A stretch of 48,419 nt of DNA from Sulfurovum sp. (GTDB lineage Bacteria > Campylobacterota > Campylobacteria > Campylobacterales > Sulfurovaceae): NCBI GenBank assembly GCA_012329065.1, contig JAAXPZ010000020.1:1-48419 (forward strand). Reading direction: 5' to 3'. Position numbers and translations under genes: made by a program. Below, one piece after another: positions 1 to 48,419 of this stretch; position 1 is the stretch's first letter, and the number at the start of each line of letters is the position of its first letter. The notes under the pieces were generated by a model that saw nothing but the letters and a program-made list of their open reading frames with translations, searched no databases and was not told the DNA's origin.

Positions 1-38
1 AGCACTATACTTGGACTACTTAAGATCAGTACGAAATA

Positions 39-1238
39 TTATAATCCAAAAGACGATCTTTTTTCCAAATAACTCCAACACATAGAATAGCCAAGCATCA
101 GTACAAATAAGGCTCCCTCGTACTCATAGCCAAACATTCCATGAGTTAATCCTAAGAAAATATATCCAAAGATAAGAAGAAATCCAATGTTTGAAGGCAT
201 ATTTGCTTTGTATTTCCTTCTCCATATAAGTAATGGCACAAGAAGGATCCCAATATATGCCAAAACACCAAAAACTCCAGCATTAACCATATGTGTAATA
301 AGCTCATTATGTAAATGCGAATGCCTTCTAATTTTTGATGCAATACCTTTATCATCTATGTATTGCGATGCTACATAATTTGCATTTCTATATCCATGAC
401 CTATCACAGGAGCATCCAGAAATGCTTTCCATCCAGCCTTGTACATCTGAAGCCTTTGACCGACACTGCTCTCTTGTCTGTGTATCTCATGGTCTATATT
501 TGCAATTCTAGCAGTGGCTGTTTTTGTAAAAAAAAGATTCGATCCTAAGACAAAGATCATCAGTAGTGAGGCGACAAAAGCCCTCTGGAATCTTTGTCCA
601 TTTTGGTAGGCAAGCCAAAGAAGCACAGGTATCAATAAGATCATAGCGAGCATAGAACCTCTCGATCCCGACAAAGCCACAGCAGTGACACCCGCAACCA
701 CCGCAGCCAAACTCCATCGATATTCCCCGGTATCCTCATTCCACACATCAGAAAGAGCCACAAACAACATCACGACAGCGATATCCCCGAAGGTATTGGG
801 ATTATACATTCCGGAAAACCTACCACTGCCGTTTGAAAAAATATAGTCTCCAAGTGCAATAAGCCCTGCTACCAAAACACCCAATTTAAAATGATAAAGC
901 ATCTTCTTGGCAGGAACCTCGGCATAGACAAGAGCCACACCAACTAAGGGGGCAAAGAGGAAGTAGGATATCCGACTCAAATGTCTCCAATCATTACCTA
1001 TCTCATGTGAAAACACGACAGAAAGTGTCATCACAGCGAAGTATCCGAGTGTGAGCCAAGAAAAAAGCCTTAATGGGGGGTAAGTCAAGGGGTTAATTTT
1101 TTCTTTTGATATAATGTATCCACCAATAAATACTAGCAATACAAAAATAATAATAGACAAAGGCTTCACTGTCAAGAGTAGCACTGGAAACGCCAAAATC
1201 AACCAATAAGCCATACTCTTCACATGACTGCTAATCAT
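39..1238 (-). CDS. waaL: O-antigen ligase / polymerase family membrane protein (WaaL-like)
   Basis: This 399-residue protein is almost entirely hydrophobic segments, about ten to twelve by eye, with one large polar loop in the second half (about residues 230-315). That is the layout of the Wzy_C/WaaL family, whose members join O-antigen or another glycan to lipid A-core on the periplasmic face of the inner membrane. The loop ends in HNELITHMVNAGVFG, which fits the H-[NSQ]-x9-G-x-x-G motif described for WaaL ligases, and Arg residues in the loop precede it. The gene overlaps the upstream msbA by 8 bp and so is probably translated with it. The msbA and lipid A acyltransferase neighbours support a role in LPS maturation. 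Ligase and polymerase (Wzy) members of this family cannot be separated reliably by sequence, so the symbol is tentative. Confidence 0.8.
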   Translation of the reverse strand: MISSHVKSMAYWLILAFPVLLLTVKPLSIIIFVLLVFIGGYIISKEKINPLTYPPLRLFSWLTLGYFAVMTLSVVFSHEIGNDWRHLSRISYFLFAPLVGVALVYAEVPAKKMLYHFKLGVLVAGLIALGDYIFSNGSGRFSGMYNPNTFGDIAVVMLFVALSDVWNEDTGEYRWSLAAVVAGVTAVALSGSRGSMLAMILLIPVLLWLAYQNGQRFQRAFVASLLMIFVLGSNLFFTKTATARIANIDHEIHRQESSVGQRLQMYKAGWKAFLDAPVIGHGYRNANYVASQYIDDKGIASKIRRHSHLHNELITHMVNAGVFGVLAYIGILLVPLLIWRRKYKANMPSNIGFLLIFGYIFLGLTHGMFGYEYEGALFVLMLGYSMCWSYLEKRSSFGL

Positions 1239-2970
1239 CTATGCTCGCCATCCCAAAATTTCTCCTAAAAGCTTCACTCCTGCTCACCTCATCATATCTG
1301 CCGTATGCAACTACCCTGCCCTGCTCTAGCACTAAAACTTTATTGCATGTAGCTATAGTTGTCAGGCTGTGTGCTATTACTATGCTTGTTTTCTCGCTCA
1401 TTACCTGTTCCAAGCTCTCCTGTATCATGCTTTCTGTATTGGTATCGAGTGCAGAGGTTGCCTCATCTAGTATGAATAGTGATCCATTTTTATAGATTGC
1501 TCTAGCTAGTGCTATTCGCTGCCTCTGTCCACCCGACAAGCTGTTGCCAAACTCTCCTGCTAGCTCCTGATCGCCACCTATAGAGTCATATATAAATCCA
1601 CATTCAGCTCTGTGTACCGCCTCTTTGTATCTTTTTGTATCCATTGTTTCACCATATAAAATATTGTCCTGTAGTGAGATGTTGAATACACCTGCATTTT
1701 GGTTGACATATGATATTTGCTGTCGTATGGCGTGAAGCGAATATTCATTTTGGTCTATACCGTTAATCCTGATGACTCCCTTTGAGTACTTTCCAAAGCC
1801 AAAAAGCAAAGATATGATACTGCTTTTGCCTGCTCCACTTTTACCCACTATAGCTACCCTGTCACCATCCTCTATCTCAAATGAGATATCACTTAATATC
1901 TGAGTATCATCAATACTGTAGTTTACTTCATCAAACACTATATTGTCTATTCGATCCAACTCTTCACTCTTACCTCTACTGCTCTCCAATGGCAGATCAA
2001 GCACTTTTTCTATCCTCTCCACATATCCATTGAGTGCAAACAGAGCCATATAGTTCTGTGTCAAATTTTTGATAGGAGCATAAAGCATCATCAAGGCTAC
2101 CATAAATGCGAAGAAATCCCCAGCACTCATACTACCATCTATCACGAAATGCCCACCTGCATATATAACAATTGCGATAGATACTGCTATAAAAAATTCC
2201 ATGAACGGTGAGGCAAGGAGCTGATATTTTGCCAACTTGATCTGGTAGTTTTTATATCTCTGTAAAAAATTTGAAAAAAGTAACCTCTCATGGTCTTCCC
2301 TGTTATATACTTTTACTAAATCAAAATTATTGAATGTCTCATTTATACGATTTGACATCTGCGATACCATATCTTCTGAGCTGTCTGTGTGTCTTTTAAC
2401 TCCTTTGCCTAAAAGCCTTACTGGTATTATCATCAAAGCACCTACAGCAACTGCAAATATCGATAATCTCCAATCAGCATACACTATTACAATAATAAGT
2501 GCCAATATTGTCAAAGAACTGATGATAAGCTGGGGGATGGTTTTTGCTACTGTATTTTGGATATTTAGCACCGTCTGTATGAGGATAGCATTTATATCAC
2601 CTGTTGTGATATTTCTCACAGAAGAGAACTCTGCCTTTCCAAGATGAGAAAATACCGTATCTCTCAGTTCATTTGCCACAGATACACCTATTTTGCTTGT
2701 TAGGTACGAAGATATAAATCTAGATATACCTCTAGTCATAAAAAGTGCTATCACTATCAGAGGAAGCACTGCTAGCATCAACTCATCTTTGGCTATAAAA
2801 ATATCGTTGAGTATGTGTTTGAATATATATGCTGTCAATGCACTAGTAGCTGCTACAAGTGTCATAGCTACAAAAATAACTATAAAGAGTTTTTTATACT
2901 TGAGAAGATAAGGAGTCAAGAACCTTATCCCACGCCAAACATCCATTTTGACTCTTGATTTATTTCTCAA
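1231..2970 (-). CDS. msbA: Lipid A export ABC transporter, permease-ATPase fusion (MsbA)
   Basis: This 579-residue half-transporter has an N-terminal six-helix exporter domain (about residues 20-310) and a C-terminal ABC ATPase. Walker A is GKSGAGKS at 376-383, the signature LSGGQRQR at 478-485, Walker B LFILDEATSALD at 498-509, and the switch His is at about 534. MsbA homodimers flip lipid A-core across the inner membrane. The placement between an LPS acyltransferase and an O-antigen ligase-like gene makes MsbA the best reading over a drug exporter. The start chosen is a TTG at 2970, because AGAGGA lies 6 nt upstream, inside the end of the acyltransferase gene. An ATG at 2946 is the alternative but lacks a good ribosome binding site. 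It overlaps its neighbours on both sides, indicating one operon. Confidence 0.88.
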   Translation of the reverse strand: MRNKSRVKMDVWRGIRFLTPYLLKYKKLFIVIFVAMTLVAATSALTAYIFKHILNDIFIAKDELMLAVLPLIVIALFMTRGISRFISSYLTSKIGVSVANELRDTVFSHLGKAEFSSVRNITTGDINAILIQTVLNIQNTVAKTIPQLIISSLTILALIIVIVYADWRLSIFAVAVGALMIIPVRLLGKGVKRHTDSSEDMVSQMSNRINETFNNFDLVKVYNREDHERLLFSNFLQRYKNYQIKLAKYQLLASPFMEFFIAVSIAIVIYAGGHFVIDGSMSAGDFFAFMVALMMLYAPIKNLTQNYMALFALNGYVERIEKVLDLPLESSRGKSEELDRIDNIVFDEVNYSIDDTQILSDISFEIEDGDRVAIVGKSGAGKSSIISLLFGFGKYSKGVIRINGIDQNEYSLHAIRQQISYVNQNAGVFNISLQDNILYGETMDTKRYKEAVHRAECGFIYDSIGGDQELAGEFGNSLSGGQRQRIALARAIYKNGSLFILDEATSALDTNTESMIQESLEQVMSEKTSIVIAHSLTTIATCNKVLVLEQGRVVAYGRYDEVSRSEAFRRNFGMASIDD

Positions 2971-3859
2971 ATTTTATCCTCTTCCATCTATTATAAAGCC
3001 ATAGCCACTGCGTAGGTTCTTTGCTTATTTGTGCTTCTATAATATCCATATATTTTTGAGTCATAATAACTATCTGTTCATCTTTGGACATTGTATCCTC
3101 AAGCTCCACTTCTACAGAATCATTAATAGTTATTTCAAACTTCTCAAAACCTACTCTAGTGATAAATATAGGCACTATCAAAGGGTTATACTTTAGCTTA
3201 AGTACGGCAATAGCTTTGCTTGCTGTTGTTGCGTGACCAAAAAAGTTGATTATCACACCATTTGGCGGCTGCACAACTTGATCTATCATCAATGATGCTA
3301 TCTCGTTTCGTTTCAATGTTTTTGCTAATGACACTACGGAGCCTTGATGCCTGAGCATTTTACTTCCATATCTTTGCCTAAAAGGAGTTATAAGCATATC
3401 ATCAATCAAACTATTTGAGCTATCCTTTGTCACATTTACAACAGGAAAACCATGCTTTCCCAAGAACTGACCCAAAAGCTCCCAGTTGGCATAATGTGCG
3501 GTTATGAAAAGTATGCCCATTTTTGAAACAGAACGAGTCTGCTCAAGTCTTGCTATAGCTTCACCTTTGTTTACTATTGAAGAGTCTATATCTAGCCTAT
3601 TATTGTATAACAGAATCGTTTCAGCTAAAGCTCTTGATGCCTGTACATAAACTTCTATGCCACTTTTCTCTATATCCTTACTAGCTTTTTCAGGAAATCC
3701 TTTTTTAATATTTGAGTGCATGATAGATACTCTTTTAGGCTTATACCAATAATAAAATTTAAATATCCATCTACATAATCCATAAATGAAGTTTTTTGGC
3801 AACATTTTACCAAGTAATAAAAAAAATTTAATCACATAATACTCTGCTCTTTGCTTCAT
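2960..3859 (-). CDS. lpxL: Lipid A biosynthesis lauroyl/myristoyl acyltransferase (LpxL/HtrB family)
   Basis: The protein belongs to the LpxL/LpxM family, which adds a secondary acyl chain to the lipid A precursor at the inner membrane. The catalytic H-x4-[DE] motif is visible as HYANWE at about residues 122-127 of the chosen start, followed by the typical TKDSSNSLIDDMLITPFR-type substrate region and a MIDQ segment. A hydrophobic N-terminal anchor is followed by the basic KPKR stretch. The frame is open to an upstream ATG at 3907, but that would overlap the divergent exonuclease promoter region; the ATG at 3859 (MKQRAEYY) starts as family members do and follows a TATACT box on the same strand. 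It is first in the lpxL-msbA-waaL operon and overlaps msbA by 11 bp. Which acyl chain it transfers cannot be told. Confidence 0.85.
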   Translation of the reverse strand: MKQRAEYYVIKFFLLLGKMLPKNFIYGLCRWIFKFYYWYKPKRVSIMHSNIKKGFPEKASKDIEKSGIEVYVQASRALAETILLYNNRLDIDSSIVNKGEAIARLEQTRSVSKMGILFITAHYANWELLGQFLGKHGFPVVNVTKDSSNSLIDDMLITPFRQRYGSKMLRHQGSVVSLAKTLKRNEIASLMIDQVVQPPNGVIINFFGHATTASKAIAVLKLKYNPLIVPIFITRVGFEKFEITINDSVEVELEDTMSKDEQIVIMTQKYMDIIEAQISKEPTQWLWLYNRWKRIKFEK

Positions 3860-3918
3860 AGGCCTACTTTGTAGTATAATTGGCAATATTTTACCAAAAC
3901 TATACATTAAGGCTTATG

Positions 3919-4719
3919 ATGATCTGTATATTTGATTGTGAGACCATACCCGATATCGACTTGATTCTTCAAACATTCAAAAGTGATAAAGAGAGTGAAC
4001 TAGATATCATCAAAGACGCACAAGAGCAGCATGCAAGTAGATACAATACTACTTTTCTCCCTCTGCCGTACCATAAAATTGTAGCCCTATCAGCAGTAGT
4101 TGCTGATGAGTTTGGCAGATTTATCAAAGTTGGTGATTTTGGTGAGAAGAAGGATGATGAAGAGTCTATCATTAGGCACTTTTTCAGCTTTATAGAGGAG
4201 AAAAATCCAAAACTTGTATCATTCAATGGTAGAGGTTTTGATATGCCTATGCTTTTAATCCGTGCTATGAAATACAACATCAGCTTCCCAGCATGGTTTG
4301 ACCAAAACAATCCAATGTTAAATAAAACAAAGTGGGAAAACTACAGGCAGAGGTTTGCTGAGGGCTTTCATCTAGATCTGCTCGACTCCATGGGTAGCTT
4401 TGGGGCCGTACGCAATCTCAAGCTAGACACCTTATGTACTATGGCAGGAATACCTGGTAAATATGATGTTAGCGGTGATCAAGTGCTGGATTTGTATTAT
4501 GACGACAAACTTGAACTCATCAAAGAGTACTGCCAGTCAGATGTTCTCAATACCTATTGGCTTTATCTCAAATATGAGCTATTGCGCGGTGACCTAAATA
4601 TAGATGACTACTATTCATTCATACAAACCATGAGAGACAATCTGCCAAATCTAGGCTATCATAAGGCATTTACAGAAGCTATAGAGCAGGAGCTTGGCAG
4701 ATATGAAGATTTACAGTAA
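3919..4719 (+). CDS. Predicted 3'-5' exonuclease related to the PolB proofreading domain
   Basis: This is a single-domain DnaQ-fold exonuclease of about 266 residues of the kind annotated as PolB-like 3'-5' exonuclease (Pfam DNA_pol_B_exo2). The ExoI motif is FDCETIPD near the N-terminus with the metal-binding D-x-E, ExoII is in VSFNGRGFDMPML, and ExoIII is YCQSDVLNTYWLY with the Y-x3-D pattern. The two catalytic acids of ExoI and the Asp residues of ExoII and ExoIII are all present, so it should be active on single-stranded ends or flaps. There is no polymerase domain. ATG codons occur at 3916 and 3919; AAGG at 3909-3912 is better spaced for 3919. It is divergent from the lpxL operon and sits 50 bp upstream of hisH. 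Its biological role is not established. Confidence 0.85.
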   Translation: MICIFDCETIPDIDLILQTFKSDKESELDIIKDAQEQHASRYNTTFLPLPYHKIVALSAVVADEFGRFIKVGDFGEKKDDEESIIRHFFSFIEEKNPKLVSFNGRGFDMPMLLIRAMKYNISFPAWFDQNNPMLNKTKWENYRQRFAEGFHLDLLDSMGSFGAVRNLKLDTLCTMAGIPGKYDVSGDQVLDLYYDDKLELIKEYCQSDVLNTYWLYLKYELLRGDLNIDDYYSFIQTMRDNLPNLGYHKAFTEAIEQELGRYEDLQ

Positions 4720-4730
4720 GGCTATTATGT

Positions 4731-4736
4731 TATAAT
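4731..4736 (+). promoter_or_regulatory. Probable -10 element for hisH-hisA-prmA-ftsH
   Basis: A perfect TATAAT lies in the 50-bp gap between the exonuclease gene and hisH, 34 bp before the hisH start. No convincing -35 box is seen, as is usual for Campylobacterota sigma70 promoters. Inference from sequence only. Confidence 0.55.
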
Positions 4737-4769
4737 CGCGTTTATTTAATCAAGAAACGAGAAAGCACA

Positions 4770-5498
4770 ATGTCTAATGGAAAAATAGCGATTGTAGATT
4801 ATAATATGGGCAATCTAGGATCGGTGTTTAATGCTTTTGTAAAAGTAGGAGCCTCAGCAGAGCTTGTATCTGATCCAGATAAATTAATAAATTATGATAG
4901 GGTTACACTCCCTGGAGTCGGTGCTTTTCCAGATGCCATGGATCACCTCCACAGTAATGGCATGAGTGATGCTATTAAAGAATATTCCAAAAGCGACAGA
5001 CCCCTAATGGGTACATGCCTTGGTATGCAGCTTCTATTTGACAGCTCAGAAGAGTTTGGGTACAGCAAGGGACTCGGGCTTATTCCTGGCAAGGTAGTAG
5101 CGTTTGACGAAAGTAAGTTCGACCATAAGCTCAAAGTCCCACACATGGGATGGAATGAGATGTTTTGCAGGGGTCTGACCTCAAATGATTTGTTGCAAGG
5201 CAATGAATCGTTTGCGGGTCTGACCCCTACAAAATCAAATGATTTGTTGCAAGGCAATGAATCGTTTGCGGGTCTGACCCCCACAAAACTCTTTGACGGG
5301 CTGCCTGATGATTTCTATCTATATTTTGTCCACTCATTCCACGCAGTGTGTGATGACAGATATGCCATCGGAAAAACATATTATGGTTATGACTTCGTCT
5401 CAGCAGTACAAAACGAAAATATCTACGGTTTTCAGCCCCATCCAGAAAAAAGTCACGATATGGGGCTGAAGATCATAGAGAACTTTACAAAACTATAG
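4770..5498 (+). CDS. hisH: Imidazole glycerol phosphate synthase glutaminase subunit HisH, with in-frame repeat insertion
   Basis: HisH hydrolyses glutamine and passes ammonia to HisF to make imidazole glycerol phosphate and AICAR in histidine synthesis. The glutaminase features are intact: the PGVGAF oxyanion region at about 48-53, nucleophile Cys83 in GTCLGMQ, and the His-x-Glu of the triad in GFQPHPEKS near residues 226-230. The protein is 242 residues against about 200 for the family. The excess is residues 134-173, between the conserved HMGWNE segment and the LPDDFYLYFVHS segment. It consists of two identical 18-residue units (138-155, 156-173) plus a partial GLT start, encoded by a DNA palindromic repeat. 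Reading frame and catalytic residues survive, so the enzyme is probably functional and the insert forms a surface loop. hisF is not adjacent. hisA follows 53 bp downstream. Confidence 0.93.
   Translation: MSNGKIAIVDYNMGNLGSVFNAFVKVGASAELVSDPDKLINYDRVTLPGVGAFPDAMDHLHSNGMSDAIKEYSKSDRPLMGTCLGMQLLFDSSEEFGYSKGLGLIPGKVVAFDESKFDHKLKVPHMGWNEMFCRGLTSNDLLQGNESFAGLTPTKSNDLLQGNESFAGLTPTKLFDGLPDDFYLYFVHSFHAVCDDRYAIGKTYYGYDFVSAVQNENIYGFQPHPEKSHDMGLKIIENFTKL
5170..5288 (+). repeat. Tandem 54-bp hairpin repeat inserted in frame within hisH
   Basis: Two copies of a 54-bp unit (5181-5234 and 5235-5288) differ at a single base. Each contains a 15-bp stem with an AAG loop (5182-5196 with 5200-5214; 5236-5250 with 5254-5268). 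All three non-Watson-Crick positions in each stem are G-U pairs in the sense transcript. Each is followed by the odd-centred palindrome GGGTCTGACCCC (5216-5227, 5270-5281), and a shorter copy of that box, GGGGTCTGACC, opens the array at 5170-5180. Because 54 is a multiple of three and the unit has no stop in this frame, the hisH frame is preserved. The shape recalls Rickettsia palindromic elements inside genes and REP-type elements. No transposase is present in the window. Confidence 0.9.
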
Positions 5499-5506
5499 GG
5501 GAAAAT

Positions 5507-5551
5507 ATGCGATACCAATACTATTTACTCATTGCTGAGGGAGGAAACTAA
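5507..5551 (+). CDS. Possible 14-codon ORF coupled to hisA
   Basis: Between hisH and hisA an ATG at 5507, preceded by AGGGGA, opens a 14-codon frame (MRYQYYLLIAEGGN) whose TAA overlaps the A of the hisA ATG (TAAATG). The hisA ribosome binding site GGGAGG is inside it. It contains no histidine codon, so it is not a His attenuator peptide. It may simply couple hisA translation to hisH, or be chance. Confidence 0.25.
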   Translation: MRYQYYLLIAEGGN

Positions 5552-6265
5552 ATGACAATACTACCAGCCATAGACCTAAAAGACGGCAAAGCAGTAAGAC
5601 TAAGCAAAGGACTCATGGAGTCTGCCAAAATATACAGTGATGAGCCGTGGCAAGTGGCTAAACGATTTGAAGAATTAGGGAGTGAGTGGGTTCACTTGGT
5701 TGACCTTAACGGGGCTTTTGCAGGAAAACCTGAGAATCTGGAGCAAATTAAAAAAATTCGTGAGAATTGCAATCTAAAACTTGAGCTCGGTGGTGGTATT
5801 CGTGATGAAGAGACTATTCAGATGTATTTGGATTTAGGAATTGATAGATTGATTCTTGGCTCTATTGCAGTTAAAGAGCCTGAGTTTGTTAAACAGATGG
5901 CTAAGAAGTATCCAATCGTTGTAGGAGTTGACGCAATTGATGGCATGGTAGCTGTAGAGGGCTGGGCAGAGACCTCTGATATGAAAGCAACCGACTTGGC
6001 ACAAGAGTTTGCCTCTTGTGGTGTAGTAGCAATCATCTGTACTGATGTAAGTCGTGATGGCATGATGACAGGAGTCAATATAGCGTTTACAAAGTCGATA
6101 CAAGAGACCTCAGGACTCGAGACCATCGCATCTGGCGGACTCAAAGATATGAATGACATCCATGCTCTTGTGGAAGCAGGAATTGATGGCACAATTGTAG
6201 GCAAGGCATTCTACGAAGGAACACTCGACCTAGAAGAGGCATTTAGAGTGGCAAATGACAGATAA
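5552..6265 (+). CDS. hisA: Phosphoribosylformimino-5-aminoimidazole carboxamide ribotide isomerase (HisA)
   Basis: HisA opens the ribose ring of ProFAR to PRFAR, the step before the HisFH synthase. The 237-residue length is normal for this (beta/alpha)8 barrel. The N-terminal [13 protein letters not shown] carries the catalytic Asp at residue 8, [11 protein letters not shown] is the first phosphate-binding loop, [13 protein letters not shown] holds the second catalytic Asp, and IASGGLKD is the C-terminal phosphate loop. GAGGGAGGAAACTAA precedes the ATG, giving a strong ribosome binding site. It follows hisH and overlaps prmA by 11 bp, so the set is cotranscribed. Other his genes are not in the window. 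Confidence 0.95.
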
Positions 6266-7082
6266 GTATCAAGAGCTTACTATTACACTAGATGATAAGT
6301 TTATTGACCTCATAAGTGATTTTGTTGCCAATATTTATGGAGATAGCATCGAGATAGGCAAAGGCAAAATTATTGTGCGTAGCGAAAATGATATAGTGTA
6401 TGTCAAAAATGCAGTCGAATCCCTATCTGATACGCTTGGCGAGAGCATAACTCTAGTCTGCAACATCAAAGAACTAGACAACCATGACTGGGTACAAAAA
6501 TACAAAGACTCCATTCAGCCTATTGAAGCAGGCAAGTTTTACATTCACCCAAGTTGGCACGACCTTGTTGATGGAAAAATCAATATCATTATTGACCCCG
6601 CATTGGCTTTTGGCTCAGGTCACCATAGCACAACATCCTCCTGTCTCGAAGCCATAGAAGAGCATGTAGACAATAAACATACTATTCTTGATGTTGGGTG
6701 TGGCAGTGGTATTTTAGGTCTGGCTGCTAGTAGGCTAGGTGCTACGGTTGACCTCTGCGATACAGATCCGCGCTCCATCGACAACACTAGAGCAAACTTT
6801 GTACGCAATGATGAAAGCTACCGCAGTCTTTGGGAAGGCTCTGTTAACAAAAGTAAAGCAGAATATGATATAGTTCTCGCCAATATTATTAGTGATGTAC
6901 TCAAGGCTATAGCTTCGCCTTTGCAAGACAGGGTAAAGGCTGGTGGCATATTGATTGTTTCGGGCATATTGGACAAAAAAGAGTCTATTGTGCTGGATGC
7001 ATACTCCACGCTAACACTTATAAAAAGAAAACAAAAAGAAGAGTGGGTAACACTCATTTATAAAAAGGAAATTAATGGCTAA
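6255..7082 (+). CDS. prmA: Ribosomal protein L11 methyltransferase (PrmA)
   Basis: PrmA trimethylates ribosomal protein L11 with S-adenosylmethionine. The 275-residue protein has a divergent N-terminal substrate domain (about 1-95) and a Rossmann methyltransferase domain with [14 protein letters not shown], the SAM motif [13 protein letters not shown] and the LANIISDVL motif IV. The family signature FG[ST]G.H.TT is clear. The start overlaps the end of hisA by 11 bp and the stop overlaps ftsH by 8 bp. The order hisA-prmA-ftsH is common in Campylobacterota, so the call is secure. Confidence 0.93.
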
Positions 7083-9096
7083 TCAACCAAACAACCAAGA
7101 AGACCAAGATAAGAAAAACAGTAACTTCTTCAACGATAACCCCTTACTAGCATTTGCACTTTTTTCTATTGTTATTATCCTAGTATTCAAATCTTTTGTG
7201 GGTGACAGTGATGGTCTAAACACCATGTTCAACAAACAAAACTCACAAATACAACGGGTCACATATTCAGAGATTAAAAAGTTGATCTCTGATGGAGATA
7301 TCACTAGTGTAAAACTCACGCCAAGAACAATCGAAGCGATCAGTGGCGAAGGTGCTGGCAAAACTAAATATATCGCAGAAAATATCCCTGCAGTAGACAG
7401 AGAGCTTATACCACTATTAGAAAAAAAAGAAATCAAGTATGAGGGTGTGCTTGGTGGTGGCTTTGTGTCTGAGCTACTCGGTACACTTTTGCCATTTTTG
7501 ATTCTTATTGCTATATGGCTATTTATTGTTAAACGCATGTCCAAAGGCATGGGTGGAGGCATACTTGGAGTTGGCAAAGCAGACAACATGATAAATTCGG
7601 AGAAGCCAGATACCAAATTTGACGATGTGGCAGGTGTAGATGAAGCCAAAGATGAAGTTATGGAGATAGTAGACTTCTTAAAGTATCCAGAGAGGTACAT
7701 AGAGCTTGGAGCAAAGATACCCAAGGGAGTTCTTTTGGTAGGACCTCCAGGTACAGGAAAAACACTATTGGCAAAGGCTGTAGCAGGTGAGGCATCTGTG
7801 CCATTCTTCTCCGTAAGTGGCTCTAGCTTTATGGAGATGTTTGTTGGTGTTGGTGCCAGCAGAGTTAGAGATTTGTTTACACAAGCCAAAAAAGAAGCTC
7901 CTTCTATTATTTTCATTGATGAAATAGATGCTATTGGCAAAAGTCGTTCAGCTGCTGGACAGATGGGGGGACATGATGAGAAAGAGCAGACACTCAACCA
8001 GCTCCTAGCAGAGATGGATGGTTTTGGTACCAATACTCCAGTTATAGTTTTGGCAGCCACCAATAGACCAGAGGTACTAGATGCTGCACTTTTGAGAGCT
8101 GGAAGATTTGACAGACAAGTACTAGTAGACAAGCCAGATCAAGAGGGAAGATTGGCGATTTTGAATGTTCATATTGTAGGTGTAAAGGTCGCAAAAGATG
8201 TAAACCTAACACTCATAGCCAAAGCAACAGCTGGTTTGGCTGGAGCAGATCTGGCAAATATCATCAACGAAGCCGCCCTGCTTGCAGGAAGAGCCAGTAA
8301 AAAAGAGATAAACCAAAGTGACTTTATGGAGGCGATTGAGAGAGCCTTTGTCGGACTTGAGAAGAAAAATAGAAAAATTAACGAGCTTGAGAAGAAAATC
8401 GTAGCGTATCACGAAAGTGGGCATGCTCTAATGGCAGAGATTACCAGAGGAGCTACGAGAGTATCCAAAGTTTCCATCATCCCTAGAGGACTGGGGGCAC
8501 TAGGCTACACATTACACCTACCTGATGAAGAAAATAGATTCCTCAAGCAAAAACATGAACTTCTTGCAGAGATTGATGTTCTTCTGGGTGGTAGAGCAGC
8601 CGAAGAGGTGTTTTTGGGTGAGATTAGTACTGGAGCAGGAAATGATCTACAAAGAGCAACTGCTATCATCAGAGATATGATCGCGGTCTATGGCATGAGT
8701 GATGTAGCAGGTCTCATGGTACTTGAAACTCAACATGGTGGCATGTTCCTTGGTGGTGGACAACGGGTCAAAGATTATAGTGAAGTAATGGCAGAAAAAA
8801 TAGATAACACCATAAAAGCAATGCTTGACGAACACTATACACATGTTAAGAAATCACTTACAGAATACACAGGAGCGATAGAAGGTATGGCTGCGGTTCT
8901 TCTAGAGATAGAAGTAATCGAAGGAAGCAAAGTAAGGGAAATCATCAAAGAGTATGAAGAGTCCAAAGGCATGAAATCCAGACTAGCACATGGTCACAAG
9001 GTAGCCAAAGAGGAGCGAGACAAAGCAGATTTTCAGCAAGAAAGTAAACACAGTAGTAACAAACAAGATAAAAAATCACAAGAAGAAGAGAAGTAA
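7075..9096 (+). CDS. ftsH: ATP-dependent zinc metalloprotease FtsH
   Basis: FtsH is a membrane-anchored hexameric AAA+ protease that degrades unfolded membrane proteins and short-lived regulators. Two membrane helices (about 24-41 and 133-152) flank a periplasmic domain. The AAA module has Walker A GPPGTGKT at 223-230, the pore loop around [10 protein letters not shown], Walker B IIFIDEID at 278-285, and the second region of homology ending in RAGRFDRQV. The zinc site is HESGH at 446-450 with a third ligand Asp in [10 protein letters not shown]. The last roughly 40 residues are a charged Lys/Glu/Gln tail of low complexity. It overlaps prmA by 8 bp. Its stop is followed within 10 bp by the -10 box of the leuA unit, and no terminator is visible. 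Confidence 0.97.
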
Positions 9097-9104
9097 TTTT
9101 CAAG

Positions 9105-9110
9105 TATAAT
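9105..9110 (+). promoter_or_regulatory. -10 element of the leuA leader transcript
   Basis: TATAAT starts 9 bp after the ftsH stop codon and ends 23 bp before the leader-peptide ATG. Transcription would begin near 9117, placing the ribosome binding site AAAGGAG at the very 5' end of the mRNA and leaving about 175 nt of leader before leuA. No good -35 is seen. Confidence 0.6.
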
Positions 9111-9133
9111 ACCTCAAATACAAAGGAGAACAG

Positions 9134-9211
9134 ATGAGCTACACAATCAATCATAAGCAAAAACAGTTTAACAAAGTAGTCTCTATTCTCCTGCTGTCCT
9201 TATCCCTCTAA
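9134..9211 (+). CDS. Putative leu attenuation leader peptide (leuL-like)
   Basis: A 25-codon ORF lies between the promoter and leuA. It has a textbook ribosome binding site (AAAGGAGAACAG directly before ATG). Its C-terminal half runs V-V-S-I-L-L-L-S-L-S-L and then stops, so five of the last seven residues are Leu, using CTC, CTG, CTG, TTA and CTC, preceded by Ile and two Val. A short peptide packed with codons for the product of the next gene is the hallmark of ribosome-mediated attenuation, as with E. coli leuL. It does not resemble the E. coli peptide otherwise. The TAA at 9209 is the first base of the palindrome at 9209-9226. Homologues in related genomes would settle whether it is conserved. 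Confidence 0.7.
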   Translation: MSYTINHKQKQFNKVVSILLLSLSL

Positions 9212-9226
9212 TCGCCTAGGCGACTA
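9209..9226 (+). promoter_or_regulatory. Leader-RNA palindrome before leuA
   Basis: A perfect 12-nt palindrome TCGCCTAGGCGA (9212-9223), extended by flanking TA/TA pairs around one mismatch, begins at the stop codon of the leader peptide. TAGTC at 9177-9181, inside the leader ORF just before the Ile/Leu codons, can pair with GACTA at 9222-9226, so an alternative fold depending on ribosome position is possible. A second small hairpin, AAGTC/GACTT at 9256-9270, precedes the leuA ribosome binding site. Neither hairpin has a U-run, so any control would be translational or Rho-dependent, or needs a fold not seen here. Confidence 0.4.
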
Positions 9227-9290
9227 ACCCTCCAACAACATATTTTAAGTAAATCAAGTCTTCATGACTTTCAGATCAATAAGGTAAAAG

Positions 9291-10850
9291 ATGAAAAAAG
9301 AAAAAATCATTATTTTTGATACCACGCTAAGAGATGGAGAACAGAGTCCAGGTGCTTCTATGAATACAAGCGAAAAAGTACAGATCGCTTCACAGCTAGA
9401 GAGATTGGGCGTAGATATCATTGAAGCAGGTTTTGCAGCAGCTAGTCCAGGGGACTTTGACGCGATTGACAAAATAGCACAAAGAGTAACAAAGTCTACA
9501 GTCTGCTCACTTGCAAGAGCTATAGATAGCGATATCAAGGTAGCTGCTGGAGCAATAACCAAGGCAGCCAAAAAACGCATACATACCTTTATAGCTACTA
9601 GTCCCATACATATGGAATATAAGCTCAAAATGAAGCCTGACGAGGTGATCAAAAGAGCAGTGAGGGCCGTAGAATATGCTAGAGAGTTTACAGAAGATGT
9701 AGAGTTTAGCTGTGAAGACGCAGGGCGAAGCGATATTTCATTTATGAAAGAGATATGTGACGCCGTCATAGATGCGGGTGCAAGCACTATCAATCTCCCT
9801 GATACTGTCGGTATCCGTATGCCATTTGAGATCGGAGATATGGTTTCACAGATGCATGCACATATGGGTCATAGGGCTATCATATCTGTACATAATCACA
9901 ACGATTTGGGTCTTGCAGTTGCAAACTCACTCGAAGCTATCATGCATGGTGCCAGACAAGTTGAGTGTACGATCAACGGTCTTGGAGAGAGGGCTGGTAA
10001 TGCTGCACTAGAAGAACTTGTGATGGCGATGAAGGTCAGAGAAGATTATTTTGATGCTTTTGAAACAACGATAAACAACAAAGAGATATATCCAGCTAGC
10101 CGACTTATAGCTACTATTACAGGTATCGAACCACAGCCAAACAAAGCAATAGTAGGCAAAAATGCCTTTGCTCATGAAAGTGGTATCCATCAAGATGGTA
10201 TGCTCAAAAACAAAAAGACTTATGAGATATTCTCTCCTGAAGAGATTGGATTAGATCTAGAAGACACTTTGGTGCTTGGCAAACATTCTGGACGAGCTGC
10301 ATTCAAAAGCAAGCTAGAGAAGCTTGGATTTAGCATCAGTGCAGAGGAGCTGAATAATGCTTTTGACCGATTCAAAGAGCTTGCAGACAAAAAGAAAGAT
10401 ATCTATGATGATGATATAAGAGCACTTGTTATCAGCGAAATAGGTAGAGTTGCAAAAACCTATGAACTAGTAGCTATGCAGCTTATGGACTCCACTGGTG
10501 GTGTACCTAGTGCCGCCATCACTATTAGACACGAAGACGAAGAAACTACAGATGCTGGAATTGGCGGTGGTACTATCGATGCTGTATTTAAAACTATAGA
10601 TAGGATCACTGGTCACACAGGGCGACTGCTAGACTACAAGGTCACATCTGTAACCAAAGGCAAAGACGCCCTAGCCAATGTTACCGTCAAAGTAACTTTT
10701 AACGACGACCAGCCTGCCATGATAGGGCATGGTCTTAGCATGGACACTATGCTTGCATCTGCAAAAGCCTATCTTGGAGCATTAAATAGCTATTTGAGCA
10801 TGGAGGGTATGTTGAAAATCAAAGGCGGGGACAGCTCCAAAACGGTATAA
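9291..10850 (+). CDS. leuA: 2-isopropylmalate synthase (LeuA)
   Basis: LeuA condenses 2-ketoisovalerate with acetyl-CoA, the first committed step of leucine synthesis. The 519-residue protein has the HMGL-like TIM barrel with [16 protein letters not shown] near the N-terminus (metal-binding Asp and the RDGEQ signature) and [16 protein letters not shown] (metal-binding His pair). A linker domain follows, then the C-terminal LeuA allosteric domain from about residue 385 with [15 protein letters not shown], where leucine binds for feedback inhibition in the family. The ATG is preceded by AAGG with 6 nt spacing. It stands as a single gene with its own promoter and a Leu-rich leader ORF upstream, so both transcript-level and enzyme-level control by leucine are likely. 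leuBCD are not nearby. Confidence 0.96.
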
Positions 10851-10854
10851 ATCT

Positions 10855-10889
10855 GTTTATGGGCACCCCCTAAGCGGATGCCCATAAAC
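10855..10889 (+). terminator. Hairpin after leuA, possible terminator
   Basis: A perfect 11-bp inverted repeat, GTTTATGGGCA (10855-10865) with TGCCCATAAAC (10879-10889), encloses a 13-nt loop and begins 4 bp after the leuA stop. There is no T-run on the plus strand, so termination would be weak or structure only. Read on the minus strand it contains TTAGGGGGTGCCC, loosely like the other AGGGG hairpins in the window. leuA and serS converge here. Confidence 0.5.
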
Positions 10890-10954
10890 TCAAAATACAA
10901 ATTATGCAATATTATTATCACACTAAGCAAATACCAGATCAAACTTACACAAAT

Positions 10955-10982
10955 GGTAGCCACTCAGGGCTACCCCTACGAG
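10955..10982 (-). repeat. Short intergenic hairpin with CTCGTAGGGGTA box, after serS
   Basis: Immediately after the serS stop codon, the minus strand reads CTCGTAGGGGTA (10982-10971) and then folds as GGTAGCC/GGCTACC (7 bp, 10955-10974) with a 6-nt loop. The same 12-nt box occurs on the plus strand at 44865-44876 as part of another hairpin. It may act as the serS terminator, although no strong T-run follows. The 60 bp between this and the leuA hairpin hold nothing recognised except AAACTTACACAA at 10941-10952, which recurs at 34414-34425. Confidence 0.5.
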
Positions 10983-12227
10983 TTACATATACTTTTTTAA
11001 TACCTCAGGGATCTCTATACTACCATCTTCATTTTGATAATTCTCCATAATGGCCACGATCGTTCTGCCTACTGCCAGTGCGGAGCCGTTGAGTGTATGC
11101 ACTAGCTTGTTCTTTTTGCCATCTTTATAGCGAATCTTAGCACGCCGTGCTTGGAAATCTCTAGTATTAGATATAGAGCTTATCTCTCTATACTTGCCCT
11201 GCCCTGGCAACCATACCTCCAGATCTGTAGTCTTGGCTGCCGAAAAGCCAAGATCTCCAGTACAAAGCTCAACTACCCTATGAGGCAAGCCGAGTGCAGT
11301 AAGTATATCAGAAGCATTTGCTACCATCAGGTCAAATACTTCATCTGATCTATCTGGATGAGTGATGGCTACCATCTCTACCTTGTTGAACTGGTGTTGC
11401 CTAATGATCCCTCTGGTATCTCGTCCTGCTGAGCCTGCCTCTTTTCTAAAACATGGTGTGTATCCCGTCATCAATAAAGGAAGTTCAGACTCTGGGAGTA
11501 TCTCATTATTATACATATTGGTTAATGGTACTTCAGCTGTAGGGATCAGATATAAATCTTCATCACAGATTTTAAACTGATCATTTTGAAACTTTGGCAA
11601 CTGTCCTGTACTCAACATCATGGCTGTGTTATTTAAAAACGGTACGGAGTATTCTGTAAAACCTTTGTCTCTATTGGTATCGAGGAAGAAGTTTATAAGT
11701 GCTCTTTCCAACCTAGATGCCTCACCTTTGAGGATAGAAAAACGGCTCTTTGCCAGCTTCACCCCTCTCTCAAAATCTATCCAACCGTTTCTCTCAGCCA
11801 AATCCCAATGTTCCAGTGGCTTAAAATCAAAACTTATTGGCTCTAAAACCTTACGAAGCTCTACATTGTCCTCTTCATATGCTCCCTCTGGCACAGAATC
11901 ATCAGGAAAGTTGGGTATCCCAAGTGCCAGCTCATAGAGTGTAGCCTCCGCCTCTCTAGCAGATTCTTGCAGAGGAATCATGGCTGCTTTGTTGGCATCT
12001 ACTTTTGCTTTGAGCTCTACTATATCTCTGCCCTCTCGTTTATACTGACCAAAAAGTTTGGACATACTGTTTTGCTCCGCCTGAGCAGTTTCAAGTTCTT
12101 GATTGGCTTTCTTGAGTTCTGCAAATAGGACTTGAAGCTTTTTTAGTGTTTGGACATCGACACTTTTTCTTCTAAGCTTTTGGCTAGCTTCATCAAAATT
12201 GCTTTGGAGGTATTTTAGATCGATCAT
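10983..12227 (-). CDS. serS: Seryl-tRNA synthetase (SerS)
   Basis: SerS charges tRNA-Ser (and tRNA-Sec). The 414-residue protein has the N-terminal two-helix coiled-coil arm that grips the long tRNA variable arm (about residues 25-100, rich in Lys, Glu, Gln), then the class II catalytic core. Motif 2 is seen as [19 protein letters not shown], followed by the family HQFNKVEM, and motif 3 as [19 protein letters not shown] with the invariant Arg. Length and motifs are normal. The ATG is preceded by a TATAAT box on the minus strand at 12260-12265 about 30 bp upstream, so it has its own promoter downstream of the terminator of the Ig lipoprotein. Confidence 0.97.
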
Positions 12228-12299
12228 TTTGTTTGCCTAGATTATGAAATATTTATGAGATTATAGTGGAAAGATTGAAAAATCTTGCTTGAAATAAAT

Positions 12300-12317
12300 G
12301 CAGGGGCAAACCCCTGC
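12300..12317 (-). terminator. Terminator hairpin after the Ig-repeat lipoprotein gene
   Basis: GCAGGGG and CCCCTGC form a perfect 7-bp stem around a 4-nt loop, starting 6 bp beyond the stop codon of the lipoprotein gene. On the minus strand it is followed by ATTTATTT, a modest U-rich tail. It separates the lipoprotein unit from the serS promoter and shares the CAGGGG core with the other short hairpins. Confidence 0.65.
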
Positions 12318-12323
12318 TGACTA

Positions 12324-15300
12324 CTAATGTGTATTTACACCAGTGAATTCAGATCTTGTATTGATACCCTCTATAGCAAATGTGCAGTCTTTATCTGCAG
12401 GTGCAGTGAGTGTAAAAATTATTTTTGCAGCACCGTAGCATGTCCTAGCATCGTATAGATTAGTACTATCATCAATGCTGTATCCGCATGTGCTACCAGA
12501 CTTTATTCTCCATCCAAATTTACCATTAATGTACCACTCGGATGCATTCTCGTGATGTATGGCAAAAGATTGGCCTGCTCTAGTTTTACCTTTAGGGATA
12601 CTATATCCATTCTCTGGTACTGGTACTAATCCATTACCTCGCAATGTATGCTTCTTGGCTTCTCCAATTCTTCCAGTTGTATTATTATCAGCCTGGAATC
12701 CAGTGAGGTTAACCCACACCATGATATTCTTACCTGTCAGATGATAGTCATACTCAAACTCTATCAATACATGACCATTCTCGTCTATCTGATAACTTTT
12801 TGATTTCATATTTCCCACATACTCTCTCTGGTCTGGTTCGCACAGGTCTTGTCTGTTGTTGTGTCCTACAGCAAAACCAAGGTCTGATCTTGTGATACCA
12901 TAATAGTCATCTTTGAGCGTTAATACTTGACTGGCTATGGAATCAAGGTCCCATTTACCAAGTGACTCATATACATACCCTGCACCAAACACAACTAGTC
13001 TGTCGTTGTTGATATCCACATGATTGAACACATCAGTGGTTGTTGTAAATTGTGCCTTGTTCCCACCGATTGCCTCAAGTTCTCCTCTTGGATCATTCGT
13101 GCCATGCCATAACCTTGGAGATATTACTGTTCTGGTTCCTGTGGGGCTACTTCCATCTACGGCATATTCGACAATTGCCCCTGTAGCGATATAAGGCTTG
13201 GTATTTACTGGATTATTATAAGCATCTGTTACAGTGACAGCAAACTTCTCAGTATATTTTGCAACTGTGGTGTTATGCTCAACACCTGTATAAGAAATAC
13301 TCATAGCCGTCGGTGGACCCGAGAGAACAACGATATTCATTGTTATCTTTCGAGAACCTACAGCGCCATTCGCATCAGTAAAGTTGACCTCTATCTCAAT
13401 AGGTAATAATCCAGAAAGTGTATTTGTTTTGACTGAAAACGACTTGCTGTTTATTGCATCATTTCCGCTAAATGTAAGCGTAGTAACTTCATTTCCACTT
13501 GAAGCATCCACTGATTTTCCAACCAATGAGTTTTGACTTATGATTGTAATGTTGTTGATACTGGCATCATCTATCAATGTGCCTTGGTCATCTTTTAGAT
13601 AAAGTGTAAATGTTTTTAGTTTATTTAAATCCATTGTCTGCTTACCATCAGAGCTAGATGTGCTCAGGAGATAGTTTGCAGGTATATATCCTGCCTGTAG
13701 ATTATAGATTGCAACAACCTGCTCTTTTTGTGTTGGATTGTTTTCATGAAAGAACTGGAAAGTAGCGCTCATCTCACCGCTGTCTATGAGTGCCTGTAAA
13801 TCTTGTGGTCCTGTATAGTTAAATACAGCCTTGCCGTTGCTACCCACTGCCACAGTATATGCTGAGAAGCTGCCTACATCTACACCTTGAGTCACATGAC
13901 TTGGCAAGGATACCTTGACATTTCCTGCCGTATATGGTGTATTGGTGCCTTGCTCAAATACCTGTACTTCTATTTGTATATTTTGACTATTTTGTGTGAT
14001 ATTTAGCTCTTTATAATTATGAGATATTACGACAATTGGCACAGAAATATTTTCATCAATTTTATCAAATTTTATCGTTATATTCTTCTCCACAGTAAGA
14101 TAGTCACTTAAAAAGAGTTTGACCGTCGTACTATTGCCATCAACATCAGCCACACTGCGTGGTGCCTTATATGTAAATGTTGCCCTACCACTAGCATCTG
14201 TCTTAATTGTAGAGGCACTGACTATAGCACCATATTTCACATCAGATATGGCAGTAATGCTCACATCTACATCTTTGACTCCCACAGCACTTTGATCAAT
14301 CACTACTGCAGAGATGGTTCTGATCTCATTGTCTGTGTTTACCGTTAATGGTGTGGTTGTACTAGTGAGGCTGTATTGGCTTCCACCACCCACTGGTGGT
14401 GAAACTACTATAGTGATATTTTCGGTAATCGTATTCCCATTACTGTCTTCATATCTAACTGTTGCAATAGCACTTCCTGTAGTTAGTGTTACTGCTGACT
14501 TATATGTAAATACTGCTCTACCTCCTGCATCTGTCGATACACTGGCTGGAGTGATAGCTCCATATATATTTGAGATTGCAGAGATACTTACCATCTGACT
14601 AGCAACACCTACTCCTGTTGTATTATTGATAAGATCAACAGAAATCGCATACTCAGTATTTGCTGCAGTGACATTTAAATCTGTTGCATTTATAAATCCA
14701 TACTGTGCTCCACCACCTGTTGGGGCTACGGTAGTTATAGTTACTATTTTACTTATTGTATTACCCTTATCGTCTCTGAAACTGATTGTTGCAGCTTCAG
14801 ATCCGTTCATAAGTACTGATGGTGCAATGTATGGAAAAGTCGCTTTTCCTGCACTATCTGTTGTAACCGTTGAAGCATTAATATTTCCATAGGCTGAGTT
14901 GATTGTAGTAATACTAACATCTTTGCCTGATGCACCAATACCTGTATTTATATCTATCAGATGAGCACTTATATCTTTTGTACTGTCTGGTGCTGTCACT
15001 ACAATACTTGTTTCATTGATGAGACTATATTGGCTTCCACCGCCACCGCCTACAGAGCTGAACTTCAGAGTAATGTTCTGGGAAATTATAGTATTATTCT
15101 CGTCATTGGTTAGTTCAATGGCAACTGAAGTGCCATTGACAGGTAGTATAGTAGGAGAACTATATTCAAATACCGCATAACCATCAGAACCTGTTGTAGT
15201 AGTCGGGTTTTTAATCTCTCCAAATTTTCTATCAAATGGCTTGACTTTGACCTCTTTGCCACTAGTGGCATAACCGTCTTCTAGTACCTGTACCTTAATC

Positions 15301-15830
15301 TCATACTCATAGTTTGCTTGAGTGATCTGCATAGGTGTAGTAGCATTGAAGAAACCATTGACTGGAGCTGCTGCACCTCCGCCGCCAGATCCGCCACTGC
15401 CAGATGCTGCACTATCATATACAATCGTCTCCACCTTGCTTCGATCACCCTGTGATGTTACTTGTGTAAATCCTACCTCGTATCCAGTAGGGGTGCAGCT
15501 GTTTTTAAATGTACCCGAAAACTGTACGGATCTCATAGAGCCTACACCGCCTTTCATCTCAAAAGCATCAGGCAAATCAACACTTTCAACTTCACATCCA
15601 CCAACGCTAAGAAGCTTAAAGTCTCTCAATGTCAACTTGTAATCACTAGAGAGTTTTTTTATAAAATCCACACTAAGATTAAAGTCTTTTCCAGTAGCAC
15701 TTATAGAGGTATCCATTGCAATACTTTTATTGGAAGGGCCTTCATTGCCATCTGGATTGTCATTACTTCCACACCCACCAAGCATCAAAACCAATGATGC
15801 AAAAAACGCAAACAATGCCTGCTTTTTCAT
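12324..15830 (-). CDS. Very large Ig-like repeat surface lipoprotein
   Basis: The 1168-residue protein starts with a lipoprotein signal peptide (KKQALFAFFASLVLMLGGC, lipid-modified Cys at about residue 20). After a beta-rich N-terminal domain and a Gly/Ser/Ala linker near residues 146-155 come at least four roughly 105-residue Ig-like modules. Three of them open with GGGSQY or GGGAQY and contain V.I..I...YG.I....V.TD..G.A.F.Y, the pattern of invasin/intimin Big_1 domains. Further beta-rich segments follow, then a C-terminal region of about 300 residues rich in Trp, Asn, Gly and Tyr with several Cys near the end, which I do not recognise. The start has AGGGAG upstream. The gene sits 32 bp after the small outer-membrane barrel gene, so the two are probably cotranscribed. 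Adhesion or surface-layer function is an inference; there is no intimin-type barrel in the protein itself. Confidence 0.75.
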   Translation of the reverse strand: MKKQALFAFFASLVLMLGGCGSNDNPDGNEGPSNKSIAMDTSISATGKDFNLSVDFIKKLSSDYKLTLRDFKLLSVGGCEVESVDLPDAFEMKGGVGSMRSVQFSGTFKNSCTPTGYEVGFTQVTSQGDRSKVETIVYDSAASGSGGSGGGGAAAPVNGFFNATTPMQITQANYEYEIKVQVLEDGYATSGKEVKVKPFDRKFGEIKNPTTTTGSDGYAVFEYSSPTILPVNGTSVAIELTNDENNTIISQNITLKFSSVGGGGGSQYSLINETSIVVTAPDSTKDISAHLIDINTGIGASGKDVSITTINSAYGNINASTVTTDSAGKATFPYIAPSVLMNGSEAATISFRDDKGNTISKIVTITTVAPTGGGAQYGFINATDLNVTAANTEYAISVDLINNTTGVGVASQMVSISAISNIYGAITPASVSTDAGGRAVFTYKSAVTLTTGSAIATVRYEDSNGNTITENITIVVSPPVGGGSQYSLTSTTTPLTVNTDNEIRTISAVVIDQSAVGVKDVDVSITAISDVKYGAIVSASTIKTDASGRATFTYKAPRSVADVDGNSTTVKLFLSDYLTVEKNITIKFDKIDENISVPIVVISHNYKELNITQNSQNIQIEVQVFEQGTNTPYTAGNVKVSLPSHVTQGVDVGSFSAYTVAVGSNGKAVFNYTGPQDLQALIDSGEMSATFQFFHENNPTQKEQVVAIYNLQAGYIPANYLLSTSSSDGKQTMDLNKLKTFTLYLKDDQGTLIDDASINNITIISQNSLVGKSVDASSGNEVTTLTFSGNDAINSKSFSVKTNTLSGLLPIEIEVNFTDANGAVGSRKITMNIVVLSGPPTAMSISYTGVEHNTTVAKYTEKFAVTVTDAYNNPVNTKPYIATGAIVEYAVDGSSPTGTRTVISPRLWHGTNDPRGELEAIGGNKAQFTTTTDVFNHVDINNDRLVVFGAGYVYESLGKWDLDSIASQVLTLKDDYYGITRSDLGFAVGHNNRQDLCEPDQREYVGNMKSKSYQIDENGHVLIEFEYDYHLTGKNIMVWVNLTGFQADNNTTGRIGEAKKHTLRGNGLVPVPENGYSIPKGKTRAGQSFAIHHENASEWYINGKFGWRIKSGSTCGYSIDDSTNLYDARTCYGAAKIIFTLTAPADKDCTFAIEGINTRSEFTGVNTH

Positions 15831-15862
15831 CCTAACTCCCTGTTGTTTTTATAATTACTTCT

Positions 15863-16417
15863 CTAGTAGAGATAGTTGATACCAAATGCTACATTACCGA
15901 TATGATCAAGTTCATCAAATGTCGTTACAGAGTATCTGTATGCCAAATCAAAATCGATATCTTGTGTCACAGACGCAGTAAAGCCAGCCTGACCACCATA
16001 AGTGAAACCGTTTTCATCAGCTGTGCCTCCCTCGTAGTTTATATAGCCACCATTGATACCGATATAAGGTCTAAATGCTGTTGTACTAAAATTAGAAGGT
16101 GAGACGAAATAATCCACCTGAATCAACGCTCGCTCGTAAGTCTGCACATCTTTACTAAAATAGTCAATCATCACCATAGAACGCCATTGCATATTTTGTG
16201 CACCTAATCGAATACCGATTGATGCTCCTGTGGCACTATGGTTAGGGTCATATAGGGGAGTGCCGGACTTATCTATATCGCCCTGAACCATTGTTCCGCC
16301 TATCTCCACCCCAACAAATACTTCACTCTCTTCACTGATCTGCCTAGTATCATCACCTGCACTGACAAATGAACTCATACCAAGTACCAAAACTGTTGTT
16401 ATAGCTTTCTTAAACAT
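15863..16417 (-). CDS. Small outer-membrane beta-barrel protein
   Basis: This 184-residue protein has a clear Sec signal peptide (MFKKAITTVLVLGMSSFVSA, cleavage after SA) followed by alternating amphipathic beta-strands with many Gly and aromatic residues. It ends in a strand with C-terminal Tyr (NVAFGINYLY), the signature recognised by the BAM machine. It resembles the eight-stranded OmpA-barrel/OMP_b-brl family. There is no peptidoglycan-binding domain. An AAGGAG ribosome binding site precedes the ATG, and a TATAGT box lies about 40 bp upstream. It is the first gene of a probable two-gene unit with the giant Ig lipoprotein, suggesting the two act together at the cell surface. Specific function unknown. 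Confidence 0.75.
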   Translation of the reverse strand: MFKKAITTVLVLGMSSFVSAGDDTRQISEESEVFVGVEIGGTMVQGDIDKSGTPLYDPNHSATGASIGIRLGAQNMQWRSMVMIDYFSKDVQTYERALIQVDYFVSPSNFSTTAFRPYIGINGGYINYEGGTADENGFTYGGQAGFTASVTQDIDFDLAYRYSVTTFDELDHIGNVAFGINYLY

Positions 16418-16540
16418 TGCAACACTCCTTGTTTTATCTCTTGTAGTTTTACACTATATGGCGTAGCATAACATATTGTCATATTAATAAATCTTAAAAT
16501 ATTGAAATATTGTAGTTTTTTGTAGTTTTAGGCATCAAAG

Positions 16541-16617
16541 TGGTAGCAAGAGGGGAACTCGAATCCCCGACCTCCGGCTTATGAGACCAGCGCTCTAACC
16601 AGCTGAGCTACCTTGCC
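16541..16617 (-). tRNA. tRNA-Met (anticodon CAT)
   Basis: Seventy-seven bases on the minus strand fold as a tRNA. The acceptor stem is GGCAAGG/TCTTGCT with G-U at both ends, the D arm is GCTC-AGCTGGTTA-GAGC, the anticodon arm CTGGT-CTCATAA-GCCGG, and the T arm GGGGA-TTCGAGT-TCCCC. CCA is encoded. The anticodon CAT is at 16581-16583. Acceptor bases pair at 1-72 as G-U, so it is not an initiator (which has an unpaired C1). Elongator Met is the likely identity; a lysidine-modified tRNA-Ile2 has the same anticodon and cannot be fully excluded. It stands alone between the barrel gene and the groE promoter. Confidence 0.93.
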
Positions 16618-16689
16618 ACTTTATAAAAGAGACGAAATTTTAGCAAATTATTTATTAAATCAAGTTTATATATAAAAATACGATTTTTA

Positions 16690-16718
16690 TTGACATTTTT
16701 AGAAAATATGACTAAAAT
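16690..16718 (+). promoter_or_regulatory. groESL promoter
   Basis: TTGACA at 16690-16695 and TAAAAT at 16713-16718 are separated by exactly 17 bp, a near-consensus sigma70 promoter about 42 bp upstream of groES. A full -35 box is unusual for this group. No CIRCE inverted repeat (TTAGCACTC-N9-GAGTGCTAA) is visible, so HrcA control through CIRCE is not indicated here. Confidence 0.75.
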
Positions 16719-16759
16719 ACTACTCCAGAAACAAATTTTAATTAAACAAAGGAGAAGTA

Positions 16760-17026
16760 ATGACTTTTCAACCATTAGGAAATAGGGTATTAGTCGAGAG
16801 AGAAGAAGAGGTCACAACAACAGCTTCAGGCATTATCATCCCAGATACAGCGACAGAAAAGCCTCTTCAAGGCAAAGCTATCGCAACTGGTAAAGATGCT
16901 AAAGAAGAGGGTATCAACGATGGCGATACGGTTGTGTTTGGTAAATACGGCGGCACAGAAATCACACTTGATGGAACAGAATACCTTATACTCAGTAGTG
17001 ATGATATTCTAGGTATTATAAAATAG
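16760..17026 (+). CDS. groS: Co-chaperonin GroES
   Basis: GroES is the heptameric lid of the GroEL folding chamber. The 88-residue length is slightly shorter than the E. coli protein. Visible family features are [15 protein letters not shown] at the N-terminus, the mobile loop [19 protein letters not shown] (which docks to GroEL with its IIIP hydrophobic tripeptide), [13 protein letters not shown] and the C-terminal ILGII. The ribosome binding site AAAGGAG is strong. groEL follows 72 bp downstream in the same transcript. Confidence 0.97.
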
Positions 17027-17095
17027 TACAACAACAGGGGTCTTATTTAGATATCTGACTCCATAATTATAAAACAATATTATATAAAAGGATAG

Positions 17096-18745
<1,650 letters not shown>

Positions 18746-18755
18746 AACTACATCA

Positions 18756-20033
18756 TTACAAAGGAGTCTTTTTTAGACTCCTTACCCTCAACTTCACGCT
18801 ATTGTCTACCAAATCAAATTCATCACCTACTTCAATCTCAACTAATGGTATTTTTTTACCATCTTTATTTACTTGGGCCCAAGATTCATGTATCTGCTTG
18901 CTCGAATCTAGTAAACTCAATCTAGAAAGTATTGCTTCAAGGCTTCTGCTTTTATCTATCATCACAAAATTTATTATCTCCTGCATCCTATTTGTATGAG
19001 GAATCGTTAGTGCCTCAAGCTGATTTAGCCTATGCCCCATAGCTGTATTTAGCTCATTTTTAACATTTTCAAACTGCTTATTTGTCACAAAAAGCCTATT
19101 GGGAATAGACGAACGAGATAATTCTTCTAAGAGGCTAGAAACTTCCTGTCTTTGTGATAACAATATCTGCATTATCCTATGCTTGAGCCGCTCCTCTTGT
19201 TCGTTCAGTATCATAAGGACTTCATCACCATCAGGCAATATCATCTCCATGGCTGCACTTGGCGTAGGAGCTCTGAGGTCTGCAACCATATCAGAAATCA
19301 ACATATCCACCTCATGACCTACCGCACTCACGACTGGAGTAACAGCTTCAAAGATTGAGTCCGCAACTCTCTCCTCATTGAATGCCCAGAGATCCTCACT
19401 GCTTCCACCACCACGAGCCAGTACGATAATATCAGTGCCTAAGCTATCCGCATATTCAATACCTTGTGCTATCTCAAAAGATGATTGTTCCCCCTGCACC
19501 AGTACATCTATAATTACAATTTCAACTGCATTCCATCTCTTTTTTGCAACCTTGAGCATATCTTGTAGTGCTGCCCCAGTGGATGATGTGATTATTGCTA
19601 TTTTACTAATATATTTAGGTATAGATTTTCTTCTAACACTCTCAAAATAGCCTTTTGCTTTTAGCTTCTGCTTTAGTTGTTCAAATGCAAGTGCAAGTGC
19701 ACCCTTACCGTATGGTTCAACCTTAGTAGCTATGAGCTGATACTCTCCTCTTGGGGTATAAACACCGATTGAGCCATCCACAACAATATGCTCTCCTTTT
19801 TTAAGCTCAAATTTCAACTTCGTTGCAGTTGATCTCCACATCACAGATTTTACGCTACTTTCTTTGTCTTTGATTGAAAAATATATATGACCGCTGTTGT
19901 GATAAGTGACAGACGCTACCTCACCCTCTACTGTAATATGCAAAAATGTTGCCTCTAGGAGGGATTTTATCTTGGTGTTTAAGGAGCTCACGCTCATCAT
20001 TTGTGACATTATTGCCTCATTGGATGGATTCAT
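18756..20033 (-). CDS. xseA: Exodeoxyribonuclease VII large subunit (XseA)
   Basis: XseA with XseB degrades single-stranded DNA from both ends and acts in repair. The N-terminal OB fold (about residues 10-110; [22 protein letters not shown]) is followed by the catalytic domain with [21 protein letters not shown], the nuclease motif [21 protein letters not shown] and [28 protein letters not shown]-like sequence (here ending SAAME), and then a long coiled-coil. A GTG at 20039 opens the frame, but ATG 20033 is preceded by AAAAGGTGG at proper spacing and is preferred. It is convergent with groEL and follows menG/ubiE by 44 bp. The xseB partner is not in the window. Confidence 0.93.
   Translation of the reverse strand: [425 protein letters not shown]
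18761..18783. terminator. Hairpin shared by the convergent ends of groEL and xseA
   Basis: AAGGAGTCT (18761-18769) and AGACTCCTT (18775-18783) form a perfect 9-bp stem with a T5 loop. It lies 15 bp after the groEL stop but inside the last codons of xseA on the other strand. Without a long T-run on either side it may be a structural or bidirectional terminator serving both genes. Confidence 0.5.
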
Positions 20034-20056
20034 TTCCACCTTTTATGCATGTTGCT

Positions 20057-20077
20057 GGTGAATAAATCCACCCTACA
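20057..20077 (-). repeat. Short hairpin with TGTAGGGTGG core after menG/ubiE
   Basis: Directly after the stop codon of menG/ubiE the minus strand reads TGTAGGGTGGATTTATTCACC. GGTGGA and UUCACC pair as six base pairs around a 4-nt loop, with one G-U pair that would be A-C on the opposite strand. It resembles the AGGGG-core hairpins after serS and elsewhere in the window and fills most of the gap to xseA. Confidence 0.45.
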
Positions 20078-20815
20078 TTATTTCTTTTGAGCTATCAAAA
20101 GTGTAGATATGCCCATCGAAAAAGATTTGACATATTTCATTTCAAATCCTGCCTCTTCCAATTCTTGACTCAACATTTCTGTAGTCAAGAACTCTTCTAT
20201 AGATTCTGGCAGATACTTATATGCTTTATAATTTTTAGAGATCAGACCACCAATTCTAGGCAGTACTTTTTTCATAGCAAAGTCTACCATTTTACCCAAT
20301 ATACCAGACTTCTTCTGTTTCGTAAATTCTAAAATCATTACAATTCCATCTGGCTTTAATACTCGATGAAACTCGCGTAGAGCCTCTACTCTATCAACTA
20401 CATTGCGGATACCATATGAGATAGAAACCACATCTGTACTTTCTTTCGATATAGGTAATTTCTGAGCTTTTCCTTCTATTAATTCTGCGAAATCAACCTT
20501 GGCTCTTGCAACTTCTAGCATTCCTACTGACGGATCTATTCCTACATATTTTTCTATGCTTATTCCAAGCTTGTGGGCTTGTTCTCTCCAGTAGATGAGC
20601 AGGTCACCCGTGCCTGTAGCAACATCAGTGACTTGACTAAGCTTTTTTTTATCCAAAATCTCAAATGCCTTGTCACAACCTTTTTTACGCCACTGAATAT
20701 CTATACCCATACTAAGTACTCGATTTGCCCTGTCGTATGTGGGTGCTATATCATCAAACATACTAACAATTTTCTCTTGTTTCTCTTTACTATTTTCTAA
20801 TTTTTCAATTCCCAA
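20078..20815 (-). CDS. ubiE: Demethylmenaquinone (or ubiquinone) C-methyltransferase UbiE/MenG
   Basis: The 245-residue protein is a class I SAM methyltransferase of the UbiE/MenG family, which makes the last methylation in menaquinone synthesis. Family signatures are YDRANRVLSMGIDIQWRKK near the N-terminus and the SAM loop DVATGTGDLLI, then SYGIRNVVDRVEALREFHRVLKPDG. Campylobacterota use menaquinone, so the demethylmenaquinone role (menG) is expected. The start is a TTG at 20815 with GGAG about 8 nt upstream, overlapping the end of ribD by 11 bp. A downstream start is possible. Confidence 0.92.
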   Translation of the reverse strand: MGIEKLENSKEKQEKIVSMFDDIAPTYDRANRVLSMGIDIQWRKKGCDKAFEILDKKKLSQVTDVATGTGDLLIYWREQAHKLGISIEKYVGIDPSVGMLEVARAKVDFAELIEGKAQKLPISKESTDVVSISYGIRNVVDRVEALREFHRVLKPDGIVMILEFTKQKKSGILGKMVDFAMKKVLPRIGGLISKNYKAYKYLPESIEEFLTTEMLSQELEEAGFEMKYVKSFSMGISTLLIAQKK

Positions 20816-21797
20816 GCTGTCTGCTCCATATCGTTAGATCAATATCTTTTTTATCTGTGTGCAAAAATTCTAAATCCATATCGATATTATAAGATATTTC
20901 ATTACTGGAGAGCTTAGGAGTCTGATAATGCAGAAACCAATCTATCCTGTTATCAAGTGCTTTAAGCATGCCCTCACCACCTTCAACTAAAACAAAAGAA
21001 GGTTTGGCTAAAAAATCCAAATTGTCCACTATCTCTATATCTCTATTTGTAATACTAAAAAGAGGGATGTCTCTATCAAAATTATCTTCTTTTGTATATA
21101 TCTTTATATCAGGTGCTCTCGCTCCAGTAAATCTACAATCCAAAGTAGGCTTGTCAATCCTAACTGTATTGCCACCTACAAGCAAAGAATTACAAGCTTC
21201 TCTTAGCTGATGTACCTGTGCAAGTGAAGATTTGGAACTCAAGTATCCTCCACCTATACGACCATTGTTTGTCTGAGCTATTTTAAAAAGTACAAATGCC
21301 CTATCTTGCCATATCACAAAAGGCTCTATCAAATCTTTACACTCTTTTTCTAATACACCCACAGTGACATTTTTAAGCATATGTGAACCACCGCTATGAT
21401 CAACTATTGGGTCTTTTGTGCCTATAAGTATCTCTTTTAATTTCAAATCGTTCAATAGAGATGCACAAGATGGTGTTTGTCCTATATGAGAGCATGGCTC
21501 AAGTGTAACATAGATACTACATTTAGCAAAAGTATTTTTAGGGAGCTTTAAAAGAAAACTATGTGATAACTGGGCATCATATTTATCAAAATTTATCTTA
21601 GTCTTAGATATTTTTTCATATGCGGACAGAAGAGCCAGAACCTCTGCGTGAGAAGTGCCTGCCTTCTGGTGTGCCTTGATAGCTAATATCTCAGCATCTA
21701 TAACAATCACTGCAGCTACTGCAGGGTTTGGATAGGTTAGTAGCTGATACTCCCAAGCCTTGTCAAGGGCAAGTTGCATATAAAATTCATGATTCAC
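20805..21797 (-). CDS. ribD: Riboflavin biosynthesis deaminase-reductase (RibD)
   Basis: RibD deaminates and then reduces the pyrimidine intermediate of riboflavin synthesis. The N-terminal deaminase domain has the zinc motif TSHAEVLAL with the proton-shuttling Glu and PCSHIGQTPSC with the two Cys ligands. The C-terminal half is a shortened and diverged reductase domain: SLLVGGNTVRIDKPTLDCR and FVLVEGGEGMLKAL are still recognisable. Total length is 330 residues versus about 365 in E. coli. The divergent reductase half is usual in this group. It overlaps ubiE downstream by 11 bp and is followed upstream by rimP after 27 bp. Confidence 0.9.
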   Translation of the reverse strand: MNHEFYMQLALDKAWEYQLLTYPNPAVAAVIVIDAEILAIKAHQKAGTSHAEVLALLSAYEKISKTKINFDKYDAQLSHSFLLKLPKNTFAKCSIYVTLEPCSHIGQTPSCASLLNDLKLKEILIGTKDPIVDHSGGSHMLKNVTVGVLEKECKDLIEPFVIWQDRAFVLFKIAQTNNGRIGGGYLSSKSSLAQVHQLREACNSLLVGGNTVRIDKPTLDCRFTGARAPDIKIYTKEDNFDRDIPLFSITNRDIEIVDNLDFLAKPSFVLVEGGEGMLKALDNRIDWFLHYQTPKLSSNEISYNIDMDLEFLHTDKKDIDLTIWSRQLGN

Positions 21798-21824
21798 AGT
21801 AGCTCCTTCATGAAGATGATACTC

Positions 21825-22256
21825 TCAGTTCCAATCTATATAGGTCTTGACAGTTCCTAGTTCATCATACTTGTATGTCTCTTTGCCCTGTTTTGTCTGT
21901 ACTACTATACACTTGTCATCTGCTGACAACAAAATACCCTTACCTTTGTCTACACCAATGATTTTGAATTTGATACTCTCACCAACAGTATACTTAAAAT
22001 GGATTGGCTTGGTTAATTTACGCTCTAGTCCAGGAGAGCTAACTTCTAAAGTATATCTCCCTCCCATTGGAGGGTTTACATCCAGAAAAACAGAGAGCTC
22101 TCTTGATATATCCGCACAAAGCTCCAAAGACACTCCATCATCTTGTGCCACATAGACACGATATATTGTCTGCTCGCCTTCTGTCACTATTTCTGTATCA
22201 TAAAAAGTAGCATTGTTTGCCTCTACTATCTTAGCTATCTGCTGTTCAAGATTCAT
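21825..22256 (-). CDS. rimP: Ribosome maturation factor RimP
   Basis: RimP helps 30S subunit assembly. The 143-residue protein has the two family domains: an N-terminal alpha/beta domain ending in YTLEVSSPGLERKLTK, which is the strongest family signature, and a C-terminal SH3-like barrel from about residue 90. It overlaps rbfA by 11 bp. The rimP-rbfA-infB-ylxR set is transcribed from the thrB side and is a ribosome maturation and initiation cluster. Confidence 0.93.
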   Translation of the reverse strand: MNLEQQIAKIVEANNATFYDTEIVTEGEQTIYRVYVAQDDGVSLELCADISRELSVFLDVNPPMGGRYTLEVSSPGLERKLTKPIHFKYTVGESIKFKIIGVDKGKGILLSADDKCIVVQTKQGKETYKYDELGTVKTYIDWN

Positions 22257-22623
22257 CTTTTTGCTCGCTGTTCTTTTTGCTCGCTATCTGATCAAAAAGA
22301 GCATCCATCTTTGTAATATGCTCTAAGTGTGTATCAAACTCAAATACAAAATTAGGAGCTTTATACCACCCTTCACTATCTCTAATATAATTTTTCAGAT
22401 GTGGAGATACTTTTCTCAGCTGTTTGAGTGCTTCGCCCTGCTCTTTATCATCTAGTCCGATGGGGTCTAGGTAAACTCTTGCATCATATCGTCCTCGCGA
22501 ACATACTACCTCAATAACATTTAAATGACTAATCCTATTGTCGTCCAAAGTACCCAAGGCCTCTGGTAAAAGATCTTTGAGTATAGATTCTGTTCGTTTT
22601 CTCTTTATCTCGGTTGGGGTCAT
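22246..22623 (-). CDS. rbfA: Ribosome-binding factor A (RbfA)
   Basis: RbfA binds the 30S subunit and aids processing of the 16S rRNA 5' end. The 125-residue length and the KH-like fold pattern fit: [15 protein letters not shown] at the N-terminus, a central [18 protein letters not shown]-like strand-helix segment (here [16 protein letters not shown]), and the basic PHLKNYIRD helix followed by APNFVFEFD. It overlaps infB by 4 bp (ATGA) and rimP by 11 bp, indicating coupled translation. Confidence 0.9.
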
Positions 22624-25349
22624 AGACTAGCTTGCTCCTCAACCTCTTTGAACGCCTCGATTACATCACCCTCTTTGATGTCATTGAAGTTCTCAAGCAT
22701 AATACCACACTCATATCCATTCTTGACCTCTTTAACATCATCGTTAAATCGCTTAAGTGAAGATATTTTACTTGTATAAATCACTACTCCATCACGAATC
22801 AGTCTTGCGGATGCATTTCTTTCTATCATGCCATCGCTGACTTTACATCCTGCAATAGTGCCTACTTTTGCTACAGCAAAGGTCTCTCTAACCTCAGCTT
22901 GCCCTGTCACTTCTTCGTTCAGAACTGGGCTCATTAGTCCACCAAGAAGAGCTTTGACTTCATCGATAATATCGTATATAATGGAGTAAGTTTTTATCTC
23001 AACACCAAGCTCTTTCGCTTTGTTTTTCACAGCTCCTGTTGGTCTAACATTGAATCCTACGATAATAGCATTTTCGCTAGCATCAGCAAGAGTAATATCG
23101 CTTTCTGTTATGCCACCTACACCTTCGTGAATGATTTCGACTTTTACTTCTTCGTTTTTGAGCTCCATCAATGCACCCTTGATCGCCTCAAGTGACCCCT
23201 GAACATCTGTCTTGACAATCAATGGTAGCTTTTTAATCTGCCCTTCAGCTATCAGTGCACCAAGTTCATCTATAGAGACCTTGGTACTCTTGGAGAGCTC
23301 TTTTGTTCGCATGTATTCTCTTCTCTTGCCAGCAAGGTCTCTTGCGTCTTTTTCACTCTCCATCGCGACTAAAATTTCTCCTGCCTTGGGAACCTCTTGG
23401 AGTCCAACTATTGCTGAAGGGGTACTAGGACCTATCGACTTAACTCTGCTTCCATCATCCAGTATAAGATTTTTGACACGCCCAAAAGTAGTACCTGCTA
23501 TTACAGTATCACCTACATTTAGCGTACCATTTTTGATAATAATATTTGCTACAGAACCAAAACCCTTCTGTATAGAGCTCTCAACGATGATAGCTTTTGC
23601 TTTTCTTGTAGGATCAGCTGTGAGCTCCATCACCTCTGACTGTACCAATATAGTCTCTAAAAGATTATCTATGCCTAGTCCTGAATGTGCGGATACGGGG
23701 ATAAATTCATACTCACCACCCCAGTCTACGGAAAGTACACCTATTTCGGCAAGTTGGGATTTAATATTATCTGGATTGGCAGATTCTTTGTCCATTTTAT
23801 TGATAGCTATGATTATAGGTACACCGGCTGCTTTTGCATGAGAGATAGATTCTTTTGTCTGTGGCATCACGCCATCATCTGCTGCTACTACAATAATAGC
23901 AATATCAGTAGCCTGTGCACCACGAGCTCTCATCTGAGTAAATGCAGAGTGTCCAGGAGTATCTATAAAAGTTATTTTATGTCCATTTTTCTCTACTTGG
24001 TAGGCACCCACATGCTGTGTAATACCGCCTGCTTCTTTGTCTGCTACTTTGGCTGATCGTATCTTGTCAAGCAATGATGTTTTTCCATGATCTACATGAC
24101 CCATAATGGTAATGACAGGTGGTCTTGTCTCTGCGTTGGTATCATCACAAGCATCATAGACATCCACATAATCCAAGGCATCTAATGGATTTATAGTTTT
24201 TACTTCCACTTCAAACTCTTCTGCCAATATTTCAATAGAATCTTTATCTAAGAAGTCATTTTTTGTGACCATTGTCCCGAGAGCAAAGAGTACTTTCACC
24301 ACTTCTCCTACATTCTTGCCGACCTTCTCAGCAAATTCATAAACTCGTACATCTTCAGGGATACTTATCACGCTAACCTTCTCTTCAGACTCTAATCTGA
24401 TATATTTTTTCTTTTTGCCGCCACGCCTGATAGAGCGCCTACCTTGCGGTCTATACTGTTGTCTATTCTGACCAATGCCTTGAGCCGCTCTTTTTTTAGC
24501 TTCTGCTCTTCGCTTCTCTTCTTGACGCTTCATCTCTTCATAAATATTCTTATCAGAGAAGTCTAACAATACTACTTCTTCCTCTTCATATAGCTCTACG
24601 CTTCCGCCCAAACTTCGATCGCCCATTATTTCAATTCTAGCACCAGTATCTTTGGCCTCAGCTATTCTTTTTGCTTTTTTCTTTTTTGGTGGAGTTGGCT
24701 GCCCACCACCAGATCCAGACAGAGAGATGTTTCTACTAGCTTTTACTGGGGCTCGTTTTGCCTTTTTGACAATTGTAATGCCTCTTCTTCCTAGAACTCT
24801 TCTAGGTCTTGGCTTTTTCTCTTCTGGTTCTTTCTCACTATCTTCTACTGTCTCTTGAATAGTGGATTGTTGAACTTTTGGACTTCTTTCGGTTTCTTTT
24901 TTCTCTATTTTTTTTTCATTAGTTGCTTTTTCGTCAGTTGCTTTTTCACTAACTGTTTTTTTGTCATCTACTTTTTCAAGAGCTTTGCTTTCGTCTGTAC
25001 TCTTTTGTTTGTCTTCTTTTGAAACTTGAGTGCTTGCCTCAGCTTTTTTGTCATCAGTAGGTTTTTTACTCTGCTCAGGCTTCTTTTTGGGCTTCTCTTC
25101 GTCAGGTTCTTCCGTCTTTTCGCTAGAGCTTTTTTTGCTTGCTATTTTTGGTTTTGGCACTACCTTTTTTTCTTCACTAGCAGGAAGTGTACCTGTCATA
25201 ACATAGTCCATAAGCACAGCTGCTTGATCCAAACTTATAGAGCTTGCCGCCACCTTCACATCAAACCCAAGCTTTTTAGCCTTCTCTAGTATATCACTAT
25301 TGGACATTCCAGCTTCTGCTGCAATCTCCTGGATCTTAACTTTATCCAT
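22620..25349 (-). CDS. infB: Translation initiation factor IF-2 (InfB)
   Basis: IF-2 is the GTPase that places initiator tRNA and joins subunits. The 909-residue protein has an N-terminal IF2 domain ([22 protein letters not shown]), then a long charged linker (about residues 60-215) dominated by Lys, Glu, Ser and Asp. A conserved G domain follows with G1 GHVDHGKTS near residue 415, G3 DTPGHSAF, and G4 NKMD, then domains II to IV. All GTPase motifs are intact. It overlaps ylxR by 8 bp and rbfA by 4 bp. The linker is a variable region in the family and is unlikely to be globular. Confidence 0.97.
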
Positions 25350-25584
25350 TCTCTCTAAACTCCTTCAAAATCGTAGATAATTTACTACGCTCTAATCTAA
25401 AACGCTTTGCCATACCATTCATTCTCTTATCATCAAAGCTACACTCTTTGCAGAGATAGATACTTCTTCCAAAACCTCGATATGAGACAATACTGTTATC
25501 AACTAACTGCAGTCTAATCAATTTGTTTTGGGATTCTCTTTGTCGGCAAGTGATGCACATGCGTATGGGATTGTTTTTTTTCAT
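25342..25584 (-). CDS. ylxR: YlxR-family putative RNA-binding protein (DUF448)
   Basis: This 80-residue basic protein has the family signature [18 protein letters not shown] at the N-terminus and [14 protein letters not shown] in the middle. YlxR proteins sit beside infB in most bacteria and are thought to bind RNA; the gene lies just before infB here and overlaps it by 8 bp. The Cys pairs suggest a metal or redox site but the family usually lacks proven zinc binding. Confidence 0.9.
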
Positions 25585-25607
25585 CGATATTATACCTAAA
25601 AGAGTTT

Positions 25608-25625
25608 AAGGGAGCTTCACCCCTT
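25608..25625 (-). repeat. Small hairpin just after thrB
   Basis: The minus strand reads AAGGGGTGAAGCTCCCTT immediately after the thrB stop codon; AAGGG and CCCTT give a 5-bp stem. It fills most of the 41-bp gap to ylxR and again places an AAGGGG core right after a stop codon. It is too weak alone to call a terminator, and the genes downstream probably continue in the same transcript. Confidence 0.35.
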
Positions 25626-26507
25626 CTAACCCTTGGCAATCACTCCGTGGTTGTCTAGTTCAAAAGTCATTACTCTAAAGTGTGAAAACCTATTTTGGAG
25701 TGCGACTGATATGCCTGCTGCATCATCTTCATAACAGAGAGAGAGAAAGCTTGAGCCACTTCCTGATAGCGTACTCATAAGTGCACCATTTTCTAGAGCT
25801 ATTTTTTGTACTTCTACTAATTCTGGCATCATTCTCATCCGCCTATCTTGATGAATTTTGTCCTTGGCTGCAATGCGAAGCTGATCCCATGATTCGCTCA
25901 TGAAGAGTGCTGTCATATATGCAGCACGGGATAGAGAATATACCAGCTCTTCCTTGCTATAAGACTTAGGGAGCACATGCCTAGACCTAGATGTAGAAAT
26001 TCTACGATCAGGCACTACCATTACGGCACGCAGGTGAGGTGGTAAGCGACGTTTTTTACTAAATACTCTACTGCCTTCTACACATGCCACATTGAAGCCT
26101 CCCATCACGCATGGCGTGATATTGTCTGGGTGTGGCTCATGCCTGAGAGCAAGGTTCAATATACTTCTTTTGTTGTACTTGGCACCAGCCACTACATAAG
26201 CAGCAGTGATAGCCGCAACAATCACAGCCGAAGAGCTTCCCATGCCTCTAGATATTGGGATTCTATTGATGAATTCAAAACGAAATGTCTCATCTTTGCC
26301 ACCTAATCTTCTATAATGTCTGTGAAATACATTTAAAAAAAGTGTATTTTTCTTGATTTTTGGGCTCTCTTCTCCTTCTCCTCGTGTAGAAATGCTCAGA
26401 AAACTAGATGGCTTTATACATACTTCATTTCTGAGATTCAAAGCCAATCCAAGCGTATCGAAACCTGGGCCTAGATTGGCACTTGTTGCTGGAACCGTTA
26501 TTTGCAA
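25626..26507 (-). CDS. thrB: Homoserine kinase (ThrB, GHMP family)
   Basis: ThrB phosphorylates homoserine in threonine synthesis. The 293-residue protein has the GHMP motif 1 VPATSANLGPGFDTLGLAL at the N-terminus, the ATP-binding motif 2 PISRGMGSSSAVIVA, and the C-terminal motif 3 in LMSTLSGSGSSFLSLC. LRHEPHPDNITPCVMGGF matches the homoserine kinase-specific region. Length is normal. It lies between tsaB (9 bp gap) and ylxR. Its place among translation and lipid A genes is the usual Campylobacterota arrangement rather than a functional pathway. Confidence 0.94.
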   Translation of the reverse strand: MQITVPATSANLGPGFDTLGLALNLRNEVCIKPSSFLSISTRGEGEESPKIKKNTLFLNVFHRHYRRLGGKDETFRFEFINRIPISRGMGSSSAVIVAAITAAYVVAGAKYNKRSILNLALRHEPHPDNITPCVMGGFNVACVEGSRVFSKKRRLPPHLRAVMVVPDRRISTSRSRHVLPKSYSKEELVYSLSRAAYMTALFMSESWDQLRIAAKDKIHQDRRMRMMPELVEVQKIALENGALMSTLSGSGSSFLSLCYEDDAAGISVALQNRFSHFRVMTFELDNHGVIAKG

Positions 26508-26516
26508 ATCACAACC

Positions 26517-26972
26517 TTATACTGCAGGCAAAATATATTGAGGCTTATTGTTATCATCAAAAGATACATTAACCAAATTATCTGGTAGCTCAAATACCTG
26601 CTCGACTTTTTCGTCAAACTTTTGTGTAATTATAGTCTCTTTTTCCTTGATAAAATAGAGCTTTCCCATAGCTTTGATTGGTTTTGATCTGTTTAGTTCA
26701 AAGGCAGACACTCCAACAAAGTCAATTCTTCTGACCATTTCTATCGTGCGAAGCATGATATATGTTAGTTTGATTGCCATATAACTACCTGGCCCATTAG
26801 CATATATAATTTTCTTTATCTCATATTTATTTAGCAACTCCTCTAATGTCTCAAGCAACACATCTGAAGTCTGTCCCTCAATCTCCAGGCTCTTAACCAA
26901 AATTGAATTTTGATAAATTCCTATCTGAATAGGTACAGCAATAGAATTTATCAGTAGTTCAGAATTAGGCAA
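26517..26972 (-). CDS. tsaB: Short TsaB-like protein (tRNA threonylcarbamoyladenosine complex)
   Basis: TsaB (YeaZ) is the scaffold partner of TsaD in making t6A on tRNAs that read ANN codons. This protein is 151 residues, much shorter than the roughly 230-residue E. coli TsaB. It retains the core motif NGPGSYMAIKLTYIMLRT (compare GPGSFTGLRIG) and an N-terminal actin-like beta sheet. The C-terminal half of the ASKHA fold is reduced. Compact TsaB versions are found beside lpxC and thrB in Campylobacterota, which supports the call. It overlaps lpxC by 8 bp. Confidence 0.7.
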   Translation of the reverse strand: MPNSELLINSIAVPIQIGIYQNSILVKSLEIEGQTSDVLLETLEELLNKYEIKKIIYANGPGSYMAIKLTYIMLRTIEMVRRIDFVGVSAFELNRSKPIKAMGKLYFIKEKETIITQKFDEKVEQVFELPDNLVNVSFDDNNKPQYILPAV

Positions 26973-27849
26973 AGCTCATCCCATAGTCTAAATCTTCTAG
27001 CTGCTCTATGGCGACAAATTCATAGTTATCGTCAAATTCAAAGATTTTTTTTGTCAGTCTATGATTCAACTCATGACTGCCTGCAAAAGCTGAATATTTT
27101 CCCAAAATATTATATCCTGTAACCATCATATCTCCCATCGCATCCAATATTTTGTGCCTCACAAACTCATTTTCAAAACGCAGACCTTCACGATTTAAAA
27201 CTTTTCTATTATCCAGACCAATTGCATTTTTGAGGCTTGCACCTAGTGCAAGGTTCTTACTCTGTAGGCTTTGCATATCTTTTGCAAAACCAAATGTTCT
27301 AGCTCTTGCTATCTCCTCTACAAAGCTTTTTTTACTAGCACGATAAAGATGAGACTGTCTTTTTATAGCAGGATGAGGAAATTCTATGTTAAATTCAAAG
27401 CTAGCATCCTTCGCGGGCTCAAACCTTGCAAACTTTTTACCATCTTTGATCTCTAGTATTTTTTTAATTCGTATTATCTTTTTTGGGCTGTTTTGTGCTT
27501 GCAGTCCAGCCTCGTCTAAAAGCATACAAAACGAAATTGCACTACCGTCCATAACTGGCATTTCATTGCTATCTACAGATATTCGAATATTATCAATGCC
27601 ATAAGCATACAATGCTGACAAGAAATGCTCTATGGTCGAGATGTAGCTATCACCTTTGCCTATGACTGTTGCCATGACTGTATTGACTACATTATCTATA
27701 GACAGAGGAATATCAACGGCGTGGTCACTACGATAAAATATAATACCTGCATCTGCATCCATGGGCTCAAGTAATAATTGTATCGGCTTACCCTTATGTA
27801 TACCTATGCCAGTAACTTTAACAGCTTTTGCAATCGTTCTTTGATGCAT
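26965..27849 (-). CDS. lpxC: UDP-3-O-acyl-N-acetylglucosamine deacetylase (LpxC)
   Basis: LpxC is the zinc-dependent committed step of lipid A synthesis. The 294-residue protein begins QRTIAKAVKVTGIGIHKGKP as usual. Zinc ligand and catalytic segments are present: STIEHFLSALYAYGIDN with the first His, VRHKILDAMGDM with His and Asp ligands, and the C-terminal GSHELNHRLTKKIFE with the catalytic His. MPVMDGSAISF is the substrate-binding stretch. It follows the M23 peptidase gene directly (zero gap) and overlaps tsaB, so envelope functions share one transcript. Confidence 0.96.
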   Translation of the reverse strand: MHQRTIAKAVKVTGIGIHKGKPIQLLLEPMDADAGIIFYRSDHAVDIPLSIDNVVNTVMATVIGKGDSYISTIEHFLSALYAYGIDNIRISVDSNEMPVMDGSAISFCMLLDEAGLQAQNSPKKIIRIKKILEIKDGKKFARFEPAKDASFEFNIEFPHPAIKRQSHLYRASKKSFVEEIARARTFGFAKDMQSLQSKNLALGASLKNAIGLDNRKVLNREGLRFENEFVRHKILDAMGDMMVTGYNILGKYSAFAGSHELNHRLTKKIFEFDDNYEFVAIEQLEDLDYGMSFA

Positions 27850-29247
27850 CTATTTTTTACCAATAATCCTGTCTGCTTTTCGAAAAACTTTGTCTATATT
27901 GTTTTTGATCCAATTCTGCTTTATCCAATCCATAGGCCAAACTTCAACCCCTTGAATAAGTACACCAAAGTGAAGATGGTCTCCAAGTGCTAGTCCTGTG
28001 GCTCCTGTTTTTGCAATTGCCTGACCAGCCTCTACCTCTTCGCCCTCTTCTACAAGTATTCTTGAGCAGTGACCATATAATGTATAGAGTCCAAACCCAT
28101 GATCTATGATAGGCATTTTACCATAGATGCCGTTCTCTGAGGCAAAAACAACCTTACCATTGTTTGAACTGATAATAGGTGCATGTTTTGTACTGGCAAA
28201 ATCGTATCCTAAATGATAAGACTGTGAGATTTTTCTGCTTTTATTTTTATAGAAATAATGTCGCTTGTCGCCAAAATCAGCTACTAGTTTAGCACTTTTT
28301 AGAGGGTAAAATGCTCTAACTTTCCAGTTCTCATTTTTTTCATGAGTGACTTTTTTTGTAAGTGAGTGTATCAATTTTTCATTAGCTATTCTCATTGTTT
28401 CATTGACTGCCTTAAATCTTCTAATCCTGGACTTAATTCTGGATGTTCTAGGATCTCCACTTGCAACTTCAGCTATTTTGCCATCTAAAAAACGGTCTGA
28501 AACTACGATTTCTGAAACCTTATATTTTCTAAGTACTTTTGGAAAGGTTACTTTTTTACTTGCTTTATTGCCTGCTATGTCTGTAGCTATTACAAATATT
28601 TCGATTCTTTTTTTCTTGAATGGCCACGCTATGAGAGTGGCATAGTAGCCTTTCTTCTTATACTCTGTTGCTGAAAATTTAATACCACCAGAGACAACAT
28701 AAGTCTCATTTAGATTTACATCCTCTGCACTAAAGACAATCAAAGCACTGCCTCCTCTTGCCATTGTAGCACTCTTGGCTAGTACTGACAGCTTTGGTGG
28801 CTTGGTATCAGCTATGATGTCTATTGTCTTGATGGCAATATTATCACCAATATAATTCCACAAACTCTTATCTTTGACAATAATAGTCAGTTTCCATTTG
28901 TTGCCTTGTTTATCATCCTCTAGTTGAGAAGGAAAAGAAATAGATATCTCTGTTTTTGTCATGGTCGTATCAAACCCGCCAGAAGCAGCTATGATATTGC
29001 GGCTACCGTCAGAAAATACTGCCTGGTATTGACCCAATGCCTGATTGTCTTCTATTACTATCTTGAGAGGGTTTTTTGCCCCAGCATATGCTACTTTTGG
29101 AGCTGTTATAGTGGGCTTTACTCGTTCAAATTTTTCTGAGGTGTATACAAAATATCCAGCAGCTCCAAGAGCTAATAAAAAAATCAAAAATTTAGGCCAG
29201 ATACTTCTTTTTTTTCGTCTATATCCTACGCTATATCTTTGTCTCAT
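27850..29247 (-). CDS. Membrane-anchored M23 family metallopeptidase (LytM domain)
   Basis: The 465-residue protein has a basic cytoplasmic tail, one membrane helix (about 17-35), a long beta-rich periplasmic region and a C-terminal M23 domain. The zinc site is complete: HLGYD (His and Asp ligands) and DHLHFG (catalytic and ligand His), with GLYTLYGHCS between. It should therefore be an active DD-endopeptidase acting on peptidoglycan cross-links, unlike degenerate LytM activators. In Helicobacter and Campylobacter, M23 enzymes set cell shape (Csd/Pgp proteins), and a similar role is plausible. It overlaps the DHH gene by 17 bp and abuts lpxC. Confidence 0.87.
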   Translation of the reverse strand: MRQRYSVGYRRKKRSIWPKFLIFLLALGAAGYFVYTSEKFERVKPTITAPKVAYAGAKNPLKIVIEDNQALGQYQAVFSDGSRNIIAASGGFDTTMTKTEISISFPSQLEDDKQGNKWKLTIIVKDKSLWNYIGDNIAIKTIDIIADTKPPKLSVLAKSATMARGGSALIVFSAEDVNLNETYVVSGGIKFSATEYKKKGYYATLIAWPFKKKRIEIFVIATDIAGNKASKKVTFPKVLRKYKVSEIVVSDRFLDGKIAEVASGDPRTSRIKSRIRRFKAVNETMRIANEKLIHSLTKKVTHEKNENWKVRAFYPLKSAKLVADFGDKRHYFYKNKSRKISQSYHLGYDFASTKHAPIISSNNGKVVFASENGIYGKMPIIDHGFGLYTLYGHCSRILVEEGEEVEAGQAIAKTGATGLALGDHLHFGVLIQGVEVWPMDWIKQNWIKNNIDKVFRKADRIIGKK

Positions 29248-30202
29248 GAAGCAATCCCCCTTTTTGTATATAGTTTACAATAATATCTGATAGTCCATCT
29301 AAGTCTGTATTGCTTACCTCAAAGCCACCAGCCACATTATGTCCTCCGCCACCAAAATGTGTAGCTAGCTTACTAATATCTATAGTCTTACTACGAATAG
29401 AGACCTTGATATCTTTTTTTCTTTCTACCAACATCAATGCTATCTCAACCGTCGCAAGAGATTTTGCATAATCAACCACGCCATCAAGATCACTATACTT
29501 TGCTCCTGTTTGCTTAAGATTCTCTTGGGATATTTTCAGTACTGCAATCTTGGCATCACACTTTAACTCTAGAGAGTTTATTGCGACTCCGAGTATCCTC
29601 AATGATGCTAAAGAACGACGATGAAGCATTTTTTGAGATACTTCGACGATATCCACTCCGATAGAAGTAAGCTCAGACGCCAGATTAAATATCCCCTGAT
29701 GCATATTGTTTGTAGTAAAATTTCTCGTGTCAGAAGCAAGTGCGACATAGAATGCCACTGCACTCTCTTTGGATATAGGATATATATCTTTCAGTAAATG
29801 ATATGCCACTTCTGAGCTAGATACTGCTTCAGGATCGATGATATTGAGTGTAGCAAAATAACTGTTTGTTGCATGATGGTCTATGTTGATAATCTCTCGT
29901 CCATCTAGTTGAAACCCTAGTCTATCAATACTCCCACAATCACAAGCAATAATTAATGAATCTTCAAAATCTATTCTTTTTTTTATTTTGGAAAAACTGG
30001 GCAAAAAATCCAGAGAACGAGGGATATCTTCTGTAATGTTTGCTATCTCAACATGAAACTTCTGCTCTTTGAGCCAAATGTAAACACCTAATGCCGTACC
30101 GATTGCATCTGGATCTGGATTGATATGAGAGAGTACAGTAATCTTCTTATACTTATTCAGGAGTACTTTGAACTCATCTCTATATTGTACTATAGGAAAC
30201 AT
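29231..30202 (-). CDS. DHH/DHHA1 family phosphoesterase (NrnA-like)
   Basis: The 323-residue protein has the DHH domain with SHINPDPDAIGTALG, CDCGSID and the IDHHATN signature, and a C-terminal DHHA1 domain ending in GGGGHNVAGGF. This is the layout of bifunctional oligoribonuclease/pAp phosphatases (NrnA) and of cyclic dinucleotide phosphodiesterases without the membrane and GGDEF-like parts of GdpP. All metal ligands are present. It likely finishes RNA decay or removes pAp in a bacterium without Orn. It overlaps the M23 gene by 17 bp and starts 2 bp after nadC. Confidence 0.88.
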   Translation of the reverse strand: MFPIVQYRDEFKVLLNKYKKITVLSHINPDPDAIGTALGVYIWLKEQKFHVEIANITEDIPRSLDFLPSFSKIKKRIDFEDSLIIACDCGSIDRLGFQLDGREIINIDHHATNSYFATLNIIDPEAVSSSEVAYHLLKDIYPISKESAVAFYVALASDTRNFTTNNMHQGIFNLASELTSIGVDIVEVSQKMLHRRSLASLRILGVAINSLELKCDAKIAVLKISQENLKQTGAKYSDLDGVVDYAKSLATVEIALMLVERKKDIKVSIRSKTIDISKLATHFGGGGHNVAGGFEVSNTDLDGLSDIIVNYIQKGGLLHETKI

Positions 30203-30204
30203 AT

Positions 30205-31026
30205 CTATTTGCCTACTCTCATAGAAAGGTCTATCCAGTTGGCCTGATGAATGATACTGCCAGAAGAGATAGCATCTACACCTGTTTGTGCTATCTCTCT
30301 TATCGTATCCAATGTCACATTTCCACTCGCCTCAAGTAAGATATGTGGGAAATATTTATTTCTGAATGCTACTACTTCTTTGGTTTTCTCAATCGTCATA
30401 TTGTCACACATGACAATGTCCGCTCCAGCCTTCATAGCCTTTTGTACCATATCCAAATCCTCACACTCTATCTCAACTTTTGAAGTAAAGGGAATTTTTT
30501 GGCGTACCTCTTTCATAAAACTATCTAAATCATCTATTGTTTTCAGATGTGTATCTTTGAGCATCAAACAATCATCTAGCCCCATACGATGGTTGACTCC
30601 TCCGCCACAACGCACAGCATATTTTTCAAATGTACGAAGTAATGGTCTTGTCTTTCGTGTATCCAAAAGTTTGACGCCTGTGTCTGCTATGGCTTTTACA
30701 TACTGTGCGGTCAAGGTTGCTATAGAAGAAGCATGCAGTAACATATCTAAAATAGACCGCTCTAAAGAAAGTATGATCTTAGAATCGCCAGAGACAAAAA
30801 GAAGTTCTTTTTCTTTTTTAAAACTTTCTCCATCATTCACTTTCCACTCTAGTGACAAACCATACATTTTCGCTAGCGTTACAACATACTCTTGCCCTGC
30901 AAATATGCCATCAGACTTTGCGATGATAAACGCACGAATAGATTTAGATGTACTAATACGGGCAAACAAATCACCTCTACCTAAATCTTCTGCTACCAAA
31001 GCTTCTAAAAATGATTCTCTTAGCAT
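30205..31026 (-). CDS. nadC: Nicotinate-nucleotide pyrophosphorylase, carboxylating (NadC)
   Basis: NadC converts quinolinate and PRPP to nicotinate mononucleotide. The 273-residue length is normal. Family features are DTRKTRPLLRTFEKYAVRCGGGVNHRMGL-type sequence in the middle (substrate Arg, Lys and His), LKDTHLK, VEIECED, and the phosphate loop LLEASGNVT then ISSGSIIHQ. AAAGGAAG precedes the ATG. It follows nadA by 49 bp and may also be transcribed from a promoter in that gap. Confidence 0.95.
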   Translation of the reverse strand: MLRESFLEALVAEDLGRGDLFARISTSKSIRAFIIAKSDGIFAGQEYVVTLAKMYGLSLEWKVNDGESFKKEKELLFVSGDSKIILSLERSILDMLLHASSIATLTAQYVKAIADTGVKLLDTRKTRPLLRTFEKYAVRCGGGVNHRMGLDDCLMLKDTHLKTIDDLDSFMKEVRQKIPFTSKVEIECEDLDMVQKAMKAGADIVMCDNMTIEKTKEVVAFRNKYFPHILLEASGNVTLDTIREIAQTGVDAISSGSIIHQANWIDLSMRVGK

Positions 31027-31047
31027 CTGCTTCCTTTGAGTGCATAG

Positions 31048-31056
31048 ATTATAGCA
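31048..31056 (-). promoter_or_regulatory. Probable extended -10 promoter between nadA and nadC
   Basis: The minus strand reads TGCTATAAT, an extended -10 element, about 22 bp before the nadC ATG. GTGC/GCAC around it forms a small inverted repeat, which could be an operator. It would let nadC and the downstream lpxC-infB block be transcribed apart from nadA. Confidence 0.5.
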
Positions 31057-31075
31057 CTATTTCTTTGTATCTTTT

Positions 31076-32083
31076 CTATTTTAGTGCTAACATTCTATCC
31101 AATGCCAATTTTGCATACTTGGCAACATCCTCATCAACTGTAACCTCATTAATAGGATTAGCATCTTCTATGGACTTAAGAACTAGATATAAATCTTCTA
31201 GCGTTGTCTCATTCATAGTAGGACACTCTGGCTTGGTTGATGAGAGCACAAATGTATTCTTTGGTCTTAATCTGTTTACTAGATTATACTCTGTTCCCAC
31301 TGCTACTTTTTGCTCAGGCTCGAGGTCAGTGATGTACTTAATCAACTGCGAAGTAGAGCCTGAAAAATCAGCGGCTTCTACAATTTTGGGATCACACTCA
31401 GGGTGAACTGCGATAAGTATATCTGGATATCTCTCACGGTAAAAATCAATATCGTCCATTGTAAAATACTGATGAACGGAGCAGAAGCCGTTGAAGCAAA
31501 TGATATCTGCTTCTAGTGAATCACAGGCTTTTCCATCAACCTCCACGCCGATCACACAGGATTTTAATCCCATACTGTTTGCAAAGTTTTGCCCTAGGCA
31601 CCTATCTGGCACAAATAGTATCTTTTTCCCGCTCTCCAACCCCTTTTCAATAATCCTAAAGGCATTAGAGGAGGTACAGACTAGTCCGCCCATTTCACCC
31701 ACCTTGGCTTTAACTTCAGCACTGGAATTGATATAGGTAATAGGTAAAATTGCTTCCTTGGGGATGCCTCTTTCCTCCATATAGGCAACTGAATCATCGA
31801 AATAAGTAGAGTCAATCATTCGAGCCATAGCACAACATGCTATCTTGGGCATTAGCACTCTTTTCTCTGGTGCTATTACCTTGACGCTTTGTCCCATGAA
31901 CCCTACACCACAAAAAACAATCCATTCACTCTCTGCGTCTTTGGATTTTCTTGCCAGCTCCAAACTGTCACCAACGATATCTCCCATCTCAAACACTTCA
32001 TCCCTTTGATAATAGTGAGCTACTACGGTCACATCAAGCTCTTTTTTGAGCCTTTCAATCTCTTTTTTATAGTCAATACTCAA
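31076..32083 (-). CDS. nadA: Quinolinate synthase (NadA)
   Basis: NadA condenses iminoaspartate with dihydroxyacetone phosphate using a [4Fe-4S] cluster. The 335-residue protein has VVAHYYQRDEVFEMGD at the N-terminus, VFCGVGFMGQSVKVIAPEKRVLMP, and conserved Cys in IACCAMAR, GGLVCTSSN and HPECDPKI, which include the three cluster ligands. The start is a TTG at 32083 with AAGGAG seven bases upstream. nadB (aspartate oxidase) is not in the window. It is divergent from plsY and first of the nadA-nadC run. Confidence 0.95.
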   Translation of the reverse strand: MSIDYKKEIERLKKELDVTVVAHYYQRDEVFEMGDIVGDSLELARKSKDAESEWIVFCGVGFMGQSVKVIAPEKRVLMPKIACCAMARMIDSTYFDDSVAYMEERGIPKEAILPITYINSSAEVKAKVGEMGGLVCTSSNAFRIIEKGLESGKKILFVPDRCLGQNFANSMGLKSCVIGVEVDGKACDSLEADIICFNGFCSVHQYFTMDDIDFYRERYPDILIAVHPECDPKIVEAADFSGSTSQLIKYITDLEPEQKVAVGTEYNLVNRLRPKNTFVLSSTKPECPTMNETTLEDLYLVLKSIEDANPINEVTVDEDVAKYAKLALDRMLALK

Positions 32084-32169
32084 TTTGATACTCCTTGTAC
32101 AGGCAAAAACTGCAATAGATAATTGGCTATTTTATCCAAATTCAGTTAATATTGCACAAAGGAAAAAAC

Positions 32170-32790
32170 ATGGAACTATTCAATCAAAATATCATACTCT
32201 ATCTAGTGGCTTATCTTGTCTCAGGTATACCGTTTGGATATCTGCTTGCCAAAAAGTTTGCAGGTGTGAATATTAAGAATGCAGGAAGTGGGAACATAGG
32301 TGCAACCAATGTACTCAGAGTGGTCAAAGAAAAAGATCCCAAGCTTGCCAAAAAACTAGGAGCTATGACACTATTTCTTGATGCAGTCAAAGGTATGGTT
32401 GTTATCTTGGTTGCCAAAATGCTGGGTGCCCCAGAAGGAGTATTGTGGACATTAGCGGTACTTGCTGTAATAGGTCACTGCTTCTCTGTATTTCTTCTCT
32501 TTGAAGGAGGAAAAGGTGTCGCAACTGGCTTTGGTGTTCTGCTTGTGATGATGCCCATACCTGCCTTAATAGCAATAGTCACATGGATTATAGCAAATAA
32601 AGGTCTCAAGATAGTTTCTGTCGCATCACTCATAGGGCTTGTTGTATTTGTCATAGCAAGTTATATTTTGTATCCAGAGGTACCAGGCATCTCAACTCAT
32701 GCCCCTGTTTGGATCATAGCATTTATCATTTTCTATAAACATACTCCAAATATAGTGGGTCTTTTTGGCAAAGAAAAAAGTACTGCTTGA
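32170..32790 (+). CDS. plsY: Glycerol-3-phosphate acyltransferase PlsY
   Basis: PlsY transfers acyl groups from acyl phosphate to glycerol-3-phosphate, the first step of phospholipid synthesis. The 206-residue protein has five or so membrane helices and the three family motifs: SGIPFGYLLAK with SGNIGATNV nearby, GHCFSVFLLFEGGKGVATG, and the C-terminal YKHTPNI. The start is ATG 32170 with AAAGGA upstream; an in-frame TTG at 32152 lacks a ribosome binding site. It overlaps folB by 1 bp (TGATG). Confidence 0.94.
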   Translation: MELFNQNIILYLVAYLVSGIPFGYLLAKKFAGVNIKNAGSGNIGATNVLRVVKEKDPKLAKKLGAMTLFLDAVKGMVVILVAKMLGAPEGVLWTLAVLAVIGHCFSVFLLFEGGKGVATGFGVLLVMMPIPALIAIVTWIIANKGLKIVSVASLIGLVVFVIASYILYPEVPGISTHAPVWIIAFIIFYKHTPNIVGLFGKEKSTA

Positions 32791-33128
32791 TGAGAATTCA
32801 TATCGAGAATCTAAAGATAAATTGCATTATAGGTCTTCTTGATTTTGAAAGAGAAATAGAGCAGAGAGTTATACTTGATATCAAAATTGACTACTCATAT
32901 ATGGAGGGTCAATTTTTAGACTATAGTAGCATAGCAAGCAACATTGAAAATCATCTCAAAAAAACCAAATATGAACTTCTGGAAAGCTCTTTGATTGGTA
33001 TTAAAACACTGCTTTTTGAGAAATATGATACTATTGAAAAACTAGCAATAAAAATTTCAAAGCCTGATATATTAGATAATTGCTCTGTTGGGCTATCGGA
33101 TACTTGGGATATCAATACACTTCTATAA
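32790..33128 (+). CDS. folB: Dihydroneopterin aldolase (FolB-like)
   Basis: The 112-residue protein has the FolB pattern: MRIHIENLKINCIIGLLDFERE at the N-terminus (strand, G[IL] and E-R-x-x region), DYSSIASNIENHLKKTKYELLE, and a final strand KLAIKISKPDIL. FolB cleaves dihydroneopterin in folate synthesis. The ATG overlaps the plsY stop, and plsY-folB is a common Campylobacterota pair. The expected Lys in the last strand is present. It ends convergently, overlapping the L,D-transpeptidase gene by 17 bp. The family is short and diverged, so confidence is a little lower. Confidence 0.83.
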   Translation: MRIHIENLKINCIIGLLDFEREIEQRVILDIKIDYSYMEGQFLDYSSIASNIENHLKKTKYELLESSLIGIKTLLFEKYDTIEKLAIKISKPDILDNCSVGLSDTWDINTLL

Positions 33129-33618
33129 TTGCATAGCCATCTCTATCTTGTGCGTAAAGATCGCCTGAGACACCATAATCATAATACCTATAAGTATCTC
33201 CAGCTACTGTAACAGTTGTTCCTTTTTTGGCCCAACTAAATAATTTTTTTGCAAATCTTCTTTGTAGCCTAATGCAACCGTGAGAAGCAGGTTTCTTGGG
33301 GACATACCCTTGATGCATCGCGATGCCGTCCCATGTTAGCCTCATCATATAGGGCATTTTTGCTCCACCGTTTGGCTTTGGGTACAGATTTGATTCATGT
33401 TTTCGTTTTTTTTGTAGTATTTGAAAATTGCCCGTAGGTGTTTCATACCCTCCTTTGCCAGAAGATATGCGTCCCTCAAAAATAGTCTTTCCATGTTCAA
33501 TAGCATAGATCTTCTGTATCGTCAAATCTACAAAAACTTTTTTCTCTGCCATTAAAGATATAGGGAATAAAATAGCTATCAATAATACGGAATGAGAATG
33601 CCCTTTAAAATTTATCAT
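33112..33618 (-). CDS. L,D-transpeptidase (YkuD domain), secreted
   Basis: The protein has an N-terminal signal segment (VLLIAILFPISLMA) and a YkuD catalytic domain with MHQGYVPKKPASHGCIRL, which holds the conserved His and catalytic Cys of the H-x-G-C-[IL]-R motif. Such enzymes make 3-3 cross-links in peptidoglycan or attach proteins to it. The domain fills the whole protein (about 168 residues). The frame opens at 33660, but ATG 33618 gives a proper signal peptide start; neither has a strong ribosome binding site. It overlaps the 3' end of folB on the other strand and is divergent from the regulator gene. Confidence 0.85.
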   Translation of the reverse strand: MINFKGHSHSVLLIAILFPISLMAEKKVFVDLTIQKIYAIEHGKTIFEGRISSGKGGYETPTGNFQILQKKRKHESNLYPKPNGGAKMPYMMRLTWDGIAMHQGYVPKKPASHGCIRLQRRFAKKLFSWAKKGTTVTVAGDTYRYYDYGVSGDLYAQDRDGYAIIEVY

Positions 33619-33667
33619 TCGAAATCTTAGCAAAATAAAATAAAATTTTCCACAAAGCATATTTTTA

Positions 33668-33676
33668 TGGTATAAT
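33668..33676 (+). promoter_or_regulatory. Extended -10 promoter of the CosR/HsrA-type regulator gene
   Basis: TGGTATAAT (TG-n-TATAAT) lies about 50 bp upstream of the regulator ATG, in the 108-bp gap shared with the divergent L,D-transpeptidase gene. The gap is AT-rich; no clear dyad operator was seen. Confidence 0.55.
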
Positions 33677-33726
33677 TTAAAATAAATTTAAGTTTCGTCT
33701 TAACTGGAAAATAAAAGGGAGATACT

Positions 33727-34398
33727 ATGAGAATACTTATTATTGATGATGATAATGAATTAAGTACTGCTATATCTGACAAGCTCAAGGAGTTTGGATA
33801 TCAAAGCGACATGGCAGAGAATATAGATGATGCAAGATACTTTTTGGATATCAGAAATTACAATTTGGTACTCATAGACTGGACTCTTTCTAGTATCAAG
33901 ATAGCGGATACCATAAAGGACATCAAAGCAAAACATACAAAAACTTCTGTCATCGTGCTCTCTATTAAAACAGGTAAAAAAAATGAGATAAATGCCTTAA
34001 AATCAGGTGCAGACGACTACATCAAAAAGCCTATCGACTTAGATATACTGCATGTCAGGATAGAAGCAAAACTCCGTTTTGGAGCCAGCAATATCATAGA
34101 GATCAATGAACTCATCATTAGCCCAGAAGAAGAGAAGATTATCTACAATGGTGAAGATATTGAACTCAAAGGAAAGCCATTTGAAGTACTCACTCATCTG
34201 GCCATGCACAAGGATCAGATAGTTTCCAAAGAACAACTGCTTGATGCTATCTGGGAAGAGCCAGAACTTGTAACACCTAATGTCATAGAAGTTGCCATCA
34301 ACCAAATAAGACAAAAAATGGATAAGCCGCTGCAAATCACAACTATCGAAACAGTTAGGCGTAGAGGCTATAGGTTCTGTTTTCCAAATAAAGTATAA
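33727..34398 (+). CDS. cosR: OmpR-family response regulator, CosR/HsrA type
   Basis: The 223-residue protein has a receiver domain (1-120) and a winged-helix DNA-binding domain (130-223). The C-terminal half, with LKGKPFEVLTHLAMHKDQIV and EEPELVTPNVIEVAINQI, matches from memory the nearly invariant domain of Campylobacter CosR (Cj0355) and Helicobacter HsrA (HP1043), essential orphan regulators of oxidative stress and central metabolism. The following ferredoxin and Ppx genes match the Campylobacter order. Unlike those orphans, which lack the phosphoacceptor, this receiver keeps Asp51 in NLVLIDWTL, the acidic Asp7/Asp8 pair and the conserved Lys in DYIKKP. No sensor kinase is adjacent. AAAGGGAG precedes the ATG. 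Confidence 0.9.
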   Translation: MRILIIDDDNELSTAISDKLKEFGYQSDMAENIDDARYFLDIRNYNLVLIDWTLSSIKIADTIKDIKAKHTKTSVIVLSIKTGKKNEINALKSGADDYIKKPIDLDILHVRIEAKLRFGASNIIEINELIISPEEEKIIYNGEDIELKGKPFEVLTHLAMHKDQIVSKEQLLDAIWEEPELVTPNVIEVAINQIRQKMDKPLQITTIETVRRRGYRFCFPNKV

Positions 34399-34509
34399 AA
34401 TCATCTAAATGCAAAACTTACACAATTGTTACCATTCACCTTTGTAGCAATTTTACTTTAAGCTTTGATAAGTTATAACTCCTAAAATTATTCAACAATA
34501 GAGGGAAAT
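34399..34509. other. 111-bp gap between regulator and ferredoxin genes
   Basis: The gap contains AAACTTACACAA (34414-34425), a 12-mer also present at 10941-10952 beside a hairpin repeat. The flanking bases (TTGTTACCATTCACC here, ATGGTAGCCACTCAG there) look partly alike, so this may be a decayed copy of the same element. A TTATAACT stretch near 34473 could be the ferredoxin -10. No terminator is evident. Confidence 0.35.
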
Positions 34510-34761
34510 ATGGCACTATTAATAAAAGATGATTGCATTGCATGTGACGCCTGTCGAGAAGAGTGCCCAAACATAGCCATCGAAGAAAACGATCCTGTTT
34601 ATATAATCGATGTAGATTTCTGCACCGAATGTGTAGGACATTATGATGAGCCACAATGCGTAGCCGTTTGTCCAGTAGACTGTATTATATCTGATCCAGA
34701 CAACATAGAGAGTGCAGCGGAACTTAAATTTAAGTTTGAGCAAATACAGGCTCGGGTCTAA
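34510..34761 (+). CDS. 2[4Fe-4S] ferredoxin (Alvin/YfhL type)
   Basis: The 83-residue protein carries two cluster motifs. The first is C9-x2-C12-x2-C15-x3-C19-P; the second is C38-x2-C41-x8-C50-x3-C54-P, with the eight-residue insertion between the second and third Cys that marks the Allochromatium-type low-potential ferredoxins. A further Cys58 follows. The C-terminal helix extension (ESAAELKFKFEQIQ) also fits that class. It is a small soluble electron carrier; its partner is unknown. AGAGGG precedes the ATG. It lies between the CosR/HsrA-type regulator and Ppx, as fdxB does in Campylobacter. Confidence 0.93.
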   Translation: MALLIKDDCIACDACREECPNIAIEENDPVYIIDVDFCTECVGHYDEPQCVAVCPVDCIISDPDNIESAAELKFKFEQIQARV

Positions 34762-34768
34762 AGACTTA

Positions 34769-36238
34769 ATGGCTAAACGCACAGCCATCATAGATATTGG
34801 CTCCAACTCTGCACGCTTAGTCATATTCCAAGAAACTAGCAAAGAAGGCTTCCATCTTGTATGCGAAAAAAAGAGCAAGGTTCGTATCGGTGAAGGTGCT
34901 TATGCAAACAATAACAATCTCCAAAAGAAAGCTATGGTTCGTGCCTATAGTGCCCTTCGGTCTTTTTCTCAAACAATAGACGAATATAGTGTTTCCAAGG
35001 TGATTGCAGTAGCTACCTCGGCTTTGAGAGATGCACCTAACAAAAGTATTTTTTTAAATAAAGTCAAAAAAAATCTAAAGATTGATATAGATATCATTAA
35101 AGGTGAGGAAGAGGCACTACTTGGTGCAATAGCTGCGATAAATCTTCTACCCATAGACAATGGAATTACCATAGATATAGGTGGCGGATCAACAGATATG
35201 TCATTGATCAAAAAAGGTGAAGTAGTAGAGAGCTATTCTCTAGATCTTGGGACAGTGAGACTTAAAGAGCTTTTTTTTGACAAAAATATCCATATAGACA
35301 TTGTCAGAAAACATATTTCCCAAGCATTAAACAATCTACCAAAATCATTCTCTTCGCGAACTGTTATAGGTATAGGAGGCACTACTCGTACACTAGCAAA
35401 AGCTATTATCAAGAAAACTGCTTATCCTCTCAATAAGTTACATGCGTTTGAATACAAAAGTGATGAATTTCATGAATTTTATGAAGAGATAGTCTCATCT
35501 AAAATAGATAAACTACAAACTTATCACATTAAAGAAAATAGGTATGACACCATAAGAGAAGGTACACTTATATTTCTGGAAATAATTAAGCATATAGAGG
35601 CAGAAAATATTATTACAAGTGGAGTTGGGGTTAGAGAGGGTGTATATTTAAAAGATAAATTTCCAGAGAAGCCATACAAAATACCATATAAAAGTAATCC
35701 AAGCATCAAAAGCATAAAAGATAGATTTGATATTCTATCTCTACCGTGTGGTAATAAGCACAATGTAGCCAAGGAGCTTTATGTACTTTTCAAAGATGAA
35801 TTTCATTATGATGAAGAGTATTTAGCTATATTAAAAAAAGTACTAGACCTATCAGATATAGGAAAAATCCTCACTATATACCATAAAGATCGATATGCTA
35901 GCTATATAGCCATGCAAGAACTAAACTATGGCTTCAGCCACAATGATATGGTATTGATATCTCTCCTGCTTTATTCAAAGGCAAAAAAAGGCTATCACAA
36001 AGAGATGTATAAGCAATACAAAGATTTACTGCCCTCTAAAAGAACTGTAATACTGCTCTCGTTTATCTACACACTTACCCTAGTTCTCCACCATAGCTCT
36101 ACAAAAGCTAAATATCGATTTACCTTAACAAATAATACACTACTGATAAAAAGCAACAAAACCCTCTATTTGGCATCAGAGAGTATAAATAATATGAAAA
36201 AACCTAATGGTTTAAAAGTAAAAATAAAAGAAGTATAA
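34769..36238 (+). CDS. ppx: Ppx/GppA family phosphatase
   Basis: The 489-residue protein is an ASKHA-fold phosphatase. Phosphate 1 is AIIDIGSNSARLVIF at the N-terminus, phosphate 2 is TIDIGGGSTDMSLI, and GIGGTTRTLAKAI follows. Family members hydrolyse polyphosphate or pppGpp, linking phosphate stores with the stringent response. The C-terminal HD-like helical domain (about 310-489) is present, with HNVAKELYVLF and Asp further on. The frame opens upstream inside the ferredoxin gene at 34712, but ATG 34769 gives MAKRTAIID, the family start, 7 bp after the ferredoxin stop. Whether it acts as Ppx or GppA is not decidable here. Confidence 0.9.
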   Translation: MAKRTAIIDIGSNSARLVIFQETSKEGFHLVCEKKSKVRIGEGAYANNNNLQKKAMVRAYSALRSFSQTIDEYSVSKVIAVATSALRDAPNKSIFLNKVKKNLKIDIDIIKGEEEALLGAIAAINLLPIDNGITIDIGGGSTDMSLIKKGEVVESYSLDLGTVRLKELFFDKNIHIDIVRKHISQALNNLPKSFSSRTVIGIGGTTRTLAKAIIKKTAYPLNKLHAFEYKSDEFHEFYEEIVSSKIDKLQTYHIKENRYDTIREGTLIFLEIIKHIEAENIITSGVGVREGVYLKDKFPEKPYKIPYKSNPSIKSIKDRFDILSLPCGNKHNVAKELYVLFKDEFHYDEEYLAILKKVLDLSDIGKILTIYHKDRYASYIAMQELNYGFSHNDMVLISLLLYSKAKKGYHKEMYKQYKDLLPSKRTVILLSFIYTLTLVLHHSSTKAKYRFTLTNNTLLIKSNKTLYLASESINNMKKPNGLKVKIKEV

Positions 36239-36247
36239 ATTTAAAAA

Positions 36248-36275
36248 ACTTATGTAATCCAAAAATTACATAAGT
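36248..36275 (-). terminator. Rho-independent terminator of bamA, possibly bidirectional
   Basis: ACTTATGTAAT (36248-36258) and ATTACATAAGT (36265-36275) form a perfect 11-bp stem with a 6-nt loop. On the minus strand it is followed by TTTTTT, so it ends the bamA transcript. It also sits 9 bp after the ppx stop on the plus strand. Confidence 0.8.
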
Positions 36276-36284
36276 CTAAGACAA

Positions 36285-38342
36285 TTAAAACTTACCGCCA
36301 ATATTAAATTCGAAACTTGCAGTATTGCCATGTATTTCATCTGGATCAATAGCTTTGGCGAAGATTAGATTGATTGGACCAAATGGAGATTTCCATTCTA
36401 CTTGAGCACCTACAGATTTTTGTGTGACATCAAAACTATTCACACCAATTTGTCCATAATCAGCAAAGAATGTCAAACGCATCTTGGAAGCCTCAGAGAG
36501 CGGTATGCTCGCCTCAGCACTAAGTACATAACTTCTGAATCCACCTGTTCTAAACCCTCCAGTTTTTGGTGAGATAGTACCTGACTTGAAGCCCCTAACA
36601 CCTCTACTGGCACCTCCCAAAAAGAGTCTCTCAGCAACAGGCACATATTTACCCACATCATGGTCAATGTAGCTTGCTCTAACCTTGGCTCTGAAAATCA
36701 AGTCATAGTCTATCTGCTCTCTCATTCCATAATAGCCAGCAAGCTTTAAATCATATCTTGTAAATTCCGCCAGTCTTTTACCAGCAGGTGCACTCCCTAG
36801 TCCAGCATATTCAAATCCTATTCTAGCATAGATTCCTTCTCTAGGAGTATAATAATCGTCTGTATTGTCATACACTAGAGAGGCTATAATAGATGACTTT
36901 ATATAGTTATCATAATCCCCAGGAGCATATCCAGCGTAAGAGGTATTGATATCATCATACTCTACACTTCTATAGCTATACCCGATAGAGGCATAGATAT
37001 TATTTGTAAACTGGCGACCTAGACTTAGATAACCGCCCAGCTCATCTTTTTTCTTGTAGGCTAAGTTCTGGTATGCATCTCTATCACTATAGTCGTGTTC
37101 TTTCTTGAAAATGCCTGCAGACAAACTATACTTGCTATCAAGTAGTCTAGGCTCAGTAAACGAGATACCATATGATTGTGTGACTTTGGAGTAGTCTATG
37201 GAGGCTTTTCCTTCTATGCCTGTGCCAAATATATTTTTGTCACCTACACTGCCTCCTACCATCCATCCATCAGCACTTCCATAACCTCCGCTAAGTGTAA
37301 AAGCACCTGTTTTAGCTTCTTTTACATCCACTTCAAGATTTACTTTTTTACTAGTTGCTTTCTTTGGGGTGATTACGACTTTCTCAAAATAGCCTGTTCT
37401 AGAAAGTGATTTTTTACTCTCTTTTATAGTAGTATAATTATATATATCACCCGGAGCAAGATCTACATATCTCCTAACTACTCTATCTTTTGTCTTTTTA
37501 TTGCCTTTGATCACAACATCACCTATTATGACTCTGGCACCTGGTATAATTTTATACTGAACGGACATGTTTCGTTTTCTATCATTTTTTCTAAAAGCTG
37601 GGACTACTTTGGCATAAGCATACCCCAAATCACCTAATTTAATAGTTACATTTTTGATATCTTTCCTGAGGTTTGATACATCAAAAATATCACCTTTTTT
37701 AAGAGAGAGCATCTCCCATGCATCTTTTCTCTCCAGTCCAACTATCTTACCCATACTTAACTGAACCTTGGAGATTTTATACTGCTTGCCCTCTTTTATA
37801 CGATATGTGATTGTTGCATCACTTGTTTTTGGATCTACCTTCATGACTGGCTTGTTTACTTTGGCATCCAAATAACCTCTTTTGAAATATTCATCCTGCA
37901 CTCTCATGGCATCATATTTTAGCTGAGGCACATTAGCCGTACCGCTATTTCTGCCAGGAAACCAGCCCATAAATTCTGCTTCTTTGTTAACAAGTTTGGA
38001 TGAGAGATCAGATGAGGCTACTTGTTTATTGCCTATAAAGTTAATTTTGGTAACGGTTACTTTGTTGCCTTTTGCTACATTAAAGGTCACACCTACTGTT
38101 TTACCTTTGTCACTAGTCTTGCTTGTAACTGAGCTTTTTTGATAGCCTGCTGACCCTAAAGCCTGTTTGATGATCATTTTTGCTTTCTGGACTTTGCTAG
38201 AACTATATTTATCTCCAACATTAATACCTATAAGAGGTTTTAGCTTATCAGCATCAAAGCCTTTTATATCAATAGTGTCGATTGTTTTTGCTGCCAATAA
38301 GGTTACACTAGCTAACAAAATCAACAATACTTTCTTTAACAT
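36285..38342 (-). CDS. bamA: Outer membrane protein assembly factor BamA
   Basis: BamA is the Omp85 barrel that inserts outer-membrane proteins. The 685-residue precursor has a signal peptide (KKVLLILLASVTLLAA), POTRA domains (about 19-325) and a C-terminal 16-strand barrel. The barrel has the conserved GGASRGVRGFKSG loop with the VRGF motif and a terminal Phe. By eye only four POTRA segments are distinguishable, starting near KTIDTIDIKGF, VTVTKINFIGN, YKISKVQLSMG and VIIGDVVIKGN; the E. coli protein has five and is about 810 residues. The ribosome binding site AAGGA precedes the ATG. It stands alone, terminated by a strong hairpin. Confidence 0.93.
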   Translation of the reverse strand: MLKKVLLILLASVTLLAAKTIDTIDIKGFDADKLKPLIGINVGDKYSSSKVQKAKMIIKQALGSAGYQKSSVTSKTSDKGKTVGVTFNVAKGNKVTVTKINFIGNKQVASSDLSSKLVNKEAEFMGWFPGRNSGTANVPQLKYDAMRVQDEYFKRGYLDAKVNKPVMKVDPKTSDATITYRIKEGKQYKISKVQLSMGKIVGLERKDAWEMLSLKKGDIFDVSNLRKDIKNVTIKLGDLGYAYAKVVPAFRKNDRKRNMSVQYKIIPGARVIIGDVVIKGNKKTKDRVVRRYVDLAPGDIYNYTTIKESKKSLSRTGYFEKVVITPKKATSKKVNLEVDVKEAKTGAFTLSGGYGSADGWMVGGSVGDKNIFGTGIEGKASIDYSKVTQSYGISFTEPRLLDSKYSLSAGIFKKEHDYSDRDAYQNLAYKKKDELGGYLSLGRQFTNNIYASIGYSYRSVEYDDINTSYAGYAPGDYDNYIKSSIIASLVYDNTDDYYTPREGIYARIGFEYAGLGSAPAGKRLAEFTRYDLKLAGYYGMREQIDYDLIFRAKVRASYIDHDVGKYVPVAERLFLGGASRGVRGFKSGTISPKTGGFRTGGFRSYVLSAEASIPLSEASKMRLTFFADYGQIGVNSFDVTQKSVGAQVEWKSPFGPINLIFAKAIDPDEIHGNTASFEFNIGGKF

Positions 38343-38470
38343 ATCTTGTCCTTACTTTTCTGTCTATTCAGAAAATAGATAAATTTTGCCTAAGTGTACC
38401 TTTTTTTGGCTAAATAAATGCTAACGATAAGCTTCATTGCTAAAATCAAGAAGACAATATAGTATTCATA

Positions 38471-38479
38471 TGTTATAAT
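38471..38479 (+). promoter_or_regulatory. Extended -10 promoter of tyrA
   Basis: TGTTATAAT (TG-n-TATAAT) lies 26 bp before the tyrA ATG, inside the 163-bp region shared with the divergent bamA gene. GGAGG is present just before the start. The rest of this gap is AT-rich, with a small TCTAT/ATAGA hairpin near 38380 and nothing else recognised. Confidence 0.6.
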
Positions 38480-38505
38480 ATCATTATATTATACGGAGGA
38501 TCCTT

Positions 38506-39336
38506 ATGAGAATAGGAATTATTGGCTTAGGTCTTATGGGTGGCTCACTTGGGATTGCTGCCAAAAGGGCATATAGTGATGTTGAGGTTATTGGTTTTGA
38601 CCATAATGACCAACACTGCACAGAGGCACTAGAGTATGGAATAGTTGATAAAATTATTGACGATATTGGAGATTTTTTTGGTGTTGACATGCTATTTCTA
38701 GCTATTCCAGTTGATGGGATAATAGAAATTCTTAAAAATCTCTCCAAAGTAGCTGAAAAAACGACCATTATAGACCTAGGAAGTACCAAAGAAAAGATCA
38801 TCAGCGTAGTTCCTCCTACCATACGCCAAAATTTTATAGCTGCCCACCCTATGACTGGAACAGAAAAGTCTGGTCCATCTGCCGCCATAGATGGGTTATA
38901 TCATGGCAAAGCTGTTGTGCTGTGCGACCTAAAAGACAGTGGAGAGAAACAACAAAATATGGCAAAAAATTTCTTTGCCAAGATTGGCATGAAGATATTT
39001 TATATGGAAGCCAAAGAACACGATAAGCATGCTGCATACATTTCCCATATGCCTCACGCACTAAGTTATGCATTGGCAAACTCTGTCATGAAGCAGGAAA
39101 ATCCGAAAGCTATTATTGCGCTAGCGGGGGGTGGATTCAAGGATATGAGTCGTATTGCAAAATCATCTCCCAATATGTGGCGAGATGTATTTCATCAAAA
39201 CAAAGAGTACCTTCTAGATGGCATAGAGTGCTTTTCTGAAGAGTTAGATATGTGCAAAAAATTTGTGGAAGAAGAGAGCTGGGAGGAGCTCCACCAATGG
39301 ATGACAAAAGCCAATGATCTGCACAAAATATTATAA
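38506..39336 (+). CDS. tyrA: Prephenate dehydrogenase (TyrA)
   Basis: TyrA oxidises prephenate to 4-hydroxyphenylpyruvate for tyrosine synthesis. The 276-residue protein has the NAD-binding GLGLMGGSLGIAAKR at the N-terminus, FDHNDQH after beta-2 (Asp favours NAD), DLGSTKEKI, AAHPMTGTEKSGPSAA with the catalytic His, and YISHMPHALSYALAN. There is no chorismate mutase or ACT domain. It is monocistronic with its own promoter, and its 3' end overlaps the convergent batD gene by 6 bp. Confidence 0.94.
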   Translation: MRIGIIGLGLMGGSLGIAAKRAYSDVEVIGFDHNDQHCTEALEYGIVDKIIDDIGDFFGVDMLFLAIPVDGIIEILKNLSKVAEKTTIIDLGSTKEKIISVVPPTIRQNFIAAHPMTGTEKSGPSAAIDGLYHGKAVVLCDLKDSGEKQQNMAKNFFAKIGMKIFYMEAKEHDKHAAYISHMPHALSYALANSVMKQENPKAIIALAGGGFKDMSRIAKSSPNMWRDVFHQNKEYLLDGIECFSEELDMCKKFVEEESWEELHQWMTKANDLHKIL

Positions 39337-40917
39337 TGGATCTTGATCCTGAAGTGAGTTTATCATTTTAGCAAGCTCATCTTTATCGATAGAGATATCC
39401 TTGCTTCCATTCTCTACATCATAAAGCTTTCTCACCATTGCTTCAACTTTTCTATTTTTATTAGTATGAGGATAGAGTATCTTGAGTGCTTCCTCTGTGC
39501 TGTAATGTTTTGGTTTCAATATACCTCTTCTCTGTCTAGTATATCGATATAGATATCCTCCAGCAATCATAGTCATGCCTCCTGCAAAAAAGGAAAGTAT
39601 GAGTGCCCACAGAGGATAGCCTCCTCTATCTTCATTTTCCTTTTTCTTATAAAACTCCCTATCCTCTAAAATACTTTCATTCTCTTCTGTAGATTCGTTA
39701 CTTGTTTCTGTAGGATTCACTACTTGACTACCTTGGCTTGTCACTTTTGATGATGCCTCAGTAGCGACAGAACTTACCTCAATTTTATATGCTTTTGTGA
39801 TAAGTTTTTTTATTGTTCCACTCTTGTAGTCAAAGCTCCTAAAGGTCATTGACGGTATCTCAAAATCTTTATCTGAAATAAATACATATTTTCTCTCATA
39901 TTGACTAACTATCTTACCTCCAACAACCTTGCTTGTTGTCTTGGAGTCATCTCCATATATGGTCACTCCAGACACATCGAATTTTGGATCTGCAAGATCA
40001 TCAAGGGTGCCTTCTCCAGATATTTTAAGTGTATATGTAACTGGACTATTTGGCTTGACAGTCTTATAGTCAACGCTAGTATCAATCTTGAAAATTCCTA
40101 CCATATCTATACTACTGGAGATAGGCTTAACCTCTATAGAAAGAGGATTAGCCCTAACCGAATGCCATTTTATATCATTTGCAAAAAATCCCCAAGGATC
40201 TCTATTTGCACCATCAAAATTTCGTATACCAACTCTTGCCTTGGGAGGTATGATCATCAATTTACCATCTTTCTTGGCACTCACAAGGTACCGAAGCTGG
40301 TGAAGTGTACCTTTTGCTGACCTTTTTAGCTTTTCATCACCTAAGGCTTGAGAAAAAAAGTCTTTGAATCTTGGCGGAGTATATTCTACTTTTGTCACGC
40401 TACTATTTCGTGGTTCAAAAAAATCAACTGTTATAATAAATGGCTCACCCACATAGACACTTTTTTTATTGCTTTTGATACGGAGACTATATCCATCTGC
40501 ACTTTTAGCTGTAACTTCAGATGGGCTAACAACTTTTATTGCTACTGGCTCTGTTTTGTATAACTTATCACTAATCTTGATTTCAAACGAAGGAATAGTC
40601 ATATTCATCTCAGGATAGAACTCAAATCTCAATGTTTTTAAACTTTTGGAAGAAAACTTTCCATTGATATAGCTCGACTCTAGCTTGGAAGAGATAGAAT
40701 GACCCTCAACAGGGAAACCTCCAATGTCTTGAATGTCTGGAAATTCTATATTTTTTCCCTCTGCAACAATCTGTACTTCTAGGGTAGAACCATCAACTAT
40801 TTCTGTCGCGCTTAGCTTTAACTTTACACTTGTAGCGTAAGAAACCGTAAGGAGTAAAAAGTTAAACGATAAAAGTATTGTAAATAATTTTAATATTTTG
40901 CTACCATGGGTTGACAT
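39331..40917 (-). CDS. batD: BatD family protein, membrane-anchored beta-rich domain
   Basis: The 528-residue protein has a signal sequence (FTILLSFNFLLLTVSYA), a long periplasmic beta-sandwich region and one C-terminal membrane helix (about 440-460) followed by a cytoplasmic tail. The SVYVGEPFIITVDFFEPRNS and YTLKISGEGTLDDLADP stretches match the oxygen-tolerance BatD family. Bat proteins were linked to aerotolerance in Bacteroides, but their mechanism is unresolved. It is last in the MoxR-DUF58-Bat operon and overlaps batC by 17 bp. An acidic Ser/Glu-rich linker (about 400-435) precedes the membrane helix. Confidence 0.85.
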   Translation of the reverse strand: MSTHGSKILKLFTILLSFNFLLLTVSYATSVKLKLSATEIVDGSTLEVQIVAEGKNIEFPDIQDIGGFPVEGHSISSKLESSYINGKFSSKSLKTLRFEFYPEMNMTIPSFEIKISDKLYKTEPVAIKVVSPSEVTAKSADGYSLRIKSNKKSVYVGEPFIITVDFFEPRNSSVTKVEYTPPRFKDFFSQALGDEKLKRSAKGTLHQLRYLVSAKKDGKLMIIPPKARVGIRNFDGANRDPWGFFANDIKWHSVRANPLSIEVKPISSSIDMVGIFKIDTSVDYKTVKPNSPVTYTLKISGEGTLDDLADPKFDVSGVTIYGDDSKTTSKVVGGKIVSQYERKYVFISDKDFEIPSMTFRSFDYKSGTIKKLITKAYKIEVSSVATEASSKVTSQGSQVVNPTETSNESTEENESILEDREFYKKKENEDRGGYPLWALILSFFAGGMTMIAGGYLYRYTRQRRGILKPKHYSTEEALKILYPHTNKNRKVEAMVRKLYDVENGSKDISIDKDELAKMINSLQDQDPL

Positions 40918-41758
40918 CTTGATTCCTTTTATCTTTTTTGTCTTTTCCTGCCTGATACATTAGAGTAGGCATCTTTCCACTGCCCATCTTTTTCATTAGC
41001 TTTCTCAGCTCTTTTTCTGTCATCTCTTTTTTTCTGTCCATCTTTGCTTTTTGGGGCTGATTGTTGCCTTTTTTTGAATCAGACTTGTCTTTGGATTGTT
41101 TATTTTGCTTCTTTTCGTTTTCCTTTTTATTTCCGTCTTTTTTGTTCTCATCTTTTTTGTTATCATCTTTTTTCTTTTCATTTTTCTTGTTTTCATTTTT
41201 CTTGTTTTTTTCTTTCTTGTCCTGCTTTTTCTTATCGTTTTTATTATTGTCTTTTTTATTTTTATCATTCTTATTGTTGCTTTTTTTCTTATCGTTTTTG
41301 TCTTTATTCTTCTTCTCTTTTTTCTTTTGTTGTTTTTTCTTATTTTGTTGTTTTGCCAACTCTAAGTTAAACCTTGTATCTTCATCTTGTCCGTACTTAA
41401 GTGCTTCTTCGTATGCTTTGATGGCATAATCAAATTTATTCTGTTTGAAGTAGGTATTTCCTAGGTTATGTAATCTTTGTAATTCTTCTACACCTTCTCC
41501 TTTGGCTTTTTTATATGCTTTTTCTGCCTGCTCTAGTCTTCCTGCCTTATAATAGGCATTAGCAAGATTATAGTACTTTTCGGCATCCTCATTTTGTAGC
41601 TCCTTGTAAAACTTGCTACTTTTATTGTAATCTTCTGACTCATAAGCTTGATGGGCAGCTTTTATTGTTTTAAAATCGGTGATACCTGCATGAAGAAGAA
41701 TAAAACTAAATAGCAATACCATAAATGACATTCCTAGAGTGGGCTTAAAGTGCATCAT
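40901..41758 (-). CDS. batC: BatC-like TPR protein with a Lys/Asn-rich tract
   Basis: The 285-residue protein has an N-terminal membrane segment (about 9-24), two to three TPR-like repeats (about 30-130; EKYYNLANAYYKAGRLEQAEK, LHNLGNTYFKQNKFDYAIKA), and then about 100 residues (137-240) made almost only of Lys, Asn, Asp, Glu and Gln. A conserved C-terminal segment with KKMGSGKMPTLMYQ follows. The TPR part fits BatC/BatE, which bind partners in the Bat complex. The charged tract is probably unstructured. The ATG overlaps the batB stop (ATGATG/TGA), and the 3' end overlaps batD. Confidence 0.82.
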   Translation of the reverse strand: MMHFKPTLGMSFMVLLFSFILLHAGITDFKTIKAAHQAYESEDYNKSSKFYKELQNEDAEKYYNLANAYYKAGRLEQAEKAYKKAKGEGVEELQRLHNLGNTYFKQNKFDYAIKAYEEALKYGQDEDTRFNLELAKQQNKKKQQKKKEKKNKDKNDKKKSNNKNDKNKKDNNKNDKKKQDKKEKNKKNENKKNEKKKDDNKKDENKKDGNKKENEKKQNKQSKDKSDSKKGNNQPQKAKMDRKKEMTEKELRKLMKKMGSGKMPTLMYQAGKDKKDKRNQDVNPW

Positions 41759-42723
41759 TTTCTTTTCCTTGGCAAAGAGCTAAATCCTATCAACAGCAGT
41801 AACACTGAGAGCATCAATGGATAAACGAAAAACTCTACCCTCTCTTTGATTTTAATATCTCCCTGTTTCTTATCGTGAAACTTTGCTCTCATCTTAGAAG
41901 TTAACTTTTTTATATCATCATTACCATGAGATGCTACGACAAATGCACCGCCACTTTGCTCTGCTATCTCTCCTAGATTCTTGTTGATTTGTGTGATTGC
42001 TATAGAGCCGTCTCTAGTCTTCAACTTTTTTCCCTGGCTATCCAATACTGGTGCACCTCGCTCTGTACCTACTAGTATGGCATATAGCGTAATCTTGTGT
42101 TCTTTGAGTATATCAGCAAATCCTTCTAATGCCTTCTTGTCGCCTCCATCACTGATCACCACAAGAATTTTGGGTTTTTTCTTTTCAAGCATCTTTGCAG
42201 CCAATGAGCCAAGTGCTGTAAAATCTGTAGAAGCCATATTGATATAGCTCTCATCTACACCCTCTACGATCTGGATAAGCGTTGATTTATCGCTGGTAAA
42301 TGGTGCCAACATAAAAGAGATATGTGCAAATGCCGTGAGCCCAACTTCATCTGTTGGCATTTGTTTAAGTAGCCCTATCAACTTTTGCTTGGCAAACTCC
42401 AATCTATTTGGATAAATATCTTTGCTACGCATTGACCCAGAGATATCTATAGATGCCATAAGACTCAAGCCCTGTATAGAAACAATTTTGTCTCCTTTGT
42501 CTATCACAGGACGAGAAAGTGCTAGAATCATAAAAAATATCGCCACAAATACCATCAAATGTCGCACTTTAGTTGGTAATGCGTCACTATCAACCCTAAG
42601 CCTTTCCAAAACCTTCTCGTCAAATACTCTTGCTACTTTCTCTTTATTGCTCAGTACTAAAAATACAAACAACACAAAAGGTATAAGCATAATCCAGAAA
42701 AAATGTGGATGCACAAAACTCAT
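41755..42723 (-). CDS. batB: von Willebrand factor A domain protein, BatB type
   Basis: The 322-residue protein has N-terminal and C-terminal membrane helices (about 10-24, 54-70 and 296-314) around a vWA domain. The metal ion adhesion site is complete: ASIDISGSMRSKDI (D-x-S-x-S) and the Thr in the STDFTALG loop, with ISDGGD as the third acid. Such proteins are thought to be assembled or remodelled by the MoxR ATPase encoded upstream. It overlaps batA by 4 bp and batC by 4 bp. Confidence 0.88.
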   Translation of the reverse strand: MSFVHPHFFWIMLIPFVLFVFLVLSNKEKVARVFDEKVLERLRVDSDALPTKVRHLMVFVAIFFMILALSRPVIDKGDKIVSIQGLSLMASIDISGSMRSKDIYPNRLEFAKQKLIGLLKQMPTDEVGLTAFAHISFMLAPFTSDKSTLIQIVEGVDESYINMASTDFTALGSLAAKMLEKKKPKILVVISDGGDKKALEGFADILKEHKITLYAILVGTERGAPVLDSQGKKLKTRDGSIAITQINKNLGEIAEQSGGAFVVASHGNDDIKKLTSKMRAKFHDKKQGDIKIKERVEFFVYPLMLSVLLLLIGFSSLPRKRK

Positions 42724-43643
42724 GATTCAAGTCCTCTTGCAGTTCTAAAATATAGAAACAGAAGCAATAAAATAATAGCAGCAAATAGAGGATAGATATA
42801 GAGATAAGTATGCTGTACAATCTTTTTGCTCTTTATTTTACTGGCTTCGAGCTTATCTATCTCTGCATAAATTTTCGCTAGAGCCTCTTTACTATCAGCG
42901 GCAAAAAACTGCCCTTTCCCCGCCTTTGCCAGTTTCTTAAGATACCTTGCATCAAAGTCACGATAGCTTCCTATGCCTATGGCATATAGGCGAATATCAC
43001 TTTTTTGGATCACACCCAATATATCTTCCATAGATATTTTACTCATATTCTCTATACCATCGGTAAGTAAAATAGCGATTTTGGTCTTTGCATCACTTTT
43101 TGAAAGCACACTATATGTCTGTAGCAATGCATCATTGATTGCTGTTTTTCTTCCAGCCATGCCTAGGTTTTGCATTTTGACTATATCTTTCAAAAAATTA
43201 TTTTCAAAAGTCAAAGGTGATGCCACAAAAGCAACATCCGCAAAAGTAATAAGCCCCAATCTGTCTTGTTTTCTCTTATCAATAAAGTCCAGCACCACCT
43301 CTTTGACAACAGAAAATTTATTTTTCATAGGATCTGCCATATCAAAGCCTCTTTGATTCATGGATCCGCTAGAATCGATCACAAGCATGATGTCTCTGCC
43401 TTTTTTCTTCGTATCTTTATATGATTTTGTAATAACCGGGGAAGAGAGTGCCACAATCAGACTAATTATGCCAAGCCACTTGAGTACATCAAGAAACCTA
43501 CTTCTTTTTCCTTCCTTGGCTAGCAGATTATGTATATGCGGAAAATATATCGCCTCTGCCCTTGCGGCACAAAATTTGGCACAGAGCCAAAAGAGGAGTA
43601 TGAGAGCTAAAGCATATGGATATTGTAGACTAAACTGACTCAT
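42720..43643 (-). CDS. batA: von Willebrand factor A domain protein, BatA type
   Basis: This is the first of two neighbouring vWA proteins. Membrane helices lie near both ends and the vWA domain has VIDSSGSMNQRGFD (MIDAS D-x-S-x-S), TAINDALLQTY and LLTDGIENM. It is a paralogue of the following batB. The frame opens at a TTG at 43667, but ATG 43643 has AGGAGAG eight bases upstream and gives the typical start MSQFSLQYP. The chosen start overlaps the DUF4381-like gene by 14 bp. Confidence 0.87.
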   Translation of the reverse strand: MSQFSLQYPYALALILLFWLCAKFCAARAEAIYFPHIHNLLAKEGKRSRFLDVLKWLGIISLIVALSSPVITKSYKDTKKKGRDIMLVIDSSGSMNQRGFDMADPMKNKFSVVKEVVLDFIDKRKQDRLGLITFADVAFVASPLTFENNFLKDIVKMQNLGMAGRKTAINDALLQTYSVLSKSDAKTKIAILLTDGIENMSKISMEDILGVIQKSDIRLYAIGIGSYRDFDARYLKKLAKAGKGQFFAADSKEALAKIYAEIDKLEASKIKSKKIVQHTYLYIYPLFAAIILLLLFLYFRTARGLES

Positions 43644-44031
43644 CACACACTCTCCTAAAAAGCTCAAATGCTCTCATAGTCTCCTCGTCTGCTAGTTCTG
43701 CCTCTTTCTTGTATTTGTATTTCTCAAGTAGAGGGATGAGCTGAGAAAAAAGTTCTAAACGCCTATCATCTGTCGCCAGCAATCTACCGTAGTGAGTTGC
43801 ACGATATGCGGCCCTCTTTGGTCTACTCCAATCTATACCATTTAGTATCTCTAAATACTCTTTTTCTAGATTCTGTTTTTTGATAAATTTAAACTTTTGG
43901 TACAAAAGATAACCAACAAAAAGTACCACAATTATTCCTAAAATAATCAAGCTCCAATATAGATAAATAGAGTTATCTGGTATTTCTACTAGCGGCTTTA
44001 TATCTCTGAGTTGTGAGCTATTGCTTTCCAT
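43630..44031 (-). CDS. Small DUF4381-like single-pass membrane protein of the Bat operon
   Basis: The 133-residue protein begins with LRDIKPLVEIPDNSIYLYW, one membrane helix (about 25-45) and a basic, helical cytoplasmic part ending in RRVCDESV. Small proteins of this type (DUF4381) sit between DUF58 and vWA genes in many MoxR clusters. Function is unknown; it may anchor or bridge the vWA proteins. Its ATG shares one base with the stop of the DUF58 gene. Confidence 0.7.
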   Translation of the reverse strand: MESNSSQLRDIKPLVEIPDNSIYLYWSLIILGIIVVLFVGYLLYQKFKFIKKQNLEKEYLEILNGIDWSRPKRAAYRATHYGRLLATDDRRLELFSQLIPLLEKYKYKKEAELADEETMRAFELFRRVCDESV

Positions 44032-44858
44032 TATCGCATTCTCGTCATAATCTTAGCTATAGGGTCTTCATCTGTAAACATCTTTATATATCTGATTCCA
44101 TACTCTTTGAATTGTTTGTATAGTTTTTGATCATTTTGTCTTAGTGCCTTTTGATAGCTATTGACTGTAGTACGATTGATATCACCTTCATAGCTACTTT
44201 TGTTTTCTGTGTCTAGCAATCTGATATATCCTAGTTCTGTTGGATTCTCTTCAAATTTATCTCTGACAATCAATACAAAAAGATCATGTTTTTTCGCAAG
44301 CAGTCTCAAATCTACATCTCCCACAAAATCAGAAATCAAAAACATCAAAGATTTTTTCTTTACACGATTATAAATTGTATTTATCCAACCTGTAAAGTCA
44401 CCTTTTTTACCAAGTGGATCAAAAGATGCGGCATACTCTGTTTCTGTGCTGACAGCAAAAAGTTTTTTGGAGGGCTTGCTGTGATGGTAGAGTTTATCTG
44501 CATAGTTCATATATGTAAAAAGGTCACTATTGCGAACTGCTGAAAAACCAAGAATGGCGACTAGCTCAGAGATATAATCACTCTTTTGTCTCACAGTGCC
44601 GAAATAGGTCGAGCCGTTGAGCATAGTAGAGACAAGCACATTTAGCTCTCTTTCTTCTCGGTATACTTTGACAAATGGTTTGCCTAGCTTTGCTGTGGTT
44701 TTCCAGTCTATCTTACGGACATCGTCTCCGTAGATATATTCTCTAAGTTCTGCAAATTCAAAACCTTCACCATGAAATAATGAAGAATTATTCCCAAGCA
44801 TATCTCCAAAGACTTGTTTTTTTGTCCTTAGAATAATCTTTTTTACTTGTTTATTCAT
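44031..44858 (-). CDS. DUF58 domain protein of the MoxR/Bat operon
   Basis: The 275-residue protein matches the DUF58 family, with EFAELREYIYGDDVRKIDWK and TAKLGKPFVKVYREER near the N-terminus (the family R-x-I-D-W signature) followed by a vWA-like fold (SLMFLISDFVGDVD). It has no membrane helix. DUF58 genes nearly always accompany moxR and vWA genes and are presumed part of the same chaperone system. Only GAG serves as ribosome binding site, and a 23-bp hairpin ends 13 bp before the ATG, so its translation may be regulated. Confidence 0.88.
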   Translation of the reverse strand: MNKQVKKIILRTKKQVFGDMLGNNSSLFHGEGFEFAELREYIYGDDVRKIDWKTTAKLGKPFVKVYREERELNVLVSTMLNGSTYFGTVRQKSDYISELVAILGFSAVRNSDLFTYMNYADKLYHHSKPSKKLFAVSTETEYAASFDPLGKKGDFTGWINTIYNRVKKKSLMFLISDFVGDVDLRLLAKKHDLFVLIVRDKFEENPTELGYIRLLDTENKSSYEGDINRTTVNSYQKALRQNDQKLYKQFKEYGIRYIKMFTDEDPIAKIMTRMR

Positions 44859-44864
44859 TTACAT

Positions 44865-44932
44865 CTCGTAGGGGTAACGCCCTATGCTTACCCTTGTTTG
44901 ATAAATTTGAGGGCAAGCATAAGGCATTACCC
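44865..44932 (-). repeat. 23-bp inverted repeat between moxR and the DUF58 gene
   Basis: The arms 44872-44894 and 44910-44932 pair over 23 positions around a 15-nt loop. Three positions are mismatched on the plus strand (C-A, C-A, A-C) but become G-U or U-G pairs in the minus-strand mRNA, the sense transcript of the operon, so that RNA stem is uninterrupted. The outer edge carries CTCGTAGGGGTA (44865-44876), identical to the box after serS. The hairpin starts 8 bp after the moxR stop and ends 13 bp before the DUF58 start, with no T-run, so it could lower expression of the downstream genes without stopping it, stabilise the moxR mRNA, or be a mobile palindromic element. Confidence 0.75.
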
Positions 44933-44940
44933 ATACACAT

Positions 44941-45885
44941 TTATGGGATCGGAACTGCACCCAATACCTTCTCTACAATGAAGTCTTGATCTATGCCTTC
45001 AGCTTGAGCCTCATAGCTCAATATAATTCGGTGCCTCAATATCTCTTTGGCGATATAAGCAATTTCTATAGGAGACACAAAATCTTGTCCTTTGAGATAA
45101 GCTATCGCTCTAGATGCTTTATACATATCAATACTAGCTCTTGGGCTCGCACCAAATTCAATGTAATTTTGTATCTCATCTATGCCATACTTCTGTGGCT
45201 CTCTGGTTGCAAATATCAACTCAACTATATACTTCTCTACCTCTTCATCTAAATGAACTTTCATCGCCTCATGCCTGATTCCATCTAGGTCCTCAGCTGT
45301 AGCAACTTGTTCTATAGTTCCAAAGCTATTGTTTGCTGCTCTTCTAGCGATCTCTAGCTCCTCTTCTCTGGTATTGTAGCCAACTACGACCTTCATCATA
45401 AAACGATCCAACTGTGCCTCTGGAAGCTCATAGGCTCCTTCCTGTTCTACTGGATTTTGTGTCGCCATTGTCAAAAACGGAAGATCCAAATGAAAAGTCT
45501 CATCGCCTATAGTCACCTGTCTCTCTTGCATTACTTCAAGTAGTGCTGATTGTACTTTGGCTGGTGCACGGTTAATTTCATCAGCTAATAGTAGATTTGT
45601 AAATACAGGACCTTTTTTTATCTTAAATAAGTTCTTGGATGGATCATATATCTCTGTGCCTATGATATCAGAAGGAAGCAAATCTGGTGTAAACTGCACT
45701 CTTTTAAAATCAAGACCAAGTGTCTTTGCAAGTGCATTTACTGTAGTTGTTTTAGCAAGCCCTGGCACACCTTCTAACAATATGTGTCCACGGCAAATCA
45801 AACCAGCAAGTAGACCTTCGATCATTTTATTCTGACCAACAACTACTTTGCTGATTTCTTCTTTAATTCTTTGGATCGTCTCCAA
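44941..45885 (-). CDS. moxR: MoxR family AAA+ ATPase
   Basis: The 314-residue AAA+ protein has Walker A LEGVPGLAKTT near residues 38-48 (the MoxR variant G-x-x-G-x-[AG]-K-T), Walker B LLADEINRAP, sensor 1 TMATQNPVEQEGAYELPEAQ and the arginine finger region DRFMMK. MoxR ATPases act as chaperones that fit cofactors or partners to vWA-domain proteins. The start is TTG at 45885 with AGAGGAG seven bases upstream. It is the first gene of the seven-gene operon moxR, DUF58, DUF4381-like, batA, batB, batC, batD. Confidence 0.93.
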   Translation of the reverse strand: METIQRIKEEISKVVVGQNKMIEGLLAGLICRGHILLEGVPGLAKTTTVNALAKTLGLDFKRVQFTPDLLPSDIIGTEIYDPSKNLFKIKKGPVFTNLLLADEINRAPAKVQSALLEVMQERQVTIGDETFHLDLPFLTMATQNPVEQEGAYELPEAQLDRFMMKVVVGYNTREEELEIARRAANNSFGTIEQVATAEDLDGIRHEAMKVHLDEEVEKYIVELIFATREPQKYGIDEIQNYIEFGASPRASIDMYKASRAIAYLKGQDFVSPIEIAYIAKEILRHRIILSYEAQAEGIDQDFIVEKVLGAVPIP

Positions 45886-45935
45886 TATAAGCTCCTCTAT
45901 AAAGATATTTCTAAAAGGAGTTTACATAAATCGGT

Positions 45936-45950
45936 TTAACTAATAGTTAA
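45936..45950. other. 15-bp palindrome upstream of the moxR operon
   Basis: TTAACTAATAGTTAA is a perfect odd-centred palindrome about 50 bp before the moxR start and 4 bp after the small lipoprotein stop. Its position suits an operator for the operon, but an AT-rich dyad this short could be chance. Confidence 0.3.
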
Positions 45951-45954
45951 TGTC

Positions 45955-46251
45955 CTATCGGCACCGTCTATAGCCAGCTCTCCACCCATTTCTATAACTT
46001 GAAGAATTCCTCCAATAGTAGCTACTCTTGTACCATCGTCCTCTGGCACTTGAGCAACCGTTATTATAGCCTCTATTGTAATAGCTTCTACTATAAGTGG
46101 GTCTACGATTTTCGTTAGCAATCACTGTTCCAGCTACACCCACAGCAGCTCCCGTCGCAAGACCTCTCTCAAAATCTGTACACCCAGTCATAGTAGAGCC
46201 AGCCAATACCATTGAGCCAATAATAGCTATTTTCATCAATACCTTTTTCAT
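45955..46251 (-). CDS. Small lipoprotein with glycine-zipper segment and Arg/Tyr/Ser-rich tail
   Basis: The 98-residue protein has a signal peptide ending in a lipobox-like GSTMTGC (Cys near residue 24). It is followed by GLATGAAVGVAGTVIA, a Gly/Ala-rich segment like the glycine-zipper lipoproteins, and a basic C-terminal half rich in Tyr, Arg, Ser, Asn and Gly with two Cys. AAAGGAGATATA precedes the ATG, and a TATAAT box lies on the minus strand near 46275. It is a single gene upstream of moxR. Function unknown; the tail resembles no family I know. Confidence 0.7.
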   Translation of the reverse strand: MKKVLMKIAIIGSMVLAGSTMTGCTDFERGLATGAAVGVAGTVIANENRRPTYSRSYYNRGYNNGCSSARGRWYKSSYYWRNSSSYRNGWRAGYRRCR

Positions 46252-46341
46252 TATATCTCCTTTATTTGATAAAGTATTATAGCATAAAATTATGTCATAA
46301 TTATGTTAAATGCAATCTATGGGCTGAGAACAACTTGAAGA

Positions 46342-46391
46342 ATGCCAGAATCAACAATCCAACCCTGGCATCTAATAGCGATAATCGCTAT
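46342..46391 (-). terminator. Probable terminator region of the adhesin gene
   Basis: Two inverted repeats follow the adhesin. ATAGCGAT/ATCGCTAT (46375-46391) overlaps the stop codon with a 1-nt centre. ATGCCAG/CTGGCAT (46342-46348 with 46365-46371) makes a 7-bp stem with a 16-nt loop and is followed on the minus strand by TCTTC, a weak T-rich tail. The remaining sequence up to the small lipoprotein promoter is AT-rich with nothing else recognised. Confidence 0.45.
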
Positions 46392-48419
46392 ACCTTAAAG
46401 TATCTTTCCTCTCTTCTCATAAAGTAGAAACCTGCAAGAAGCGTGGCAAGTACCATGCCTAACACGCCTAGCATGCCCAGTGAATCTACGCTATCACTTT
46501 TGAGATTAGCACACCCACAATCGACAGCTACATCGATATCCATATTGCTTTCACCTGCTGCTATTGTAACTGGATATGTAAGAGTATTGTCACTCACAAC
46601 CGTACTGCTGTCATTGTTAGCACTGAAAATATACTGATCTTCCACTAGGTCTGTTGGAAGTGTAAATCGTACTTGATAGCTCCCTGGATCTACATCAAAC
46701 TCATAATGACCATTGGCATCAGTTTGCACAATGCAACCTGTACTTGGGCACGACGAAAGAGGACCTCCATTGCTATCTAATAATTCTACTGTAGCACCAA
46801 CGATCGGCTCTTCTCCGATATTGAAAACTCCATTTCCATTTCTATCTACCCAGAAGGTATCTCCAATATAAGATTGGACTGGAGGAGCGACACCTATATA
46901 TGTCACACTAAGTGTCGCCTCATTGCTTATATCTCCGTTAGTTTCTCTAATGGTATAATTCACTACTGTTGGACTGCCTACTAAGTCTTCACTTGGCACA
47001 AATGTCACAACTCCAGTATCTTCATCAACTAACCATTCTCCCTCGTCAGGCACAACAAAGCCAATAATGTCGCCATCACTGTCCCTAATAATATCTGTTG
47101 CAGTATTAGGTGCTATCAAGCTTACACTTCTAGGATCAAGTCCATACGAAGTTTGCTGATCGTTGGCAATTGGATTCATACTTGCTGTCTCACCTATAGG
47201 CAAACTCATATTGCTATCATCATTAGCTACAGGAGGGTAGTTGATAGTTATTACTGAACTTGTAGGATTACCTTGTGTATCCTCTATCGTATATTCTACA
47301 GGTGTAGGGTCGCCAACATAGCCACTTTCTGGGCTAAAGGTTACAACACCTGTAGTTTCGTCTACACTCCATATACCCTCTCCTGGGATAGTGAAGCCTA
47401 TCACATCACCGCTACTATCGGTTATAACATCTATTGCATTGGCAGGCTCTGTCAAAGTAGCTGTAGCTGGATCTAGATCAAATGTTCCACCACTGTCATT
47501 ACCTACAATATCTATACTAGCGTCTCCATCAGTTGCAACACTTATATTGTCATCTGTTGATATAGGACCTTTGATTGCTAGTCCCGTTGATGTCTCATCA
47601 TCTGGATCTCCATCTCCGTTGGCATCATGATCAACAGGGTTCTGCGGATCATCTGATGTATCATTTACATCATTGCCACTTGGATCTTGTGCTGCTACTG
47701 TTGCTTGATTTAGTACTTTTCCATCTATTATATCTTGTTCGGTAATGGTATGTACTCCAGTAAATGTAGTTATGTCACTCTGTCCTATAGCAAGTGAAAC
47801 TATAGGTCCACCACTAATCACCGCATTAGCATCAGTAACACTTACATTTGTCAATACTACATCTCCAGTATTTGTAATATTAAATTCATATCCGATCGTC
47901 TCACCTATATCAGCATAGCCATCACCATTTTCATCCATAAATGTACCAAGCTTAGTAAGGCTTATAGATGGTGCATCTTGTGGATAATCAATTGTCACTG
48001 TTGCCACATTTGAGGTATTGCCTGTAACATCATCTACTGTATAAGTAATTGGTGTAGGGTCACCTGTGAATGTAACAAGTGGTGTAAATGTAAGTTCACC
48101 TGTATTGTCTACAACCCATGTTCCTTCATTTGGCACAGTGATCTCATCTGTATCACCATCACTATCTGTATCTGTAAGTGTTGCTCCTACTACAGAAGAG
48201 TTTAGGTCTACTGTACTCGGATCTGTATCGTTTTGGTCATCTGTGTCATTATCAAGGATGGTTTGTATAACTGGATCTCCAGTTGTTCCTGTTTTATGAT
48301 CATCTACTGCTACTGGTGCATCTTGTGGATAATCAATTGTCACTGTTGCCACATTTGAGGTATTGCCTGTAACATCATCTACTGTATAAGTAATTGGACT
48401 TGGGTCACCTGTGAATGTA
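46388..48419 (-). CDS. C-terminal part of a giant repetitive surface adhesin (CshA-type, DUF11 and SdrD_B domains), 5' end outside window
   Basis: The frame is open through the right edge, so the N-terminus is missing; the GTG at 48352 is an internal Val of a repeat, not a start. Domains from the visible N-side: a CshA-type fibril repeat (DEITVPNEGTWVVDNTGELTF..PITYTVDD), a DUF11-like module (about 47600-47970; GETIGYEFNITNTGDVVLTNVSV), two more CshA-type repeats, and an SdrD_B/Cna_B-like module (about 46550-46890; GDTFWVDRNGNGVFNIGEEP). A Cys pair follows, then a C-terminal membrane helix ending in MRREERYFKV. Asp and Asn are abundant, suggesting calcium-stabilised modules. It is probably a cell-surface or secreted adhesin. 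The short C-terminal hydrophobic helix plus Arg cluster resembles a sorting tail. Confidence 0.85.
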   Translation of the reverse strand, partial: TFTGDPSPITYTVDDVTGNTSNVATVTIDYPQDAPVAVDDHKTGTTGDPVIQTILDNDTDDQNDTDPSTVDLNSSVVGATLTDTDSDGDTDEITVPNEGTWVVDNTGELTFTPLVTFTGDPTPITYTVDDVTGNTSNVATVTIDYPQDAPSISLTKLGTFMDENGDGYADIGETIGYEFNITNTGDVVLTNVSVTDANAVISGGPIVSLAIGQSDITTFTGVHTITEQDIIDGKVLNQATVAAQDPSGNDVNDTSDDPQNPVDHDANGDGDPDDETSTGLAIKGPISTDDNISVATDGDASIDIVGNDSGGTFDLDPATATLTEPANAIDVITDSSGDVIGFTIPGEGIWSVDETTGVVTFSPESGYVGDPTPVEYTIEDTQGNPTSSVITINYPPVANDDSNMSLPIGETASMNPIANDQQTSYGLDPRSVSLIAPNTATDIIRDSDGDIIGFVVPDEGEWLVDEDTGVVTFVPSEDLVGSPTVVNYTIRETNGDISNEATLSVTYIGVAPPVQSYIGDTFWVDRNGNGVFNIGEEPIVGATVELLDSNGGPLSSCPSTGCIVQTDANGHYEFDVDPGSYQVRFTLPTDLVEDQYIFSANNDSSTVVSDNTLTYPVTIAAGESNMDIDVAVDCGCANLKSDSVDSLGMLGVLGMVLATLLAGFYFMRREERYFKV
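47970..48419 (-). repeat. 345-bp tandem coding repeat in the adhesin gene
   Basis: The sequence from 47970 recurs at 48315 with a spacing of 345 bp (115 codons). Over the 105 bp visible before the window ends, the copies differ at only about three adjacent positions (near 48053-48057 versus 48398-48402). The array probably continues beyond the right edge. Such near-identity means recent duplication or ongoing homogenisation. Confidence 0.85.

Follow-up and report, generated by a model that had tools for sequence, protein, structure and literature searches.

A short palindromic element, probably mobile and predicted to be translated, fills a turn of HisH in Sulfurovaceae

Introduction

What is a tandem DNA palindrome doing inside the reading frame of a conserved enzyme? 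The question is raised by hisH of a Sulfurovum sp., a sulfur-oxidising, free-living host, whose product is the glutaminase subunit of imidazole glycerol phosphate synthase. Protein-coding palindromes are best known from the intracellular Rickettsia and Wolbachia, in which weak selection could explain them. The window, the whole stretch of DNA that was analysed, comprises 48,419 nucleotides (contig JAAXPZ010000020.1 of assembly GCA_012329065.1), and an Rfam search of all of it returns tRNA only. With a probability of roughly 0.78, what entered hisH is a small mobile palindrome, non-autonomous and miniature in kind, from a Sulfurovaceae family that is mobilised by resident TIRYT/RAYT-type Y1 (HUH) transposases and translated as a loop.

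Results

Structure of the hisH insert

The hisH open reading frame encodes 242 residues and matches TIGR01855 in a profile search (E 7e-60). The match falls into two stretches with the insert between them, in agreement with the original prediction of an insertion that separates conserved HisH segments and keeps the frame. The features of the locus are as follows.

4770..5498, + strand: hisH, open reading frame with TIGR01855 in two stretches
5170..5180, + strand: left end of the element, GGGGTCTGACC (sequence; GGGGWSAS motif from PMC3733652)
5170..5227, + strand: copy 1, full 58-nt palindrome of class A1, read as RGLTSNDLLQGNESFAGLTP (covariance model R1, 74.8 bits; fold)
5181..5215, + strand: inner hairpin of copy 1, 15 bp with a 3-nt loop (fold)
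5216..5227, + strand: right end of copy 1, GGGTCTGACCCC (sequence)
5235..5281, + strand: copy 2, inner hairpin 5235-5269 and right end GGGTCTGACCCC 5270-5281 (R1 match 5236-5268)
5169..5288, + strand: predicted insert-encoded loop, HisH residues 134-173 (AlphaFold pLDDT < 50 at 136-169)

The tandem palindromic repeat that had been described in frame within hisH is present: GGGGTCTGACC is followed by two 54-nt copies at 5181-5234 and 5235-5288, which are identical at 53 of 54 positions (98%). An earlier description as two 18-codon units plus a partial edge holds for the copies and for the edge at 5170-5180; the natural unit, however, is the full 58-nt palindrome GGGGTCTGACC-hairpin-GGGTCTGACCCC. 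Copy 2 lacks the left GGGGTCTGACC and therefore looks like a tandem duplication. In single-strand folding, each unit adopts the expected hairpin plus box, namely a 15-bp hairpin and the GGGTCTGACCCC mini-palindrome (-19 kcal/mol, z -3.7), and the 131-nt region folds into one long hairpin (-60.9 kcal/mol, z -8.5) whose stability is reached by no shuffle.

HisH had been described as about 40 residues longer than its family. The insert is real, and the net gain is 35 residues (54 versus 19 between HMGW and YxYFVH). It sits at a beta-turn that has six residues in almost all relatives, and because this native turn (VQKETP in relatives) is gone from the insert-bearing HisH, the insert is not a pure addition. 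Cys83, His224 and Glu226 are all in place, which bears out the statement that the catalytic triad is intact. The AlphaFold model, built with 28 homologues, shows a confident core (mostly pLDDT > 90), and residues 136-169, located between two strands, have a pLDDT below 50 and are predicted to be disordered. The closest solved structures to this model are HisH chains (PDB 4gud, prob 1.00). The predicted translated peptide of the hisH loop in Sulfurovum is SNDLLQGNESFAGLTPTK, and a loop of this kind would probably be neutral for HisH activity.

The HisH turn across relatives

Most of the HisH relatives that were read have 19 residues between HMGW and YxYFVH. The loop is missing from nearly all of them, so the possibility that many HisH proteins share the same residues fails. 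The element occupies the turn in six species that do not form one clade. All carry it at the same codons, with two copies in the host (G000) and in G009 and one copy each in G019, G015 and NORP77 (L217); the sixth, G020, has it in frame in a HisH that is cut at the contig edge. On a loop-free HisH tree, the five full-length carriers require at least three gains or losses, and the share of bootstrap trees in which a single branch sets them apart is 0%. Other repeats occupy the turn in G002 and G022. The turn of CiaB follows the same pattern, with other repeats in some species.

The HisH turn is a permissive site, filled either by repeated hits or by local recombinational exchange. The loops and junctions of G000 and NORP77 closely resemble each other on HisH bodies that lie far apart, possibly a sign of local gene conversion instead of two insertions. 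In HisH of G029 (L043), the same turn holds an in-frame GTAGGGGCAGAGCC...CTCTGCCC palindrome that is GTAG-REP-like (GTAGGGGCAGAG), and CiaB of G001 and G002, which belong to the same genus (L274, L275), carries other in-frame repeats, GTCGGGGTGC...CACCCCGAC and GCTGAGCCTGTCGAAGCC, at the turn where further species have the GGGGTC element.

The element family

The unit is not unique to hisH. A search of the 1.94-Mb host genome finds it in other genes and between genes, at about a dozen further places; the pattern GGGTCWG-N30-50-CWGACYCC gives 19 strand matches (13 places) and the reversed pattern gives 0, by which a chance repeat is rejected. A covariance model (R1), built from 11 units, has 33 matches in the host genome when both strands and partial copies are counted, and detects the family in 53 of 150 Sulfurovaceae genomes. 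An exact-pattern scan of ~85,000 species returned 32 stretches, all from Sulfurovum, Nitratifractor or other Campylobacterota metagenome-assembled genomes (MAGs). The elements are 52-58 nt long and form three classes.

Class A: GGGGTCTGACCTC...GGGTCTGACCCC
Class B: GGGGTCWGGTGAYAATGATTTG...TCACCTGACCCC
Class C: GGGGTCWGGTGATTTGTGATTTG...ATCACCTGACCCC, largely intergenic

Copies of class C that do lie in genes have only one or two frames open. The hairpin is maintained by paired changes across the family. Among 144 distinct aligned rows, 92.5% of pair cells are standard and 19 of the 25 pairs have changed on both sides, figures that lean towards structure because rows were fitted to the model and some copies matched on both strands; when the partner is slid by one to three columns, pairing falls to 36-49%.

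The base before GGGG is nearly always A in the listed flanks, and flanks read by eye show this preference and no consistent direct repeat. No clean case of a target-site duplication, such as a MITE of a DDE transposon would have, or of a simple empty site was seen, ~3-4 native residues being missing at HisH and CiaB, and a search for a clean junction in the empty sites of CiaB returned none, as the linkers vary. IS200/IS605-like chemistry is not expected to duplicate its target, in line with these flanks.

Several related arrangements accompany the family. G078 and G096 (e.g. L190, L191) have a related palindrome family of 60-61 nt with 28-36 matches per genome. An intergenic tandem array of class C hairpins with a period of ~49 nt lies on host contig C72 (L012, 116-260), and an 83-nt variant on host contig C60 (L078, 1501-1583) seemingly has another short palindrome nested in the element. 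Longer-loop versions of 70 nt occur several times per genome in genus g6, mostly between genes (L126, 974-1043; L135, L136, L143). G009 (L124, 1433-1489) and G019 (L132, 1025-1081) have a class C palindrome just downstream of hisH, besides the class A copy inside it.

Copies in other protein genes and in structured RNAs

In-frame copies are found in CiaB, PyrD, AlaS, FolC, NFACT, an MnmC2-like protein, an SdhA/FrdA-like flavoprotein, PyrC, RecG, HypF, RdgB and a PD-(D/E)XK protein, and by its family profile an AddB-like protein also has a read-through copy. The family profiles of such open reading frames often match in two pieces that are split at the insert. The flavoprotein, which is named only SdhA/FrdA/NadB-like because its profile scores lie below curated cut-offs, has three separate doubled inserts in the host genome (L009).

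The exact-pattern scan holds 33 class A copies, 23 of them of subfamily A1, whose members sit almost exclusively in genes: 15 in long protein open reading frames, 6 in structured RNA (RNase P RNA or the TPP riboswitch) and 2 elsewhere. One of the latter (L205) reads on, by eye, into the C-terminal end of a YidD-like open reading frame, and the other (L201) lies between genes. All 15 protein copies, which are not all independent as the sample holds some near-identical genomes, are read from the + strand in phase 2 (RGLTS...AGLTP), though 3 or 4 of the 6 frames are open. The same frame throughout 8 unrelated genes has a chance of ~(1/3)^8 = 1.5e-4 if frames are assumed to be equal. A 53-nt variant, A2, has its + frame closed and is read in the open - frame in two open reading frames (L198, L202), presumably AlaS and a phosphomannomutase.

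RNase P RNA carries the element at one shared hairpin tip, which we read as helix P12, in 7 loci (RF00010, 234-285 bits), and both orientations occur there. Two TPP riboswitch loci contain one or two copies (RF00059, 63.5 and 56.3 bits; gathering 54.3). As the element sits both in these RNAs and in proteins, what is tolerated is a loop or a hairpin tip, be it of RNA or of protein.

When species are compared at a single protein site, paired stem changes alter the encoded residues and preserve the pairing. HisH reads LLQGN in G000 versus LSRSD in G009; G015 pairs a D-to-V with an S-to-T change, and CiaB of G028 an L-to-V with an E-to-A change, with hairpin pairing kept in both. When HisH, CiaB and the flavoprotein are taken together, the pairwise differences that are two-sided with the pair kept number 27 and those that break one number 26, compared with 0-6 kept and 73-98 broken in the slid-partner control; the sequences behind these counts are few and lack independence. 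The paired changes could have come about by renewal from other copies, by fresh insertion or by template switching.

Candidate Y1 transposases

The host genome encodes three Y1 transposase genes above cut-off. One of them is bounded by inverted GGGGTCAGGTAACAATYACAA, the host terminal inverted repeat (TIR) being GGGGTCAGGTAACAAT. In about 13 of the 23 Y1 loci that were read, inverted [A/G]GGGTCAG ends flank the open reading frame at a distance of a few bp and delimit an element of ~865 bp. Such loci have the TIRYT arrangement, GGGGWSAS motif included. In the hisH element, the right end on the - strand, GGGGTCAG, fully matches GGGGWSAS, and the left end, GGGGTCTG, has one mismatch.

Termini are shared, to an extent that differs by class, between the palindromes and the transposase elements. 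Several Y1 elements end in AGGGGTCAGGTGATAATGAT, the 20 nt with which class B palindromes open. For class A, the stretch in common with one TIRYT (L256) is only ~10 nt (GGGGTCAGAC). Exact class A ends were found at none of the 23 Y1 loci read, so that the link of class A to transposases rests on relatedness of the ends, and the unit model detects no complete palindrome adjoining Y1 genes (best E 0.06); it is through the bare TIRs that the two are connected. Y1 genes occur in 114 of 150 Sulfurovaceae genomes, and their presence alone does not predict palindromes, which makes the correlation uninformative. The likely mover is a resident TIRYT/RAYT-type Y1 transposase.

Discussion

Proposed origin and rival explanations

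The preferred reading is that a palindrome of ~58 nt, GGGGTCTGACC...GGGTCTGACCCC, was moved as a single-stranded hairpin by a resident Y1 (HUH) transposase, one of those whose own elements are terminated by related inverted repeats (GGGGTCAG...). It would have landed in the permissive beta-turn of HisH with the frame kept, and tandem duplication with a 54-nt period would have followed. Translation would produce a flexible surface loop that leaves the fold and the catalytic triad undisturbed. The in-gene copies that survive may be those in loops or hairpin tips that read through without a stop.

An ancient conserved HisH loop is rejected by its absence from nearly all relatives and by the three or more changes on the tree. 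A single ancient insertion that was inherited vertically, lost many times and is now an inert fossil loop would account for the doubled copies with a similar spacer (TACAAAATC and TGCAAAACC) in G000 and G009, which belong to different genera. It is unlikely nonetheless, as no bootstrap tree unites the carriers, single and double copies are mixed among them, and the stems are still near-perfect palindromes with a species-specific sequence. Positive selection on a peptide that gives HisH or a partner a new function in regulation, localisation or partner binding would fit the polar sequence RGLTSDDLSRSDESSAGLTP and the single frame of all A1 protein copies despite 3 or 4 open ones; this is improbable given that the same peptide occurs in unrelated enzymes, varies (LLQGN / LSRSD) while the hairpin is kept and lies in a loop predicted to be disordered, that the same DNA occurs in RNase P RNA, which is not translated into any peptide, and that unrelated repeats fill the HisH turn in other species.

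Slightly less probable still is an mRNA hairpin that influences his-operon translation or stability and is coding by chance. The + strand fold is very stable (-60.9 kcal/mol), but the hairpin lies mid-gene, at neither start nor end, recurs in many unrelated genes and has both orientations among the structured-RNA copies, for which reasons a regulatory mRNA hairpin is rejected. An artefact of assembly or binning is hardly credible: the host genome does consist of 82 contigs and the named carriers are MAGs, but HisH, CiaB and the flavoprotein each have in-frame copies at one and the same site in independent MAGs from different projects, and the artefact is rejected on these grounds.

Relation to known palindromic elements

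The original prediction likened the insert to the Rickettsia palindromic elements (RPEs). These are 105-146 bp long, with in-frame fusions, insertion also in RNA genes and an active gmk that contains an RPE (PMC2229807), and those of R. conorii end in CGTC (PMC3733652). As far as they are covered in later papers (PMC2229807, PMC10969869), RPEs and the coding palindromes of Wolbachia were described by Ogata et al. (2000, 2002, 2005). The likeness holds at the level of function, that is, palindromic repeats in an open frame of many unrelated conserved protein genes, and in RNA genes. Unlike RPEs, the present element is 52-58 nt long, has GGGGTC ends, belongs to a free-living Campylobacterota family and has a candidate transposase; RPE size, Rickettsia-specific sequence and CGTC tag are all lacking, and the exact-pattern scan finds it in Sulfurovaceae-type genomes only. 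The element appears to work like an RPE, but it is not one, and the two are unrelated in sequence. Since the family is bounded like the local TIRYT/RAYT TIRs, its nearest described sequence relatives are GGGGWSAS TIR repeats (PMC3733652).

TIRYTs consist of a Y1 transposase flanked by inverted GGGGWSAS repeats, and their TIR copies are scattered singly, in dimers or in groups (Di Nocera et al. 2013, PMC3733652). The Y1 genes with inverted GGGGTCAG and the dispersed copies resemble this TIRYT/TIRtron system and correspond to TnpAREP subclass 2.1, a prevalent one among the epsilon, beta and delta groups (PMC6006769). They differ in that the in-frame cases of PMC3733652 are GTAG/CGTC REPs, not TIR repeats, with no almost purely intragenic subfamily reported. 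REPs and REPINs, which accompany RAYTs, are likewise short palindromes and presumably mobilised by Y1 transposases; some of them fall within open reading frames, and dimers encode 20-30 aa (PMC3733652, PMC3116915). The Sulfurovaceae element differs by the absence of a GTAG/CGTC tag and of a GTAG/GTGG tetranucleotide 5' of the hairpin, the unit consensus starting with GGGGTC, and by its form, a palindrome of 58 nt that is long and symmetric where a REP is a short tagged hairpin.

The statement that no such element had been described for Campylobacterota stands in part. In the open literature, with most subscription journals outside it, neither coding TIRYT-type palindromes nor elements of this kind within Campylobacterota core enzymes were found reported, and literal motif strings retrieve unrelated papers only. 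REPs of other types are known, however: free-living bacteria have in-frame GTAG and CGTC REPs, and Sulfurovum sp. NBC37-1 has REPs of both types (PMC3733652). The hisH insert would be a translated TIRYT-type miniature element, and protein-coding palindromes would have arisen also in free-living Campylobacterota.

Biological meaning

More tentatively, A1 may be a gene-dwelling subfamily that exists almost only in coding genes and structured RNAs, is translated in one frame and has its palindrome renewed in place by template switching at the hairpin or by conversion from other copies, with the hairpin conserved by way of paired amino-acid changes while the peptide drifts. If true, residence in essential host genes would protect it from being deleted.

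This is a free-living family with palindromes in core enzymes, a plausible transposase in the same genomes and the same turns filled repeatedly. Together with the copies in RNase P RNA and a riboswitch, this would give the old question of how loops come to be added to working proteins by selfish DNA a defined enzyme with which it can be tested. The insertions also mark natural permissive sites in HisH, CiaB, PyrD and others.
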